From: Massilia sp. MS-15
GTDB lineage: Bacteria; Pseudomonadota; Gammaproteobacteria; Burkholderiales; Burkholderiaceae_D
Direction of reading: 5' to 3'
DNA: 64,000 nucleotides
Assembly (NCBI RefSeq): GCF_020176695.1
Contig: NZ_JAIWIA010000030.1
Location: forward strand, 1-64,000
This document shows positions 1 to 64,000 of the stretch, one piece after another. The position numbers and the translations under genes were made by a program. The notes under the pieces were generated by a model. The model did no database searches. It saw nothing but the letters and a program-made list of their open reading frames with translations, and was not told where the DNA came from. Position 1 is the stretch's first letter. Every line of letters starts with the position of its first letter.

Positions 1-115
1 TCTGTCCCCATCTTTATGAGAGGGAACGATGTTATACTCCCGCCTCTTGAGCAGTACCGAAGCACCTTTCACACATTGCCGGCCTTCGCCGGAACGTTCT
101 TTAAAAGGAAATAGC
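1..115 (+). promoter_or_regulatory. Probable rpsJ promoter and leader
   Basis: A good -10 hexamer TATACT lies at 33-38; the -35 region (about 10-15) is poor. A short hairpin, CCGGC-CTTC-GCCGG, lies at about 79-92, and rpsJ starts at 116. The tuf gene that usually precedes rpsJ would be outside the window. The promoter call is an inference from the -10 box alone. Confidence 0.35.
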
Positions 116-433
116 ATGTCCGCTCCGAACCAGAAAATCCGCATCCGCCTGAAAGCGTTCGACTACAAGCTGATCGACCAGTCCGCCCTGGAAATCGTCG
201 ACACCGCCAAGCGCACCGGCGCTGTGGTCAAGGGCCCGGTCCCGCTGCCGACCCGTATCCAGCGTTTCGACGTCCTGCGTTCGCCGCACGTCAACAAGAC
301 CTCGCGCGACCAGTTCGAAATCCGCACCCACCAGCGCCTGATGGACATCGTGGATCCGACCGACAAGACCGTCGACGCGCTGATGAAGCTCGACCTGCCG
401 GCTGGCGTCGACGTCGAGATCAAGCTGCAGTAA
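116..433 (+). CDS. rpsJ: 30S ribosomal protein S10 (NusE)
   Basis: The product is S10, a small-subunit head protein that also acts as NusE in transcription antitermination. It is 105 aa, close to the usual 103. The text shows the S10 pattern: [15 protein letters not shown] near the N-terminus, then [18 protein letters not shown]. The ATG at 116 follows AAAAGGAAATAGC, so longer upstream starts are rejected. In most bacteria rplC follows within about 100 bp. Here rpsJ is followed by a strong terminator and a 12-kb accessory block, so it looks monocistronic. Confidence 0.98.
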
Positions 434-471
434 TGCCTGATTGACGCAAGCGGAACATCCGCTGCGGCAGC

Positions 472-515
472 AAGGGCCGGGAAGTCCGCGAGGACTCCCG
501 GCCCTTGTCGTTTCC
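472..515 (+). terminator. Intrinsic terminator after rpsJ
   Basis: Left arm 472-487, loop 488-491 and right arm 492-506 give a 15-bp stem with one bulged A. A modest T-rich stretch (GTCGTTT) follows. It would end rpsJ transcription and so uncouples S10 from the rest of its usual operon. Confidence 0.75.
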
Positions 516-616
516 GTCCAGGCAGTCATGCCGCTTCCTGCGGCGAGCGAATCACTCCTGCCGAGCAATGACTGCATAACGCGATCAGCGCCATCAACAG
601 ATAACGCTGACAGCGC

Positions 617-644
617 CAAAAAAAAACAGCGCCGAAGCGCTGTT
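617..644 (-). terminator. Intrinsic terminator of the PEP-CTERM gene
   Basis: On the minus strand the stem AACAGCGC / GCGCTGTT closes a TTCG tetraloop and runs straight into a run of T residues (the A-run at 618-626 on the plus strand). It sits just downstream of the PEP-CTERM stop codon. Confidence 0.9.
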
Positions 645-655
645 TGCCGGGATGA

Positions 656-1366
656 TCAGTTCTTCTTGCGGCGGCGCGCGGCGCCCAGGCCGGCCATCGC
701 GAGACCCATCAGCGCCAGGCTGCCCGGTTCCGGCACGGCGGCCGCATCCACGTTCAGGTTGGGGGCCGTGACGGTGAAGACCACACCGTTGTCCACATTC
801 GCGGTGCGGAAGCCGACCGAGGCGATCTGGGTCGACTTGTTGCTGCCTGCACCTTTCACCTTCGTATCGGCGTGGACGTGCGCGCCGGTCAAGCTCAGCA
901 TCTCCGACTGGCTCGGATTCAGCCACGCATCCAGATTGTCGTAGTAGGCGCTGCCCTCGCTCTTGTAGAGGTAGGCGAAGATGCGGTATTCCTTGCCGTC
1001 TTCGAGGTCGCTGCCGCTCAGGAAGACGCCGCTGGTACCGCCGAGGCGCACGAACACGTCGTCGGTGCAGGTACCGTCGCCGCAATTGGCCTTGACCCCA
1101 ACACTAGCTTCGTCCGAGCTGTTGAACCAGAAGCCCAGGAAATCATTGTTATCCAGCTCATCCTTGGCAGTTTTGGACTTGGTCGGCGTGAAACTGAACG
1201 TGAAATCGATGCTGATGCCATCGGTATCTGCCTTCGGCAGCGTGTAGGTCGCTGAGTTTGCACTGTTGCCGGCATATTTCTTGGCGAAACCTGACAGGAC
1301 GCTTGCGTTGGCGGCGCTGCTGAAGCTGAACAGTGCGGCAAGGGCAATGGTGGAAAATTTAAGCAT
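656..1366 (-). CDS. PEP-CTERM sorting domain protein
   Basis: This is an exported protein of about 236 aa. It starts with a signal peptide (MLKFSTIALAALFSF to about ANA-SV). It ends with a classic PEP-CTERM tail: VPEPGS, a short hydrophobic stretch (LALMGLAMAGLG) and a basic end (AARRRKKN). Such proteins are normally cleaved by exosortase (EpsH/XrtA) and are linked to extracellular matrix or floc formation. The middle region was not recognised; it has one Cys pair (NCGDGTC). I chose the ATG at 1366 over the TTG at 1375 because of its spacing from AGAG. A sigma-54-type promoter lies upstream, and no exosortase is in the window. Confidence 0.9.
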   Translation of the reverse strand: MLKFSTIALAALFSFSSAANASVLSGFAKKYAGNSANSATYTLPKADTDGISIDFTFSFTPTKSKTAKDELDNNDFLGFWFNSSDEASVGVKANCGDGTCTDDVFVRLGGTSGVFLSGSDLEDGKEYRIFAYLYKSEGSAYYDNLDAWLNPSQSEMLSLTGAHVHADTKVKGAGSNKSTQIASVGFRTANVDNGVVFTVTAPNLNVDAAAVPEPGSLALMGLAMAGLGAARRRKKN

Positions 1367-1404
1367 GGTCGTCAATCTCTGGATTGGTTATTGTTCTATA
1401 TCCT

Positions 1405-1423
1405 GTAGCAAATAACATGCCAA
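1405..1423 (-). promoter_or_regulatory. Sigma-54 (-24/-12) promoter of the PEP-CTERM gene
   Basis: The minus strand reads TTGGCATG-N4-TTGCTA. The invariant GG (1421-1420) and GC (1409-1408) are exactly 10 nt apart, as in the RpoN consensus TGGCACG-N4-TTGCW. The transcription start would be near 1397, about 30 nt before the ATG. RpoN control of PEP-CTERM genes through PrsK/PrsR has been reported in floc-forming betaproteobacteria. Confidence 0.8.
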
Positions 1424-1472
1424 GAATAAATTTCTCTTTCCAATCAGATATTTACGAATTTCAACTTCCCTT

Positions 1473-1485
1473 GTTCATAGTGAAC
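1473..1485. promoter_or_regulatory. Inverted repeat, possible enhancer-binding site
   Basis: GTTCA-TAG-TGAAC is a perfect 5-bp inverted repeat, about 50 bp upstream of the -24 box. It is a reasonable place for a PrsR/NtrC-type activator, but the sequence has not been matched to a known site. Confidence 0.35.
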
Positions 1486-1531
1486 TGTAAAGTTTTTCGA
1501 CAACGCACTGGCAAGCCAGCGCGTCGTCCAC

Positions 1532-2779
1532 TCAACCCTTCGTTCCTGTCTTCCAGCGCATGCCGAAGCCAAAATGGCGGTCCATCAGCTCGTGCGCACT
1601 GGTGCCGCCCTGCTGCTGGAAGTACTCGGCCAGCTTGGTGACCTGCAGGTTACCGTTGCGGTTCTCGATCAGCGCGATCGCGCACATGATCTGGTTGCCC
1701 CCGCCGTCCAACCGCACTTCGATCGGCGCCTGCCCCGGCGCGGCGATGGTCACCACGCCATCGGTCGCCGACCAGTTGGGCACGCCCTCGTAGATGAAGG
1801 AAAAGATCAGGGCGCGCCGGATCAGGTCGAAGCGCTCGCCGTTGATGTACAGGTTCTCGCCGCCCGCCGCGGCGCCGGTGCGGTCGTCCGCGTCGAGCTG
1901 GATGTAGGGTTCGCGCTCGAAGTCGCCCCAGGCATTGCCGAGCGCCTGCACCAGGCCGCGCCGGCCATCGGCCAGTTCGTACATGCAGCCGAGGTCGAGG
2001 TCGATGCCGCCACGGCCCTTGCGCGCACCGCCACCCATGCCCCCCATGCCGCCCATCAGCTTGTCGAAGAAACCGGTCTTCGCGGGCGGCTGCGGCTGCG
2101 GCGGTGCGGCCGTGGCCGACTGGTTCCAGTTCAGGTTGACGTGGATGCGTCCGAAGCCGCCGCCGGCGCGCTTGTCGAGCGAGACCTTGTCGCCACGTTT
2201 TTCCAGCGTGACTTTCGACAGCGAGACCTTCGGGCCCGGGACCGGGGAAGGAGCGGCAGGAGCGGCAGGCGCCGCCTCGGTACCGCCGAAGTGCGCCAGC
2301 AGCGCCGACAGGCCCCCATTGAAGCCCTGGCCGACGGCGCCGAAGCGCCAGCTGCCGTCACGCCGGTACAGTTCCGCCACGATGACCGCCTTCTCGTCGC
2401 CGAAGTCGGCACCCGACCACGGGAAGCGCACCGCGTTGCCGAGGTTCAGGGCGCAGGCGCCGAGCGCGCGCATGGTTTGCGTGCCGTCAATCGCTGCCAC
2501 GAACACCAGCTTCGCGATCGTCGCCGGCAGGGCATCGAGATTCACGGTGAAACGGGCCAGCGCGCCGCTCAGCTCGAGCCGCACCGCGCCCTCCGGGCTG
2601 GCCAGCTGGTTGTAGAACACCATGTAGCGCTCGTCCGACAGCTTGTCGGCCGCATCCAGGCCGAAGCAGGACACGTCGACCGACATGCCGGGCGCGGCGA
2701 TGTCCAGCTCCACGGTGAAGGCGCTGCCGCAGCCAAGGTCGGCCAGTTTGCCTTTCTGGCCACGCGAAAACAGGTTCAT
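1532..2779 (-). CDS. terA: TerA-type tellurium resistance / stress protein
   Basis: This 415-aa protein resembles TerA. The first ~190 residues are a TerD-like domain (VSCFGLDAADKLSDERYMVF, then [20 protein letters not shown]). A Pro/Gly/Met-rich linker (MGGMGGMGGG) follows. The C-terminal ~125 residues carry TerA hallmarks: DLDLGCMYELADG, VQALGNAWG, YIQLDADDRTG, FIYEGVPNW and MCAIALIENRNG. TerD domains are calcium-binding. The ATG at 2779 overlaps the preceding stop codon (ATGA) and has GGAG upstream. It is the last gene of the Ter cassette. Its role beyond stress or tellurite resistance is not known. Confidence 0.9.
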   Translation of the reverse strand: MNLFSRGQKGKLADLGCGSAFTVELDIAAPGMSVDVSCFGLDAADKLSDERYMVFYNQLASPEGAVRLELSGALARFTVNLDALPATIAKLVFVAAIDGTQTMRALGACALNLGNAVRFPWSGADFGDEKAVIVAELYRRDGSWRFGAVGQGFNGGLSALLAHFGGTEAAPAAPAAPSPVPGPKVSLSKVTLEKRGDKVSLDKRAGGGFGRIHVNLNWNQSATAAPPQPQPPAKTGFFDKLMGGMGGMGGGARKGRGGIDLDLGCMYELADGRRGLVQALGNAWGDFEREPYIQLDADDRTGAAAGGENLYINGERFDLIRRALIFSFIYEGVPNWSATDGVVTIAAPGQAPIEVRLDGGGNQIMCAIALIENRNGNLQVTKLAEYFQQQGGTSAHELMDRHFGFGMRWKTGTKG

Positions 2780-3681
2780 GAGGGTTCTCCTTCCATCGAA
2801 CGGGATCCAAAACGGTGGGACTGCTCCACCAGGCGCTCGGCCCAGGCGCGGTGGGTCGCCACTTCGCACATCGCGTCATCCATGCGGAACACGGCGGGAC
2901 TGGTTTCGTCCAGGATGGCGCGCGCCACCGCCAGGTCCTGCGGGCGCACCTGGTAGTGGCGCTCGATCGGGTCGACCTGGGTCGGGTGGATCGCGGTCTT
3001 GCCGACCATGCCGTGGGCCAGGTCTTCCAGCACCTCCTGGTCGAGCAGCTCGGGCAGGTCGAGGTATTCGAACACCGGCGCCGTCAGCGCGAAGCCATAG
3101 GGGCGGAAGGTGGTGACCAGGCGCGCGATCACCGGGCCCAGCGGGGTGCGGTAGATGGTCATGCCGCGCGGCCGGCGCAGTCCGAGCAGGGCGAGCAGGT
3201 CGTTGCCGCCGATGCGCAGGGCCAGGATGCGGTGGCGCACGCCGGGCGCCTCGAACACCGCGCGCAGCTGCTGCATTTCGCCGTCGCTGAAGACCTCGGC
3301 CGTTTCCAGTGTCGGCATCAGGACGTGGTCGGTGTCGCGCACCAGGCGGAAATAGGATTCGAAGTTGTGGCGCGTGATCTTCGGCAGCACGAAGCCGGCC
3401 AGCTTCTCCACGCCGGGCATGGCCAGCACGCGCGCCAGCACGTCCGGGTTGCGCACCCGCACGAAGCGCTCGACGGTGGCGTCGGCGCGCATGTTGGCCA
3501 GCACCACCGACAGGTTGAACAACGACCAGCTCAGTTCGCGCTCGGCGATGGCGTCTTCCAGGCAAAAGATGAGCGAGCGCGCGCCGGGCAGCTTGTCGCC
3601 ATCGGCGATGCTGGCCAGGTCCTTGTGGTTGGCCGGCACGTAGAGCGACGCGCCGAGCGACTGGTTTGCCAGCTTAAGCAT
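2776..3681 (-). CDS. CitE-like / HpcH-HpaI aldolase-fold lyase of the Ter cassette
   Basis: A 301-aa TIM-barrel protein of the citrate lyase beta subunit-like group. Visible features are LIFCLEDAIAE (acidic metal-binding strand), FVLPKIT, ALRIGGNDLL and a KTAIHPTQV motif near residue 237. The ATG at 3681 is preceded by AGGAG. The gene overlaps the upstream PRTase by 8 nt and the downstream terA by 4 nt, so translation is probably coupled. In comparative studies of Ter systems, this lyase belongs to a conserved set predicted to make a nucleoside-like metabolite. The substrate is unknown. Confidence 0.85.
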   Translation of the reverse strand: MLKLANQSLGASLYVPANHKDLASIADGDKLPGARSLIFCLEDAIAERELSWSLFNLSVVLANMRADATVERFVRVRNPDVLARVLAMPGVEKLAGFVLPKITRHNFESYFRLVRDTDHVLMPTLETAEVFSDGEMQQLRAVFEAPGVRHRILALRIGGNDLLALLGLRRPRGMTIYRTPLGPVIARLVTTFRPYGFALTAPVFEYLDLPELLDQEVLEDLAHGMVGKTAIHPTQVDPIERHYQVRPQDLAVARAILDETSPAVFRMDDAMCEVATHRAWAERLVEQSHRFGSRSMEGEPS

Positions 3682-4756
3682 CCGATGCACTCCTGATCAG
3701 GGAAACGGCATGATAGGGCAGCTCCGGGTCGATGACGACCGGAACCTGTTTTTCTTGTGCCAGCAGCTCGAGGTGCGCCACCTCGGCGTGGCCAGCCCGG
3801 CGCAGCACCAGCAGGCGCGGCACACGGCGCAGCAGCACGCGCGTGGCTTCGCCGATACCGGGCTTGACCAGATTCACGTCCTGGATACCATGGCGCGCCA
3901 GCGCCGCCTCCAGGTAGCCGCGCGAACGTACTGCCGCGGCCCGGGCGTCGAGCGGCTGCGCGTCCGGCACCGAGGCGGGCGCCAGCGCCACCAGCGCATC
4001 GACGAAACGCTGCGACTGGTCGTGCGGGGCGAACTGTTCGTAGAAGACGCAGCCGTGGAAGTCGTCCGGGCCGATGCGTTCGTCCAGCACCGTGCGGCTG
4101 ACCAGGCCCGACACAGTGGCATTCAGGATGCTCGACGGGATCAGGTAATCCTCGCCGGATGCCGCGCAGGCAGCCGCGCCGGCCAGGTCGGACAGCACGT
4201 ACAGGCCGTGGTCGATGCAGGTGTCCTGCGCCGCGTTGAAGGCCGACACCGAGCGCGCCAGTTCGCGCGCGATCACGCCCTTGCCGGTCCAGCCGTCCAC
4301 GAACACGATCGATGCCGGCGCGTGGCCGCTGGCCAGGATGTGGCGCAGCGCCGCCGCATCGATGCCGCGGTCGCGCACGATCGACACCGAATAGTGCACC
4401 GCCTGCCGTCCGAAGGTTTCGCGCAGCAGGCGCGCCACCACCACGCCCACCGGGGTGCCTGCGCGCGCCAGCGAGACCAGGGTGATGGGGCCGTCGCGGC
4501 GATCGGCGATCAGCGCCGCCAGTCGCAGGCAGTCGGCCGCCATGCGCGCATTGTTGGCGCGGCAGGCCTGCTCGAACAGGTCCATGTAGCGCTGCGAGGG
4601 CACCGCTTCGGGTGACAGCATCTGGCTGTAGTGGCGCTGGCCGGACTGGATCAGGCGTTCCTTGGCGGCGACGTCGGTGAAGGTCTGGGCCCGGGCCTGC
4701 AGGCGGGTCAGCAGGAAATCGACCTCGCCGCTGCGGTAGCTGCCGGCGAAGCTCAT
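3674..4756 (-). CDS. Phosphoribosyltransferase with C-terminal PELOTA-like domain (Ter cassette; StiP family)
   Basis: A 360-aa protein often annotated as 'cysteine protease StiP'. It carries a phosphoribosyltransferase-like core: SLARAGTPVGV at about 95-105 and a PRPP-loop-like VFVDGWTGKGVI at 151-162. The last ~85 residues, including LVLRRAGHAEVAHLELL, look like the PELOTA RNA-binding domain described for this family. The ATG at 4756 overlaps the HAD stop codon (ATGA) and has GGAGG upstream. Reading the core as a PRTase rather than a protease follows published comparative work on Ter operons. The reaction has not been shown. Confidence 0.85.
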   Translation of the reverse strand: MSFAGSYRSGEVDFLLTRLQARAQTFTDVAAKERLIQSGQRHYSQMLSPEAVPSQRYMDLFEQACRANNARMAADCLRLAALIADRRDGPITLVSLARAGTPVGVVVARLLRETFGRQAVHYSVSIVRDRGIDAAALRHILASGHAPASIVFVDGWTGKGVIARELARSVSAFNAAQDTCIDHGLYVLSDLAGAAACAASGEDYLIPSSILNATVSGLVSRTVLDERIGPDDFHGCVFYEQFAPHDQSQRFVDALVALAPASVPDAQPLDARAAAVRSRGYLEAALARHGIQDVNLVKPGIGEATRVLLRRVPRLLVLRRAGHAEVAHLELLAQEKQVPVVIDPELPYHAVSLIRSASDA

Positions 4757-5505
4757 AGCGCCTCCACGGTCAGGCGCGCCAGCTGGGTGGCGCGCGGCAC
4801 GATGGCATAGTCGCAGGCCGCCATGAAGCGCGCGTCCGAGCGGCTGTCGCCCATGCCGAAGGTGACGATGTCGCCGTGCTCGGCGCGCAGCCGGTGCGTG
4901 ACGTGGGCCACGGCATTGGCCTTGTCGAGCGCCTTCGGCAGGATCGCCAGGTTGTTGCCGTTGCGGTGCACGACGTAGCCCGGGTTGCCGGCCGCGATCC
5001 AGGGGCGCACGACCTCGTCCTCGATTGGCGCCAGGCGCGCATGCTGCTTGTCCGGGTCCTTCACCACCAGGAAGAAGGGCGTGTCGAAATCCTCGATCAT
5101 GCGCGCGCGGCCGCCGAAACCGGTGGCGGCGGCATAGGCCTCGATGTGGCGCGCCAGCTCTTCCAGGCCCGGCAGGGCGGCGTGCATGGCTGCGCGCATC
5201 TCGCCCAGCCAGGGCTGGTCGGGGACGCCGCCGGGCTCCAGCACCACGCCGCCATAGTTGATGATGGCGTAGCTGTCGAAAGGCAGGTGCACGCGGCGCA
5301 GGCCGTCGTGGTCGCGCGCGGTGGTCGGGATCACCGTCATCCCGTCCTGCACGAAGCCGAGAAAGGCGCGCTGGGCGCGCGTGGTGTACGAACAGATGCT
5401 GCCGTCCTTGTAGTAGGCGGCCGGCTCGAGGTGCGCGCGCGGCGCGCACTTCTCGAAGGTCTGGAACAGCGTGTCGTCCAGGTCAGCGAACAGGAACTTC
5501 TTCAA
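4753..5505 (-). CDS. HAD-superfamily phosphatase of the Ter cassette
   Basis: About 250 aa. The HAD motif I is ADLDDTLFQT, with nucleophile and acid Asp at residues 8 and 10. Motif IV is MGDSRSDARFM near the C-terminus. The likely start is TTG at 5505, because the catalytic motif begins only six residues later. This makes a 23-nt overlap with the upstream PRTase gene; any longer start would read deep into that gene. The end overlaps the next start by 4 nt. The family role is presumed dephosphorylation of an intermediate in the Ter-linked pathway. Confidence 0.85.
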   Translation of the reverse strand: MKKFLFADLDDTLFQTFEKCAPRAHLEPAAYYKDGSICSYTTRAQRAFLGFVQDGMTVIPTTARDHDGLRRVHLPFDSYAIINYGGVVLEPGGVPDQPWLGEMRAAMHAALPGLEELARHIEAYAAATGFGGRARMIEDFDTPFFLVVKDPDKQHARLAPIEDEVVRPWIAAGNPGYVVHRNGNNLAILPKALDKANAVAHVTHRLRAEHGDIVTFGMGDSRSDARFMAACDYAIVPRATQLARLTVEAL

Positions 5506-6667
5506 CGTCGGTCTCGGACTGGAAGTGGAACAGGCGCGCGCCGAGCTGTCCGGCGAAGCCGCGCAGGGCGGCATTCGGCGCGGTCTCGTGGCAGACCAGC
5601 ACGTGGTCGTACTGGCCGGGCGCGATGTTGTAGATGAAATTGGGGACGCCCTCACCGTAGTTGTCGGGAAAGGACAGGGCATGGCCGACCGCGCCCCAGG
5701 TGAGGATGGGCGAGCGCGTGCTCGACTGCACGTGCACGTCCAGGCCGCGGTCTTCCAGCGCCCGGCCGAGCAGCAGTGCCGCGTGCATGAATTCGCCCGT
5801 ACCCAGCACGGCGACGCGCGCGCCAGGGGTGAATTCGCCCGCCAGCCTGGCCGCCAGTTCCGTCGGAGTGCGCAGCGCGGCGCGCAGCCCGAGGCGCCCG
5901 AAAGCGGGGCTGGCGCCGCGGTCGGCGTCCGGGTCGAAACGCTGGGCTGCACCGGCAGGGGCCACGTAGTCGCCCGGCGTGAAGCGGTACTCTCCGCTGA
6001 CCAGCGCGCCCATGCTCACGGGCAGGCCGAAACGCGTTGCCAGGCCCGCGGTGGCGGCGCGTCCCATGAAATTGGTGATCGTGGCCAGGTGCACGCGCGC
6101 GATGCCTGGATTCAGGCGGCGGCAGGCATCGGTCAGGTTCAGGAAGGTGTTGCCGGTGCTGGCTTCGTCGTCGACCAGCACCAGCGTGCGTGCGCCCAGC
6201 AGCAGCGCACGCAGCGCAGGGTCTTGCGGCAGATGCAGGAACTGGCGCGGCGCGTGGCTGTGCGCTTCCTCGAATTCGATCAGCGGTCCGCTGCCCACGC
6301 GGTAGCGCGTGGTGTGGATGAACAGCGCCTCACGGCCCGGATGCGCGCGCAGCCAGGCCTCGAACACGCCCTGGCCCAGGCCGATCGCGGTTTCGGCCAT
6401 CGCGATGAAGACCAGCGGGCCTTCGTTCTCCGGCACGGTGGCGGCCAGGCGCTCGTGAACGGCGAGCATGGCGGCCGGCCTCACCGGCCAGTGCTTGCCC
6501 AGTACCTTGCTCAGGAACAGGAAGCCGCGCTTGGCATTGGCGCGCGCGGCGAAACCGAGCAGGGCATCGGCTTCCCCGGCGCCGTCTTCGAGCGTGAGCT
6601 CGAGCAGGCCGGTGGGCAGCGCCACGCTGCGCCGGGCCAGCAGGGCCGGGTCGGACGTGGCATTCAT
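5483..6667 (-). CDS. Phosphoribosyltransferase with C-terminal TRSP domain (Ter cassette)
   Basis: 394 aa. The N-terminal half is a PRTase with a clear PRPP-binding loop, LVLVDDEASTGNT (163-175). The C-terminal third is the TRSP domain, which shows its name-giving motif at 317-320 (SSTRSPIL) and GTGEFMHAALLLGRALE before it. The ATG at 6667 overlaps the ATP-grasp stop codon. Two different PRTases in one operon are typical of the Ter-associated metabolite module. The substrate is unknown. Confidence 0.88.
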   Translation of the reverse strand: MNATSDPALLARRSVALPTGLLELTLEDGAGEADALLGFAARANAKRGFLFLSKVLGKHWPVRPAAMLAVHERLAATVPENEGPLVFIAMAETAIGLGQGVFEAWLRAHPGREALFIHTTRYRVGSGPLIEFEEAHSHAPRQFLHLPQDPALRALLLGARTLVLVDDEASTGNTFLNLTDACRRLNPGIARVHLATITNFMGRAATAGLATRFGLPVSMGALVSGEYRFTPGDYVAPAGAAQRFDPDADRGASPAFGRLGLRAALRTPTELAARLAGEFTPGARVAVLGTGEFMHAALLLGRALEDRGLDVHVQSSTRSPILTWGAVGHALSFPDNYGEGVPNFIYNIAPGQYDHVLVCHETAPNAALRGFAGQLGARLFHFQSETDVEEVPVR

Positions 6668-7683
6668 GGCAGCTCCAGCGCGTCAGCCACTTCGGCCACC
6701 CGCATGCCGTTGGCGACCGGCGGCACCTCGACCGTGTCGAAGCCGTCGGCAAAGCCCTTCAGCGCGATCCAGGGCAGGTTCGGCCCGGCCGCGCAAGCCA
6801 TGCCGATGCCGCCCGACATGCGCGGGTTGATTTCCAGCAGGCGTGGTTTGCCGTTCGCTTCGCGGAACTGCACGTTGAACACGCCGTTCAGGCCATGATC
6901 GGCGGCGAGCTGCGTGGTGGCCTCGATGATCTCGGGCCGCATGTCGATCAGCTGGCCGGCGCCGGCCTGGCCCAGCTTGCGGCGCGCTACCGCCGCCACC
7001 AGGCGACCCCCGTCGCCGACGCAGTCGACGCTGTACTCGTGGCCCTCAAGGAATTCCATCAGCAGCATGGTGCGAAACTCGCCGAGTTCGGCCAGGCCGC
7101 GGCGCAGGTCGTGGTAGCCGATGTGGTATTCGACCCCGCCCAGCAGCAGGGCGGCGCTGCTGCGCTCCTCGTCGACCACGGCAAAGCCGATGCCATAGAT
7201 GCCGTGCGAGGGCTTGATGCACAGCTTCGCATGGCGCGGGCGCAGCTCGGCCCAGGCGGCGTCGAAGCCGGCCAGGTCCTCGAAGCGGCGGAACTCGGCC
7301 ACCGGCGCCTGTGGCAGGCGGGTTTCGGCATAGAAGCCGGCCTTGTCGTGGATGAGCTGCAGCCTGGCCGGCGTGGCGGCACTCAGCACGCGCGTGCCGA
7401 TCTCCAGGAAGCGCGCGTGGTGGGCCGCCAGCGCGGTCGCCTCGCGGCCCGGCACGAAGATGTCGATGCGCTGGGCGCGGCAGAACTCCAGGCACCAGTC
7501 GACGTAGGCCGTCGACTCGAGCCCGACCGGTTCGCGGTGGAATTCGTGGGCCAGCAGCGCGGCCGGCGTGTGGCGGTTCGCATTGCTGTGGATGATGGTG
7601 AAGCGGCCTGCCGTATCGGCGGCGCGCACCAGCCGGATCGCGGCGTAGACGGACGAGAAGGTCCTGTTGTACCAGACGCGCAT
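6664..7683 (-). CDS. ATP-grasp enzyme of the Ter cassette
   Basis: 339 aa with an ATP-grasp fold: KPSHGIYGIGF (157-167) as the nucleotide loop, LMEFLEGHEYSVD (208-220), and the metal-binding LLEINPRMSGG (282-292). Such enzymes join a carboxylate to an amine or thiol through an acylphosphate. The ATG at 7683 is preceded by AAAGAG, and the alternative TTG at 7695 is less likely. It is first in the run of overlapping genes that ends with terA, 93 nt after terD, with a hairpin in the gap. Confidence 0.88.
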   Translation of the reverse strand: MRVWYNRTFSSVYAAIRLVRAADTAGRFTIIHSNANRHTPAALLAHEFHREPVGLESTAYVDWCLEFCRAQRIDIFVPGREATALAAHHARFLEIGTRVLSAATPARLQLIHDKAGFYAETRLPQAPVAEFRRFEDLAGFDAAWAELRPRHAKLCIKPSHGIYGIGFAVVDEERSSAALLLGGVEYHIGYHDLRRGLAELGEFRTMLLMEFLEGHEYSVDCVGDGGRLVAAVARRKLGQAGAGQLIDMRPEIIEATTQLAADHGLNGVFNVQFREANGKPRLLEINPRMSGGIGMACAAGPNLPWIALKGFADGFDTVEVPPVANGMRVAEVADALELP

Positions 7684-7710
7684 GGACTCTTTCAAGACAG
7701 GTGGACAAAC

Positions 7711-7729
7711 GCCCGCCGGAAGGGCGGGC
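7711..7729 (-). terminator. GC hairpin between terD and the biosynthetic genes
   Basis: GCCCGCC / GGCGGGC form a 7-bp stem with a 5-nt loop. On the minus strand GTTTGTCC follows. It could act as a weak terminator, letting terD be expressed more strongly than the enzymes downstream. There is no real T-run, so this is tentative. Confidence 0.4.
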
Positions 7730-7776
7730 GCGGTAATGCAGGCGGCTGGCGCTGCTCTTTATCGTATCCGGACTGC

Positions 7777-8352
7777 TTAGACGTTGACGCCGAACGAGCG
7801 GGCCAGCGGACCCAGGCCGCCGTTGAAACCCTGGCCGACGGCGCGGAATTTCCATTCGCCGCCATGGCGGTACAGTTCACCGAAGATCATCGCGGTTTCG
7901 GTCGAGCTGTCCTCGGACAGGTCGTAGCGCGCGATCTCGGCTTCGCCGTTGCCGTTCAGGCAGCGGATGTAGGCCTTGGCGACCATGCCGAAATTCTGGT
8001 GGCGCGCATCGGCGTCGTGGATGGTGACGCAGAACGAGACCTTCTCGATGTCGGCGGGTACGCGCGACAGGTCGACCGCGATCTTCTCGTCGTCGCCATC
8101 GCCCTGGCCGGTGGTGTTGTCGCCGGCGTGGACCACCGAGCCATCGGTCGACTTCAGGTTGTTATAGAAGATGAAGTCGCTGTCGCCGCGCACCTTGGCA
8201 TCCGCCTTGAGCATGAAGGCGCTGCCGTCGAGGTCGAAGGCCGCGCCATCGGTGGCGCGTGGGTCCCAGCCCAGGCCGATGATGACCTTGGTCAGGCCGG
8301 GGGCTTCCTTGCTCAGGTTGACGTTGCCGCCTTTTTGCAGACTGATTGCCAT
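7777..8352 (-). CDS. terD: TerD family calcium-binding stress protein
   Basis: 191 aa, the normal TerD length. It begins [15 protein letters not shown] and shows DLDGSAFML (40-48) and the acidic [13 protein letters not shown] (77-89), where TerD proteins bind calcium. It ends [16 protein letters not shown]. The start ATG has AGGAG seven bases upstream. It opens the Ter cassette, 134 nt downstream of the MscS gene. The cassette lacks terB, terC, terZ and terF, so classical tellurite resistance is uncertain. Confidence 0.95.
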
Positions 8353-8486
8353 ATGAACTCCTATGAAAGGTCAGGGGTGGATCGGCCAGCCTCGTACCGC
8401 GAAGGGCACGCGGGCCGGCGGACGTACATTATCCGATTGTACACGCTACGGATTTCACAATGTTCACTCTCTCGCGTGTTTGTATG

Positions 8487-9599
8487 TCACGCCTGGCAGC
8501 GCGTTGACGCGGCTTCGCGCCTGTCGGGCGCGACCTGGTCCACCATTGGCTGGCTGCTGGCCGTGTCCAGGCGCACCTGGTGGGCCGGCAGCGCCAGCCG
8601 CACGCCCTGCTGGCCCAGCATGGCCACGATGCCCAGGTAGATGTCCTGCTGCACGTCCATGTAGACGCGGTAGTCGGCGCTGTTCACGTAGTACACCACC
8701 TCGAAGGTATAGGCCGGCGCGGCGAGTGAGCCCAGGTGTGCGCGGTCGAAGCGCACCTGCGGCTGGGCCGCGACGATCGCTTCGAGCAGGCCGGGCAGGG
8801 CGCGCAGGGTAGGTTCAGGCGTATCATAGGTGACCGCGATCCGGAATACCACGCGCCGTTCTTCCATGCGGCGCAGGTTGCGGATCCGGCTCTTGAGCAG
8901 GTCGGCATTCGAGAACACGATCTGCTCGCCGTCCAGGCTGCGCACGCGGGTGGTCTTCAGGCCGATGCGTTCGACCGTGCCAAGCATGCTGTCGACGATG
9001 ATGAAGTCGCCCGTCACGAAGGGCTTGTCGACCACGATCGAGAGCGAGGCGAACAGGTCGCCCAGGATGCTCTGCACCGCCAGCGCCAGCGCGATGCCGC
9101 CGATACCGAGGCTGGCCACCAGCGTGGTGATGTTGACGCCAAGGTTATCGAGGATCATCAGGCCCACGACCGACCACAGCGCCACCCGGCCCAGGTAGGC
9201 GATCGCCACCGAGGTGGTGACGCGGTCGGGATCGGCCACTTGCCGGGCGCGGGCGGCGGCCAGCCAGGCCCGCACCGCATGGTCGCCCCAGATCGCGCAC
9301 TGGGCGAGCACCGCGGCGATCGCCACGCGGCCCACCAGGAGCTGTGCGCGTTCGGACAGCGTGAGCAGGCTGGCGCCGGCGTACAGGCCGATCACGACCA
9401 GCACCGCCAGCCGGGTTGCCGACAACGCGGCCAGCGTCACGGCGGCCGGGCGTGCAGCTTCCGGCGCGGCGGCGACGCAGGCGCGCAGGCGCCGCAGCAG
9501 GATCGATTTCAGCGTATCGAGGCCAACCGCGACGATGGCCGCCAGTGCCAGCGCCACCAGCCAGTCGCCCAGGGGGTTGGCGAGGAAAATGGAGTTCAT
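8487..9599 (-). CDS. Small-conductance mechanosensitive channel (MscS family)
   Basis: 370 aa. Several N-terminal membrane segments lead to the Gly/Ala-rich pore helix SLGIGGIALALAVQSIL (163-179), followed by VDKPFVTGDFIIVD, which opens the cytoplasmic beta domain. MscS channels release solutes when membrane tension rises after osmotic downshock. The ATG at 9599 has AAGGAA upstream. It starts 14 nt after the ggpPS stop and is probably co-transcribed with it. That pairs synthesis of an osmolyte with a channel for releasing solutes. Confidence 0.93.
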   Translation of the reverse strand: MNSIFLANPLGDWLVALALAAIVAVGLDTLKSILLRRLRACVAAAPEAARPAAVTLAALSATRLAVLVVIGLYAGASLLTLSERAQLLVGRVAIAAVLAQCAIWGDHAVRAWLAAARARQVADPDRVTTSVAIAYLGRVALWSVVGLMILDNLGVNITTLVASLGIGGIALALAVQSILGDLFASLSIVVDKPFVTGDFIIVDSMLGTVERIGLKTTRVRSLDGEQIVFSNADLLKSRIRNLRRMEERRVVFRIAVTYDTPEPTLRALPGLLEAIVAAQPQVRFDRAHLGSLAAPAYTFEVVYYVNSADYRVYMDVQQDIYLGIVAMLGQQGVRLALPAHQVRLDTASSQPMVDQVAPDRREAASTRCQA

Positions 9600-9613
9600 G
9601 CGTGTTCCTTTCT

Positions 9614-11932
9614 TCAGGCGGCACAACGCTCGTCGCGGGCGGGCGCGTCCTGCGGCGCCAGCGCGGCCAGGAAGCCGTCGCCCCAGCGCGTGACGTCGTG
9701 TTCGTCCACGATCATCGCCAGCCGCCCGGCGCGGTAGGCGACTTCGTCCTCGCCCATGCTCAGCGCCTGGTACAGGGTCTCGCTCATGGCGTTGGCGTCG
9801 TAGGGATTGACCAGCAGCGCGCCGTGCAGCTCCACTGCGGCGCCGGCGAATTCGGACAGGATCAGTACCCCGGGCCGTCCCACCGCACCGCGGGTGGCGA
9901 CGTACTCCTTGGCCACCAGGTTGAGGCCGTCGCGCAGGGGCGTGATCCAGGCGATGCCGCAGGCGGCGTAGTGGGCCACTACATCCTCGAAGGGCAGCGA
10001 GCGGTAGAAGTAACGCACCGGGACCCAGTCAAGCGTCGAGAAGCGGCCATTGATGCGGCCCACGGTGCGGTCGAGTTCCTCGCGCAGGCTGTCGTAGATC
10101 TCCATGCCGCTGGCGGCCGGCGTGACGATGTTCAGCAGCGTCACCTTGCCCAGCAGTTCCGGATGGCGTTCCAGCATGCGCTCGTAGGCCTGCAGCTTCT
10201 CCAGCGAGCCTTTCACATAGTCGAGGCGCTCGATCGAGACAATCCCGGTCCTGCCTTCCAGCAGCCCGTCGAGTTCGGCCAGCTGGCGCCGTACCTCGCC
10301 CTGGTCCAGCAGGTGCCGGATCAGCTTGACGTCGGTGCCGACCGGATGGGCGCCCAGTGCCACCCGGCGTCCGCCGACCTCGATCGCGGTGCTCATGCGG
10401 TCGACGCCGAGCGCGCAGCCATAGGTGAGGAAGCGCGGCGCGCATGGGACGCTGCCGGCCACGTCCACCGGCGCGAACGAGCGTACCGCATCGACGAAGT
10501 TCTCGACGTAGCGCGGGATGTGAAAGCCCACGTAGTCGCACTGCAGCAGGCTGCCGATGATGTCGCGCCGCCATGGCAGGATGTTGAACACGTCGCTCGA
10601 GGGGAAGGCGGTGTGGTGGAAGAAGGCGATCGTGAGGTCCGGGCGCAGCGGGCGCAGGAAGGCCGGCACCATCCACAGGTTGTAGTCGTGGATCCAGGCG
10701 GTGGCGCCGTGGGCGGCCTCGCGCGCGGTCTGCTCGGCAAACAGGCGGTTCACTTCCAGGAAGCGCTCCCAATGGGCCTGGTGGAATTCGGCCTTGTCGG
10801 GGAAGGAGAAAATGATCGGCCAGAAGGCCTCTTTCGAGAACTTCTTGTAGAACAGATCGATGTCCTCGCGGGTGAGGGCGATGCGCGCCGCCTTGAGCTG
10901 CCGATAGCGCTGCGGGTCGACCGCCACGTGGGTGTCGAAACCTTGCGGCGTGCGCGAGGCCTGCTGCGACCAGGCCACCCACGAGCCCTTGCGCCCGCCG
11001 GCGAAGAAGTTCAGCAGGGTCGGCATGATGCCGTTCGGGCTCTTCGGGCGGCGCTGCAGCGTGATGCCGTCCACCACCAGTTCATCGTAGGGCAGGCGGT
11101 GGTAGACCATCACCAGGTCGGCGCCATCCACGGCCGGGGGCGCGGGCAGCGCGGATGCGGCACCGGCCGCCATGCCGTGGTGCGCCAGGCCTTCCAGAAT
11201 GCCGCCACAGCCTTCGGCCGTGGCCAGGTGCACACGCGGATTGCGGCATACGCGCTCGACCAGGGCCGGTTCGGCGCCGCCCACGGCCACGCCGCGCAAA
11301 CCGGTCTCGAACATCGACAGGTCGTTCAAGGTGTCGCCCGCCACCACCACGCTGGCCGGATCGAAACCGGCGACCGTGACCAGGCGGCGCAGGGCCATAC
11401 CCTTGCCGACGCCGCGCGGCAGCACGTCGAGGTAGCGGCCGGCCGAGAACAGCAGCTCGCAGTCGAGCGCGGCCACCGCCGCGCGCAGTGCCGGCGTGAT
11501 GGCGTCTTCGGTCGCGAGGAAGGAGCAGCGTCTTTCCTGCGGCACGCTCTGGCGCACCAGTTGCGGAAAGCCCGCCAGGGCGCGCAGCACGGCCTGGCTG
11601 CCCGGCCAGTGGGCGGTGAGTTCGTGCTGGATCGGCTCCACCGGGCGCAGCTCGCGATCGACCACGGTGGCGCCGACGTCGGCGATGATGTAGTCGGGAC
11701 GCGGAATGGTCGGATCGCTCAGCAGGGGCATCACGCTTTCCAGGCCGCGCCCGGTGACGAATACGAGGGTGGGACGGGAGGCCTGCTGGGTACCGGTGGC
11801 GCTGAACAGGTCGCGCACGCGGCGCCGTGCCTCGGGCGTACCGGCCAGCAGCGTGCCGTCGAGGTCGGTGGCGAGCACGAGGCGGGCGGGATCGAGGGGG
11901 CGGGACCAGCGTTGCGCATCAATGATAGTCAT
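9614..11932 (-). CDS. ggpPS: Bifunctional glucosylglycerol-phosphate phosphatase/synthase (GgpPS)
   Basis: 772 aa in two parts. Residues 1 to about 245 form a HAD phosphatase of the sucrose/trehalose-phosphatase type: TDLDGTLLAG with Asp 23 and 25, and VVAGDTLNDLSMF later. From about 260 a GT20 glycosyltransferase begins with MVYHRLPYDE and RRPKSPNGIMPTLLNFF, which match glucosylglycerol-phosphate synthase better than OtsA. FFHHTAFPSSD, ERLDYVKG and TPLRDGLNLVAKEYVA follow. The expected reaction is ADP-glucose plus glycerol-3-phosphate to glucosylglycerol, a salt-stress osmolyte. A trehalose-phosphate synthase/phosphatase is the main alternative. Confidence 0.85.
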   Translation of the reverse strand: MTIIDAQRWSRPLDPARLVLATDLDGTLLAGTPEARRRVRDLFSATGTQQASRPTLVFVTGRGLESVMPLLSDPTIPRPDYIIADVGATVVDRELRPVEPIQHELTAHWPGSQAVLRALAGFPQLVRQSVPQERRCSFLATEDAITPALRAAVAALDCELLFSAGRYLDVLPRGVGKGMALRRLVTVAGFDPASVVVAGDTLNDLSMFETGLRGVAVGGAEPALVERVCRNPRVHLATAEGCGGILEGLAHHGMAAGAASALPAPPAVDGADLVMVYHRLPYDELVVDGITLQRRPKSPNGIMPTLLNFFAGGRKGSWVAWSQQASRTPQGFDTHVAVDPQRYRQLKAARIALTREDIDLFYKKFSKEAFWPIIFSFPDKAEFHQAHWERFLEVNRLFAEQTAREAAHGATAWIHDYNLWMVPAFLRPLRPDLTIAFFHHTAFPSSDVFNILPWRRDIIGSLLQCDYVGFHIPRYVENFVDAVRSFAPVDVAGSVPCAPRFLTYGCALGVDRMSTAIEVGGRRVALGAHPVGTDVKLIRHLLDQGEVRRQLAELDGLLEGRTGIVSIERLDYVKGSLEKLQAYERMLERHPELLGKVTLLNIVTPAASGMEIYDSLREELDRTVGRINGRFSTLDWVPVRYFYRSLPFEDVVAHYAACGIAWITPLRDGLNLVAKEYVATRGAVGRPGVLILSEFAGAAVELHGALLVNPYDANAMSETLYQALSMGEDEVAYRAGRLAMIVDEHDVTRWGDGFLAALAPQDAPARDERCAA

Positions 11933-12168
11933 GGTGCATCCTTTTTTTGCGATGCGTCCGCCCGCAGGGCGGCGGACCAGGTCGGGGCATGGGGAGGTCG
12001 CCAGAGGGCGGACATGCCAGGGAACAGGGCAGGGCGCGGCACAGCTGCCGTCGGCACTGCCGCGCCGGCTGCCGGCGAAGAAAAACATGGGAATGCGGGA
12101 GGGCTGGCCGGCGGCCGCACCGTGCCCTGCACGTCGCCGCCGGCGCCTGTTCCGCAAAATACATTTGT

Positions 12169-12197
12169 ACAATAACATTTTGAGCGGGCAACGACAA
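12169..12197 (-). promoter_or_regulatory. Candidate ggpPS promoter
   Basis: The minus strand reads TTGTCG, 17 nt, TATTGT; each box matches the sigma-70 consensus at 4 of 6. If used, the transcript would have a leader of about 225 nt before the ggpPS ATG. Confidence 0.4.
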
Positions 12198-12271
12198 CCC
12201 GCGATCCGCCCGCCTGGACGGGAGTGGCGGGGCTTGCGAGCGGCCCGTTCGACACGATCGAAAAAAAGCTA

Positions 12272-12301
12272 TTGCAAAACTGCTGGGCTGCTACGTATAA
12301 T
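12272..12301 (+). promoter_or_regulatory. Promoter of tRNA-Val
   Basis: TTGCAA at 12272-12277, an 18-nt spacer, and a perfect TATAAT at 12296-12301. It lies 10 bp before the mature tRNA 5' end. Confidence 0.8.
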
Positions 12302-12311
12302 GCGGCTCCCC

Positions 12312-12388
12312 GGGCGGTTAGTTCAGCTGGTTAGAATACTTGGTCGACATCCAAGGGGTCGCAGGTTCGAATCCTGCACCGCCCACCA
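12312..12388 (+). tRNA. tRNA-Val (anticodon GAC)
   Basis: A 77-nt cloverleaf with encoded CCA. The acceptor stem GGGCGGT pairs with ACCGCCC. The D stem is GTTC/GAAT, the anticodon stem CTTGG/CCAAG with loop TCGACAT, and the T stem GCAGG/CCTGC with loop TTCGAAT. Anticodon GAC (34-36) and A73 fit valine. Two oddities: position 33 counts as C rather than the usual U, and the D and variable regions, including a G10-U25 pair, look like tRNA-Asp. Confidence 0.88.
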
Positions 12389-12431
12389 GACTTCCAGATC
12401 GCAGGCTCCCAGCAATGGTCGTAGCCTGCAG

Positions 12432-12459
12432 AGAAAAGGCGCAGCGGTGTGCCTTTTCT
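12432..12459 (+). terminator. Terminator after tRNA-Val
   Basis: AGAAAAGGC / GCCTTTTCT form a 9-bp stem with a 10-nt loop. The T-rich part of the right arm can act as the U-tract. It separates the tRNA from the rplC promoter. Confidence 0.6.
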
Positions 12460-12543
12460 GTGCTGACCAGCAGGTCAGATTCCTTGCTCTCTCCAGCTAC
12501 TGCGGAAAACGCAACAGGCCGAGGTCACCTCGAATTTATCCTG

Positions 12544-12572
12544 TTGCGCCGTTGCCGTTTGCGCGCTATACT
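12544..12572 (+). promoter_or_regulatory. Promoter of the rplC-rpsQ (S10) operon
   Basis: TTGCGC at 12544-12549, exactly 17 nt, then TATACT at 12567-12572. The start would be near 12580, giving a leader of about 85 nt before rplC. It gives this ribosomal operon its own start, independent of rpsJ. Confidence 0.75.
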
Positions 12573-12665
12573 AGCCGGCTTCGGTGTGGGCGCGTCTTTT
12601 TCAGCCCATGCTTTTTTAGTAGTACTAATTAGCCCCGCCCAATCGTAGGTGGGAATGGAGAAAAA

Positions 12666-13322
12666 ATGAGCCTGGGCCTCCTCGGTCGCAAGGTTGGTAT
12701 GATGCGTATCTTCACGGATGACGGCGATTCGATCCCTGTCACCGTGCTGGACGTGTCCAACAACCGTGTTGCGCAAGTCAAAACCCCTGAAACTGACGGC
12801 TACACTGCTGTGCAAGTCGTCTTCGGCCAGCGTCGCGCTTCCCGCGTGAACAAGGCTGCTGCTGGTCACTACGCCAAAGCTGGCGTGGAAGCTGGCACGA
12901 TGCTGCGTGAATTCCTCATCGATTCCGCTAAAGCCGCTGAACTCAAAGCCGGCGACACCATCAATGCTTCGATGTTCGAAGTGGGCCAGAAAATCGACGT
13001 GCAGGGCACCTCGATCGGTAAGGGCTACGCCGGTACCATCAAGCGTCACAACTTCGCCTCGGGTCGTCAGACCCACGGTAACTCGCGTTCGCACAATGTT
13101 CCTGGCTCCATCGGTATGGCGCAGGATCCGGGTCGCGTGTTCCCAGGCAAGCGCATGACCGGTCACATGGGCGACGTTACCGTCACCACCCAGAACCTGG
13201 AAATCGCCCGCATCGACGCTGACCGTCAACTGCTGCTCGTGAAGGGTGCCGTTCCTGGCGCCAAGAACGGCCAGGTGATCGTCAAGCCGGCTGTCAAAAC
13301 CAAAGCCAAGAAAGGAGCCTAA
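12666..13322 (+). CDS. rplC: 50S ribosomal protein L3
   Basis: 218 aa. L3 binds 23S rRNA near its 3' end and starts large-subunit assembly. It begins [20 protein letters not shown], and the loop region [18 protein letters not shown] is typical. Here it is the first gene of the operon because rpsJ lies 12 kb away. The ATG follows GGAGAAAAA. rplD starts 2 nt after its stop codon. Confidence 0.98.
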
Positions 13323-13324
13323 GT

Positions 13325-13945
13325 ATGGAACTCCAGCTCCTGAATGAGCAAGGTCAAGCTGGCGCCGGCGTTGCAGCTGCCGACACCGTGTTCGGCCGCG
13401 AATACAACGAAGCCCTGATCCACCAGGTCGTGGTCGCCTACGCCGCCAACGCGCGCAGCGGCAACCGCAAGCAGAAAGACCGTGAAGAAGTCAGCCACAC
13501 CACCAAGAAGCCATGGCGCCAGAAGGGCACCGGCCGCGCTCGTGCTGGTATGTCGTCGTCGCCTCTGTGGCGCGGCGGTGGTCGCATCTTCCCGAATACC
13601 CCGGACGAGAACTTCTCGCACAAGGTCAACAAGAAGATGTTCCGCGCAGGTATCTGCTCGATCTTCTCGCAGCTGGCCCGCGAAGGCCGTCTGAACGTTG
13701 TCGAAAACCTGTCGATCGAAGCTCCGAAGACCAAGCTGCTGTCGCAAAAGCTGCAGGGCATGGGCCTGGAATCGGTCCTGGTGATCACCGACACCATCGA
13801 TGAAAACCTGGAACTGGCATCGCGCAACCTGCCGAACGTGCTCGTCGTCGAGCCGAAGGCAGCCGACCCGATGTCGCTGGTGTTCTACAAGAAAGTCCTG
13901 GTCACCAAAGCTGCTCTGGCCAAGATCGAGGAGATGTACGCATGA
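13325..13945 (+). CDS. rplD: 50S ribosomal protein L4
   Basis: 206 aa. L4 lines the peptide exit tunnel; in E. coli it also represses its own operon through the S10 leader. The extended loop [20 protein letters not shown] is clear. If L4 feedback exists here, it would have to act on the new leader before rplC. Its last 4 nt overlap rplW. Confidence 0.98.
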
Positions 13946-14259
13946 GCACCGCTATCAAATTCAGCGAAGAGCGCCTGATGAAGGTGCTGCTGGCTCCGGT
14001 GATTTCCGAAAAGGCGACCTTCGTCGCTGAAAAGAACGAACAGATCGTGTTCAAGGTTCTGCCGGATGCCACCAAGCCGGAAATCAAGGCTGCCGTCGAA
14101 CTGCTGTTCAAGGTCGAAGTGGAATCGGTGCAAACCGTCAACCGCGAAGGCAAGGTCAAGCGTTCGGGCCGTTTCACCGGTCGCCGCAACCACACCAAGC
14201 GCGCTTTCGTGGCCCTCAAGCCGGGTCAGGAAATCAATTTTGTCGAGGAGGCTAAATAA
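13942..14259 (+). CDS. rplW: 50S ribosomal protein L23
   Basis: 105 aa. L23 sits at the tunnel exit and docks trigger factor and [17 protein letters not shown] near the start and [16 protein letters not shown] near the end are typical. The gene overlaps rplD (ATGA) and touches rplB (TAATG). Confidence 0.98.
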
Positions 14260-15086
14260 TGGCACTCGTTAAGATGAAGCCAACCTCCCCAGGCCGTCGC
14301 GGCATGGTGAAAGTTGTGACCGAAGGCCTGTACAAAGGCCGTCCGCTCGCAGCCCTGGTTGAGAAGAAATCGAAGACTGCTGGCCGTAACAACAACGGTC
14401 ACATCACCACCCGCCATATCGGCGGTGGCCACAAGCAGCACTACCGTCTGGTCGACTTCAAGCGCCAGAAGGACGGCATCCCTGCCAAGGTCGAGCGTAT
14501 CGAATACGACCCGAACCGTACCGCGCACATCGCTCTGCTGTGCTACGCGGACGGCGCCCGTGCGTACATCATCGCTCCGAAGGGCGTCGCTGTGGGCGAT
14601 ACCCTGATGAACGGTTCGGAAGCACCGATCAAGGCCGGTAACTGCCTGCCGATCCGCAACATCCCGGTTGGTACCGTGATGCACTGCGTCGAAATGCTGC
14701 CTGGCAAAGGCGCACAGATGGCCCGCACCGCCGGCGCCGCTGTCGTCCTGATGGCCCGCGAAGGCACCTATGCCCAGGTTCGCCTGCGCTCGGGTGAAGT
14801 CCGCCGCGTGCACATCGAGTGCCGTGCAACCGTGGGTGAAGTCGGCAATGCCGAGCACAGCCTGCGCAAGATCGGTAAAGCCGGTGCGATGCGTTGGCGC
14901 GGTGTCCGCCCGACCGTCCGTGGTGTCGTCATGAACCCGATCGACCACCCGCACGGTGGTGGTGAAGGCCGTACGGCAGCAGGTCGCCATCCGGTGTCGC
15001 CATGGGGCCAGCAGACCAAGGGCAAGAAGACGCGCTCGAACAAGCGTACTTCGTCGATGATCGTCTCGCGCCGCGGCAAGAAATAA
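14259..15086 (+). CDS. rplB: 50S ribosomal protein L2
   Basis: 275 aa. L2 supports subunit association and the peptidyltransferase centre. The conserved C-terminal stretch [15 protein letters not shown] contains the functionally important His. The start codon overlaps the rplW stop by one base. Confidence 0.98.
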
Positions 15087-15096
15087 GGGATAAAAC

Positions 15097-15372
15097 ATGA
15101 CTCGTTCATTGAAAAAAGGGCCGTTCATTGACGCCCACCTGGTGAAGAAAGTCGAAGCCGCGCAAGCGACCAAAGACAAGAAGCCAGTCAAAACCTGGTC
15201 GCGCCGCTCGACGATCTCTCCTGACTTCATCGGTCTGACCATCGCCGTGCACAACGGCAAGGTCCACGTGCCGGTGTACGTGTCGGAGAACATGGTCGGC
15301 CACAAGCTCGGCGAATTCGCGCTGACCCGTACGTTCAAGGGCCACGCTGCTGACAAGAAGGCGAAACGATAA
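15097..15372 (+). CDS. rpsS: 30S ribosomal protein S19
   Basis: 91 aa. [15 protein letters not shown] and the central [20 protein letters not shown] are standard S19. It works in the 30S head with S13. Its stop overlaps the rplV start (TAATG). Confidence 0.98.
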
Positions 15373-15701
15373 TGGAAACTAAAGCAATCCTCAAAGGCGT
15401 TCGCCTGTCGGAACAGAAGGGCCGCCTGGTGGCGGACCTGATCCGCGGCAAGAAAGTTGACGCAGCACTCAACATTCTGCAGTTCAGCCCGAAGAAGGGC
15501 GCGACCATCATCAAGAAGGTTCTCGAGTCGGCAATCGCCAACGCGGAACACAACGATGGCGCCGACATCGACGAGCTGAAGGTCGTGCAGATCTACGTTG
15601 AAAAGGGCCCGATCCTGAAGCGCTTCACCGCACGTGCGAAGGGCCGCGGCGATCGTATTTCGAAACAATCCTGTCACATCTACGTGACTGTCGGTAACTA
15701 A
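15372..15701 (+). CDS. rplV: 50S ribosomal protein L22
   Basis: 109 aa. L22 has a long hairpin in the exit tunnel. [19 protein letters not shown] at the start and [16 protein letters not shown] near the end are typical. Confidence 0.98.
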
Positions 15702-15712
15702 GGGGTCACACG

Positions 15713-16543
15713 ATGGGTCAGAAAATCCACCCAACCGGCTTCCGCCTGGCGGTCACCCGTAACTGGGCGTCGCGCTGGTATGCTGGCAACGGCAACTTCG
15801 CCGACATGCTGAAGGAAGACCTGGAAGCGCGCGCTTTCCTGAAGAAGAAGCTGAAGAACGCTTCGGTCGGCCGCGTCGTCATCGAGCGTCCTGCCAAGAA
15901 CGCACGCTTCACGATCTACTCGTCGCGTCCTGGCGTCGTGATCGGCAAGAAGGGCGAAGACATCGAAGTGCTGAAGTCGTCGCTGGCGAAGATCATGGGC
16001 GTGCCTGTGCACGTCAATATCGAAGAGATCCGCAAGCCGGAAATCGACTCGCAGCTGATCGCCGATTCGATCGCCCAGCAGCTCGAAAAGCGCATCATGT
16101 TCCGCCGCGCGATGAAGCGCGCCATGCAGAACGCCATGCGTCTGGGCGCCGTCGGCATCAAGATCATGTCGTCGGGCCGCCTGAACGGCATCGAAATCGC
16201 ACGTACCGAATGGTACCGCGAAGGCCGTGTGCCTCTGCACACCCTGCGCGCCGATATCGACTACGGCACCAGCGAAGCATCGACCACCTACGGCATCATC
16301 GGCGTCAAGGTCTGGGTCTACAAGGGCGACCGTTCGGTCACCGGCGAAGCCCCAGTCATCGACACCCCGCCGGATGAGAAGAAGCCACGCGGCCCGCGTC
16401 GCGACGACGGCAAGCCGTCGCGCGGCCCACGTCCGGCTGGCGCCGGTCGTCCTGGTAATGCAGCACCTACCGTCCGCGCACGTCCGGCTGTCAAGCCTGC
16501 CGCTCCGGCCGCCGCTGCGCCAGCTGAGAAAGCAGGAGAATAA
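15713..16543 (+). CDS. rpsC: 30S ribosomal protein S3
   Basis: 276 aa, longer than E. coli S3 (233) because of a Pro/Ala/Arg-rich C-terminal tail from about residue 225 ([18 protein letters not shown]). The KH-type RNA-binding core has [16 protein letters not shown] at about 70. S3 forms part of the mRNA entry site. Long tails of this kind are common in Burkholderiales. Confidence 0.98.
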
Positions 16544-16545
16544 GC

Positions 16546-16965
16546 ATGCTGCAACCATCGCGCAGGAAGTATCGTAAAGAGCAGAAAGGCCGTAACACCG
16601 GCATTTCGCACACCCGCGGCACCGCGGTCTCGTTCGGCGAGTTCGGCCTGAAGGCAGTTGCCCGCGGCCGTATCACCGCACGCCAGATCGAAGCGGCGCG
16701 TCGCGCCATGACCCGTCACATCAAGCGTGGCGGCCGTATCTGGATCCGTATCTTCCCGGACAAGCCGATCTCGAACAAGCCGGCCGAAGTCCGTATGGGT
16801 AACGGTAAGGGTAACCCGGAGTACTACGTCGCTGAAATCCAGCCAGGCAAAGTCCTGTACGAGATGGATGGCGTCGCAGAAGAACTGGCGCGCGAAGCGT
16901 TCCGCCTGGCCGCTGCCAAACTGCCGCTGGCGACCACCTTCGTGGTCCGTCAAGTCGGCCAATAA
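16546..16965 (+). CDS. rplP: 50S ribosomal protein L16
   Basis: 139 aa. L16 contacts the A-site t[20 protein letters not shown] at the start and [20 protein letters not shown] in the middle are typical. The ATG follows AGGAGAATAAGC, and the gene begins 2 nt after rpsC. Confidence 0.98.
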
Positions 16966-16977
16966 CAGGAGTTGAAT

Positions 16978-17169
16978 ATGAAAGCATCGGAACTCCGCGG
17001 CAAGGACCAGGAAGCGCTGCAAAAGGAGCTGAATGAGCTGCTGAAGGCCCAGTTCGGCCTGCGCATGCAAATCGCTACCCAGCAGCTGGGCAACACCGCG
17101 CAGCTCAAGAAAGTACGTCGCGACATCGCGCGTGTGAAGACTGTGATGAACTCGAAGGAAGCCAAATGA
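16978..17169 (+). CDS. rpmC: 50S ribosomal protein L29
   Basis: 63 aa, beginning [18 protein letters not shown]. The ATG at 16978 is chosen over an in-frame TTG at 16972 because CAGGAG lies just upstream. L29 sits at the tunnel exit beside L23. It overlaps rpsQ by 4 nt. Confidence 0.97.
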
Positions 17170-17438
17170 ACGACACCACTAAAACGGCGCTGAAGCGTAC
17201 GCTGGTCGGCAAGGTCGTGTCCGACAAAATGGACAAGACGGTAACCGTCCTGATCGAGCGTCACGTGAAGCACCCGCTGTACGGCAAGATCATCGTGCGT
17301 TCGAACAAGTATCACGCGCACGACGAGACCAACCAAGTCAAGGCCGGTGACACGGTCGAGATCACGGAAGGTCGCCCGATCTCGAAGACGAAGGCCTGGA
17401 CCGTGACCCGTGTTGTGCAGCAAGCACAGGTCATCTAA
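17166..17438 (+). CDS. rpsQ: 30S ribosomal protein S17
   Basis: 90 aa. [20 protein letters not shown] is the standard S17 N-terminal region, and the OB fold binds 16S rRNA early in assembly. It is the last gene of the S10 operon. A 225-nt gap with its own promoter separates it from rplN. Confidence 0.98.
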
Positions 17439-17454
17439 AGCCTAAAAATTTGTC

Positions 17455-17483
17455 TTGCGTGGCCCGCTGGTATCTGTGATACT
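17455..17483 (+). promoter_or_regulatory. Promoter of the spc operon, overlapped by a palindrome
   Basis: TTGCGT at 17455-17460, 17 nt, GATACT at 17478-17483. The spacer and -10 box lie inside an inverted repeat, GCCCGCT-G-GTATC...GATAC-T-AGCGGGC (about 17462-17490). The repeat could also act as a hairpin terminating read-through from the S10 operon. Confidence 0.7.
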
Positions 17484-17612
17484 AGCGGGCTTCGTTCATG
17501 TGTTGCCGCAGTATTCCTCCGCGGTTCTGCGGCCTGTAACGAATGGAAAGTCCATCACCCAAACATGGGGCTCCAGCAGGGGCGTCATGGCGGGACCAAG
17601 ACTGACCGCAGG

Positions 17613-17636
17613 CCCACGGTTTCCGTGGGGTTTTCT
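17613..17636 (+). terminator. Attenuator-like hairpin in the rplN leader
   Basis: CCCACGG-TTT-CCGTGGG (7-bp stem) is followed at once by GTTTTCT. This has terminator shape but sits inside the leader, about 30 nt before the rplN ATG. It suggests attenuation of the spc operon. It could instead be a simple mRNA structure. Confidence 0.5.
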
Positions 17637-17663
17637 ACGGCTTAAGTTGGGAAAGAAAATACT

Positions 17664-18032
17664 ATGATTCAAACCGAAAGCCGGCTCGAAGTGGCCGACA
17701 ACACCGGTGCCAAGGAAGTTCTGTGCATCAAGGTGTTGGGCGGCTCGAAGCGCCGTTATGCGAGCATTGGCGACATCATCAAGGTCACCGTTAAGGTGGC
17801 TGCGCCGCGTGGTCGCGTCAAGAAGGGCGAAATTTACAACGCCGTGGTTGTGCGTACCGCTAAAGGTGTGCGCCGCCAGGACGGTTCCCTGGTCAAGTTC
17901 GACGGCAATGCCGCCGTCCTGCTGAACGCCAAGCTGGAGCCGATCGGCACCCGTATCTTTGGACCGGTCACGCGCGAACTGCGTACCGAGAAGTTCATGA
18001 AGATCGTGTCGCTGGCACCTGAAGTTCTGTAA
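17664..18032 (+). CDS. rplN: 50S ribosomal protein L14
   Basis: 122 aa. [19 protein letters not shown] is the classic start, and L14 lies at the subunit interface. It is the first gene of the spc operon. Its ATG follows GGGAAAGAAAATACT and a structured 5' leader. Confidence 0.98.
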
Positions 18033-18041
18033 GGATTCGAC

Positions 18042-18356
18042 ATGGATAAAATTCGTAAAAACGACGAAGTCATCGTTCTGGCTGGCAAGGACAAGGGCAA
18101 GCGTGGCGTCGTTCAGAAGCGTGTAGACGCTGAACACGTCATCGTTGAAGGCGTCAACGTCGCGAAGAAAGCGACCAAGCCGAACCCGATGACCGGTGTT
18201 ACTGGTGGTATCGTCGACAAGACTATGCCGATTCACGTGTCGAACGTCGCGCTGTTCAATGCTGCGACCGGCAAGGCAGATCGCGTTGGCTTCAAAGACC
18301 AGGACGGTAAAAAAGTCCGCGTCTTCAAGTCGAACGGCGAAGTAGTGAAGGGGTAA
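18042..18356 (+). CDS. rplX: 50S ribosomal protein L24
   Basis: 104 aa with the KOW motif [16 protein letters not shown]24 starts 50S assembly by binding the 5' end of 23S rRNA. It lies 9 nt after rplN and 5 nt before rplE. Confidence 0.98.
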
Positions 18357-18361
18357 GAACA

Positions 18362-18901
18362 ATGGCCCGTCTCCAACAAATTTACAAAGACAAAGTCGTC
18401 GCCGAGCTGACCGAGAAATTCGGTTACAAGTCGATCATGGAAGTCCCGCGCCTGACCAAGATCACCCTGAACATGGGTCTGTCGGAAGCAGTCGCTGACA
18501 AGAAGATCATCGAGCACGCCACTGGCGACCTGACCAAGATCGCCGGCCAGAAGCCGGTCGTCACCAAGGCGCGCAAGGCAATCGCAGGTTTCAAGATCCG
18601 CGAAGGCTACCCGATCGGTACCATGGTCACCCTGCGTGGCAACCGCATGTACGAATTCCTGGACCGCTTCATCACCGTGGCACTGCCGCGCGTGCGTGAC
18701 TTCCGCGGTGTCAATGGCAAATCGTTCGACGGTCGTGGCAACTACAACATCGGTGTCAAGGAACAGATCATTTTCCCTGAAATCGACTACGACAAGATCG
18801 ATGCGCTGCGTGGCATGAACATCTCGATCACGACCACCGCTAAGACCGACGAAGAAGCCAAAGCGCTGCTCGCCGCCTTCAAATTCCCGTTCAGGAACTA
18901 A
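18362..18901 (+). CDS. rplE: 50S ribosomal protein L5
   Basis: 179 aa. L5 binds 5S rRNA and contacts the P-site t[21 protein letters not shown] and [19 protein letters not shown] are typical. In E. coli the start region of this gene is where S8 represses the spc operon. Confidence 0.98.
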
Positions 18902-18905
18902 GAGC

Positions 18906-19211
18906 ATGGCAAAACTTGCACTGATTAACCGCGAACAGAAGCGTGCAGACCTGGTGGAGAAATTCGCCGCAAAGCGTGCAGCTCTGAAAGCGATCATCAA
19001 CGACCAGTCGAAGTCGGAAGAAGAGCGTTACGAAGCACGCCTGAAACTGCAGGCACTGCCGCGCAACTCGGCCCCGACCCGCCAGCGTAACCGCTGCGCC
19101 ATGACCGGCCGCCCACGTGGCACTTTCCGTAAATTCGGTCTTGCCCGCACCAAAGTCCGCGAATTCGCCATGAAAGGCGAAATCCCGGGTATGACCAAAG
19201 CCAGCTGGTAA
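18906..19211 (+). CDS. rpsN: 30S ribosomal protein S14 (zinc-free form)
   Basis: 101 aa, the long C-minus type without CxxC zinc motifs. It includes [19 protein letters not shown] and ends GMTKASW. S14 assembles late into the 30S head. Confidence 0.98.
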
Positions 19212-19225
19212 TAGGAGAATAAGCA

Positions 19226-19621
19226 ATGAGTATGAGCGATCCTATCGCCGATATGCTGACCCGCATTCGCAACGCACAAACTGTTTCGAAAACCACGGTC
19301 GCAATGCCGTCGTCGAAAGTCAAGGTTGCCATTGCCAACGTCCTGAAGGACGAGGGTTACATCGAAGATTTCGCCGTGTCCACCGAAGGTGGCAAGTCGG
19401 AACTGAAAATCGGTTTGAAGTATTACACCGGCCGTCCGGTCATCGAGCGCATCGAGCGCGTGTCCCGTCCTGGCCTGCGCGTCTACAAGGGCAAGAACGA
19501 AATCCCGTCGGTCATGAACGGCCTGGGCGTGGCAATCGTTTCGACTCCGCAAGGCGTGATGACTGACCGCAAGGCACGTGCTACCGGCGTCGGTGGCGAA
19601 GTGCTGTGCTACGTGGCTTAA
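19226..19621 (+). CDS. rpsH: 30S ribosomal protein S8
   Basis: 131 aa. [18 protein letters not shown] at the start and [20 protein letters not shown] at the end are typical. S8 binds helix 21 of 16S rRNA and represses the spc operon in E. coli. Confidence 0.98.
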
Positions 19622-19630
19622 GGAGTAGAC

Positions 19631-20164
19631 ATGTCTCGAGTAGCTAAGATGCCAATCGCCGTCCCGGCAGGTACCGATGTCGCGATCAACGCGTCGTCGA
19701 TCACCGTCAAGGGCCCGCTCGGCACCCTGACCCAGCCGCTGAACGGCCTGGTCAAAGTGGAAAACAACAATGGCACGCTGACTTTCGACGTGGTCGACGA
19801 TTCGCGTGAATCGAACGCCATGTCGGGCACCCTGCGCGCCCTGGTCAACAACATGGTTACCGGCGTCACCAAGGGCTTCGAGAAGAAGCTGAACCTGGTC
19901 GGCGTGGGCTACAAGGCAGCAGTGCAGGGCAACGCCCTGAACCTGTCGCTGGGCTTCTCGCACCCGGTGCTGCACGCGATGCCGGAAGGCGTCACCGCAG
20001 TGACCCCGACCCCGACCGAAATCCTGATCAAGGGTATCGATCGCCAGAAGGTCGGCCAGGTGGCCGCTGAAGTGCGTGCTTACCGCGCTCCTGAGCCTTA
20101 CAAGGGCAAGGGCGTCCGTTATTCGGACGAAGTGGTGAAGCTTAAAGAAACCAAGAAGAAATAA
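19631..20164 (+). CDS. rplF: 50S ribosomal protein L6
   Basis: 177 aa. [14 protein letters not shown] opens the protein, and the [13 protein letters not shown] motif is near the C-terminus. L6 lies by the factor-binding site and sarcin-ricin loop. Confidence 0.98.
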
Positions 20165-20175
20165 TCGGAGCTGAC

Positions 20176-20538
20176 ATGGACAAGAAACAATCGCGTCTGC
20201 GTCGCGGACGTCAAACCCGCATCAAGATCGCCCAGCTTGGCGTGAACCGTCTGTCGGTTCACCGCACCAACCTGCACATCTATGCGAACCTGATCAGCCC
20301 GGACGCAAAGGTGCTGGTGTCGGCTTCGACGCTGGAAGCAGAAGTGCGCGCCGAACTGGCTGGCAAGACTGGCGCCGGCGGCAACGCTGCCGCTGCTGCC
20401 CTGGTCGGCAAGCGCGTCGCCGAGAAGGCACTGAAAGCAGGGATCACCGAGGTCGCTTTCGACCGTTCGGGTTTCCGTTACCACGGCCGTGTCAAAGCGC
20501 TGGCAGAAGCTGCCCGCGAAGCCGGTCTGAAGTTCTAA
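20176..20538 (+). CDS. rplR: 50S ribosomal protein L18
   Basis: 120 aa. The N-terminus is basic ([18 protein letters not shown]), and [20 protein letters not shown] is near the end. L18 carries 5S rRNA into the large subunit with L5. Confidence 0.98.
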
Positions 20539-20550
20539 GGAAGAATCGTC

Positions 20551-21069
20551 ATGGCAAAAATGCAAGCGAAAATGCAAAGCGACAAGCCGGATGATGGCAT
20601 GCGCGAAAAAATGATCGCGATCAACCGCGTGACCAAAGTGGTCAAGGGTGGTCGTATCATGGGTTTTGCAGCGCTGACCGTTGTCGGTGACGGCGATGGC
20701 CGCATCGGCATGGGTAAAGGCAAGTCGAAGGAAGTTCCAGTCGGCGTGCAAAAAGCGATGGAAGAAGCCCGCCGCAACCTGATCAAGGTGCCCCTCAAGA
20801 ACGGTACGCTGCACCACACCGTGACCGGTCGTCACGGCGCCTCGCGCGTCATGATGTCGCCGGCCAAGCCGGGTACCGGCGTGATCGCTGGTGGCGCAAT
20901 GCGCGCTATCTTCGAGGTGATGGGCGTGACCGACGTGGTCGCCAAGTCGACCGGTTCGTCGAACCCGTACAACCTGGTGCGCGCAACCCTCGACGGCCTG
21001 TCGAAAATGAGCACCGCATCCGACATCGCTGCCAAGCGCGGCAAGTCGGTTGAAGACATCCTGGGTTAA
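20551..21069 (+). CDS. rpsE: 30S ribosomal protein S5
   Basis: 172 aa. S5 affects decoding accuracy and is the site of spectinomycin resistance changes. [20 protein letters not shown] and [17 protein letters not shown] are typical. rpmD follows after 11 nt. Confidence 0.98.
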
Positions 21070-21080
21070 GGGGAACACAC

Positions 21081-21260
21081 ATGGCAAACACTGTCAAAGT
21101 CAAGCTCGTCAAGGGCCTGATCGGTACCCGTCAGGATCACCGTGCCACCGTGCGCGGCCTGGGTCTGCGTCGTGTCAACTCGGTCTCCGAGCTGCAGGAC
21201 ACCCCAGCTGTGCGTGGCATGATCAACAAAGTCGCGTACCTCGTTAAAGTTGTTTCGTAA
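21081..21260 (+). CDS. rpmD: 50S ribosomal protein L30
   Basis: 59 aa: begins [20 protein letters not shown], with [19 protein letters not shown] in the middle. This is the short bacterial L30. It lies between rpsE and rplO as in other spc operons, with AAGGGGAACACAC upstream of the ATG. Confidence 0.97.
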
Positions 21261-21288
21261 GCCCTCGGGCTTACGTACGGAGAAATCA

Positions 21289-21720
21289 ATGGAACTCAAT
21301 ACCATTCAACCAGCGGACGGCGCCAAGCACGCGAAGCGTCGCGTTGGCCGCGGTATCGGCTCGGGCCTGGGCAAGACTGCCGGCCGCGGTCACAAGGGTC
21401 AGAAATCGCGTTCGGGCGGCTTCCACAAAGTCGGCTTCGAAGGCGGTCAGATGCCTCTGCAGCGTCGTCTGCCGAAGCGCGGCTTCAAGTCGCTGAACGC
21501 GACCTTCAAGGCTGAAGTGCGTCTGTCGGACCTGAACAACCTGGCGGTCGGCGAAATCGACATCCTGGTGCTCAAAGCAGCAGGCATCCTGCCGGTGGTG
21601 GCACGCGACGTGCGCGTCATCCTGTCGGGCGAGATCACCAAAGCGGTGACCCTCAAGGGCCTGAAGGCAACTGCCGGCGCGAAAGCGGCGATCGAAGCAG
21701 CTGGCGGTTCGGTCGCTTAA
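21289..21720 (+). CDS. rplO: 50S ribosomal protein L15
   Basis: 143 aa. [20 protein letters not shown] then [20 protein letters not shown], the Gly-rich N-terminal extension of L15. The ATG at 21289 follows CGGAGAAATCA; an in-frame ORF extension to 21250 is rejected. Confidence 0.97.
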
Positions 21721-21748
21721 TCGCGGCCCTGCCTGATCGGAGCAAAAA

Positions 21749-23083
21749 TTGGCGACTAATTCACAACTTGGTAAAAGCGCCGCTTCCGGCTTCCCCTGGG
21801 GTCGGCTGTGGTTTTTGCTTGGCGCATTGGTCGTGTACCGCATCGGTGCTCACATCCCGGTCCCCGGGATTGACCCGGTGCAGCTGGCAGCGCTGTTCAA
21901 GCAGAACGAAGGCGGCATCCTGGGCATGTTCAACATGTTCTCGGGTGGCGCCCTGTCCCGCTTTACCGTGTTCGCCCTCGGCATCATGCCTTACATTTCG
22001 GCTTCGATCATCATGCAGCTTGCATCGATCGTCTCGCCGCAACTCGAGGCGCTGAAGAAAGAGGGCGAAGCCGGCCGCCGCAAGATCACCCAGTACACCC
22101 GTTACTTCACGGTGGCACTGGCACTGTTCCAGGCGTTCGGCATCGCGGTCGCGCTCGAAGCGCAGCCTGGCCTCGTGCTCGATCCGGGCATGGGCTTCCG
22201 CTTCGTCACGGTGACGACGCTCCTGACTGGCACCATGTTCCTCATGTGGCTGGGCGAGCAGATTACCGAGCGTGGTCTTGGCAACGGTATTTCGATCATC
22301 ATTTTTGCCGGTATCGCAGCAGGTCTGCCGTCGGCTCTGGGTGGCCTGTTCACCCTGATCTCGAACGGTTCGATCAGCAGTATCTCCGCGATCATCATCG
22401 TTCTTCTGGTGGCAGCAGTGACCTACGCGGTCGTGTTCGTTGAACGCGGCCAGCGCAAGATCCTGGTCAATTACGCCAAACGCCAGGTCGGCAACAAGAT
22501 CTATGGTGGCCAAAGCAGCCACCTGCCCTTGAAGCTGAACATGGCAGGCGTGATTCCTCCGATCTTCGCATCGTCGATCATCCTGTTCCCGGCGACGATC
22601 GTCGACTGGTTCACGCGCGGCAAGGACTCCAGTGGCCCGGTCATCGGGTTCCTGAAAGACCTCGCAGCGTCGATGGCACCGGGCGAGCCGATCCACGCGT
22701 TGCTGTATGCGGTGGCGATCGTGTTCTTCTGCTTCTTCTATACCGCGCTGGTATTCAACAGCAAGGAAACGGCGGATAACTTGAAGAAGAGCGGCGCGTT
22801 TGTTCCGGGCATCCGCCCGGGTGAGCAGACCGCACGCTACATCGACAAGATCCTGATGCGCCTGACCCTGGTCGGTGCGGTCTACATCACCCTGGTGTGC
22901 CTGGTGCCGGAGTTCCTGACCGCCCAGTGGAAGGTTCCCTTCTACTTCGGTGGCACGTCCCTCCTCATCGTTGTGGTGGTGACGATGGACTTCATGGCAC
23001 AAGTGCAGAACTACGTCATGTCGCAGCAATACGATTCGCTGCTGCGCAAGGCGAACTTCAAGGGCGGGATTCCGTCGCGTTAA
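21749..23083 (+). CDS. secY: Protein translocase subunit SecY
   Basis: 444 aa with ten membrane segments forming the Sec channel. Visible family motifs: [15 protein letters not shown] near the start, [17 protein letters not shown], and [16 protein letters not shown] in cytoplasmic loop C4. The start is TTG at 21749, with GGAG six bases before it; no ATG gives a full-length N-terminus. Position in the spc operon after rplO is standard. Confidence 0.97.
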
Positions 23084-23103
23084 GCGGGGAAGGCATAGAC
23101 CGA

Positions 23104-23322
23104 ATGGCAAAAGACGACGTCATCCAAATGCAGGGGGAGATTCTCGAGAATCTCCCGAACGCAACATTTCGCGTGAAGCTGGAAAACGGGCACGTGGTTC
23201 TGGGACATATCTCGGGTAAAATGCGGATGAATTACATCCGCATTCTCCCGGGTGACAAGGTAACGGTGGAACTGACCCCGTACGATCTGTCCCGGGCCCG
23301 CATTGTGTTCCGCACCAAGTAA
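23104..23322 (+). CDS. infA: Translation initiation factor IF-1
   Basis: 72 aa: begins [20 protein letters not shown], with [20 protein letters not shown] in the middle. This is an OB-fold protein that blocks the A site during initiation. Its place between secY and rpmJ is usual in betaproteobacteria. Confidence 0.98.
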
Positions 23323-23358
23323 AAATCATTAAAGTAAACGAACCGAAGAGAGTGCAAA

Positions 23359-23472
23359 ATGAAAGTTAACGCTTCAGTCAAGCGGATCTGCCGCAACTGC
23401 AAGATCATCAAGCGCAAGGGCGTGGTCCGTGTGATCTGCGTCGAGCCGCGTCACAAGCAGCGTCAAGGTTAA
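23359..23472 (+). CDS. rpmJ: 50S ribosomal protein L36
   Basis: 37 aa: [20 protein letters not shown], ending HKQRQG. Cys 11, 14 and 27 plus His 32 form the zinc ribbon, so this is the zinc-binding (C+) form. It has a GAAGAGAG-type Shine-Dalgarno and is followed by rpsM. Confidence 0.97.
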
Positions 23473-23488
23473 TTTCGAGGAATAACGA

Positions 23489-23854
23489 ATGGCACGTATT
23501 GCAGGGGTTAACATCCCAAATCATCAGCACACCGTGATCGGCCTGACGGCTATCTACGGTATTGGCCGCCCACGTTCGCAGAAGATCTGCGATTCGACCG
23601 GCATCGCTACCAACAAGAAGGTCAAGGACCTCGACGATAACGAACTCGAGAAGCTGCGTGACGAAGTTGCGAAGTTTGTCGTGGAAGGCGACCTGCGCCG
23701 CGAACTGTCCATGAACATCAAGCGTCTGATGGACCTGGGCTGCTACCGCGGCATGCGTCACCGCAAGGGCCTGCCAGTGCGCGGTCAGCGTACCCGCACC
23801 AATGCACGTACCCGCAAGGGCCCGCGCAAGGCAGCTCAATCGCTCAAGAAATAA
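23489..23854 (+). CDS. rpsM: 30S ribosomal protein S13
   Basis: 121 aa. [19 protein letters not shown] then [11 protein letters not shown], with [17 protein letters not shown] at the C-terminus. S13 forms bridges to the large subunit. It is the first gene of the alpha operon, only 16 nt after rpmJ, with no separate promoter seen. Confidence 0.98.
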
Positions 23855-23868
23855 TCTAGGAACCGACC

Positions 23869-24279
23869 ATGGCCAAGCAACAGAGCAGCGCAGCCGCAGC
23901 AGCAGCCCGCGCACGCAAGAAAGTCAAGAAGAACGTCGCCGAGGGCATCGCCCACGTGCACGCGTCCTTCAACAACACCATCATCACGATCACCGATCGC
24001 CAGGGCAATGCCCTGTCGTGGGCAACCTCCGGCGGCGCCGGCTTCAAGGGTTCGCGCAAATCGACCCCGTTCGCAGCGCAGGTTGCTGCCGAAGCCGCAG
24101 GCAAGGTCGCTCAGGAATCGGGCGTGAAGAACCTGGAAGTGCGTATCAAGGGCCCAGGCCCGGGCCGTGAGTCGGCTGTGCGTGCACTGAACAACCTGGG
24201 CATCAAGATCACCGAGATCCAGGACGTGACCCCGGTTCCGCACAACGGCTGCCGTCCGCCGAAGCGTCGTCGTATCTGA
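23869..24279 (+). CDS. rpsK: 30S ribosomal protein S11
   Basis: 136 aa. [20 protein letters not shown] and the C-terminal [12 protein letters not shown] are typical. The N-terminus is Ala/Lys-rich. S11 lies at the platform near the Shine-Dalgarno helix. It is followed by a terminator-like hairpin and a 266-nt gap before rpsD. Confidence 0.98.
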
Positions 24280-24342
24280 TACGACGCTGACTCGGCAGTA
24301 GGGGAGGGTGCAAACCCGCTCCTGCGTCGCGAAAAGCCAACG

Positions 24343-24370
24343 ACGGGGCCTTGCGCCCCGTTGTGTTTTA
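24343..24370 (+). terminator. Terminator-like hairpin after rpsK
   Basis: ACGGGGC / GCCCCGT (7 bp, 5-nt loop) is followed by TTGTGTTTTA. It may end part of the transcription from the spc/alpha run before the rpsD promoter. Confidence 0.6.
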
Positions 24371-24403
24371 CGAGATTGGCCGGCGCGGTGCCCTGAATTG
24401 GGT

Positions 24404-24452
24404 TATACTGCCCGGCTCTTGTCGTCTGCCGTTTCCACGGCGGGCGTTTTTT
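24404..24452 (+). promoter_or_regulatory. rpsD promoter with an attenuator-like leader hairpin
   Basis: A TATACT -10 box lies at 24404-24409; the -35 is weak. About 15 nt after the expected start, CGTCTGCCG (24423-24431) pairs over 9 bp with CGGCGGGCG (24438-24446), and six T residues follow (24447-24452). This is intrinsic-terminator architecture inside the leader. A second hairpin, GTCCGCT/AGCGGAC, lies at 24461-24484, before the GTG start at 24546. Confidence 0.55.
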
Positions 24453-24545
24453 CAAGCCACGTCCGCTCTCATGCAGAAGCGGACTAGCGCCTGCCGCATC
24501 GCTCGCGATGCCTCCGGGGCGTGATTATTATTTTAAGGATTCAAC

Positions 24546-25169
24546 GTGGCACGTTATATCGGACCAAAAGCAAAACTGTCGCGCCGTGAAGGCACCGACC
24601 TGTTCCTGAAGAGCGCACGCCGCTCGCTCGATTCGAAGTGCAAGCTGGACGTCAAGCCAGGCCAGCACGGCGTCAAGTCGGGTGCCCGCACCTCGGACTA
24701 CGGCAACCAGCTGCGTGAAAAGCAGAAGGTCAAGCGCATGTACGGCGTGCTCGAGCGCCAGTTCCGCCGTTACTTCGCCGAAGCATCGCGCCGCAAGGGC
24801 AACACCGGCGAAACCCTGCTGAAGCTGCTGGAAGCCCGCCTGGACAACGTCGCCTACCGCATGGGCTTCGGCTCGACCCGCGCCGAAGCACGCCAGCTGG
24901 TGAGCCACAAGGCCTTCACCGTGAACGGCAACGTCGTGAACATCGCTTCGTACCAGGTCAAGACCGGCGACGTGATCGCTGTGCGCGAAAAGGCCAAGAA
25001 GCAAGTGCGTATCCAGGAAGCCCTGTCGCTGGCTGAACAAGTCGGCATGCCGAGCTGGGTGTCGGTCGACAGCAAGAAGATGGAAGGCACCTTCCGTTCG
25101 TTCCCGGAACGTAACGAGATCGCTGCCGACGTCAACGAAGCGCTGATCGTCGAACTGTACTCGCGTTAA
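24546..25169 (+). CDS. rpsD: 30S ribosomal protein S4
   Basis: 207 aa. [20 protein letters not shown] opens it, and the S4 RNA-binding domain is at about 95-155 ([20 protein letters not shown]). S4 starts 30S assembly and is the autoregulator of the alpha operon in E. coli. The start codon is GTG, preceded by TTAAGGATTCAAC. The leader before it is long and structured. Confidence 0.97.
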
Positions 25170-25203
25170 TGGATCGCGGCGCCCTGGCGCCGCCGTCCTT
25201 ACG

Positions 25204-25237
25204 GGCAGGAGGCGGCGGCGCGCCGCCGCTTCCTGCC
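25204..25237. repeat. Long GC palindrome between rpsD and rpoA
   Basis: A nearly perfect self-complementary stretch of 34 nt, centred at 25220/25221, with one G-T pair. It would fold into a stem of about 15 bp with a very small loop. There is no T-run after it, so it is not a standard terminator. It may stabilise or process the mRNA. Confidence 0.6.
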
Positions 25238-25356
25238 GGTAGAACCCCGAATCCGAGTCGTACCCGCCTGCTTGCCGCGAACGGCATGTGGGCTTTTCTA
25301 CTAATGCCATCAGCCTTATCGGTGTAACGAGCCGAGGGTATTGAAAAGGACATTTC

Positions 25357-26334
25357 ATGCAAAACAGTCTGTTGAAACCACGTATCATCGACGTCGAAAC
25401 CCTCGGCGCCGGCCACGCCAAAGTCGTGATGGAGCCGTTCGAACGTGGTTATGGCCACACCCTGGGCAACGCGCTGCGCCGCGTGCTGCTGTCGTCCATG
25501 ACCGGCTACGCGCCGACCGAAGTGACGATCGCCGGTGTCGTGCACGAGTACTCGTCGCTGGATGGCGTGCAGGAAGACGTCGTCGACCTGCTGCTGAACC
25601 TGAAGGGCGTGGTGTTCAAGGTCCACAACCGCGATGCCGTCACCCTGACCCTGAAGAAGGAAGGCGAAGGCGCCGTGCTGGCTTCGGACATCGACCTGCC
25701 GCATGACGTGGAACTGATCAACCCGGATCACGTGATCGCCCACCTGACCGCCGGCGGCAAGCTGGACATGCAGATCAAGGTCGAGAAGGGCCGCGGCTAC
25801 GTTCCTGGTAACGTGCGCCGCCTGTCGGAAGACACCAACAAGACCATCGGCCGCATCATCCTGGACGCATCGTTCTCGCCGGTCCGTCGCGTGTCCTACG
25901 CCGTGGAATCGGCCCGTGTCGAACAGCGTACCGACCTGGACAAGCTGATCATCAACATCGAGACCAACGGCGTCATCACCCCGGAAGAAGCGATCCGCCA
26001 GTCGGCACGCGTGCTGGTCGACCAGCTGAACGTGTTCGCCGCCCTGGAAGGCACCGAAGCCGCCGCCGAAGCACCGTCGCGTGCTCCGCTGGTCGATCCG
26101 ATCCTGCTGCGTCCGGTGGACGACCTGGAACTGACCGTCCGTTCGGCGAACTGCCTGAAGGCCGAGAACATCTACTACATCGGCGACCTGATCCAGCGTT
26201 CGGAAAACGAACTGCTCAAGACGCCGAACCTGGGCCGCAAGTCGCTCAACGAAATCAAGGAAGTCCTGGCTTCGCGCGGTCTCACTCTCGGCATGAAGCT
26301 CGAGAACTGGCCGCCGGCAGGCCTGGAAAAGTAA
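25357..26334 (+). CDS. rpoA: DNA-directed RNA polymerase subunit alpha
   Basis: 325 aa. The N-terminal assembly domain has [20 protein letters not shown] (residues 27-46). The C-terminal domain, which binds UP elements and activators, has [20 protein letters not shown] near the end. The ATG follows AAAGGACATTTC. It is in the usual place between rpsD and rplQ. Confidence 0.98.
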
Positions 26335-26343
26335 TTGCCGTAC

Positions 26344-26375
26344 CTGCCCGGACAATGTCTGTCCGGGCAGTCTTT
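26344..26375 (+). terminator. Hairpin between rpoA and rplQ
   Basis: CTGCCCGGACA / TGTCCGGGCAG form a perfect 11-bp stem with loop ATGTC, then TCTTT. The U-tract is weak, so partial termination or an RNA stability element is more likely than full termination. Confidence 0.45.
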
Positions 26376-26455
26376 AACCACTAAAACCGGTCCGCGGGCT
26401 TGCGCAAGCATGAACGATCGAAGAACTGGAATGTAAACACTCGAAAGGAAGTACC

Positions 26456-26851
26456 ATGCGTCACCGTCACGGCCTCCGTAAACTGAACCGTACCTCGTCC
26501 CACCGCCTGGCAATGCTGCGCAACATGACCGTCTCGCTGCTGCGTCATGAAGCCATCAAGACCACCGTGCCGAAAGCCAAGGAACTGCGTCGCGTCATCG
26601 AGCCGATCCTGACCCTGGGCAAGACCGACACCCTGGCCAACAAGCGCCTGGCATTCGCCCGCCTGCGCGACCGCGAAATGGTGCAGAAGCTGTTCGCCGA
26701 ACTGGGCCCGCGTTACGCCAACCGTAACGGCGGCTACCTGCGCATCCTGAAAATGGGTTTCCGCGTGGGCGACAATGCGCCGATGGCCTACGTCGAACTG
26801 CTGGACCGTCCGGAAGTCACCTCGGCTGAAGAAGCACCGACCGCCGAGTAA
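26456..26851 (+). CDS. rplQ: 50S ribosomal protein L17
   Basis: 131 aa. [20 protein letters not shown] then [20 protein letters not shown]17 lies at the tunnel exit. It is the last gene of the alpha operon, followed by a strong terminator. The ATG follows GAAAGGAAGTACC. Confidence 0.98.
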
Positions 26852-26873
26852 TCGCTTCTGGCGACGACTGAGA

Positions 26874-26901
26874 AAACCAGGCTTCGTGCCTGGTTTTTTT
26901 T
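26874..26901 (+). terminator. Terminator of the ribosomal protein gene cluster
   Basis: AAACCAGGC / GCCTGGTTT form a 9-bp stem with loop TTCGT, followed by a run of T residues. It is a textbook intrinsic terminator after rplQ. Confidence 0.93.
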
Positions 26902-27063
26902 CGTCCGCATGGTGGGCCGCCGGGGCGCCGCCTCTGCAAAAGGTGTAGCTGACCCGGCAATATTTTCGTGCGATAGTCCATAGTGCCGGCAAGCAACGTT
27001 TTGCGCCTGACTTGCCGGCATCCCGCGTCAGCGCCTGTCCTCACGAAGCACATCCCGGTATCC

Positions 27064-27957
27064 ATGAAAAAACTCGTCTTCCTGCTGTTACTTGCCATGC
27101 AGCCCCTGCATGGCCATGCCCAATCGCAGCGCACCCATCTCGCGGAAAGGATCGACACCGCGAACCTCGACCTGAAGATCCTGGGCGAGCAGATCACCGC
27201 CAGCGACCAGACCGATTACCAGAAAGCGGTCACGCTGCTCGACTGGGTCAGCAACCGCCTCGAATGGAAGGCAACCGACTACCAGCGCCGCAGCGTGAAG
27301 GAAATCCTGGAGCGGGGCGGCGGCAACTGCTACGACCTGGCGCTCGTGTATGTCGAGATCGTCAAGGCCGTGGGCATCAAGACCCGTTCGATCGCCGAAA
27401 TCAACCTGGCCACCCCGAACGCCGAACGCCAGCAGCAGGCCAGCCAGATGGTCAGGGAAAAGGGCGCGCGCTACTCCCTGTTCGGCGCCCGCCACAACGA
27501 CCACCGCTGGCTGGAGGTGTATGACGAAACCTCGGGCAGCTGGCTGCCCGTCGATCCGACGATGGGCGTGATCGGGATCGACCAGTGGGTGATGGCGCGG
27601 CTCGGGTTTGGACAGCGCAAGAGCATCGACCCGGTCATTTCCGGGCAGATGATCGCGCCCTTCGCGATCTTTGTCGCGGGCGATGGCAAGCACCTGATGG
27701 CGGAAGACCGTTCCATGTTCTACCTGGTCGAGCAGTTCGACCGGGCGCATGGCGGACGCCTGGCGGCGCTGCCTTCCTGGAACAGATGGGTTGCTGCGGT
27801 CAAGCTGCTTTCCGGGCGCGCCCGGCATGCCTTCGAGGGCAAGGAGAACCTGCACGAGCATACGGGCCAGATCGAGGAGCTCGATGCGATCTACCGCGCC
27901 CTGAAGAACGAATATCAGGAGGCGCAACAGTCGCGCGCGGCCGGCACCCGGGCCTGA
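27064..27957 (+). CDS. Transglutaminase-like cysteine peptidase, exported
   Basis: 297 aa. A signal peptide (MKKLVFLLLLAMQPLHGHA) is followed by a transglutaminase-like (BTLCP, DUF920-related) domain. The likely triad is Cys89 in GGGNCYDLA, His147 in NDHRWLEVY and Asp164 in LPVDPTMG. Family members are periplasmic proteases; LapG, a relative, cleaves adhesins. No adhesin or LapD is nearby, so the substrate is unknown. The ATG at 27064 was chosen because the signal peptide starts there. Confidence 0.8.
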   Translation: MKKLVFLLLLAMQPLHGHAQSQRTHLAERIDTANLDLKILGEQITASDQTDYQKAVTLLDWVSNRLEWKATDYQRRSVKEILERGGGNCYDLALVYVEIVKAVGIKTRSIAEINLATPNAERQQQASQMVREKGARYSLFGARHNDHRWLEVYDETSGSWLPVDPTMGVIGIDQWVMARLGFGQRKSIDPVISGQMIAPFAIFVAGDGKHLMAEDRSMFYLVEQFDRAHGGRLAALPSWNRWVAAVKLLSGRARHAFEGKENLHEHTGQIEELDAIYRALKNEYQEAQQSRAAGTRA

Positions 27958-28073
27958 AGCGGTCGCCAGCCATCGCGGCGGCGCCAGGAGGCGCTGCCAT
28001 TTTCGGGCTGTAACAGACAGCTTGGGCCGTACCGGTGTACCATTCCCGCCGGCACCAAACTTCGTCCTACACC

Positions 28074-29960
28074 ATGATCCTCACCAACGTCCGCCGCCTG
28101 TGGCAGGCCTGCCTCCTGTTCCTCACCGCGTTTGCAATGCTGCACGCCGGTCCGCTGCGTGCGGCCGAGCAGGACTTCCTCGACCCGGCCATTGCCTTCC
28201 GCTTCAGCGCACGCATGGCCGATCCGCGGACGGTCGAGCTGCGCTACCAGATCGCCGACGGTTACTACATGTATCGCGAACGATTCGCCTTCCGCGCGCA
28301 GGGCGCGAAGCTGGGCGCGGCCGAGATCCCGACGGGCAAGGTGAAGTTCGACGAGACCTTCGGCAAGGAGGTCGAGACCCACAAGGGCGAGCTCCTGATC
28401 CGCATCCCGGTCGAGGGGGCCGGTCCGTTCACCCTGAGCGCCAGCAGCCAGGGCTGCGCCGATGCCGGCCTGTGCTATCCGCCGCAGGAGCACAGCGCGC
28501 AGCTGACGAGCGGCGCCGGTGTGGGCGCAGCGCCCGCCTTGCCGATCGGCGCGAATGCGGCGCAGCTTCCGGCTGCGCCGCTCACATCCGCAGCGGCGCT
28601 GGACATGGCGCCGGCCACCCCGGTGCAGGCGCCGGCAGCAGAAGCTGCGCCGGCTGGGATGGCAGCCATGGCGGCGGCGCCCGCGGCAAGCCCGGCCCCG
28701 CAGTCCGACCTGGCCGGCATCGCCGGCATCCTGGCTGGCGGGCGCCTGCTGGCGATCGTCCCCGCTTTCGTCCTGCTCGGCCTGGGCCTGGCCTTCACGC
28801 CCTGCGTGCTGCCGATGGTGCCGATCCTGTCCTCGATCATCGTGGGCGAGGGCAGGCAGGCGGGGCGCGCGCGCGGCTTCCTGCTGTCGGCCACCTATTC
28901 GCTCGGCATGGCCATCGTGTACACGGCGCTGGGCGTGGCCGCCGGCCTGGCCGGCGAAGGCCTGGCGGCGGCCCTGCAGAACCCCTGGGTGCTCGGCGCC
29001 TTCGGCCTGCTGATCGTGGCGATGGCCCTGTCGATGTTCGGTGTCTATGAATTGCAGCTGCCGGCTGCGCTGCAGACGCGCCTGGCGCAAGCGTCCGGAC
29101 GCCAGTCGGGGGGCAAGCTGGCCGGCGTGTTCGCGATGGGCGCGATTTCGGCCCTGATCGTCGGTCCCTGCGTGGCAGCGCCGTTGGCCGGCGCCCTGGT
29201 CTATATCAGCCAGACCCGTGACGTGGTGATTGGCGGCGCGGCCCTGTTCGCGATGGCGGTCGGGATGAGCATCCCGCTGCTGCTGGTCGGGGTCTCGGCC
29301 GGTGCGCTGCTGCCGCGCGCGGGTGCCTGGATGGAGTCGGTGAAGCGCCTGTTCGGCGTCCTGATGCTGGCCATGGCCCTGTGGCTGGTATCGCCGGTGC
29401 TGCCGTCCCTGGTCCAGATGCTGGGCTGGTCGGCGCTGCTGCTCGGCTACGGGGCCTATCTGCTGCGCCGCCACCGGCACTGGGGCGCGCTGGGAGCGGG
29501 CGCCGCGTTCGCGCTGCTGGGCGGTGTGCAGCTGGTGGGGGCGGCCACGGGCGGGCGCGATGCGCTGGCGCCGCTGGCGCACCTGACGGGCGAGGCGCAC
29601 GGCGGGCTGGCATTCAAGCGCATCAAGACGGTGCAGGACCTGGACCGGGAGCTGGCGAATGCCGGCGGCCAGACTGTCATGCTCGATTTTTATGCGGACT
29701 GGTGCGTGTCCTGCAAGGAGATGGAAAAGCTGACCTTCGTCGATCCAGCGGTGCAGGCGAAGCTGGCGCATACCATCCTGCTGCAGGTCGATGTCACCGC
29801 CAACGATGCCGCGGACAAGGCGATGCTGAAGCGCTTCGGGCTGTTCGGGCCGCCGGGCATCATCCTGTTCGGATCGGATGGGAAGGAAATCGCGGACAGC
29901 CGGGTGATCGGCTACCAGGATCCGGAGAAGTTCTTGCGCTCACTGGCGAAGCTGCCGTGA
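28074..29960 (+). CDS. dsbD: Thiol:disulfide interchange protein DsbD
   Basis: 628 aa in three parts. After a signal peptide, the alpha domain has the Cys pair in CADAGLCYPP. The membrane beta domain carries the two redox Cys in FTPCVLPMVP and IVGPCVAAPL. The C-terminal gamma domain is a thioredoxin fold with YADWCVSCKEME. DsbD passes electrons from cytoplasmic thioredoxin to the periplasm, for example to DsbC and cytochrome c maturation. The alpha-beta linker is Ala/Pro-rich. The ATG at 28074 fits the signal peptide. Confidence 0.95.
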   Translation: MILTNVRRLWQACLLFLTAFAMLHAGPLRAAEQDFLDPAIAFRFSARMADPRTVELRYQIADGYYMYRERFAFRAQGAKLGAAEIPTGKVKFDETFGKEVETHKGELLIRIPVEGAGPFTLSASSQGCADAGLCYPPQEHSAQLTSGAGVGAAPALPIGANAAQLPAAPLTSAAALDMAPATPVQAPAAEAAPAGMAAMAAAPAASPAPQSDLAGIAGILAGGRLLAIVPAFVLLGLGLAFTPCVLPMVPILSSIIVGEGRQAGRARGFLLSATYSLGMAIVYTALGVAAGLAGEGLAAALQNPWVLGAFGLLIVAMALSMFGVYELQLPAALQTRLAQASGRQSGGKLAGVFAMGAISALIVGPCVAAPLAGALVYISQTRDVVIGGAALFAMAVGMSIPLLLVGVSAGALLPRAGAWMESVKRLFGVLMLAMALWLVSPVLPSLVQMLGWSALLLGYGAYLLRRHRHWGALGAGAAFALLGGVQLVGAATGGRDALAPLAHLTGEAHGGLAFKRIKTVQDLDRELANAGGQTVMLDFYADWCVSCKEMEKLTFVDPAVQAKLAHTILLQVDVTANDAADKAMLKRFGLFGPPGIILFGSDGKEIADSRVIGYQDPEKFLRSLAKLP

Positions 29961-29962
29961 GG

Positions 29963-29996
29963 TGACCGCGTGGGCGAGGAACCCGCCCACCCGACG
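29963..29996. repeat. REP-like palindrome, copy A (single half)
   Basis: It reads TGACCGCGTGGGCG, a short loop, then CCCGCCCACCCGACG. It matches the right half of the paired element at 38415-38523. It lies between the dsbD stop codon and the terminator. Confidence 0.7.
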
Positions 29997-30022
29997 AAAA
30001 AACGCCCTTGCGGGCGTTTTTT
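29997..30022. terminator. Bidirectional terminator between dsbD and the Spy-like gene
   Basis: ACGCCC-TTGC-GGGCGT is flanked by six A residues on the left and six T on the right, so it works on both strands. It ends dsbD (+) and the convergent Spy-like gene (-). Confidence 0.92.
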
Positions 30023-30039
30023 GCATTCCAGGGACCGGC

Positions 30040-30615
30040 TTAGCCGCGCATCATCTTGCCGTGGCCACCGTGGCCACCGTGGCCGCCATGGTGACGGCCG
30101 CCGCGGCGCTGCTGCTCATCGAACAGCTTGCGCTGTTCCGGCGTGAGGGCCGCGTACAGACTGTTCAGGGCCGACAGGCGCGCTTCCATGCGGGCGGTGC
30201 GCTGCTTCTGCAGGGCGATGCGGCGTTCCAGGCGCTGCGGGGCGCTGAGGGCGGCGCGCTGCTCCCTGGTCAGGCGCTGGCCGGCGTGTTCACCCTGCTG
30301 CGGCGTGGTGCTGGCGACAAACGCCTGCCATACCGGCTGCTGGGCCGGCGTCAGCTTCAGCGACTCGGCCAGCTTCGCCTGGCGCGCGGCGCGCTGCTCG
30401 AGGCGCTTGGCGCGGAACTCGGCCATCTTCGCCTGGCGCTGCTCGGGGGTGAGCTTGAGGAATTCGGCGCGCATGGCCTGGCGCTGCTCCTTGCCGACGG
30501 CATGGCCGTGGCGGCCGTCAAGCGGGGCGGTGGTCTGGGCCTGTACGCCGAGCGATGCGCCGGCGATACCGAAAGCGGTCAGGGCGATCACGATGTGTTT
30601 GTGGACGGTGTTCAT
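30040..30615 (-). CDS. Spy/CpxP-like periplasmic protein with LTxxQ repeats
   Basis: 191 aa with a signal peptide (MNTVHKHIVIALTAFG...VQA). It is rich in Gln, Arg and Ala and has repeated LTPEQRQ / LTPAQQ / LTPEQRK motifs, the hallmark of the Spy/CpxP group. Spy is a cradle-shaped periplasmic chaperone; CpxP tunes an envelope sensor. The C-terminus is a His/Gly-rich tail (RHHGGHGGHGGHGKMM) that may bind metal. It is divergent from a two-component system and shares its promoter region. The ATG at 30615 has AAGGAACAC upstream. Confidence 0.85.
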   Translation of the reverse strand: MNTVHKHIVIALTAFGIAGASLGVQAQTTAPLDGRHGHAVGKEQRQAMRAEFLKLTPEQRQAKMAEFRAKRLEQRAARQAKLAESLKLTPAQQPVWQAFVASTTPQQGEHAGQRLTREQRAALSAPQRLERRIALQKQRTARMEARLSALNSLYAALTPEQRKLFDEQQRRGGRHHGGHGGHGGHGKMMRG

Positions 30616-30731
30616 TATGTGTTCCTTTAGTGAGAAGTCGGCTTGGTGTGCACTTTGCATCCGGACTGCTCGCTGCACGGTTCCCATCATCGCGCCCAAG
30701 TGTAACCGCCGGATTTCCCCTGCCAGACACT

Positions 30732-30779
30732 TTGTATCAATATGTTTCGTCCCTATCGGCTTATACAAGCCGATACAAA
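30732..30779. promoter_or_regulatory. Nested inverted repeats in the Spy-like / response regulator promoter region
   Basis: An inner repeat TATCGGCTT-ATAC-AAGCCGATA (30754-30775) is perfect over 9 bp. An outer pair TTTGTATC (30732-30739) and GATACAAA (30772-30779) is also perfect. The block lies 40 bp before the regulator start and 117 bp before the chaperone start. A likely operator for the regulator next door (inference). Confidence 0.55.
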
Positions 30780-30820
30780 ACCGTTGTCCAAGCCTGCAAT
30801 AGATGCGGATAATTGAGGCT

Positions 30821-31549
30821 ATGGACAATCCCTCTACGATTTTGATCGTCGACGACGACCGCGACATCCGTACTCTGCTCGCCGACTACCTGGAATCGAA
30901 CGGCTACCGCACCATCGCGGCCGCGGACGGCACCGGCATGTGGAAGGCGCTCGACGACGCGCGTCCCGACCTGATCGTGCTCGACCTGAACATGCCGGGC
31001 GACGACGGCCTGACCCTGTGCCGCAAGCTGCGCGCCACCTCGAGCCTGCCGGTGATCATGCTGACCGCCCGCAACGAGCCGCTCGACCGCATCCTCGGCC
31101 TCGAGATGGGCGCCGACGACTACCTGCCGAAACCCTTCGAGCCGCGCGAGCTGCTGGCGCGCATCCGCAGCGTACTGCGCCGCTCGCACGCGATGCCGTC
31201 CAATGCGCCGACAGAGAACGTGCAGCAGATGCGCTTCTCGGGCTGGACCCTGGACCTGACCGCGCGCCACCTGGTCAACCCGCAAGGCGTGGTCATCATG
31301 CTCTCGGGCGCCGAGTTCCGGCTGCTGCGGGTGTTCCTCGAACATCCGAACCGCGTGCTCAACCGTGACCAGCTGCTGAATCTCACCCAGGGCCGCGACG
31401 CCGATCCCTTCGACCGCTCGATCGACATCCAGATCTCGCGCCTGCGCCAGAAGCTGGGCGAGGACGCGCGCATGCCGCAGATCATCAAGACCGTGCGCAA
31501 CGGCGGCTACGTGCTGGCCGGCCAGGTGACCGTGGAGCCGCCTGCGTGA
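30821..31549 (+). CDS. OmpR-family response regulator
   Basis: About 242 aa. The receiver domain has the acidic pocket IVDDDRD and phospho-acceptor Asp55 in LIVLDLNMPG; MLTARN and LPKPFEPRELLARI follow. The C-terminal winged helix has SGAEFRLLRVFLEHPNRVL and ends VRNGGYVLAG. The start could also be the ATG at 30803; 30821 places MDNPSTILIV at the N-terminus, as in related proteins. It overlaps the kinase gene by 4 nt. Context suggests control of the Spy-like gene and the RND pump. Confidence 0.92.
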   Translation: MDNPSTILIVDDDRDIRTLLADYLESNGYRTIAAADGTGMWKALDDARPDLIVLDLNMPGDDGLTLCRKLRATSSLPVIMLTARNEPLDRILGLEMGADDYLPKPFEPRELLARIRSVLRRSHAMPSNAPTENVQQMRFSGWTLDLTARHLVNPQGVVIMLSGAEFRLLRVFLEHPNRVLNRDQLLNLTQGRDADPFDRSIDIQISRLRQKLGEDARMPQIIKTVRNGGYVLAGQVTVEPPA

Positions 31550-32907
31550 AAGCTTTTTTCGGATCGATGACCGGGCGCGTGTTCGTCACGCTGCTGCTCG
31601 GTATCCTGATCTCTGCGACACTGACCCAGCTGGCCGCCGACCTGGAACGCCAGCGCGTCATCGAACAGCAGCGCGACCAGCACCTCCTCGAACGCGCCGA
31701 GCAACTCGTGATGGCGACCGAGATCGTGCCGACCTCGGCGCGCTCGGTCTACCTGTCGGTGGCCAACCGCCCCGGCCTGCGCCTGGAAGTCGGCACGCCG
31801 CAGCCACTGGCCCAGGGCCAAAGCTGGTTCGCGCGCTCGCTGGCGGCGCGCCTCGGTGACGGCTACCGCATCAGCTCGGCGGCCGGCCGCCCCGCTTCCT
31901 GTGACATGCCGCACCAGCAGACGGTCCTGTATGGCCTGATCCGCACCCAGTGGAAGGGCGCCTGCGAAACCCTGAACGTGCGCCTGCGCGACGGCGAGGA
32001 ACTGCGCCTGTCGGTGCTGCCGCCGCGCTCGGTCTTCACCGGTCCGGAAACCGACTACCGCACCACCATCGGCCTGTTCCTGCTCAGCATCGCGGCCCTG
32101 GCCTATGTGGTGGCGCGCATGACCACCCGGCCGTTGAAGGTGCTGGCGCGCGCCGCCCAGGACCTGGGCCAGGACATCAACCGCGCGCCGCTCGAGCTGA
32201 ACGGCGCCAGCGAGATCCGCCAGGCCAGCGCCGCCTTCAATGCCATGCAGGCGCGCATCCGCCAGTACATCCTGCAGCGCACCCAGATGCTGGCGGCGAT
32301 CACCCACGACCTGCAGACGCCGCTCACCCGCATGCGCCTGCGCCTGGAAAAGGTGGCCGATACCGAACTGCAGGAACGCCTGATCGGCGACCTGTCGGCG
32401 ATGCAGGAAATGGTGCGCGAAGGCCTGGTGCTGGCGCGCAGCATGGACACCACCGAGAACATGCAGATGCTGGACCTCGATTCGCTGCTGGAAGCCGTGT
32501 GCGCCGACGCGGTCGATGCCGGCCAGCAGGTGGACCTGAAAGGGCGGGCCGGCATCGCCCTGCTGGGCCGTCCGCTCGACCTGCGCCGCTGCCTCGGCAA
32601 CCTGATCGACAACGCGGTGAAGTATGGCCGCGAGGCGCGGGTCTGCGTCGAACGCATCAACGGCGCGGCGCGCGTGCGCATCCGCGATAGCGGCCCGGGT
32701 ATTCCGCTGGGCGAGCAGGCACGGGTATTCGATCCGTTCTACCGGATCGAGACGTCGCGCTCGCGCGAATCGGGTGGCACCGGCCTCGGCCTGACCATCG
32801 CGCGCAACATCGCCGAACAGCACGGCGGCAGCATCGCGCTGGCCAACCACCCCGACGGCGGCCTGGAAGTGACGCTGGTCCTGCCGGAGTACTATCCGAA
32901 CAAGTAA
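31546..32907 (+). CDS. Sensor histidine kinase (EnvZ-like HisKA type)
   Basis: 453 aa. The first membrane segment is at about 10-30, the periplasmic sensor at about 31-172 with Cys119 and Cys140, and the second membrane segment at about 173-192. HAMP, then the dimerisation box with His254 in AAITHDLQTPLTRMRLRL, an N box LGNLIDNAVKYG, and GTGLGLTIA follow. The GTG start overlaps the regulator stop. The two periplasmic Cys could form a redox-sensitive disulfide, notable beside dsbD (inference). Confidence 0.92.
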   Translation: MKAFFGSMTGRVFVTLLLGILISATLTQLAADLERQRVIEQQRDQHLLERAEQLVMATEIVPTSARSVYLSVANRPGLRLEVGTPQPLAQGQSWFARSLAARLGDGYRISSAAGRPASCDMPHQQTVLYGLIRTQWKGACETLNVRLRDGEELRLSVLPPRSVFTGPETDYRTTIGLFLLSIAALAYVVARMTTRPLKVLARAAQDLGQDINRAPLELNGASEIRQASAAFNAMQARIRQYILQRTQMLAAITHDLQTPLTRMRLRLEKVADTELQERLIGDLSAMQEMVREGLVLARSMDTTENMQMLDLDSLLEAVCADAVDAGQQVDLKGRAGIALLGRPLDLRRCLGNLIDNAVKYGREARVCVERINGAARVRIRDSGPGIPLGEQARVFDPFYRIETSRSRESGGTGLGLTIARNIAEQHGGSIALANHPDGGLEVTLVLPEYYPNK

Positions 32908-33024
32908 AACGCCGACTACAAGCCATGAACCCTGGTGTGCGAGAATGCAGCGCCGCGATCGCGGTCCTGCCGCGCGCCGGATAACACGAGAAAGAGCTGC
33001 CGGGACGGGCGGCAAGGGACGAAC

Positions 33025-34224
33025 ATGAAAAAGAAGAATGCAGGGTTGATCGTGGGCGCCGTGGCGCTGGCCGTGGCCGGCGCCTGGTACCTGAACAGGG
33101 ACGAGGGCGCCCATGCCGAGGCCAAGGGCGGTCCGGGCGGGCCGGGGGGCAAGGGCGGCATGCCGCCGGTCACGGTCAACGTGGTGGCGCCGCAGCGCCA
33201 GGATGTGGGCGTGGAACTGTCGGCGAACGGCACGGTCACTCCGGTGCGCACCGTCGACCTGCACCCGCAGACCACCGCCACCATCCGCCAGGTGCACATC
33301 CGCGAAGGCCAGTTCGTCAAGGAAGGCCAGCTCATGTTCTCACTGGACGACCGCGCCGACCGCGCCAACGTCGCGCGCGCCGAGGCCCAGGTGGCCCAGA
33401 ACCGCGCCACCCTCGCCGACCTCGAGCGCCAGTACCAGCGCAGCCAGGAACTGTCGGCCCAGGGCTTCCTGTCGCGCAGCGCCACCGATTCCCTGAAGAG
33501 CCAGGTGGAAGCGGCGCGCGCCCTGGTCCAGAGCAATGCGGCGGCCGCCCGCGCCAGCCAGGTCAGCGCCAGCTACACCGCGATCCGCGCTCCGATGTCG
33601 GGCCGTGTCGGCGCGATCGACATCCACCCGGGCGCCCTGGTGCAGCCGTCCACCTCGCTGACCACCATCACCCAGCTCGACCCGATCGACGTTTCCTTCA
33701 CCCTGCCGGAGTCGGCCCTCGGTTCCGTGCTGGCGGCCCAGCGCGCCGGCAAGGTGGCGGTGCAGGCCTCGACCGGGGCCGGAGATGCCGCGGCGGCGCT
33801 CACGGGCGAGCTGAAGTTCGTGGACAACGCGGTCGATCCCGCTGCCGGCACCATCCGCGTGAAGGCCCAGTTCGCCAATCCGCAGAGCGCGCTGTGGCCG
33901 GGCCAGTACGTCAGCACCCGCATCACCGTGCAGACCATCCGCGACGCCGTCGTGATCCCGCAGAGCGCGATCATCACCGCCACCAACGGCACCTTCGTGT
34001 ACGTGGTGGGCGAGGGCAACGAGGCGCGCCAGGTCAAGGTGGCGCGCCTGCACGGCTTCGGCGAGTATGCTGCCGTCACCGGCCTGCAGGGCAACGAAAA
34101 GGTCATCACCGAGGGCAAGCAGAACCTGCGTCCGGGCGGCAAGGTGCGTCCGGCCGGCACTCCGGCGGCCGGCGCCAGGGCCCAGGGCGCGCCCGCATCG
34201 GCACAAAAAGGTGACAAGGCATGA
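33025..34224 (+). CDS. RND efflux periplasmic adaptor (MdtA-like)
   Basis: 399 aa membrane fusion protein. An N-terminal membrane anchor (KKKNAGLIVGAVALAVAGAW) is followed by a Gly-rich stretch, then the lipoyl/hairpin part (VREGQF-like HIREGQFVKEGQLMFSLDD), a coiled hairpin at about 110-190, and the beta-barrel region RAPMSGRVGAIDIHPGALV. The ATG at 33025 has AAGGGA upstream. It overlaps the transporter gene by 4 nt and follows the two-component system in the same direction. No outer-membrane TolC partner is in the window. Confidence 0.92.
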   Translation: MKKKNAGLIVGAVALAVAGAWYLNRDEGAHAEAKGGPGGPGGKGGMPPVTVNVVAPQRQDVGVELSANGTVTPVRTVDLHPQTTATIRQVHIREGQFVKEGQLMFSLDDRADRANVARAEAQVAQNRATLADLERQYQRSQELSAQGFLSRSATDSLKSQVEAARALVQSNAAAARASQVSASYTAIRAPMSGRVGAIDIHPGALVQPSTSLTTITQLDPIDVSFTLPESALGSVLAAQRAGKVAVQASTGAGDAAAALTGELKFVDNAVDPAAGTIRVKAQFANPQSALWPGQYVSTRITVQTIRDAVVIPQSAIITATNGTFVYVVGEGNEARQVKVARLHGFGEYAAVTGLQGNEKVITEGKQNLRPGGKVRPAGTPAAGARAQGAPASAQKGDKA

Positions 34225-37200
34225 ACCTGTCGGAACTGTGTATCCGCCGTCCCGTGATGGTGGTCCTGCTGTCGCTGGCCCTGGTGCTGGTCGGCGTGCT
34301 GGCCTACATGCACATCCCGGTCGCGGCGCTGCCGAGCTATAACACGCCGGTCATCAACGTCAACGCCAACCTGGCCGGTGCCAGCCCGGAAAACATGGCC
34401 TCGTCGGTCGCGCTGCCGCTGGAAAAGCAGTTCGCGACCATCGCCGGTATCAAGATGATCAGCTCGACGAACACGCAGGGCAACACCTCGCTGACGCTCG
34501 AGTTCGACGAATCGATCGACGTCAACCAGGCCGCCGTGGACGTGCAGGCCGCGCTGCTGCAGGTCCAGCGCCAGCTGCCGCAGGAAATGACCGACCTGCC
34601 GTCCTACCGCAAGATCAACCCGGCCGATTCCCCGATCCTGTTCATGCACATGACCTCGCCGTCGATGGACTTGTCGGAGCTGAACGATTACGCGGAAAAC
34701 CTGGTCTCCCCGGCGATCTCGACCCTGCCCGGCATCGCCCAGGTGACGGTCAACGGCGGCAAGCGCTTCGCCGTGCGGGTACGCGCCAAACACGACCTGA
34801 TGAGCGCGCGTAACATCTCGATGACCGAGCTGGCCGCCGCGCTGCGCTCGGCCAATTCGATCACGCCGCTCGGTATCCTGGACGGCCCGACCCAGAGCCT
34901 GACCATCCAGGGCGGCGGCCAGCTGATGCGCGCCGCCGACTTCGCCGGCCTGATCGTCGCCACCCGCGACGGCCTGCCGGTGCGCCTGCGCGACATCGCC
35001 GAGGTGGAGGACAGCTACCAGTCGGTCAAGGCCACGGGCAGCCTGAACGGCGAGCGCTCGATCGTGCTGATGGTGCAACGCCAGCCCAACGCCAACACCG
35101 TGCAGGTGGTCGACGCGGTGCGCGAGCTGATGCCGCGCTTCGAGACCCAGCTGCCGCAGTCGATCAAGATCCACCTGGTGAACGACCGCTCGGACTCGAT
35201 CCGCGAAGCGATCCACGACGTCAACCTGACCCTTGCCGGCACCATCGTGCTGGTGATCCTGGTGATCTTCCTGTTCCTGCACCGCCTCACGGCCACCTTC
35301 ATCCCGGCGGTGACGGTGCCGATCTCGCTGCTGGGCGCGCTGTCGCTGCTGTATGCCTTCGGCTACAGCCTCGACAACATCTCGCTGCTCGGCATCACGC
35401 TGGCGGTGGGCCTGGTGGTCGACGACGCCATCGTGGTGCTGGAAAACATCGTGCGCCACATGGAGATGGGCAAGAAGCCGATGCAGGCCGCGCTGGTCGG
35501 CTCGCGCGAGATGGGCTTCACCATCATCTCGATCTCGATCTCGCTGGTGGCCGTGTTCATCCCGATCTTCTTCATGCCGGGCGTGATCGGCCTGCTGTTC
35601 CGCGAATTCGCCGTGATCGTCGGCCTGGCGGTGCTGGTCTCGGCGGTGGTCTCGCTGACCCTGGTGCCGATGCTGTGCTCGCGCCTGATCAAGCATGGCG
35701 GCCACGTCGATCCGAAGGAAATGTCCTGGATCGGCCGCCGCTTCGAAGCCATGTTCACCAATGTGCGCGACGGCTATGCGCGCACCCTGGACATCGCGCT
35801 GCGCCACCGCTTCGTGGTGCTGATGCTGGCGCTTGGCACCGTGGTCCTGACCGTCGTGCTGTACTCGACCATGCCGAAAGGTTTCTTCCCGGAAGAAGAC
35901 ATCGGCCAGCTGCGGGTGATGGTGGAAGCGTCCGAAGACACGTCCTCGTTCAAGCTGATGCAGCTGCAGGCGCAGGTGGTGGACATCGTGCGCGCCAATC
36001 CGCACGTGAAGGACGTCACCTCGTTTAGCGGCGGCGGCAACACGGGCCGCATGTTCCTGGTGCTCAAGCCGCGCAGCGAGCGCCCGCCAATGCCGGAGGT
36101 CGTGGACGCGCTGCGCAAGGCCACGCGCGCGGTGGCCGGGGTGCAGGTGTTCCTGTCGCCGGTGCAGAACCTGCAGCTGGGCGGGCGCCAGTCCAAGAGC
36201 CGCTACCAGTACACGCTGCAGAGCGTGTCGGGCGGCGAGATCAGCGGCTGGGCCGAGCAGTTCCTGGAGCGCATGCGCGCGGACCAGCGCTTCCGCGACG
36301 TCACCAGCGACTCGCAGAACAAGGCGCTGCAGGCCACCATCGACATCGACCGCGACAAGGCCGCGCTGCTGGGCGTGGAAATGGCCGACATCCGCACCGT
36401 GCTGTACGCCTCCTTCGGCGAACGCCAGGTCTCGACCATCTATTCGACGGCGGCCAGCTACTACGTGATCCTGGAAGCGGCCCCGAGCGACCGCTACTAC
36501 GACGAGGCGCTGTCGCGGGTGTCGGTGCGCGCCAAGACCGGCGACCTGGTCAAGCTGTCGAGCTTCGCCACCGTCAAGCGCACCGTGGGCCCGCTGGCGG
36601 TCAACCACCAGGGCCAGCTGCAGGCGATCACGCTGTCGTTCAACCTGGCGCCGGACGTGCCGCTGGGCGACGCCACCGCCGCCATCGAGCAGATGGGCCG
36701 CGACATGAAGCTGCCGGCCTCGATCATCACCAACTACGGCGGCGACGCGGCCGTGTTCAAGGACACGCAATCGAGCCAGCTGATCCTGATCATCGCCGCC
36801 ATCGGCGTGATCTACGTGCTGCTGGGCGTGCTGTACGAGAGCTACATCCACCCGCTGACCATCCTGGCCGGCCTGCCGTCGGCGGCGGTGGGCGCGCTGC
36901 TCACCTTGTGGCTGTTCGACATGGACTTGACCCTGATCGCGATGATCGGCATCCTGATGCTGATCGGTATCGTCAAGAAGAACGCGATCATGATGATCGA
37001 CTTCGCCCTCGACGCCCAGCGCACCCAGGGCCTGAAGCCCCAGGAAGCCATCCGCGAGGCCTGCATCCTGCGCTTCCGTCCGATCCTGATGACGACGCTG
37101 GCGGCGATGATGGGTGCGCTGCCGATCGCGCTGGGCATCGGCGCCGGCGCCGAGCTGCGCCAGCCGCTCGGCCTGGCCGTCGTGGGCGGCCTGATCTTCT

Positions 37201-37313
37201 CGCAGGTGATCACGCTCTACATCACCCCGGTGATCTACCTGTACCTCGACAAGTACAGCGGCACCGGACCGATGACGGACAAGCAACTGGCGAAACTGGA
37301 AGCCGCGCACTGA
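34221..37313 (+). CDS. RND multidrug efflux transporter (MdtB/MdtC-like HAE1 family)
   Basis: 1030 aa, the normal size. It starts MNLSELCIRRPVMVVLLSLAL; the proton-relay Asp pair is in GLVVDDAIVVLENI of TM4; and GIVKKNAIMMIDFALDAQR is in the second half. Both halves carry a large periplasmic domain (e.g. LPSYNTPVINVNANLAGASP at about 37-56). Pumps of this group expel drugs, detergents or bile salts using proton flow. Together with the Spy-like protein and the kinase pair, the set recalls the E. coli BaeSR regulon (spy, mdtABC). Confidence 0.94.
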   Translation: MNLSELCIRRPVMVVLLSLALVLVGVLAYMHIPVAALPSYNTPVINVNANLAGASPENMASSVALPLEKQFATIAGIKMISSTNTQGNTSLTLEFDESIDVNQAAVDVQAALLQVQRQLPQEMTDLPSYRKINPADSPILFMHMTSPSMDLSELNDYAENLVSPAISTLPGIAQVTVNGGKRFAVRVRAKHDLMSARNISMTELAAALRSANSITPLGILDGPTQSLTIQGGGQLMRAADFAGLIVATRDGLPVRLRDIAEVEDSYQSVKATGSLNGERSIVLMVQRQPNANTVQVVDAVRELMPRFETQLPQSIKIHLVNDRSDSIREAIHDVNLTLAGTIVLVILVIFLFLHRLTATFIPAVTVPISLLGALSLLYAFGYSLDNISLLGITLAVGLVVDDAIVVLENIVRHMEMGKKPMQAALVGSREMGFTIISISISLVAVFIPIFFMPGVIGLLFREFAVIVGLAVLVSAVVSLTLVPMLCSRLIKHGGHVDPKEMSWIGRRFEAMFTNVRDGYARTLDIALRHRFVVLMLALGTVVLTVVLYSTMPKGFFPEEDIGQLRVMVEASEDTSSFKLMQLQAQVVDIVRANPHVKDVTSFSGGGNTGRMFLVLKPRSERPPMPEVVDALRKATRAVAGVQVFLSPVQNLQLGGRQSKSRYQYTLQSVSGGEISGWAEQFLERMRADQRFRDVTSDSQNKALQATIDIDRDKAALLGVEMADIRTVLYASFGERQVSTIYSTAASYYVILEAAPSDRYYDEALSRVSVRAKTGDLVKLSSFATVKRTVGPLAVNHQGQLQAITLSFNLAPDVPLGDATAAIEQMGRDMKLPASIITNYGGDAAVFKDTQSSQLILIIAAIGVIYVLLGVLYESYIHPLTILAGLPSAAVGALLTLWLFDMDLTLIAMIGILMLIGIVKKNAIMMIDFALDAQRTQGLKPQEAIREACILRFRPILMTTLAAMMGALPIALGIGAGAELRQPLGLAVVGGLIFSQVITLYITPVIYLYLDKYSGTGPMTDKQLAKLEAAH

Positions 37314-37362
37314 CGCCGGCGCGGGCGGGATCCTTCCCGCCTGCCGGTCTGCCGGCTGCTGA

Positions 37363-37418
37363 AACATCTTGTAACATCCTTCCGTGCCGTGGAAGCCTGC
37401 CTAAGCTTGCCCTAAGCT
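37363..37418 (+). promoter_or_regulatory. Two tandem direct repeats upstream of the gene at 37495
   Basis: AACATC occurs at 37363-37368 and 37373-37378 (10-nt period). CCTAAGCT occurs at 37400-37407 and 37411-37418 (11-nt period). The second has the form CTAAGC-N5-CTAAGC, the layout of OmpR/PmrA-type regulator sites. No match to a known consensus is claimed. Confidence 0.35.
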
Positions 37419-37494
37419 GCGCCGCTTCCACAAAACGGTTAGACTTCGGCTCTCGTGCAGTATTGATAGACGCCGATCCAGGACCCGTTCGACC

Positions 37495-38403
37495 TTGCGT
37501 GACCATTCCCATACCTACGACGAGCACAGCGACGTGTGCGCGCACTGCGGGCAGCCGCTGCCCCAGGCGGAGCGCAGCGTGCTCGCGTACGGCCGCCAGG
37601 GACCGAACCGCCCGGCGCTGGCCGGCACGATCCTGCTGCACCTGCTGCTGGTGCTGATCTGGTTGTTCCATCCCGACAAGGATGCGAAGCAGGCGAAACC
37701 GGCCTCGGGCGACGATGGCAAGGTCGTGTACGTGTCGCCGATGAAGCAGAAAGCCACGGAAGCGCCGCGCGAGCAGGCGCCCAAGCCGCTGCCCCTGCCG
37801 CCCGTCCCGGTGCCGCTCCAGGAGCGTATCGAGATCGCGCGCCTGCCCGACACCATCACCACGCCGCCGGAACAGCCGGTGAAGGAAACCCGGCCGCCGC
37901 AGAAGTTCGACGAATCGCGGCCGGTCGACATGCGGGAATTCATCGAAGCGCGCCGCCGCCAGCGCGGCGCGGCCAGCGGCAGCGAATCATCCTCCGAGGA
38001 AAGCGAATCGGCCAAGGGCATGCGCAATGCGCTGGCGAACGTTGCCGCCATCAATGGCCGCGGCCGCGAAGACCGCAACGAGACCGGCGGGGTGTTCTCG
38101 GTGTCGAACAAGACCTTCCACAGCATGGACCTGAAGTTCCGCGGCTGGAACCCGAACTTCCAGCGGCGCTGGCTGACGCAGGTGACGGTGGAGCAGGGCA
38201 GCGAGGCGGATGTCGAGATCGCCGTGGTCAAGAAGATGATCGAACTGATCCGGCGCGAAAAGAAGGGCGACTTCGAGTGGGATTCGCACCGGCTGGGCCG
38301 GATCGTGAAGCTCAGTGCCCGCGTGGAAGACACCGATGCCCTGATGACTTTCCTGTTCAAGGAAATGTTCCCGGAATACAAGCCGCCGCAACAGTGGCGT
38401 TGA
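37495..38403 (+). CDS. Unknown single-pass membrane protein with N-terminal CxxC motif
   Basis: 302 aa, not recognised. It has a short N-terminal cytoplasmic part with HTYDEHSDVCAHCGQPL (a half zinc-ribbon look), one membrane helix at about 41-58 (LAGTILLHLLLVLIWLF), and a Pro-rich, Lys-rich linker (about 85-140) recalling TonB-like periplasmic spacers. Next come a Ser/Glu patch (SGSESSSEESESAKG) and a folded C-terminal ~110 residues (FRGWNPNFQRRWLTQVTVEQ). The start is TTG at 37495; a GTG at 37534 would keep the helix but lose part of the His/Cys motif. Function unknown. Confidence 0.6.
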   Translation: MRDHSHTYDEHSDVCAHCGQPLPQAERSVLAYGRQGPNRPALAGTILLHLLLVLIWLFHPDKDAKQAKPASGDDGKVVYVSPMKQKATEAPREQAPKPLPLPPVPVPLQERIEIARLPDTITTPPEQPVKETRPPQKFDESRPVDMREFIEARRRQRGAASGSESSSEESESAKGMRNALANVAAINGRGREDRNETGGVFSVSNKTFHSMDLKFRGWNPNFQRRWLTQVTVEQGSEADVEIAVVKKMIELIRREKKGDFEWDSHRLGRIVKLSARVEDTDALMTFLFKEMFPEYKPPQQWR

Positions 38404-38414
38404 CAAGAACGATT

Positions 38415-38523
38415 GTAGGGTGGGCGGCTACGCCGCCCACGCGGTCAGCATGCGTTCGAGCGCCACGGTGCGGGCTTGGAAACGGCGCGTGACCGCGTGG
38501 GCGGCAGAGCCGCCCACCCTACG
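38415..38523. repeat. REP/BIME-like paired palindrome, copy B
   Basis: Two palindromic units face each other: GTAGGGTGGGCGGC...GCCGCCCACGCGGTCA at 38415-38447 and its reverse complement form, TGACCGCGTGGGCGGC...GCCGCCCACCCTACG, at 38490-38523, with a 42-nt spacer. It lies between the unknown membrane protein and hemB, which are convergent. Confidence 0.85.
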
Positions 38524-38588
38524 CTTGTGCTCTCACTAAACCGCATTGGCGCATCGAGCGCCGTGTTGACATGCTGGCCGCAGGCGAA

Positions 38589-39641
<1,053 letters not shown>

Positions 39642-40364
39642 TTATTGTGAATCCGGATGATCCTGGGCGCTGTCATCAGGTTCTTCTGCTTCGCCGGCGT
39701 CCCGGTCCAGGCCGAGCAGCGCAAGGATCTTGGCGTCCGCCTCCTCGATGCCGATGCGCTTGAGCGCCGAGAACAGCTGCACCGTGAACGGAAAGCCCTC
39801 GCCTTCCTCGTCGACGTAGCTGTCGAGGATCTTTTGCGCCTGGCGCAGGACATTGGTCTTTTCGTTCTGATTGAGCTTGTCGGCCTTGGTGAGAATGCAG
39901 TGGATCGGCTTGCCCGTGGGGGCGAACCATTCGAGCATCTGCACGTCGAGGTCGGTGAACGGGCGGCGCGAATCCATGATCAGGACCAGCGCGGCCAGCT
40001 GTTCGCGGCGCTGGACGTAGTCGCCCAGCAGTTTCTGCCAGTGCAGCTTGGCCGTGCCGGACACTTCGGCGTAGCCATAGCCCGGCAGGTCGACCAGCAG
40101 CGCCCGGATCTCGTCGACGATGGTCGGGTCCTTGCGGTGCTGGCCCACGTGGGCGCCGCCGATCGAGAAGTAATTGATGTGCTGGGTGCGGCCCGGCGTC
40201 TTGGACGCGAAGGCCAGGCCCTTCTGGTTGGTGAGAATATTGATCGCCGTGGATTTGCCCGCGTTCGAGCGCCCGGCGAAGGCGATTTCGGGAACCTGGG
40301 TGCCCGGCAGGTCGCGCAACTGGTTAACGGTCGTGAAGAACCGGGCTTGCCATAATTTGGACAT
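39642..40364 (-). CDS. engB: Ribosome biogenesis GTP-binding protein YsxC/EngB
   Basis: 240 aa TrmE-Era-EngA-EngB-Septin GTPase. G1 is GRSNAGKST (31-39), G3 [10 protein letters not shown]4 TKADK and G5 SALKR. EngB is needed for 50S assembly. The C-terminus has an acidic tail ([15 protein letters not shown]). The ATG at 40364 is preferred over a TTG at 40397. It is divergent from the cytochrome gene. Confidence 0.96.
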
Positions 40365-40536
40365 AAGAGGAGACCTGGAAGCAGGCTGAAATGACAACGA
40401 AATGGCGATAGGGAAACAAAGCTATTGTACAATAAGGGGTTGATCCATGCTCCGCCCCGGGGGGGCGCCAAGAAGACTGCTGCACTGTTTCACTGTAAAT
40501 TCCAAAATCTGTTTTTGACTTTTTCAGGGTGCTTGA

Positions 40537-41202
40537 ATGAATCGTTTGACGTTTCCGCTTTTGAAGTCCTTGTTGGTTGCAAGCCTGGCCCTGTGCGGTA
40601 GCGTGTCCGCGGCCGATGCACCGCACACCGCCGTTGCCAAGGCCGACCCGGCCAAGGGCGGAACCCTGTACGATTCGGGCGATGCCGCGCGCGGCCTGCC
40701 CGCCTGCATGTCCTGCCACGGTGCCGCCGGCAACTCGACCATCGTCGCCAATCCGAAGCTGGCCGGCCAGATCGATGCCTATACCCACAAGCAGCTGGTC
40801 GACTTCACTACGCCGAACCGCCAGAACCCGGTGATGAGCACCTACGCCAAGATGCTCACCGAGGCCGAGAAGCGCGACATCGCCGCCTACCTCTCGACCC
40901 AGAAGGCCAAGCCGGGCGCCGCCAAGAGCAAGGACACCGTGGAACTGGGCCGCAAGATCTACCGCGGTGGCATCGCCGAGAAGGGCGTCGCCGCCTGCGC
41001 CAGCTGCCACGGCGCCACCGCCAATGGCATCCCGGCCCAGTACCCGCGCCTGTCGGGCCAGCACCAGGACTACACCTATGCCCAGCTGGACGCCTTCAAG
41101 AATGGCGCGCGCAAGAACAGCATCCAGATGACCACGCTGGCGCAGCGCATGTCGGCGGAAGAGATGAAGGCGGTGTCCGACTATATCGCGGGCTTGAAAT
41201 AA
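40537..41202 (+). CDS. Dihaem cytochrome c4-type protein
   Basis: 221 aa with a signal peptide (to about VSAADA) and two haem sites, CMSCH at 57-61 and CASCH at 154-158. The two similar halves, each with a later Met as likely axial ligand (MSTYAKM and MTTLAQRM), fit cytochrome c4. Such proteins carry electrons in the periplasm to terminal oxidases. The cytochrome maturation genes resB and ccsB follow directly. Confidence 0.92.
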   Translation: MNRLTFPLLKSLLVASLALCGSVSAADAPHTAVAKADPAKGGTLYDSGDAARGLPACMSCHGAAGNSTIVANPKLAGQIDAYTHKQLVDFTTPNRQNPVMSTYAKMLTEAEKRDIAAYLSTQKAKPGAAKSKDTVELGRKIYRGGIAEKGVAACASCHGATANGIPAQYPRLSGQHQDYTYAQLDAFKNGARKNSIQMTTLAQRMSAEEMKAVSDYIAGLK

Positions 41203-41239
41203 GCAGCGCAGGGAAGGAATTCGCGACGTCTCGTTGTTC

Positions 41240-41348
41240 GTAGGGTGGGCGGCTGTGCCGCCCGCGCGTTCAGCCAGAAGATGAGCAGCCGCACAGGCAG
41301 CATCGCCGAAGTTTGAACGCGTGGGCCGGAAGACCCGCCCACCCTGCA
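41240..41348. repeat. REP/BIME-like paired palindrome, copy C
   Basis: A forward unit GTAGGGTGGGCGGC...GCCGCCCGCGCGTTCA lies at 41240-41272 and an inverted unit TGAACGCGTGGGCC...ACCCGCCCACCCTGCA at 41314-41348. It is slightly degenerate relative to copy B and occupies most of the gap between the cytochrome gene and resB. Confidence 0.8.
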
Positions 41349-41396
41349 TTGCGGTATGCTCGATGATTTGCTGGCGCTTCACGAAAGCTGTAACGA

Positions 41397-43502
41397 ATGA
41401 GTACCACCGGAATTGAACTGAACACCCGCCGCCGCGGGCTCGCCGAAGCGGTCGAGCTGGTATCCTCGATGCGCTTCGCCATCAGCCTGCTCACCATCGT
41501 GGCGATCGCCTCGGTCATCGGCACGGTGCTCAAGCAGAACGAGCCGATGCCGAACTACGTGAACCAGTTCGGTCCCTTCTGGTTCGAGATCTTCGCCAAA
41601 CTCGGCCTGTACAGCGTGTACGCCAGCTGGTGGTTCCTGCTGATCCTGGTCGTCCTGATCGTGTCCACCGCCCTGTGCGTGGTGCGCAACGCGCCGAAGA
41701 TGCTGCGCGACATGCGCAGCTGGCGCGAACACGTGCGCGAAGAGTCGCTGCGCAACTTCCACCATAAGCTCGAATGGCAGGCGCCGCTGGACCAGGCCGC
41801 GCTCGCCGGCCAGACCGCCGAACGGCTGCGCCATGCCGGCTATGCCGTGAAGCTGGTCGAGAAGGAACGGGGCATCCTGGTGGCGGCGAAAAAGGGCGCC
41901 GGCAACAAGTTCGGCTATATCTTCGCCCACACGGCCATCATCGTGATCCTGCTGGGCGGCATGCTCGATTCGGAGTTGCCCGTCAAGTTCCAGCAGTGGT
42001 TCCTGGGCAAGACGCCGTTCGGCGGCAGCGGCGTGATCGCCGATATCCCGGCCCAGCACCGCCTGAGCGTGTCGAACCCCAGCTTCCGCGGCAATACCCT
42101 GATCGCCGAAGGCCAGACCAGCCATACCGCGCTGCTGCCGCAAGCGTCGGGCGTCCTGGTGCAGGAACTGCCGTTTTCCATCGAGCTGAAGAAATTCCAC
42201 ATCGATTTCTACTCGACCGGCATGCCCAAGCTGTTCGCCAGCGACGTCATCGTGCACGATCCCGAGAACGGCAAGCGCTTCCCGGCCACCATCAAGGTCA
42301 ACCATCCGCTGATCTACAAGGGCATCGCCGTCTACCAGTCGAGCTTTGACGATGGCGGCAGCAAGCTCAAGCTCACCGGCTTCCCGATGCGCGGCAGCGC
42401 CAGCAAGGATTTCCTGATCGAAGGCACGGTCGGTTCCACGACCGAGCTGAAGCAGGATGGCGAGGCCTGGACCGTCGAATGGTCGGGCTTCCGCCCCTTC
42501 AACGTCGAGAACGTCGCGGCCGGGCAGGACGCGCGCGCGGTGGCCAAGAACACGCCCTTCGACCAGCAGTTCGCGGCCACCCTGGGCAAGGCTTCCGGCT
42601 CGGCCGCGAAGAACCACGACAACAAGGACCTCAAGAATGTCGGCCCGAGCGTGCAGTACAAGCTGCGCGACAAGACCGGGCAGGCGCGCGAATTCCTGAA
42701 CTACATGCAGCCGGTCACGCTCGAGGGCGCGCAGGTGTACCTGGCCGGCGTGCGCGCCAGCCCGGCGGAAAACTTCAGCTTCCTGCGCATCCCGGCCGAT
42801 GACGCCTACAGCGTACGCACCTGGATGCGGCTGCGCGCGGCGCTGGCCGATCCGGCCCTGCGCCAGGACGCGGCGCGGCGCTATGCGGCGCGCGCGCTGG
42901 CGCCGGGACAGGACAAGCTCAGCGGCCAGCTGGAGGAATCGGCGGCGCGCACCCTGGCCATCTTCGCCGGAGAAGGGGCAGGGGCAGGTACGGGCGGCGG
43001 ACGGGGCGGCTTCGTGGGCGTCTCGCAATTCCTGGAAAAGATTCCGCCGGCCGAGCAGGAAAAGGCCGCCGCCATCTTCATGAAGATGCTCAACGGCTCC
43101 CTGTGGGAGCTGTGGCAGGCCGCCAATGCGCGCGCGGGCGAGCCGCCGGTCGAGCCCACCGAGGCCCACGGCCGCTACCTGCAGCTGGCCACGAATGCCC
43201 TGTCCGACAGCGTGTTCTATGGCGCCCCGGTCTACCTGCAGCTGGAGGAGTTCACCGAGGTCAAGGCGTCCGTGCTGCAGCTGACCCGCTCCCCGGGCAA
43301 GGGCATCGTCTACTTCGGCTGCCTGCTGCTGGTGGCGGGCGTGTTCGCAATGTTTTATATTCGTGAACGGCGCATGTGGGTCTGGGTGCGCAATGCGGAT
43401 GGCGGCGCCCATGCGCTGATGGCCATGAGTACCCAGCGCAAGACGCTCGACTTCGAGCGCGAGTTCGAGGATTTGAAAGCAAAACTGCCGCAGCGGGCCT
43501 GA
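41397..43502 (+). CDS. resB: System II cytochrome c biogenesis protein ResB
   Basis: 701 aa. Hydrophobic segments include MRFAISLLTIVAIASVIGTV, WWFLLILVVLIVSTALCVV and FGYIFAHTAIIVILLGGML, then a large periplasmic domain, and a last helix near the C-terminus (KGIVYFGCLLLVAGVFAMFY). ResB works with CcsB/ResC to carry haem out and attach it to CxxCH motifs. It is longer than B. subtilis ResB, as is common in betaproteobacteria. ccsB begins 19 nt later. Confidence 0.95.
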   Translation: MSTTGIELNTRRRGLAEAVELVSSMRFAISLLTIVAIASVIGTVLKQNEPMPNYVNQFGPFWFEIFAKLGLYSVYASWWFLLILVVLIVSTALCVVRNAPKMLRDMRSWREHVREESLRNFHHKLEWQAPLDQAALAGQTAERLRHAGYAVKLVEKERGILVAAKKGAGNKFGYIFAHTAIIVILLGGMLDSELPVKFQQWFLGKTPFGGSGVIADIPAQHRLSVSNPSFRGNTLIAEGQTSHTALLPQASGVLVQELPFSIELKKFHIDFYSTGMPKLFASDVIVHDPENGKRFPATIKVNHPLIYKGIAVYQSSFDDGGSKLKLTGFPMRGSASKDFLIEGTVGSTTELKQDGEAWTVEWSGFRPFNVENVAAGQDARAVAKNTPFDQQFAATLGKASGSAAKNHDNKDLKNVGPSVQYKLRDKTGQAREFLNYMQPVTLEGAQVYLAGVRASPAENFSFLRIPADDAYSVRTWMRLRAALADPALRQDAARRYAARALAPGQDKLSGQLEESAARTLAIFAGEGAGAGTGGGRGGFVGVSQFLEKIPPAEQEKAAAIFMKMLNGSLWELWQAANARAGEPPVEPTEAHGRYLQLATNALSDSVFYGAPVYLQLEEFTEVKASVLQLTRSPGKGIVYFGCLLLVAGVFAMFYIRERRMWVWVRNADGGAHALMAMSTQRKTLDFEREFEDLKAKLPQRA

Positions 43503-43521
43503 ACGCGGCAAGGAGACCAAG

Positions 43522-44688
43522 ATGGAACTGTCGCAATCCAAGACCGTGCAGCCGGGCACCTATGTGCAGAAGCCGGGCTTTTTCCGCAGCCTGAACGCGA
43601 TCGACTGGCTGTACGGTGCGGCCCTGCTGGCCGCGGCGCTGTTCGCGCTGAACCGCTACGCCCATCACATGGACATCTACGAACAGGTGATCCTGGTGCT
43701 GAGCGCGCCCACCTTCGCCCTGCTGGGCTGGCACTGGAAGCCGGTGCGCTGGCTGATCCCGCTGGTGGCCGTGCTGGCGCTGTGGGCGATCGCGCAGTAT
43801 GGCGGCGCCATCGATGCGGCCAACCAGAAATTCTTCCTCAAGTACATGCTGTCGAGCCAGTCCGCCATCCTGTGGATGAGCGCCCTGTTCGTGTTCTCGA
43901 CCGTGTTCTACTGGCTGGGGCTGGTGAGCCGTTCGAACTTCGGCGGTGCCGTCGGCAGCAAGCTGTGCTGGGCGGCCGTGGTGCTGGGCTGGACCGGCAT
44001 GATGGTGCGCTGGTTCGAGTCCTACCTGCTGGGACCGGACGTGGGCCACATCCCGGTGTCGAACCTGTACGAAGTGTTCATCCTGTTCTCCCTGATCACC
44101 GCGATGTTCTACCTGTACTACGAGGCCCGCTACGGCACCCGCCAGCTGGGGCCCTTCGTGCTGCTGGTCATCGCGGCCGCCGTCGCCTTCCTGCTGTGGT
44201 ACACGGTCTCGCGCGACGCCGCCCAGATCCAGCCCCTGGTGCCGGCCCTGCAGAGCTGGTGGATGAAGATCCACGTGCCGGCCAACTTCATCGGCTATGG
44301 CACCTTCGCGCTGGCCGCGATGGTCGGCTGCGCCTACCTGCTCAAGTCGCACGGCATCCTGGAAGACCGCCTGCCGTCCCTGGCGGTGCTGGACGACGTG
44401 ATGTACAAGTCGATCTCGGTCGGCTTCGCCTTCTTCACCGTCGCCACCATCCTCGGCGCCCTGTGGGCGGCCGAGGCCTGGGGCGGCTACTGGTCCTGGG
44501 ACCCGAAGGAAACCTGGGCCCTGATCGTCTGGCTCAACTACGCGGCCTGGCTGCACATGCGCCTGATGTCGGGCCTGCGCGGGCGCGTAGCGGCCTGGTG
44601 GTCGGTGGTGGGCCTCCTGGTGACGACCTTCGCCTTCCTGGGCGTGAACATGTTCCTGTCGGGCCTGCACTCCTACGGCGAGCTGTAA
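43522..44688 (+). CDS. ccsB: System II cytochrome c biogenesis protein CcsB (ResC/CcsA family)
   Basis: 388 aa with eight or so membrane segments. The haem-handling WWD motif is WGGYWSWDPKETWALIVW near residue 315, flanked by His-containing loops (e.g. WWMKIHVPANFIGYG). It forms the cytochrome c synthetase with ResB. The ATG follows AAGGAGACCAAG. Confidence 0.96.
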   Translation: MELSQSKTVQPGTYVQKPGFFRSLNAIDWLYGAALLAAALFALNRYAHHMDIYEQVILVLSAPTFALLGWHWKPVRWLIPLVAVLALWAIAQYGGAIDAANQKFFLKYMLSSQSAILWMSALFVFSTVFYWLGLVSRSNFGGAVGSKLCWAAVVLGWTGMMVRWFESYLLGPDVGHIPVSNLYEVFILFSLITAMFYLYYEARYGTRQLGPFVLLVIAAAVAFLLWYTVSRDAAQIQPLVPALQSWWMKIHVPANFIGYGTFALAAMVGCAYLLKSHGILEDRLPSLAVLDDVMYKSISVGFAFFTVATILGALWAAEAWGGYWSWDPKETWALIVWLNYAAWLHMRLMSGLRGRVAAWWSVVGLLVTTFAFLGVNMFLSGLHSYGEL

Positions 44689-44690
44689 GC

Positions 44691-45101
44691 CTAGTTGCCC
44701 CGGTAGGTCGAGTAGCCGTAAGGGCTCAGCAGCAGGGGAACGTGGTAATGCTGGGCCGGCGCATCCACCGTGAACTCGACCGGAATCTGCGGGAAGAAGC
44801 TGGCCTGTCCCTTGCGCCTGTAGTGCTCCCCGGTCTTGAACACGATGCGGTAGCTTGCCGCCGCCATCGGTGTATCTTCCGGATACAGGGCAGGAATGCG
44901 GCCCTGCTCGTTCGTGACGCCGCGCGCCAGTTCGCGCCACCCGCTGCCCGCGCGCTGTTCCAGCGTGACTTCGATACCCGCGCTGGGCTGGCCGCTCTGC
45001 AGGTCGAGCACATGGACGCTGAGCGGATTCGGCGCGGCGCCTGCCGCGAGGCTGGCGCAGCCCAGCAGGCTGGCGAGGGCGAGTCGGTGGATGGTTTGCA
45101 T
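44691..45101 (-). CDS. uraH: 5-hydroxyisourate hydrolase, periplasmic (transthyretin-like)
   Basis: 136 aa. A signal peptide (MQTIHRLALASLLG...AAGAA) leads to the family signature LSVHVLDLQSGQPSAGIEV. The C-terminus is HYHVPLLLSPYGYSTYRGN, where most relatives end YRGS. It hydrolyses 5-hydroxyisourate in urate breakdown. The export signal matches E. coli HiuH (YedX), which lies beside hprRS and msrPQ. It lies 28 nt after the HbpS-like gene in the same direction and is convergent with ccsB. Confidence 0.93.
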   Translation of the reverse strand: MQTIHRLALASLLGCASLAAGAAPNPLSVHVLDLQSGQPSAGIEVTLEQRAGSGWRELARGVTNEQGRIPALYPEDTPMAAASYRIVFKTGEHYRRKGQASFFPQIPVEFTVDAPAQHYHVPLLLSPYGYSTYRGN

Positions 45102-45129
45102 GGTGTTCTCCTAGGTTAAGACAAGAAAT

Positions 45130-45621
45130 TCACGGGGTGGGTTGGTCGAGCCCGGGCACGGCGCCGATCGCGCGCTGCGCGCAGGCATGGTCGTTCAGCG
45201 GCCCGCCTTCACCGGCCACGCCGATGGCGCCGACGACCTGCTTCTCTACCAGCAGCGGTATGCCCCCGCCGAGCAGCAGGAGTTCGGGCAGGGTCGCCAG
45301 GTTGCGGGTGTCGGGGACGGCCTGCGCATCGCGTGCCAGGAGCAGCGTCGGCTTGCGCGTCGACAGCGCGGTATAGGCCTTGCGCCGGCTGGCCTCGGTG
45401 TTGTGCGGTCCGACGCCGTCGTCGCGCTGCAGGGCGACCAGGTTGCCGCCACGGTCGACCACGGCGGCGACGATCGCACGGCCTTCTGCACGGCAGGATG
45501 CGATCGCGCGCGCCGCCAGCCGGTTGGCGGCTTCCAGGTCGAGATCCGGATGCCGGGGCAGTGCGGCGCCGGCCGGTGCCGCGGCCAGCGCGGTGAGGAG
45601 GATGGCAAGTTGCTTGGACAT
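45130..45621 (-). CDS. GlcG/HbpS-family protein with signal peptide
   Basis: 163 aa. The signal peptide is MSKQLAILLTALAAAPAGAA. The domain has VAAVVDRGGNLVALQRDDG, TRKAYTALS-like RRKAYTALSTRKPT, and the Gly-rich GGGIPLLVEKQVVGAIGVAG. HbpS of Streptomyces is an extracellular haem-binding protein linked to redox sensing; many relatives have no known function. Location upstream of uraH and divergent from the two-component system suggests shared control. The ATG at 45621 was chosen for the signal peptide. Confidence 0.85.
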   Translation of the reverse strand: MSKQLAILLTALAAAPAGAALPRHPDLDLEAANRLAARAIASCRAEGRAIVAAVVDRGGNLVALQRDDGVGPHNTEASRRKAYTALSTRKPTLLLARDAQAVPDTRNLATLPELLLLGGGIPLLVEKQVVGAIGVAGEGGPLNDHACAQRAIGAVPGLDQPTP

Positions 45622-45688
45622 GGTGTTCCTTCGTGGTGGGATGGACGCCATCCTGGCATGTACCTGGCGACGCCAGCCTGACCGCCAG

Positions 45689-45732
45689 ATGACAATCCTG
45701 TCATGTCGGAAGCGATGGCATCGGCCTAGAAT
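45689..45732 (+). promoter_or_regulatory. CusR/HprR-type box and -10 of the two-component operon
   Basis: ATGACA-ATCC-TGTCAT (45689-45704) is a perfect 6-bp inverted repeat. It fits the CusR/HprR box ATGACAA-N2-TTGTCAT with one mismatch. TAGAAT at 45727-45732 is a good -10 box. The box ends where the -35 should lie, the usual place for an activator of this family. It also lies 68 bp before the divergent HbpS-like gene. Confidence 0.7.
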
Positions 45733-45758
45733 GAGGTTTTGTTCCCCTTGCCAGCGCC

Positions 45759-46445
45759 ATGACCATCCTCGTGATCGAAGACGAGCCGAAAACCGGCGAT
45801 TACCTGCAGCGCGGCCTGGCCGAGTCGGGCTTTGCCGTGCGCCTCGCGCGCAATGGCCGCGACGGCCTGGCCATCGTCCGCGAGGACGAGATCGCGCTGG
45901 TCGTACTGGACGTGATGCTGCCGCGCATGGATGGCTGGCAGGTGCTCGGCGCCCTGCGCGCCGACCCCGATACCGAACAGCTCCCGGTGCTGTTCCTGAC
46001 GGCGCGCGACGAGGTCGAGGACCGGGTGCGCGGACTTGAACTCGGCGCCGACGATTACCTGGTCAAGCCCTTCGCTTTCGTCGAGCTGGTGGCGCGCATC
46101 CGCACCCTGTTGCGGCGCGGGCCGGTGCGCGAGGAAGAACTGATCCGGATCGCCGACCTCGAGATCGATGTGCTGCGCCGCCGCGTGCGGCGCGGCGGCG
46201 CGACGATCGCGCTCACGGCCCAGGAATTCGCGTTGCTGCACCTGCTGGCGCGGCGCCAGGGCCAGGTGCTGTCGCGCGCCCTGATCGCATCCCAGGTCTG
46301 GGACATGAATTTCGACAGCGATACCAACGTCATCGACGCCGCCGTGCGCCGCCTGCGGCGCAAGATCGACGACCCGTACACCCATAAACTGATCCACACG
46401 CGGCGCGGCATGGGCTATGTCTGCGACGCGCAGGACCCGGCATGA
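45759..46445 (+). CDS. Response regulator of the CusR/CopR/HprR group
   Basis: 228 aa OmpR-type regulator. The receiver has [12 protein letters not shown] at the start and phospho-acceptor Asp51 in [13 protein letters not shown]; the DNA-binding domain has [15 protein letters not shown] and [19 protein letters not shown]. The KTGDYL and [19 protein letters not shown] stretches are typical of the metal/oxidant regulators CusR and HprR (YedW). msrPQ and uraH next door favour the HprR role over copper. It overlaps the kinase gene by 4 nt. Confidence 0.92.
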
Positions 46446-47830
46446 CATCCTCCTGGCGCCATTCCCTGACCCTGCGCGTGACGCTCGCCTTCGTGCTGAT
46501 CGTTTCCTTCATTGCGGCGGGCCTGGGCATCTACCTGTACCGCGCCTTCGTGGCCGAGATCGCGCGCCGCGATGACCTGCAGCTGCTGGGCAAGCTGCGC
46601 CAGGTGCAGATCGTGCTGGGCCGGCCGGGCGCGGCCGAGCTGCTGGTGGCGCAACCCGACTTCTTCCGCGACACCATGAGCGGCCAGGAGAACTCGCTGG
46701 TGCGCATCGTCGGGCCGGGGGGCGCAGTGCTGGCCGATATCAATCCGCATGGCGAGCGCTACCCCACGCCGCCGGACGCCGGACCGGCGCCGGGACGCGG
46801 CGCCATCGCCGCCTGGACCACGCGGGACGGCACGCCCGGCCAGGTGGTAGCGGGCAGTGCCCGCCTGGGTACGGCGCAGGTAGCGGTGGTGGTGGCGCGC
46901 GCCTATGCCGAGCGCACCGCCATGTTCGCGCGCTACCGCGCCCGCATCCTGGCCGCCTGCGCGGTCGGCGCCGTGCTGGCCGCGGCGCTGGCGGCGCTGA
47001 TGCTGCGCCATGGCCTGCGGCCCCTGCGCGAGGTCGCCGAGCACGCGGCCTTCATCAAGCCGGGCACGCTGGCGCAGCGCCTCGACATCGTCGCCGCGCC
47101 CTCCGAGCTGCGTCCGCTGATCGACGCGTTCAACGCCATGCTGCAACGGCTGCAGGACGGCTATGCGCGCCTGTCCGGCTTCTCGGCCGACCTGGCGCAC
47201 GAGTTCAGGACGCCGATCACGAACATGATCGGACAAAGCCAGGTCGCACTCGGGCAGGGCCGCAGCCGTGAGGAATACGAGGCCCTGCTGGCATCGAACA
47301 TCGAGGAACTCGAGCGTCTCGCGCGCATGATCGAGAGCATGCTCTTCCTCGCGCGCGCCGGCCAGGACGAGGTGGTCCTGGCGCGCCAGCCGCTGGTGGC
47401 GCTCGACGAGCTGGAGCGGGTGGCGGATTTCTACGAAGGCATGGCCGAGGAGCGCGGCCTGCGCCTGCGCTGCAGCGGCGCGGGCAGCTTTGCCGCCGAC
47501 CCGGCGCTGGTGCGGCGGGCCCTGGCCAACCTGGTCTCGAACGCCGTGCGCCATGCCGATGCGGGCAGCACGATCACGCTGCATGCCGAGCCGCGTGCCG
47601 GCATGCTGGAGCTGAGCGTGGCCAACGTGGGCGCGGCGATTCCACAAGAACACCTGGACCACCTGTTCGACCGCTTCTACCGCGTCGACAGTGCGCGCAG
47701 CGACGCGGAGGGTTCCACGGGGCTGGGCCTGTCCATCGTCAACGCCATCCTGAATTTGCATGGTGGCAAGGCGACGCTGCAGTCGAACGGTCCCGAAACC
47801 CGTTTTGTCCTTGCTTTTCCCACCGGGTAA
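46442..47830 (+). CDS. Sensor histidine kinase of the CusS/HprS group
   Basis: 462 aa. Membrane segments at about 12-32 and 165-188 enclose a periplasmic sensor, followed by HAMP, His253 in [14 protein letters not shown], an N box [13 protein letters not shown], and [13 protein letters not shown]. The sensor region has only two Met, at 79 and 161. E. coli HprS is reported to use two periplasmic Met for hypochlorite sensing (Met72 and Met153 from memory), at nearly the same spacing. No His/Met-rich copper site is visible. Confidence 0.9.
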
Positions 47831-47888
47831 GCAGGACGCGGCCCCTGACACGCTTTTGTCCAGCGCGGCAGGGCCATCCTCGCCGATT

Positions 47889-47911
47889 GGCGCACGGTAC
47901 TAACGTGCGCC
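47889..47911. other. Hairpin between the kinase gene and msrP
   Basis: GGCGCACG-GTACTAA-CGTGCGCC, a perfect 8-bp stem without a T-run. It may limit read-through or mark an operator upstream of msrP; no function is proven. Confidence 0.35.
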
Positions 47912-47957
47912 CAAGGCGGCTGGTGTAACCTGATATCTCTCTGAAGCGGAGTCAAGC

Positions 47958-48929
47958 ATGCTTTTCAAACGCAGTCCGAATGGAATGGATCTCCCGTATC
48001 CTTCCGAGATCACACCGCGCGAGGTCTATGAAGGCCGGCGTCAATTCATCGCCCGTATCGCCGCCACGGCCGCGGTCGGATCGGGAATCTGGGAAATGGC
48101 CAACCGTGAAGCCTTCGCCCAGGGCACGAAGCTGGCCGCGGTCCGCAACGCGGCCCTGTCCACGCAGGAAGCCCAGACCTCGTTCAAGGACGCCACGTCC
48201 TACAATAACTTCTACGAGTTCGGCCTGGACAAGGACGACCCGGCCCGCAACGCGCACACGCTGCGCACCCGGCCGTGGACGGTGACGATCGAGGGCGAGG
48301 TGAAAAAGCCCGTCACGCTCGACATCGATCGCATCCTCAAGCTGGCGCCGCTGGAAGAGCGTGTCTACCGCCTGCGCTGCGTGGAGGGCTGGTCGATGGT
48401 GATTCCCTGGGTCGGCTACTCGCTGTCGCATCTGCTGAAGCAGGTCGAGCCGACCGGCAATGCGAAGTTCGTGGAGTTCACCACCCTGGCCGACAACCGG
48501 CAGATGCCCGGCCTGCGCAGTCCCGTGCTCGACTGGCCCTATGTGGAAGGCCTGCGCATGGACGAGGCGATGCATCCGCTCACGCTGCTGGGGCTGGGCA
48601 TGTACGGACAAGTGCTGCCGAACCAGAACGGCGCGCCGGTACGCCTGGTGGTGCCCTGGAAGTATGGTTTCAAGTCGGCCAAGTCGATCGTGCGCATCCG
48701 TTTGCTGAGTCGCCAGCCGCGCACCGCCTGGAACGAATCGGCGCCCAACGAATACGGCTTCTATTCGAACGTGAACCCGAACGTGGACCACCCGCGCTGG
48801 TCGCAGGCCAGCGAACGCCGCATCGGCGAAGACGGCTTTTTCAAGCCCAAGCGCAAGACCCTGATGTTCAACGGCTACGAACAGGTGGCTTCGCTGTACG
48901 GCGGCATGGACCTGAAAAAGTTTTTCTGA
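47958..48929 (+). CDS. msrP: Protein-methionine-sulfoxide reductase catalytic subunit MsrP
   Basis: 323 aa molybdenum-cofactor enzyme (YedY). A Tat signal is present ([18 protein letters not shown], 26-43). The Mo-ligand Cys is Cys141 in [11 protein letters not shown], followed by [16 protein letters not shown]. MsrP reduces oxidised Met in periplasmic proteins after hypochlorite damage, taking electrons from MsrQ. It is 127 nt after the kinase gene and 2 nt before msrQ. Confidence 0.97.
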
Positions 48930-48931
48930 CG

Positions 48932-49537
48932 ATGGCCTGGACTCCTTCCCCGCGCCAGCTGGCCGGCATCAAGGCGGCCGTGTTCTTGATGGCGCTGCTG
49001 CCTTTCCTGCGCATGGCCTGGCTGGTGGCGCAAGGCGCGCTGGTCGAGCCGCTGGCCTTCCTCACGCGCGGTACCGGGGACTGGACCCTGTATCTCCTCT
49101 GCATCACGCTGGCGGTGACGCCGCTGCGCCGGCTCACGGGCTGGAACTGGGTGGTCAAGCTGCGGCGCATGCTGGGGCTGTTTACCTTTTTCTACGCGCT
49201 GCTGCACTTCAGCTGCTTCTTCTGGTTCGACCATTTCTTCGACATCGCGGCGATGCTGAAGGATGTCGTGAAGCGGCCCTTCATCACGGTGGGCTTCATC
49301 GCCTTCGTGCTGCTCGTTCCGCTGGCGGCGACCAGTACCAACGGCATGATCCGGCGCCTGGGCGGCAAGCGCTGGCAGTGGCTGCACCGGCTGGTCTATG
49401 TGGTGGCGGTGCTGGGCATCCTGCATTTCTGGTGGATGAAGGCGGGGAAGAACGACTTCCAGCAGCCAATCGTGTTCGGGCTGATCGTGGCGCTGCTGCT
49501 GGGCTTGCGGGTGTACTGGCGCGTGGCAAGGAAGTAG
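48932..49537 (+). CDS. msrQ: Protein-methionine-sulfoxide reductase haem-binding subunit MsrQ
   Basis: 201 aa membrane cytochrome b (YedZ). It has about six membrane segments with His ligands in FYALLHFSCFFWFDHFF, RWQWLHRLVYVVAVLG and LHFWWMKAGK. It passes electrons from the quinone pool or flavin reductase to MsrP. The ATG at 48932 follows msrP by 2 nt. Its TAG stop codon is part of a REP-like repeat. Confidence 0.96.
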   Translation: MAWTPSPRQLAGIKAAVFLMALLPFLRMAWLVAQGALVEPLAFLTRGTGDWTLYLLCITLAVTPLRRLTGWNWVVKLRRMLGLFTFFYALLHFSCFFWFDHFFDIAAMLKDVVKRPFITVGFIAFVLLVPLAATSTNGMIRRLGGKRWQWLHRLVYVVAVLGILHFWWMKAGKNDFQQPIVFGLIVALLLGLRVYWRVARK

Positions 49538-49566
49538 GGTGGGCGGGTCTCCCGCCCACGCGTTCA
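49534..49566. repeat. REP-like palindrome, copy D, overlapping the msrQ stop codon
   Basis: GTAGGGTGGGCGGG-TCTC-CCGCCCACGCGTTCA. The TAG inside GTAGGG is the msrQ stop codon, so the repeat edge defines the end of the protein. It is a single unit, between convergent msrQ and lysA. Confidence 0.8.
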
Positions 49567-49614
49567 GCTTCCGGATGCGCTGTGCCAATGCATGATCCGG
49601 ATGGACGGCCCGGT

Positions 49615-50892
49615 TTATTCCAGCATCGACTCGAGCGCGAACAGATCGGCCGGATGCTCGCGCTGGCGAATCAGCTGCACGCGGTCGCCATCGACCATCA
49701 CCTCGGCCGCGCGGCCGCGCGTGTTGTAATTCGAGGCCATCGTCATGCCATAGGCGCCCGCCGTCATGATGGCCAGCAGGTCGCCCGGCGCGACCGCGAG
49801 ATCGCGCTCGCGCGCCAGCCAGTCGCCCGATTCGCACACCGGGCCGACCACGTCGTAGGTCAGCTTGTCGCCTTCGCGCGGCACCACCGGCTGCACGCCC
49901 ATCCAGGCCTGGTACAGGGTCGGACGCATCAGGTCGTTCATGGCGGCGTCGACGATGGCGAAGTTCTTTTCCACGCCCGGTTTCAGGAATTCGATCCTGG
50001 TCAGCAGCACGCCGGTGTCGGCCACGATCGAGCGGCCCGGCTCGAAGATCACCTTGATCGGCTGCCCGCCGTGCCTGCCGGCGCGCCAGGCGTCGATGCG
50101 GGCGAACAGGCGGCCCAGGTAGTCGCCCACCGGCACCGGCGGCTGGTCGCCCTCGGCGCCGTAGTTCACGCCCAGGCCGCCGCCGATGTCGAGGTGGTGC
50201 AGATGGATGCCTTCGTCCGCCAGCGTGTCGATCAGCTCGATCAGCTTGTCCAGCGCCTCCAGCAGCGGTGCATCGTCCAGCAGCTGCGAGCCGATGTGGC
50301 AGTCGATGCCCACCACGTCCAGGTGCGGCAGCGCGGCGGCGCTGCGGTAGGTCTGCAGCGCGTCGTCGAACGCGACGCCGAACTTGTTGGCTTTCAGGCC
50401 GGTGGCGATGTAGGGATGGGTCTTGGCGTCCACGTTCGGGTTCACGCGTAGCGACACCGGCGCGCGCCTGCCCATGCTGCCGGCCACCTCGTTCAGGCGG
50501 TGCAGCTCGGGGATCGATTCGACGTTGAAGCACAGGATGTTCTTCTCCAGCGCCAGCCGCATTTCCTCGACGGTCTTGCCGACGCCCGAGAAGATGGTCT
50601 TGCCCGGGTCGCCGCCGGCCGCGATCACGCGCAGCAGTTCGCCGCCCGAGACGATGTCGAAGCCGGCGCCGGCGCGCGCCAGCAGGTCGAGGATGGCCAG
50701 GTTCGAGTTCGCCTTCATCGCATAGCACACCAGCGCGTCGCGGCCCTGGCAGGCGTCGGCATAGGCGCCGAAGTTTTCCAGCAGCGCGGCTTTGGAATAG
50801 ACATAGGTCGGCGAGCCGAACTGCGCGGCGATGGCGGACAGGGAAACACGTTCGGCGTGCAGGGCGCCGTTCTGGTACTGGAAATGCGACAT
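49615..50892 (-). CDS. lysA: Diaminopimelate decarboxylase
   Basis: 425 aa PLP enzyme that makes lysine from meso-diaminopimelate. The PLP Lys is Lys60 in CYAMKANSN. HIGSQLLD, DIGGGLGVNYG, FEPGRSIV and GPVCESGDWLA mark the alanine-racemase-like barrel and the substrate site. The ATG at 50892 follows lptM by 8 nt in the same direction. Confidence 0.97.
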   Translation of the reverse strand: MSHFQYQNGALHAERVSLSAIAAQFGSPTYVYSKAALLENFGAYADACQGRDALVCYAMKANSNLAILDLLARAGAGFDIVSGGELLRVIAAGGDPGKTIFSGVGKTVEEMRLALEKNILCFNVESIPELHRLNEVAGSMGRRAPVSLRVNPNVDAKTHPYIATGLKANKFGVAFDDALQTYRSAAALPHLDVVGIDCHIGSQLLDDAPLLEALDKLIELIDTLADEGIHLHHLDIGGGLGVNYGAEGDQPPVPVGDYLGRLFARIDAWRAGRHGGQPIKVIFEPGRSIVADTGVLLTRIEFLKPGVEKNFAIVDAAMNDLMRPTLYQAWMGVQPVVPREGDKLTYDVVGPVCESGDWLARERDLAVAPGDLLAIMTAGAYGMTMASNYNTRGRAAEVMVDGDRVQLIRQREHPADLFALESMLE

Positions 50893-50900
50893 GGGATGCG

Positions 50901-51077
50901 TTACTTGGTCGGGGCCGGGGTCGAGGCGTTGTTGGATGGAACGGGCTGGGCCGGCTGCGGGTTGGCAGGGGCAGGCTTGGCCGGCGGGTTCGGCATGTAC
51001 AGCGGACCCGTCTGGCCACAGCCGCTCAGGACGGCGAGCAGGGCGGCGCCGGAAAGCAGTGCGGTGGTGGACTTCAC
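50901..51077 (-). CDS. lptM: LptM (YifL-like) small lipoprotein
   Basis: 58 aa. It starts with GTG at 51077: VKSTTALLSGAALLAVLSGC. The lipobox LSGC puts the lipid on Cys20, and CGQTGPLYMP is the hallmark of LptM, which helps mature the LPS translocon LptD. The rest is a Pro/Ala-rich tail. The lptM-lysA pair opposite cyaY is a common arrangement in beta- and gammaproteobacteria. Confidence 0.9.
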   Translation of the reverse strand: MKSTTALLSGAALLAVLSGCGQTGPLYMPNPPAKPAPANPQPAQPVPSNNASTPAPTK

Positions 51078-51118
51078 GATTAGAATGGGGGTTTGATTAG
51101 CAGACTTTGGAGTGTAGC

Positions 51119-51448
51119 ATGACCGAATCCGAATTTTTGGCGCTGGCCGAAAGCACCCTGGACCGCATCGAGGCCTGCCTCGACAAGCTCAACGACGACG
51201 ACGTGGTCGACGTCGAATGCAAGCGCAGCGGCAACGTACTCGAAGTCGAATTCCTGCGCAACGCGTCGAAGATCATCATCAACAGCCAGGCCCCGCTGCA
51301 GGAAATGTGGGTGGCCGCGCGTTCGGGCGGCTACCACTACAAGCGGGTGGGCGGCGAGTGGCGCAATACGCGCGACGACAGCGAGCTGTTCGCCTCGCTG
51401 TCGCAATACGTGACGGAGCAGGGCGGGGCGCCGGTGGCCATGGGCTGA
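51119..51448 (+). CDS. cyaY: Iron-sulfur cluster assembly protein CyaY (frataxin homologue)
   Basis: 109 aa. The acidic first helix (TESEFLALAESTLDRIE...LNDDDVVD) and the sheet region LEVEFLRNASKIIINSQAP, VAARSGGYHYKR are typical of frataxin. It regulates iron use by IscS/IscU. The ATG at 51119 is preferred to an ORF extension at 51107. A terminator follows. Confidence 0.95.
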   Translation: MTESEFLALAESTLDRIEACLDKLNDDDVVDVECKRSGNVLEVEFLRNASKIIINSQAPLQEMWVAARSGGYHYKRVGGEWRNTRDDSELFASLSQYVTEQGGAPVAMG

Positions 51449-51491
51449 GCAGGCAAGGCCGGACCAAGCGGCAAGCCTTGCGACAGTGTGG

Positions 51492-51517
51492 AATGGCGGC
51501 CTGGAGCCGCCATTTTT
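51492..51517 (+). terminator. Terminator downstream of cyaY
   Basis: AATGGCGGC / GCCGCCATT, 9-bp stem, 5-nt loop CTGGA, then TTT. It is 43 nt after the cyaY stop. The rest of the gap to 51672 shows no gene. Confidence 0.8.
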
Positions 51518-51672
51518 CAAGCAGCCTGATCGCCTTCGCATCCAGGCCGCCTCGGGCAGAAACGACTATCACCGTTTGACATCGGCTATTTGCGCCTGGT
51601 TCAGCGGTTCAGCGCTACCCGCCTGCCGACCAGACTCCCTCGCGGTACGTTGTCCAACAAACCACTGTCAGA

Positions 51673-52894
51673 TCATTCGTAGCGCAGGGCGTCGATCGGG
51701 TGCAGGTTGGCGGCTTTCGCGGCCGGCATGATGCCGAACAGGATGCCCACCAGGCTGGAAAAGCCGAAGGACATCAGGACCGCCCACCAGGGCACGACGG
51801 CGCCGGGAAAGCCCGGAATCAGCTTGGCCACGCCGAAGCCGAGCAGGTAGCCCAGCACCAGGCCGACCAGCCCGCCCAGCAGCGACAAGGTGGTCGCTTC
51901 GATCAGGAACTGCATCAGGATGTGGTGGCGCTGGGCGCCAAGGGCCTTGCAGATGCCGATCTCGCGGGTCCGCTCCGTGACCGACACCAGCATGATGTTC
52001 ATGATCCCGATGCCACCCACCAGCAGCGAGATGCCGACGATCCCGCCCAGCACCAGGGTCATCATCCCGACGATCTTCTCGAAGGCATCGGACAACTGCT
52101 GTGCCGACTGCACCTTGAAGTCGTTGCGCTGCCCCGGCTTGAGGTGGTGGGCCTGGCGCAGCAGCGAAGTCACCCGGCCCTGCACCGCATCGATCTGCTC
52201 GATGTCGTCGACGGTGAAGCTGATCGAGATGTTCAGCCGGGTGCCGGCGCCGGCCACGATCTGCCCGACCGAGAACGGAATCAGGATGTAGTCGTCCTTG
52301 CTGAAGCCGAAGGCCTCGCCTTTTTCCTCGGTGACGCCGATGATCTTGAACCATTCGCCGCCGATCTCCAGGAACTGGCCCACCGGATCGGCGGGCAGGC
52401 GCAGCTTCTCGAGCAGCTTGCTGCCGATGACGCACACCTTGCGGCGCGAAGCGTCGTCGCTGGCGCGGATGAAGCGCCCGCTCTGCGGGAACACCTGGCT
52501 CGACTCCATGTAGGCTTCGGTCACGGCCAGCACCTGGGTGAAGCTGGTCTGGCTGCCGGCGCGCACCGTGGTGCCGAAGTTGCCGAACGGGGCGAAGGTG
52601 GGCGAGACGTTGCTGATGTCGTCGATGTGGGCCACGATGCGTTCGTAGTCGCCCAGGCTCAGCACATTTTCCTTGCCCTGCAGCGCTTCCTCGAAAGGCG
52701 TATAGGCCTGCACCGTCAGGCTGTTCGAGCCCAGGCCCTTGAACTCGCTGCTGATCGAGGCCGAGAAGCCCTGCACGATCGAGACCACGGCGATGACCGA
52801 GGCGACACCGATGATGATGCCGAGCGAGGTCAGGAAGCTGCGAAAGCCATGGGCGAAGATGCTCTGCAGGGCCGAGCGGAAGCTCTCGACCAGG

Positions 52895-52902
<8 letters not shown>
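51673..52902 (-). CDS. MacB-like ABC transporter permease
   Basis: 409 aa. One N-terminal helix ([20 protein letters not shown]), a large periplasmic MacB-type domain (about 45-275), and three C-terminal helices with the FtsX pattern [20 protein letters not shown] and [10 protein letters not shown]. Unlike E. coli MacB, the ATPase is a separate protein. It overlaps the ATPase gene by 8 nt. The substrate is unknown; macrolides, peptides or lipoproteins are possible. Confidence 0.92.
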
Positions 52903-53607
<705 letters not shown>

Positions 53608-53611
<4 letters not shown>

Positions 53612-54906
53612 GTCGCGGACTTCGTTGGCGCCGGCGCTGGCGCGCTTGCTGCGGTCGCGTCCTGCGCCGGCCTGTCGGTCGCCGAGATGCTGTCGCCCTG
53701 GCGCAGCGCGCGCAAGGTCTTGTAGGGACCGGTGATCACGGTCTCGCCCTGCGCCAGGCCGCTGCGGATCTCCTGCATGCTGTCGTCCGAGGCGCCGACG
53801 GTGACGATGCGTTTTTGCGCCCTGCCGTCCTTGGCCACGAACACCCAGTTTTCGCTCTTCGGCGCGGGCGCGCTCTTGCCCTTGCCCTTGCCGGCGCCGT
53901 CGCTGCCTTCCTCATTGTTGGACAGCACCGCCTGCAAGGGCAGGGCCAGCGACTTGCCGCTGCTGGCGGTATAGATCTCGGCGCGGCAGCTCATGCCGGG
54001 ACGCAGCGCAAGCTTGCCGGTGTCGGCCAGCTGCACCTTGACGTTGAAGTTGCGCGCGCGCGAGCTGCCCTGCGCGGCGGCGGCCGGGTCCTGCCTGGGC
54101 GACAGCGGAATGGTCAGCACCTTGCCTTTGAGGGCGGTATCGGGATAGGCGGCGGTATGGATCGCCACCTCCTGGCCCACTCCCACCTTGGCGATGTCGG
54201 CTTCGTCGACGTTCACTTCGGTGACCATGGTCGCGGTGTTCGCGATGGTCATCAGGCTCGAGCCGGCGATACCGATCTGGCTGGCCACCGCCGTTTCGCC
54301 GACCTTGATGTCGAGCGCGGTGATGGTGCCGGCGATCGGCGCGCGGATGGTGGTCTTGGACAGGCGCTCGTTGGCCTGCTGCAGGATCGCTTCCACCTGT
54401 TCCAGGCGCGTGCGGCTGTTGCGCAGCTCGATCTTCGCCAGGTCGAGCGCATAGCGCGCGTCGTCGATCTGCGAATCGGCGATCATCTTCATCTGGTGCA
54501 GCTCGATCTTGCGCCGGTACTGCTTTTCCTGGTTCTGCACGTTCAGCTGCTGCTGCTCGATCACGATGCGCTGCTGGCGCACCGCCGCCTGCTGCTGGGC
54601 CACTTCGGCGCGGTAGCTTTCGTCGTCGAGGTGCAGCAGCAGGTCGCCGCGCGCGACCTGCTGTCCTTCCTTGACGAAGATGCGGCTGACCTTGCCGATC
54701 ACCTCGGGCGACAGCTTGACCTGTTCTTCGTACAGCAGGTGGCCGGAGGCCAGGATCGAGGAGCGGATTTCGCGCTGGGCGACGCGTTCGGTATCGACCG
54801 CCTTGGCTGGTCCGCTGCCGCGCACCAGCTTGGTGGCGACCGGCACGCCCAGCAGGGCGGCCACCGCCAGGCCGACGACCAGCTTGCGCTTGCTGGCCTG
54901 CTTCAT
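53608..54906 (-). CDS. MacA-like periplasmic adaptor (HlyD family)
   Basis: 432 aa. An N-terminal anchor ([20 protein letters not shown]), lipoyl-like [20 protein letters not shown], a long coiled-coil hairpin at about 95-190 (Gln-rich [20 protein letters not shown]), then [20 protein letters not shown]. It links the ABC permease to an outer-membrane channel, which is not in the window. It overlaps the Yip1 gene by 4 nt (ATGA). Confidence 0.92.
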
Positions 54907-55637
54907 GCTGCCTTGCTCAACGCATAAGCCAGCCAGAGGCCGTACACGACGGCATACGGCGTGAGCACGACGCGCAGGGCGGTGGCGCGCGACACGCCGG
55001 TCCAGACCCGGTAGCCGATCACCATCAGCACGGTGCCCCAGACCATCGGGACCGAGACGGTTTCCAGCAGACCCGCGAGCGGATGGCCGGTTTCGTAGTG
55101 GAACAGCAGCTGGTTGAGGGTGAGCGGGTTGAGCGCTTCGAGGGGCATCTGGCCGTTGGCGGCCAGCAGCATCTGCATCGCGCCGAGAGGCAGCAGCAGC
55201 AGGTTGGGCAGCGCCGCCCAGGCGCACAGGGAAAAGCCCTGGCGGAAGCCGAAATCCTGGTTCTTGACCTTGGCGACGATGAGGAAGTACAGGCCGCCGA
55301 TCGCATACGAAAACACGACGCTGACGAGGGCGCCGACGCCGGAGACGATGCCCATGGTCTGCTGTCCCATGCCCATCGTGGCCGCCTGCTCACGCTCGGC
55401 CGGATCGCTCACGCTGGCCAGCATATGGTCCTGGAACCAGGCATAGTCGACGAAGCCGAGGAAGTACCACAGCAGCAGCAGGGAGCTGGCGAGGGCGACC
55501 AGTACCACCGGCAGCCAGGTGGTGCGCCGTGCGGCGAGGCGGGCAAAGGTGGCGCTCGGCTCGTGGAAGATGCTCACGAGTGCGCTGGACGGGGAGGCAA
55601 GGGCAGCGGCCGGGGCCGATTTTTCGGTCAGTTCCAT
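54903..55637 (-). CDS. Yip1-family integral membrane protein
   Basis: 244 aa with about five membrane helices, e.g. TWLPVVLVALASSLLLLWYF, VGALVSVVFSYAIGGLYFLI and YAVVYGLWLAYALSK. The IFHEPSATFARLAARRTTW stretch before the first helix is typical of Yip1-domain proteins. Their role in bacteria is unknown. It is first in an operon with the MacA/MacB-like genes. The ATG at 55637 is chosen; a TTG at 55661 is possible. Confidence 0.8.
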   Translation of the reverse strand: MELTEKSAPAAALASPSSALVSIFHEPSATFARLAARRTTWLPVVLVALASSLLLLWYFLGFVDYAWFQDHMLASVSDPAEREQAATMGMGQQTMGIVSGVGALVSVVFSYAIGGLYFLIVAKVKNQDFGFRQGFSLCAWAALPNLLLLPLGAMQMLLAANGQMPLEALNPLTLNQLLFHYETGHPLAGLLETVSVPMVWGTVLMVIGYRVWTGVSRATALRVVLTPYAVVYGLWLAYALSKAA

Positions 55638-55659
55638 GGGAGGCGATCCATAGGTAAAC

Positions 55660-55687
55660 AATGAAGGAGTACGCTAACAGAAGTTCC
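55660..55687 (-). promoter_or_regulatory. Possible sigma-E-type promoter of the Yip1-ABC operon
   Basis: The minus strand has GGAACTT (exact sigma-E -35 core) followed after 16 nt by TCATT, a partial -10. GGAAC is also one arm of a GTTCC/GGAAC inverted repeat. The start would fall about 16 nt before the ATG at 55637. The -10 is weak, so this is tentative. Confidence 0.3.
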
Positions 55688-55831
55688 TTTTGGGAACATT
55701 CATTTGCGCAACATATCATGAGCTAAACCTATACCGCCATGCGCTTTTGTCCTAACTGCCGAAATCGGGAAAAGTTATCCACTGCGGATAGGATTGCTGT
55801 GTTCTTGCCACAAGCTGCAAGAAAACGTTCC

Positions 55832-55861
55832 AAAAAATTGGCGGCCCGTGGGGCCGCCAAT
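55832..55861 (-). terminator. Terminator of mrcA
   Basis: ATTGGCGGCCC / GGGCCGCCAAT, an 11-bp stem with a 3-nt loop. On the minus strand six T residues follow. It lies 20 nt beyond the mrcA stop codon. Confidence 0.92.
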
Positions 55862-55881
55862 GCTTGCCAACTGGTCAAGAA

Positions 55882-58221
55882 TCAGAACAGCTCGTTCCTG
55901 ACCGCATCGCGCTGCTTCTGCTCGCTTGGCGCCGGCGCCGGCCCGACATCCAGCGCCTGGACCCCGGTGCCCGGCGGATTCTCCGCGTAGTAGTACTCGC
56001 CGTTGGCCATGATCAGCCCCGGCGGCACTTCGCGCTCGATCATTTCCTCGCCCTTGAGCGCCTTGCCCATGTAGCTGATCCAGATCGGCAGCGCCAGGCC
56101 GCCGCCGGTCTCGCGGTTGCCGAGGTTCTTCGGCTGGTCGTAGCCGATCCAGGCGACGCCCACCAGCTTTGGCTGGTAGCCGGCGAACCAGGCGTCGATC
56201 GAATCGTTGGTGGTGCCGGTCTTGCCGGCCAGGTCGGTGCGCTTGAGCGCCATGGCCTTGGTCGCGGTGCCATGGCGTACCACGTCCTTCAGCATGCTGT
56301 CGACCAGGAAGGCATTGCGCGCATCGATCACGCGGTTGGCCTCGACCCCGGCGCGCTCCGGACGCGCTTCCGACAGCACCTTGCCGTCGCTGTCGGTCAC
56401 CTTCGAGATGATGTAGGGACTGATGCGGTAGCCGCCGTTGGCGAACACCGCGTAGGCGCCCGCCATCTGCAGCGGCGTGGTCGATCCCGCGCCCAGGGCC
56501 AGGGTCAGGTAGGCCGGGTTGCGCTCGGCGTCGAAGCCGAAGCGGGTCGCGAATTCCTGGCCATAGCGCGCGCCGATCTTGTTCAGGATGCGGATCGAGA
56601 CCATGTTCTTCGATTGCGTCAGGCCGCGCCGCATGGTGATCGGGCCTTCGTAGCGGTTGTCGTAGTTCTTCGGCTCCCAGGCCTGGCCGCCGGTCTGGCC
56701 GGCGTCGAACGAGATCGGGGCGTCGTTGATGACGGTCGACGGCGACAGCCCGCGTTCCAGCGAAGCGGAATAGATGAAGGGCTTGAACGAGGAGCCCGGC
56801 TGGCGCCAGGCCTGGGTCACGTGGTTGAACTTGTTGCGGTTGAAGTCGAAGCCGCCCACCAGCGCGCGGATCGCGCCGTCCTCGGTACTGGCCGCAACGA
56901 AGGCCGATTCGACTTCCGGCATCTGGGTGATGATCCATTTCGACTCGTCGTCCTGCATCACCCGGATCACGGCGCCGCGGCGCACGCGGCGGTTCGGTGC
57001 CGCCTTGTCCGACAGCCAGGCCTTGGCGAAGGACAGGCCGGCGCCGGTGATGTCGATGGTCTCGCCGGAGGCGATGGTGGCCGTCACCTTGGACGGCGAG
57101 GCCTGCAGCACGATGGCGGCCACGATGTTGTCGCTGTCCGGGTGCTCGGCAAGCTCGGCCTCGATCGCTTCGTCCGCCTCCGCCTTGTCGCCCGGGATCT
57201 CGATATAGGCCTCCGGCCCGCGGTACGGGTGGCGGCGCTCGTACTCCATCACGCCGCGGCGCACCGCCAGGTAGGCCGCGTCCTGGTCGGCCTTGGTGAT
57301 GGTGGTGAACACGTTCAGGCCGCGCGTGTAGGTGTCTTCCTTGAACTGTTCGTAGACCAGCTGGCGCGCCATCTCGGCTACGTACTCGGCGTGCACGCCG
57401 AAGGCGGTGCTGTCGGTCTTGATCTTCAGCGGTTCTTCCTTCGCCTGCTGGTACTGGGCATCGGTGATGTAGCCGAGCGAATGCATGCGCTGCAGGATGT
57501 ACTGCTGGCGGGTCCTGGCGCGGGTCGGGTTGACCACCGGGTTGTAGGCGGAGGGCGCCTTCGGCAGGCCGGCCAGCATCGCCGCTTCGGCGACGCTGAT
57601 GTCGCGCAGGTCCTTGCCGAAGTAGATCTGGGCCGCCGACTGGAAGCCGAAGGCGCGCTGGCCCAGGTAGATCTGGTTCATGTACAGCTCGAGGATCTGG
57701 TCCTTGCTCAGGTTCTTCTCGATCTTCCAGGCCAGCATGGCTTCATAGGCCTTGCGCTTGAAGGTCTGTTCCGAGGACAGGAAGAAGTTGCGCGCCACCT
57801 GCTGGGTGATGGTGGACGCGCCCTGGCGCGAGCCGCCGGTGGCGTTCTTGAAGGCCGCGCGCAGGATGCCCCAGTAGTCGATGCCGCTGTGCTCGTAGAA
57901 ACGGTCGTCCTCGATCGAGAGCACGGCCTTCTTCATCACGTCCGGGATGTCCTTGAAGTGGACCAGGGTGCGGCGCTCTTCGCCGAACTCGCCGATCAGG
58001 ACGTTATCGGCGGTGAAGATCCGCAGCGGCATCTTGGGCCGGTAGTCGGTGATGGTGTCGAGCGCGGGCAGGTTGGGGTAGGCCATCGCGAGCGCGAATG
58101 CCAGTACCAGCACGCCGATGACGGCCAGGCCCGTGAGCGCGCCGAGCGCCATCAGGATCAGGCGCTTGGGAGTGTATGTCGACGGCGCTGCTGCCGTACC
58201 GGACGCTTGTTTCTGTTTCAT
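55882..58221 (-). CDS. mrcA: Penicillin-binding protein 1A
   Basis: 779 aa bifunctional peptidoglycan synthase. A membrane anchor (about 19-48) is followed by the GT51 glycosyltransferase with catalytic Glu in LSIEDDRFYEHSGID and QGASTITQQVARNFFL, then an OB-like insert, then the transpeptidase with SxxK in PGSSFKPF, SxN in SKNM and KTG in GKTGTTND. The C-terminus is Pro/Gln-rich. Divergence from pilMNOPQ is a conserved layout in beta- and gammaproteobacteria. Confidence 0.97.
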   Translation of the reverse strand: MKQKQASGTAAAPSTYTPKRLILMALGALTGLAVIGVLVLAFALAMAYPNLPALDTITDYRPKMPLRIFTADNVLIGEFGEERRTLVHFKDIPDVMKKAVLSIEDDRFYEHSGIDYWGILRAAFKNATGGSRQGASTITQQVARNFFLSSEQTFKRKAYEAMLAWKIEKNLSKDQILELYMNQIYLGQRAFGFQSAAQIYFGKDLRDISVAEAAMLAGLPKAPSAYNPVVNPTRARTRQQYILQRMHSLGYITDAQYQQAKEEPLKIKTDSTAFGVHAEYVAEMARQLVYEQFKEDTYTRGLNVFTTITKADQDAAYLAVRRGVMEYERRHPYRGPEAYIEIPGDKAEADEAIEAELAEHPDSDNIVAAIVLQASPSKVTATIASGETIDITGAGLSFAKAWLSDKAAPNRRVRRGAVIRVMQDDESKWIITQMPEVESAFVAASTEDGAIRALVGGFDFNRNKFNHVTQAWRQPGSSFKPFIYSASLERGLSPSTVINDAPISFDAGQTGGQAWEPKNYDNRYEGPITMRRGLTQSKNMVSIRILNKIGARYGQEFATRFGFDAERNPAYLTLALGAGSTTPLQMAGAYAVFANGGYRISPYIISKVTDSDGKVLSEARPERAGVEANRVIDARNAFLVDSMLKDVVRHGTATKAMALKRTDLAGKTGTTNDSIDAWFAGYQPKLVGVAWIGYDQPKNLGNRETGGGLALPIWISYMGKALKGEEMIEREVPPGLIMANGEYYYAENPPGTGVQALDVGPAPAPSEQKQRDAVRNELF

Positions 58222-58585
58222 GCTGACTTTCGCAAATAGGCTGTGCGCAACGCTTCATTATAAGACAGGCCTTTTGGCGCTGACACGCGCACTGCTGAGC
58301 CAAGGTTTAAGCCAGCGCAATGCCACCCGACAAGCCCCGAGATATCAAGCAAATAAGGGTCGTGGCAGGGGTGATAACACCCTGCGCCAGAGTGTGGCGT
58401 GGACGCGCCGCAATGAGGTGTTCCCTCACAGAAATTTCTTGTCGGGGTGCATCCTTTTCGCTACGATCTAACGCGGTGCCTCATATATATGCACCAAGTA
58501 CCGGTTTTAACAGAGAAATTCCCACCCGGGCGTTCAACATCAGGTTTTCCGCATCAGGCGGTAAGGGAAGTCAAGGAGTACGCTC
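58222..58585. other. Divergent intergenic region between mrcA and pilM
   Basis: No gene is seen in these 364 bases. A candidate pilM promoter lies at 58439-58467. A GGTGC/GCACC hairpin around an AT-rich loop lies at about 58475-58495, in the pilM leader. The mrcA promoter must also lie here, but I cannot place it. Confidence 0.55.
58439..58467 (+). promoter_or_regulatory. Candidate promoter of pilMNOPQ
   Basis: TTGTCG at 58439-58444, 17 nt, TACGAT at 58462-58467; each box matches 4 of 6. It would leave a leader of about 110 nt before pilM. Confidence 0.4.
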
Positions 58586-59665
58586 GTGATTAATCTAGGT
58601 TCCTTGTTCGGGAAGTCCAGTCCGCCGATGGTCGGGCTCGATATCAGCACGTCGGGCGTGCGCCTGGTCGAGCTGGGCGATGCCGGCAAGGGTGAACTGC
58701 GCCTGGAGCGCTATGCCGCCGAGCCGCTGCCGCGCGGGGCGGTCGTGGACGGCAACATCGAAAACATCGAACAGGTCTCCGAAGCCGTGCGCCGCGTCTG
58801 GAAGAAGAGCGGTACCCGTGCGCGCCACGTGGCGCTGGGCATGCCGCCGGCCGCGGTGATCACCAAGAAGATCATCCTGCCGGCCGGCCTGTCGGAAGAC
58901 CAGCTGGAAGTGCAGGTGGAGTCGGAAGCCAGCCAGTACATCCCGTTCGCGCTGGATGAGGTAAGCCTCGACTTCGACGTCATCGGCCAGGCCCCGCATG
59001 CGCAGGAAGACATGGAAGTCATGCTGGCCGCCGCGCGCCGCGAAAAGGTCGAGGACCGGGTCGCGATCGCCGAGGCGGCCGGCCTTACCGCCATCGTGAT
59101 GGACATCGAATCCTATGCCGCGCGCGCCGCGCTGGACCGCGCCACGCGCGGCCGCGCCGGCATTGCGAAGCCGGAGCAGATCGTGGCCCTGTTCCAGATC
59201 GGTGCCCAGTCCACCCACGTGTCGGTGCTGCAGGACGGCGAGACCATCTACGAGCGCGAGCAGCCCTTCGGCGGCAACCAGCTGACCCAGGACATCGTGC
59301 GTGCCTATGGCCTGTCGTTCGAGGAGGCGGAAACCCGCAAGAAGAGCGGCGACCTGCCCGAGAACTACCGCGCCGACCTGCTCGCGCCCTTCCTGGAAAG
59401 CGCGGCGCTGGAAATCACGCGCGCGATCCAGTTCTTCTTCACCTCCACGCCCTACACCCGTATCGACGAGCTGTACCTGGCCGGCGGCTGCGCCGCGCTG
59501 CCCGGCCTGCTCGAGCTGATCGGCAGCCGCACTCGCATCCCGAGCAGCATCGTCGCGCCCTTCGAGGGCATGGCCTTCGGCGCGCCGGTGCGCGAACAGC
59601 AGCTGCGCCAGGAAGGCGCGGCCTACCTGGTCGCCTGCGGCCTGGCCCTGCGGAGGTTCGCTTGA
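58586..59665 (+). CDS. pilM: Type IV pilus assembly protein PilM
   Basis: 359 aa, actin-like cytoplasmic protein. The N-terminal phosphate loop is VGLDISTSGVRLVEL; QIGAQSTHVSVLQDGETIY and LYLAGGCAALPGLLELIGSR mark the later ATPase motifs. PilM binds the PilN N-terminus and links the motor side to the PilNOPQ alignment complex. The start is GTG at 58586 with AAGGAG upstream. The stop overlaps pilN. Confidence 0.96.
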   Translation: MINLGSLFGKSSPPMVGLDISTSGVRLVELGDAGKGELRLERYAAEPLPRGAVVDGNIENIEQVSEAVRRVWKKSGTRARHVALGMPPAAVITKKIILPAGLSEDQLEVQVESEASQYIPFALDEVSLDFDVIGQAPHAQEDMEVMLAAARREKVEDRVAIAEAAGLTAIVMDIESYAARAALDRATRGRAGIAKPEQIVALFQIGAQSTHVSVLQDGETIYEREQPFGGNQLTQDIVRAYGLSFEEAETRKKSGDLPENYRADLLAPFLESAALEITRAIQFFFTSTPYTRIDELYLAGGCAALPGLLELIGSRTRIPSSIVAPFEGMAFGAPVREQQLRQEGAAYLVACGLALRRFA

Positions 59666-60300
59666 ATATCCGCATTAACCTGTTACCCCACCGCGAAGCG
59701 CGCCGCAAGCAGAAGCAGGCCGCCTTCGTCGCCCTGCTGGCGGCGGGCGCCGTGGTCGGCGCCGCCGTGGTACTGCTGGTCGGCGCCTGGAATGCCAGCC
59801 GCATCGCGGTCCAGAACCAGCGCAACCTGGTGCTCAAGACGGCCAGCGCGGAACTGGACAAGAAGATCGGCGAGATCCGCACCCTGAAGGAAGAGATCGA
59901 GGCCCTGAAGGCGCGCCAGCAGGCGGTCGAGGACCTGCAGGGCGACCGCAACCAGTCGGTCTACCTGCTCGACGAACTGGTGCGCCAGACGCCGGAAGGA
60001 GTGGTCCTGAAATCCTTCCGCCAGGATGGCCGCAAGGTCACGCTGAGTGGCTATGCACAGTCGCAGGAGCGGGTCTCCGAACTGCTGCGCAACGTGTCCG
60101 GTCCGTCGCCCTGGCTGGAAGCGCCGAACCTGACCGAAATCAAGGCCACCACGCTCGACAAGAGCAAGACCGGCCGCAAGGTCGTCGAGTTCCAGGTGGA
60201 CGTGGCGCTCAAGCGTCCGCGCGAACAGGACGCGGCCGCCGACGGCACCGGCGCGCCGTCGCCCAAGCTCGCGAAAGCGGCGCCGCAGGAGCGCGACTGA
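59662..60300 (+). CDS. pilN: Type IV pilus inner-membrane protein PilN
   Basis: 212 aa. The conserved PilM-binding tail INLLPHREARRKQKQ opens the protein, then one membrane helix (about 22-45), a coiled coil (about 55-95) and a ferredoxin-like domain. The start is TTG at 59662 (TTGA overlap with the pilM stop), with GGAGG 5 nt upstream. The C-terminus carries an extra Ala/Lys-rich tail. Confidence 0.95.
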   Translation: MNIRINLLPHREARRKQKQAAFVALLAAGAVVGAAVVLLVGAWNASRIAVQNQRNLVLKTASAELDKKIGEIRTLKEEIEALKARQQAVEDLQGDRNQSVYLLDELVRQTPEGVVLKSFRQDGRKVTLSGYAQSQERVSELLRNVSGPSPWLEAPNLTEIKATTLDKSKTGRKVVEFQVDVALKRPREQDAAADGTGAPSPKLAKAAPQERD

Positions 60301-60303
60301 CCC

Positions 60304-61038
60304 ATGAATATCGATCTCAAAGACCTCGGCGCCCGCTTCGCGGCCCAGTTCCAGGATCTGCAGGGACGCCAGCCCGGCCAGTGGCCGCTGGCGCCGCGCC
60401 TGCTGTGCGCGGCCGGCGTGATGGCGGCCGTCGTCGGCCTCGGCTACTTCTTCTACTGGGACGATCAGTTCACCCGCCAGAAGAAGGGCGCCAGCGAGGA
60501 AGCCTCGCTGCGCACCGAGTACCGCAGCAAGATGGCGCAGGCGATCAACCTCGAAGCCCTGCAGCAACAGAAGGTGCAGGTCGACCAGTACGTCGAGCGC
60601 CTCGAGAAGCAGCTGCCGAACAAGTCCGAGATGGCCGACCTGCTGTCTGACATCAACCAGGCCGGTGTCGGCCGCGGCCTGCAGTTCGAGCTGTTCAAGC
60701 CGGGCGCCGAAGTGATCCGCGACTACTACGCCGAGCAGCCGATCGACATCAAGGTGACCGGCAAGTACAACGACGTGGGCGCCTTCGCCGCCGACATGGC
60801 CAACCTGCCGCGCATCGTCACGCTCAACAACATGGCGATGGAGCTGAAGGACGGCGTGCTGTCGCTGCAGGCGGTGGCCAAGACCTTCCGCTACCTCGAT
60901 CCGGACGAGATCAGCGCGCAGAAGAAGGCGCGCGACGAGCGCAAGGGCAAGGGCAAGAAAGGCAAGAAGGGCAAGGGCAAGGACGCCGATGCGGACAGCG
61001 ACGGCAAGGCCGGCGCAAGCAAGGGAAAACGGAAATGA
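60304..61038 (+). CDS. pilO: Type IV pilus inner-membrane protein PilO
   Basis: 244 aa. One helix at about 38-58 (LLCAAGVMAAVVGLGYFFYW), a coiled coil (about 65-110), and a pilO-type domain with DINQAGVGRGLQFELFKPG. The last ~40 residues are an unusual Lys/Gly-rich tail (KGKGKKGKKGKGKDADADSD). PilO pairs with PilN. It overlaps pilP by 4 nt. Confidence 0.95.
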   Translation: MNIDLKDLGARFAAQFQDLQGRQPGQWPLAPRLLCAAGVMAAVVGLGYFFYWDDQFTRQKKGASEEASLRTEYRSKMAQAINLEALQQQKVQVDQYVERLEKQLPNKSEMADLLSDINQAGVGRGLQFELFKPGAEVIRDYYAEQPIDIKVTGKYNDVGAFAADMANLPRIVTLNNMAMELKDGVLSLQAVAKTFRYLDPDEISAQKKARDERKGKGKKGKKGKGKDADADSDGKAGASKGKRK

Positions 61039-61577
61039 TGCGGCTGCGACTACTGGCTGCCCTCGGCGCGGCCCTGCTGCTGGCCGGCTGCGGCGACGGC
61101 GACGTGCAGGAGGTGCGCGACTGGATGAAGAAGGTCGAGCGCGAAACCGTGCCGGCGGTGAAGCCGCTGCCGGAACCGAAGGATTTCGTGCCCTACGCCT
61201 ATCAGCCGGGCGCCGCCATCGAGCCGTTCAGCGAAACCAAGCTGCTCAACGAGCTGGCGCGGGTGGCGGCCAACAGCGCCAACCCGCTGCAGCCGGACGC
61301 CGGACGCGTGCGCGAAGTGCTCGAGAACTACCCGCTCGACACCATGCGCATGGTCGGCACGCTGCAGAAGGCCGGGGTGAATTACGCGCTGGTCCAGATC
61401 GATGCCTCGATCTTCCAGGTCAAGGCTGGCCAGCGCATCGGACAGAATCACGGGTTGGTCACGCGCGTCAGCGAAGGCGCGATCGACATCAGGGAAGTCG
61501 TGCAGGACCCCACCGGCGACTGGGTGGCGCGCAAGGCGACCATCGAGCTGGCGGACAGCAAGGAGAGCAGCAAATGA
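61035..61577 (+). CDS. pilP: Type IV pilus lipoprotein PilP
   Basis: 180 aa. A lipoprotein signal ends LLLAGC (lipobox). The C-terminal beta domain has YPLDTMRMVGTLQKAGVNYA and GQRIGQNHGLVTRVSEGAID. PilP joins PilNO to the PilQ secretin. The stop overlaps pilQ by 4 nt. Confidence 0.95.
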   Translation: MMRLRLLAALGAALLLAGCGDGDVQEVRDWMKKVERETVPAVKPLPEPKDFVPYAYQPGAAIEPFSETKLLNELARVAANSANPLQPDAGRVREVLENYPLDTMRMVGTLQKAGVNYALVQIDASIFQVKAGQRIGQNHGLVTRVSEGAIDIREVVQDPTGDWVARKATIELADSKESSK

Positions 61578-63784
61578 GCCCACGCATGAACCATCGCAGT
61601 ACCATCCGCCTCGCGGCGCCGGCCTGGCTGGCGCGCGGCGCCTCGTTCTGCCTCGCGCTCCTGCTGGCGCTGGGCGCCGGCGCGGCCGCCGCCCAGGGCA
61701 ATGCCATCGAATCGATCACGGCCAACCAGCAGGGCGGCAACGTGGTCCTGCACATCGCCATGCGCGAGGCGCCGGCGCGCGCGCCGATCGGCTTCTCGAT
61801 CACCAATCCGGCGCGCATCGCGCTCGACTTCGGCGCCACCGCCAACGCCACCGGCAAGCAGTCCCAGGACGTCAACCTGGGCGACGTGCGCGGCCTGAAC
61901 CTGGTCCAGGCCGGCGAGCGCACCCGCCTGGTGCTGAACCTGGCACGGCCGCTGAACTATGCCACCGCCATCGACGGCAAGTCGGTGATGGTCACCATCG
62001 AAGGCTCGGGCGCCGTGGCCCAGGCCGTGAACGCCGCCGGACAGCCGATGGCCAGCGCGGCGCCGGCACCTGCGCCCGCGGCGCGCCACATCCTGCGCGA
62101 CCTCGACTTCCGCCGCGGCAGCAATGGCGAGGGCCGGGTCGTGGTCGACCTGCCGCACGGCCAGGTCGGCGTCGACGTGCGCCAGGCCGGCAACCAGGTG
62201 ATCGTCGACTTCCTGCGCACCGGTCTGCCGGAAGCGCTGCGCCGGCGCCTGGACGTGAGCGACTTCGGCACCCCGGTCACGCGCGTGAGCACCGCCACCC
62301 AGGGCGAGAACGTGCGCATGACCATCGAGGCCCAGGGCGCCTGGGAACAGTCGGTATACCAGAGCGACACCCAGCTGATCGTGGACGTGCGTCCGGTCAA
62401 GGAAGACCCGAACCGCCCGGGCGGCGGCAACGCCACCGGCTACCGCGGCGAGAAACTGTCCTTCAACTTCCAGAACGTCGAAGTGCGCGCCGCCCTGCAG
62501 GCGATCGCCGACATCTCGGGCCTGAACATCATCACCAGCGACTCCGTCACCGGCAACCTGACCCTGCGCCTGCGCGACGTGCCCTGGGACCAGGCGCTCG
62601 ACGTGGTGCTGCAGGCCAAGGGCCTGGACATGCGCAAGAACGGCACCGTGCTGTGGATCGCGCCCAAGGAAGAACTGCTGACCAAGGAAAAGCTCGAGCT
62701 CGAGCAGCGCGCCCAGATCGCCGACCTCGAGCCGCTGCGCTCCGAGATCTTCCAGCTGAACTACCAGAAGGTGGAAGCCTTCCGCACGGTGTTCGGCCTG
62801 GACGCCAACGGCGCCGCCACCACCGGCAGCGACACCGGCCGCAACCGCGTGCTGTCGCGCCGCGGCAGCGCCATCATCGACCCGCGCACCAACCAGCTGT
62901 TCGTGACCGACATCGCGTCCAAGATCGAGGATATCCGCAAGCTGATCCAGAAGACCGACGTCGCCTCGAAGCAGGTGCTGATCGAGGCGCGCCTGGTGGA
63001 AGCGAACGACGGCTTCTCGCGCAACCTGGGCGCCAAGCTCGGCTTCGCCGACCTGCGCACCCTGCGCGGCGGCGACTCCGGCTGGCAGGTCAAGGGCAAC
63101 GAGCGGGTCGCCATCGGCGGCAACCTCACCGGCGTCGGCCAGGTCACCGGCCAGACCCCGGACGATGGCGACGGCTACACCAACACGACCATGGTCAACC
63201 TGCCGGCGGCGGCGATTGGCGGCACCCCCGCGTCCTCGCTCGCGTTCAGCCTGTTCTCCTCGGCCGCCAACCGCTTCCTGAACCTGGAACTGTCGGCGCT
63301 GGAAGCGGACGGCAAGGGCAAGATCATCTCCAGCCCGCGCGTGGTCACCGAGGACAAGCAGATCGCCGTGATCGAGCAGGGCATCGAGCTGCCCTACCAG
63401 GTCGCCACCAGCAGCGGCGCGACCTCGATCACGTTCAAGAAGGCCAACCTGCGCCTGGAAGTGACGCCGCAGATCACCCCGGACGGCAACGTCGTGCTCG
63501 ACGTCGACGTCAACAAGGACTCCAAGGGCGAGGAAACCCGGGCCGGCCCGGCGATCAACACCCAGCACGTGAAGACCAAGGTGATGGTGGAAAACGGCGG
63601 CACGGTGGTGCTGGGCGGAATCTACCAGCAGACCGAGCGCAATAACGAGAACAAGGTGCCGCTGCTGGGCGACGTGCCGGTGCTGGGCTACCTGTTCAAG
63701 TCCACCGGCCGCGAAAGCACCAAGACCGAATTACTGGTGTTCATCACGCCGAAGATCGTGACCGACGCCGCAGCCGGGCGCTGA
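61574..63784 (+). CDS. pilQ: Type IV pilus secretin PilQ
   Basis: 736 aa outer-membrane secretin. A signal peptide (to about AAAAQG), two AMIN domains that bind peptidoglycan (about 40-270), a secretin/TonB short N domain (LSFNFQNVEVRAALQAIADI), N1 repeats, then the secretin core with KIISSPRVVTEDKQIAVIEQ and VPLLGDVPVLGYLFKST near the end. The ATG at 61574 overlaps the pilP stop; an ORF extension upstream is a shadow of pilO/pilP. Confidence 0.97.
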   Translation: MSPRMNHRSTIRLAAPAWLARGASFCLALLLALGAGAAAAQGNAIESITANQQGGNVVLHIAMREAPARAPIGFSITNPARIALDFGATANATGKQSQDVNLGDVRGLNLVQAGERTRLVLNLARPLNYATAIDGKSVMVTIEGSGAVAQAVNAAGQPMASAAPAPAPAARHILRDLDFRRGSNGEGRVVVDLPHGQVGVDVRQAGNQVIVDFLRTGLPEALRRRLDVSDFGTPVTRVSTATQGENVRMTIEAQGAWEQSVYQSDTQLIVDVRPVKEDPNRPGGGNATGYRGEKLSFNFQNVEVRAALQAIADISGLNIITSDSVTGNLTLRLRDVPWDQALDVVLQAKGLDMRKNGTVLWIAPKEELLTKEKLELEQRAQIADLEPLRSEIFQLNYQKVEAFRTVFGLDANGAATTGSDTGRNRVLSRRGSAIIDPRTNQLFVTDIASKIEDIRKLIQKTDVASKQVLIEARLVEANDGFSRNLGAKLGFADLRTLRGGDSGWQVKGNERVAIGGNLTGVGQVTGQTPDDGDGYTNTTMVNLPAAAIGGTPASSLAFSLFSSAANRFLNLELSALEADGKGKIISSPRVVTEDKQIAVIEQGIELPYQVATSSGATSITFKKANLRLEVTPQITPDGNVVLDVDVNKDSKGEETRAGPAINTQHVKTKVMVENGGTVVLGGIYQQTERNNENKVPLLGDVPVLGYLFKSTGRESTKTELLVFITPKIVTDAAAGR

Positions 63785-63847
63785 TCCGTCCCTTTTGCCT
63801 CCCTGGCCAGACAACGCGACATCACAACAACAAGGAAGAACAGATTC

Positions 63848-64000
63848 ATGCACCATACAGCGAAACAGGAGGTCCTGGCCACGCTCGGCCGCTGGACCGC
63901 GATCGGGCTCGTGGCGGCCAGCCTGGCAGCCTGCGGCGGCGGCGGCGGTAATCCCGGCACCACGGTCGGCGGCGGCGGCTCGGGCTCGGGTGGCGGCGGG
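63848..64000 (+). CDS. Start of a lipoprotein gene (cut by the window end)
   Basis: Only 51 residues are visible. MHHTAKQEVLATLGRWTAIG leads to a lipobox SLAAC at about residues 25-29, then GGGGG and a Gly/Ser-rich linker (GGGGSGSGGGG). This is the look of large surface lipoproteins with Ig-like or similar repeats in Massilia-type genomes. It follows pilQ by 63 nt with GGAAGAAC upstream. In many relatives aroK is the next gene after pilQ. Function unknown. Confidence 0.7.
   Translation, partial: MHHTAKQEVLATLGRWTAIGLVAASLAACGGGGGNPGTTVGGGGSGSGGGG

What the first reader, a model, noticed from the sequence alone, without database searches (positions are those of the whole stretch)
1532..8352. 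Compact Ter cassette coding for a predicted nucleoside-like metabolite
terD, ATP-grasp, PRTase-TRSP, HAD, PRTase-PELOTA, CitE-like lyase and terA lie on one strand; from the ATP-grasp gene onward they all overlap by 4-23 nt. Two different PRTases with RNA-linked or unknown C-terminal domains, plus a ligase, a phosphatase and a lyase, suggest synthesis of an unknown ribosylated compound. The enzyme set is known from comparative studies of Ter systems, but its product is not. Here terB, terC, terZ and terF are absent, so the minimal version may act without the membrane arm.
Basis: partly seen in the sequence, partly recalled or inferred. Interest (0 to 1): 0.75.

Follow-up and report, generated by a model that had tools for sequence, protein, structure and literature searches.

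The report
Split Ter stress-metabolite gene cassette
A Massilia-group bacterium carries a known but unexplained stress-response enzyme cassette, parked inside a ribosomal-protein operon away from its usual membrane partners; one of its enzymes matches an already crystallised sugar-phosphate phosphatase, which makes its unknown product easier to look for.

Summary
The cassette is real and correctly read: terD, ATP-grasp, PRTase_2-TRSP, HAD, StiP (PRTase-PELOTA), CitE-like lyase, terA. It is the published Ter biosynthetic module. "Without the membrane arm" holds only for the locus: this genome has DUF475/TerC-TerD-AIM24-TerZ, TerC beside a TerB-like gene, TelA-TerD and a TerF-like gene elsewhere. 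DUF475 is in 62 of 62 genus genomes, the cassette in 35; in Pseudoduganella both lie in one locus. So this is a split Ter system, with the cassette lodged between rpsJ and rplC. New leads: (1) the cassette HAD of a P. aeruginosa plasmid is about 93% identical to PDB 6d3v, "trehalose phosphatase"; (2) StiP, called a cysteine protease in public annotation, models as a PRTase with an L7Ae-like tail; its best VIA-align match is CriT, which O-ribosylates a polyol from PRPP and works with a HAD phosphatase. Best reading: PRPP-dependent ribosylation, then dephosphorylation, feeding a membrane arm encoded in trans. Against: two of 15 StiP-positive genomes in a phylum sample show no TerC, and TelA/TerF co-occurrence in the genus is phylogenetically confounded. 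The product remains unknown.

The parts
7777..8352 (-). terD, 191 aa, head of the cassette
   Evidence: Pfam TerD 1.8e-86; 75% identical to the terD of the DUF475 module on C30; left behind alone when the other six genes are missing in G034
7710..7730 (-). G+C-rich hairpin (8-bp stem) in the 93-nt gap between terD and the ATP-grasp gene, followed by TTTGT; possible attenuator
   Evidence: fold; NOT listed by the terminator scan, so weak
6664..7683 (-). ATP-grasp ligase, 339 aa
   Evidence: Pfam ATPgrasp_Ter 1.2e-44
5483..6667 (-). PRTase_2-TRSP, 394 aa
   Evidence: Pfam; DDE-x-x-TG-x-T: D166, D167, E168, T171, G172, T174 in 57 of 57 rows; model matches adenine PRTases, best Z 13.0
4753..5505 (-). 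HAD phosphatase, TTG start, 250 aa
   Evidence: PDB 6cj0/6d3v/6d3w 'Trehalose phosphatase', E 3.7e-32 over residues 4-248; HAD-IIB-type NCBIfam matches below their cut-offs
3674..4756 (-). StiP: PRTase-fold domain plus PELOTA/L7Ae-like tail, 360 aa
   Evidence: Pfam; model pLDDT 92.7; fold matches; L7Ae match of the tail
2776..3681 (-). CitE-like C-C bond lyase, 301 aa from ATG (304 from GTG at 3690)
   Evidence: Pfam C-C_Bond_Lyase 1.7e-91; PDB citrate lyase 3qll 3.8e-5
1532..2779 (-). terA: TerD domain plus C-terminal extension, 415 aa
   Evidence: Pfam TerD 6.2e-31; ATG overlaps the lyase stop
116..433 (+). rpsJ (S10), one edge of the split S10 operon
12666..13322 (+). rplC (L3), other edge of the split S10 operon; rplD and further ribosomal genes follow

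Best explanation
This is the biosynthetic half of a Ter stress-response system that has been split over two or more loci. Two PRTase-fold proteins use PRPP (PRPP loops shown by conservation, folds by models; activity inferred). Most likely one of them puts ribose-5-phosphate on an acceptor and the HAD then removes the 5-phosphate, the same transfer-then-dephosphorylate logic as CriT/CrpP, or trehalose-6-P synthase and phosphatase (inferred). The lyase and the ATP-grasp ligase tailor or pre-build the acceptor; they are absent from some more distant loci, so PRTase_2-TRSP + HAD + StiP is the core. The L7Ae-like tail of StiP may place the chemistry on, or regulate it by, RNA (inferred). The product is read by TerD-family proteins and acts through a TerC-like DUF475 membrane module that in Massilia is encoded at another locus (its presence is shown; the partnership is inferred from its orthologue lying in one locus with the cassette in Pseudoduganella).
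For: Domains and overlaps. StiP: D154, W156, T157, K159, G160 in 57 of 57 rows; Foldseek's 50 shown rows are almost all PRTases, best 4p83_C 3.8e-4; VIA-align 8a0c_A (Bcs3) Z 11.6, 196 residues, rmsd 3.8, chain 639-973, inside CriT (592-1036); next rows PyrR/HPRT, Z about 10. Tail of StiP: 39 PDB sequences at E up to 1, all of the L7Ae/Snu13/eL8/S12 kind by name, best 0.0032. HAD: full-length match to 6d3v/6cj0 at 3.7e-32; the orthologue between PRTase_2 and StiP on P. aeruginosa plasmid pPUV-8 is about 93% identical to it (18 mismatches in 251, counted by eye). Core trio: in 12 further phylum-sample stretches PRTase_2 12, HAD 11, lyase 6, ATP-grasp 3 of 12; phage ME3 has only the trio. Split: DUF475 in 62 of 62 genus genomes; DUF475-TerD-AIM24-TerZ complete in 59 of 62; one locus with the cassette in Pseudoduganella L113, whose DUF475 groups with the Massilia C30 type (local support 0.93).
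Against: No reaction, acceptor or product is shown. 8a0c is not among the 50 Foldseek rows shown, its Z lead over PyrR is 1.5, and the StiP profile finds no PRTase in the PDB by sequence at E up to 1. The Ter HAD matches HAD-IIB (C2-type cap, recalled) models, whereas CrpP has its cap right after motif I. The DUF475 arm is equally present without the cassette (27 of 27 StiP-negative genus genomes), so it does not depend on it. Two StiP-positive genomes (G198, G218; 96 and 95% complete) show no TerC match, and TerC is not enriched with StiP: 13 of 15 against 320 of 396 overall.
Confidence: 0.5

Rival explanations
1. One reading: an N-nucleoside-like metabolite made by a minimal cassette that needs no membrane arm.
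For: PRTase_2 is closest to adenine PRTases (Z 13.0) and StiP also matches PyrR/HPRT (Z about 10). TerC is not within the flanks in 13 of 13 Massilia and 13 of 42 other well-flanked loci. Two StiP-positive genomes show no TerC at all.
Against: TerC-like, TerZ-like, TerF-like, TelA and a weak TerB homologue are all in this genome. In one of the two TerC-less genomes whose locus I read in full (G218) a sodium/calcium exchanger and TerB follow StiP, so a membrane protein is still there.
Confidence: 0.2
2. The HAD (and so the cassette) works in trehalose or osmolyte metabolism; the rpsJ-rplC cargo is an osmotic-stress island with a MscS channel and a fused GT20 + HAD enzyme next door.
For: The HAD's solved homologue is filed as trehalose phosphatase; recombinant Paer-ecTPP was studied as a T6P phosphatase (passages of PMC6838324). 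mscS and the GT20 fusion neighbour the cassette.
Against: mscS and the GT20 fusion are beside the cassette only in part of the Massilia stretches and not in the other genera read; the cassette carries no GT20; mscS is near rpsJ without the cassette too.
Confidence: 0.1
3. StiP is a cysteine protease, as public annotation says.
For: Pfam and RefSeq name; an HGC motif with H234 in 57 of 57 rows and C236 in 56 of 57.
Against: PRTase fold in the model and its matches; PRPP loop invariant; one row has Ser at 236.
Confidence: 0.05
4. The cassette makes a defence signal against phages or plasmids.
For: Proposed for Ter systems in PMC7824862 (passages); partial cassettes in jumbo phage ME3; 2,567 of 72,556 plasmid records hold StiP.
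Against: PADLOC gives only two weak matches to StiP (5.8e-4 and 0.0098) and none to the other six. In Massilia it is chromosomal and clade-wide rather than in a defence island.
Confidence: 0.15

Closest known systems
Ter biosynthetic module (Anantharaman, Iyer, Aravind 2012; seen only as cited in PMC8115787, PMC9933665 and PMC7824862)
   Same: Same enzymes and TerD-family partners.
   Different: Here detached from TerC/TerB/TerZ/TerF, which sit at other loci, and lodged between rpsJ and rplC.
Polaromonas naphthalenivorans plasmid pPNAP04 cluster
   Same: Same order terD-ATP-grasp-PRTase_2-HAD-StiP-lyase-terA; StiP 64% identical.
   Different: DUF475 and TerD genes directly upstream in cis, and a kinase/PP2C/TerY group downstream.
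IncHI2 ter locus (Enterobacter plasmid pSTN0717-73-1)
   Same: ATP-grasp, PRTase_2, HAD, StiP and lyase in the same order.
   Different: Divergent terZABCDEF beside it and terW/X/Y beyond; StiP about 40% identical.
P. aeruginosa 'trehalose phosphatase' PDB 6d3v/6d3w/6cj0 (Paer-ecTPP by inference)
   Same: Full-length homologue of the cassette HAD; its near-identical copy sits between PRTase_2 and StiP on pPUV-8.
   Different: 34% identical to the window protein; published as a trehalose-6-phosphate phosphatase.
Bcs3 CriT/CrpP, PRPP-dependent O-ribosyl transferase with HAD phosphatase (PMC10299916)
   Same: PRTase-fold domain as best VIA-align match of StiP (Z 11.6); pairing of a PRTase-fold enzyme with a HAD.
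   Different: No sequence match found; separate genes; L7Ae-like tail; other HAD type; acceptor unknown.

Membership tests
Ter biosynthetic module | PRTase_2-TRSP, StiP-PELOTA, HAD, ATP-grasp and CitE-like lyase together | tested here: met
   HAD
Ter biosynthetic module | Linked TerD-family genes | tested here: met
   terD and terA at the two ends
Ter biosynthetic module | TerC-like membrane protein in the same locus | tested here: not met
   none in the cassette or its neighbours; DUF475/TerC elsewhere in the genome. Not universal in the family: 29 of 55 well-flanked loci have one in cis
Tellurite-resistance operon terZABCDEF | terZ, A, B, C, D, E, F in one operon | tested here: not met
   only terA and terD here; homologues of the rest scattered
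Tellurite-resistance operon terZABCDEF | Confers tellurite resistance | not testable with these tools
   -
Cysteine protease (StiP label) | Protease fold | tested here: inconclusive
   PRTase-fold matches fill the lists; a family that is not listed is not excluded
Cysteine protease (StiP label) | Invariant catalytic Cys | tested here: inconclusive
   C236 in 56 of 57 rows, Ser in one
Type I phosphoribosyltransferase fold | PRTase fold with a PRPP-binding loop | tested here: met
   both proteins: models, matches and invariant loops; catalysis untested
PRPP-dependent O-ribosyl transferase (CriT, gPRT) | Structural similarity to CriT | tested here: inconclusive
   best VIA-align row, Z 11.6, but PyrR/HPRT rows at about 10
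PRPP-dependent O-ribosyl transferase (CriT, gPRT) | Sequence similarity to CriT | tested here: inconclusive
   the StiP profile matched only L7Ae-type chains at E up to 1
PRPP-dependent O-ribosyl transferase (CriT, gPRT) | Transfer of Ribf-5P to a hydroxyl | not testable with these tools
   -
Trehalose-6-phosphate phosphatase | Homology to the enzyme filed as 6d3v/6cj0 | tested here: met
Trehalose-6-phosphate phosphatase | T6P as physiological substrate | not testable with these tools
Known anti-phage defence system | Match to a PADLOC system model | tested here: not met
   two weak matches to StiP only

The most novel reading that the evidence does not exclude
The Ter 'nucleoside-like metabolite' is not a nucleoside: StiP is an O-ribosyl transferase of the CriT kind that moves ribose-5-phosphate from PRPP to a hydroxyl of a small molecule or RNA (held by its L7Ae-like tail), and the HAD, already crystallised under the name trehalose phosphatase, strips the 5-phosphate. 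The ribosylated product then signals to TerD proteins and to a TerC-like module that can be encoded anywhere in the genome.
Probability: 0.22. Interest if true: 0.8.

Novelty: new variant of a known kind. Interest (0 to 1): 0.5.

Why it matters
The product of the Ter biosynthetic module has been an open question since 2012, although the module rides on thousands of plasmid records (StiP in 2,567 of 72,556). Finding that the cassette HAD corresponds to a purified and crystallised phosphatase gives a direct handle: its substrate preference can be screened now. Recognising StiP as a PRTase-fold protein rather than a protease corrects a label that public annotation repeats widely, and CriT suggests a concrete reaction to test. 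Massilia, with the cassette and the membrane arm at separate loci, allows the two halves to be deleted independently.

Tried and rejected
Genus co-occurrence of TelA (30 of 62) and TerF-like vWA (21 of 62) with StiP (35 of 62): every TelA- or TerF-positive genome is StiP-positive, 0 of 27 StiP-negative ones have either. I first took this as functional linkage, but on an rpoB tree of 58 genomes (no rpoB match in G006, G023, G024, G027) StiP changes only 2 times, TelA 3 and TerF 6 (shuffled means 19.2, 19.7, 16.7), so shared ancestry explains most of it. A first tree was discarded because the longest-ORF rule had picked antisense frames.

Genome-wide TerC presence as a test of dependence: uninformative, 13 of 15 StiP-positive genomes over the cut-off against 320 of 396 overall (the two without TerC were found by reading the listing; 5 further weak StiP matches under the cut-off were left out).

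Terminator between terD and the ATP-grasp gene: a hairpin folds but the scan does not list it.

PRTase_2 and StiP as duplicates of one another: profile comparison gives probability 1.0%, E 0.055, so no support by sequence. PADLOC: nothing useful. Paper searches showed no paper that ties the Ter HAD to the crystallised phosphatase; I saw listings, and passages of seven papers, and neither Cross et al. 2018 nor Anantharaman et al. 2012 is held, so either may say more.
Full report
What is there. The window is the first 64 kb of contig C42 of a 4.5 Mb genome in 108 contigs. The nearest named relatives by StiP are Massilia (81% identity). From the ATP-grasp gene on the genes overlap by 4 to 23 nt; terD stands 93 nt apart, with a G+C-rich hairpin in between that a terminator scan does not list.

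Known system. This is the Ter biosynthetic module. The idea that it makes a nucleoside-like metabolite is published; I saw it as cited in passages of PMC8115787 and, in more detail, in PMC7824862, where PRTases and HAD enzymes make a signal, TerB/TerD sense it and TerC, TelA and TerF respond. The 2012 source paper is not held. In Klebsiella work (PMC9933665, passages; PMC8115787) the function remains open.

The 'missing' arm is in the genome. TerD-domain genes: C42 (two, this cassette), C30 (two), C44 and C104. TerC family: C64 (two), C30, C61 (as two pieces) and a weak one on C1. Pfam of the surroundings: C30 carries DUF475/TerC, TerD, AIM24 and a TerZ-like TerD protein; C44 a MerR regulator, TelA, TerD and an unassigned 293-aa protein; C104 a TerD + vWA-TerF-like protein. 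A weak TerB match (26.0 bits, cut-off 24.4) lies next to TerC on C64. So terB, terC, terZ and terF are absent from the locus but not from the genome.

Genus survey. StiP is in 35 of 62 genus genomes (38 of 120 relatives, 3 of them outside the genus); DUF475 in 62 of 62, mostly two copies each. In the fetched neighbourhoods of the C30-type DUF475, the set DUF475-TerD-AIM24-TerZ is complete in 33 of 34 StiP-positive and 25 of 27 StiP-negative genomes; with G000 that is 59 of 62. The exceptions are G020 (at a contig end), G054 (short contig, TerZ not seen) and G029. In single-contig genomes DUF475 and StiP are hundreds of kb apart. The arm is thus core and the cassette accessory.

Were they one locus? 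In Pseudoduganella lurida (L113) the order is ATP-grasp, PRTase_2, HAD, StiP, lyase, terA, terD, DUF475, TerD, AIM24, TerZ, all on one strand. Its DUF475 groups with the Massilia C30 type (local support 0.93) while the cis DUF475 of Janthinobacterium and Polaromonas groups with the second Massilia copy, C61 (1.0 for the larger clade). Janthinobacterium loci have DUF475-TerD-AIM24 directly upstream of the cassette. In 55 well-flanked loci a TerC-like gene is in cis in 29: 0 of 13 Massilia and 29 of 42 others. The simplest reading is one ancestral unit that was divided in Massilia; I did not date the division.

Where it sits. The cassette lies between rpsJ and rplC, which are neighbours in the S10 ribosomal-protein operon: 12,235 nt apart here, with the rest of the ribosomal cluster following rplC. 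In 16 of 20 genomes outside the genus the two are 31 to 220 nt apart; in the other four (G064, G066, G071, G079) rpsJ is not within the roughly 1.3 kb fetched, and in G064 the cassette sits between them too. Within the genus the gap is 3.8 to 15.2 kb in every stretch where both were read: 7 StiP-negative (G012, G021, G032, G034, G045, G051, G056) and 4 with the cassette (G000, G003, G026, G053), plus the named CFBP 13730 locus; G002's stretch held neither gene. In all 17 genus stretches with the cassette, rpsJ is at its terA side. G034, StiP-negative inside the StiP-positive clade, keeps rpsJ, terD (88% over 584 nt, ending at window 7779) and mscS at the site but none of the other six genes: the six-gene unit went and terD stayed.

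Co-occurrence. TelA (30 of 62) and TerF-like (21 of 62) occur only in StiP-positive genomes. On an rpoB tree of 58 genomes StiP changes twice, TelA three times and TerF six times, so this is mostly shared ancestry and I do not use it as proof. In a phylum sample of 396 genomes, 15 have StiP over the cut-off; 13 of these have TerC against 320 of 396 overall, and two (G198, G218) show none. In G218 the locus reads TerZ, TerD, PRTase_2, HAD, StiP, a sodium/calcium exchanger and TerB: another membrane protein in TerC's place, or a draft gap.

Core and optional enzymes. Among the near relatives PRTase_2, HAD and lyase are in 55 of 55 and ATP-grasp in 50 of 55. In the 12 more distant stretches PRTase_2 is in 12, HAD in 11, lyase in 6 and ATP-grasp in 3 (single-query blastp, contigs sometimes short, so these are lower bounds). 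Phage ME3 has TerD, PRTase_2, HAD and StiP without the other two. PRTase_2 + HAD + StiP looks like the core.

Folds. StiP (57-sequence alignment) models at pLDDT 92.7. Foldseek's best rows are PyrR and HPRT (3.8e-4 and down; one unrelated row, 9a73, is second). VIA-align puts 8a0c chain A first: Z 11.6, 196 residues, rmsd 3.8, chain 639-973; then PyrR/HPRT at about 10. 8a0c is Bcs3, whose residues 592-1036 are CriT, a PRTase-fold enzyme that moves Ribf-5P from PRPP to a hydroxyl of ribitol, and whose CrpP is a HAD that removes the phosphate (PMC10299916, passages). The tail of StiP finds only L7Ae-type chains (best 0.0032). Public annotation calls StiP a cysteine protease; its C236 is Cys in 56 of 57 rows and H234 is invariant, so a role for the pair is possible, but the fold speaks for a PRTase. 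PRTase_2 matches adenine PRTases (Z 13.0); its TRSP part has invariant E292, S319, P320, N347 and E361 but its fold was barely tested.

The HAD has a solved relative. The window HAD matches PDB 6cj0/6d3v/6d3w, 'Trehalose phosphatase', over its full length at 3.7e-32. The HAD between PRTase_2 and StiP on P. aeruginosa plasmid pPUV-8 matches it at 5e-161 with 18 mismatches in 251 positions by my count. Cys85 and Cys231, which PMC6838324 names for the extrachromosomal P. aeruginosa TPP (Paer-ecTPP), fall at exactly those positions in the plasmid protein (my count). That the PDB entries are Paer-ecTPP (Cross et al. 2018) is therefore an inference; the paper is not held. PMC6838324 reports purification and an inhibition constant for it, and says TPPs need T6P as assay substrate; so the Ter HAD family very likely handles a phosphorylated sugar. 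I found no paper linking it to Ter or the earlier searches.

Mechanism. Shown: genes, packing, folds of the models, PRPP loops, presence of the arm elsewhere, unit loss in G034. Inferred: PRPP-dependent ribosylation followed by removal of the 5-phosphate; tailoring by lyase and ligase; reading by TerD; output through the DUF475 module in trans. Whether the bond is N- or O-glycosidic is open; the CriT match makes O-ribosylation worth testing, at perhaps one chance in five.

Verdict. A known module in a new, split arrangement, with two leads (a solved HAD and a CriT-like StiP) that make its product testable.

Noticed in passing
window 116-13322 (rpsJ to rplC): The S10 ribosomal operon is split by 12.2 kb of cargo (cassette, mscS, GT20 fusion, tRNA-Val, a PEP-CTERM protein); the gap is 3.8-15.2 kb in all genus stretches measured and 31-220 nt in 16 of 20 genomes outside the genus.
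   Followed up: partly
window 9614-12130 (minus strand): A fused HAD (Pfam S6PP type) and GT20 protein next to the cassette; S6PP rather than an OtsB-type model is the match.
   Followed up: no
L070 10888-12024: P. aeruginosa plasmid pPUV-8 has a TerD domain joined to a trypsin-like peptidase inside its ter cassette.
   Followed up: no
L307 8012-9160: In a StiP-positive genome without a TerC match, a sodium/calcium exchanger (PF01699) and TerB follow StiP.
   Followed up: partly
L291 9448-10059: In G034 the rpsJ-rplC cargo includes an Arr-type rifampin ADP-ribosyltransferase homologue.
   Followed up: no
L216 and L224: G053 and G010 carry further Ter gene groups: TerF-like, TerD, and a TerY/TerX/PP2C/kinase row, with DUF475 in G053.
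   Followed up: no
L072 11893-12909: Aneurinibacillus plasmid: a StiP homologue (28% identity) beside DNA cytosine methyltransferases with no other cassette gene seen.
   Followed up: no
L014 3295-4176: 293-aa protein without a Pfam match that recurs after TelA-TerD (8 of 8 TelA stretches read).
   Followed up: no
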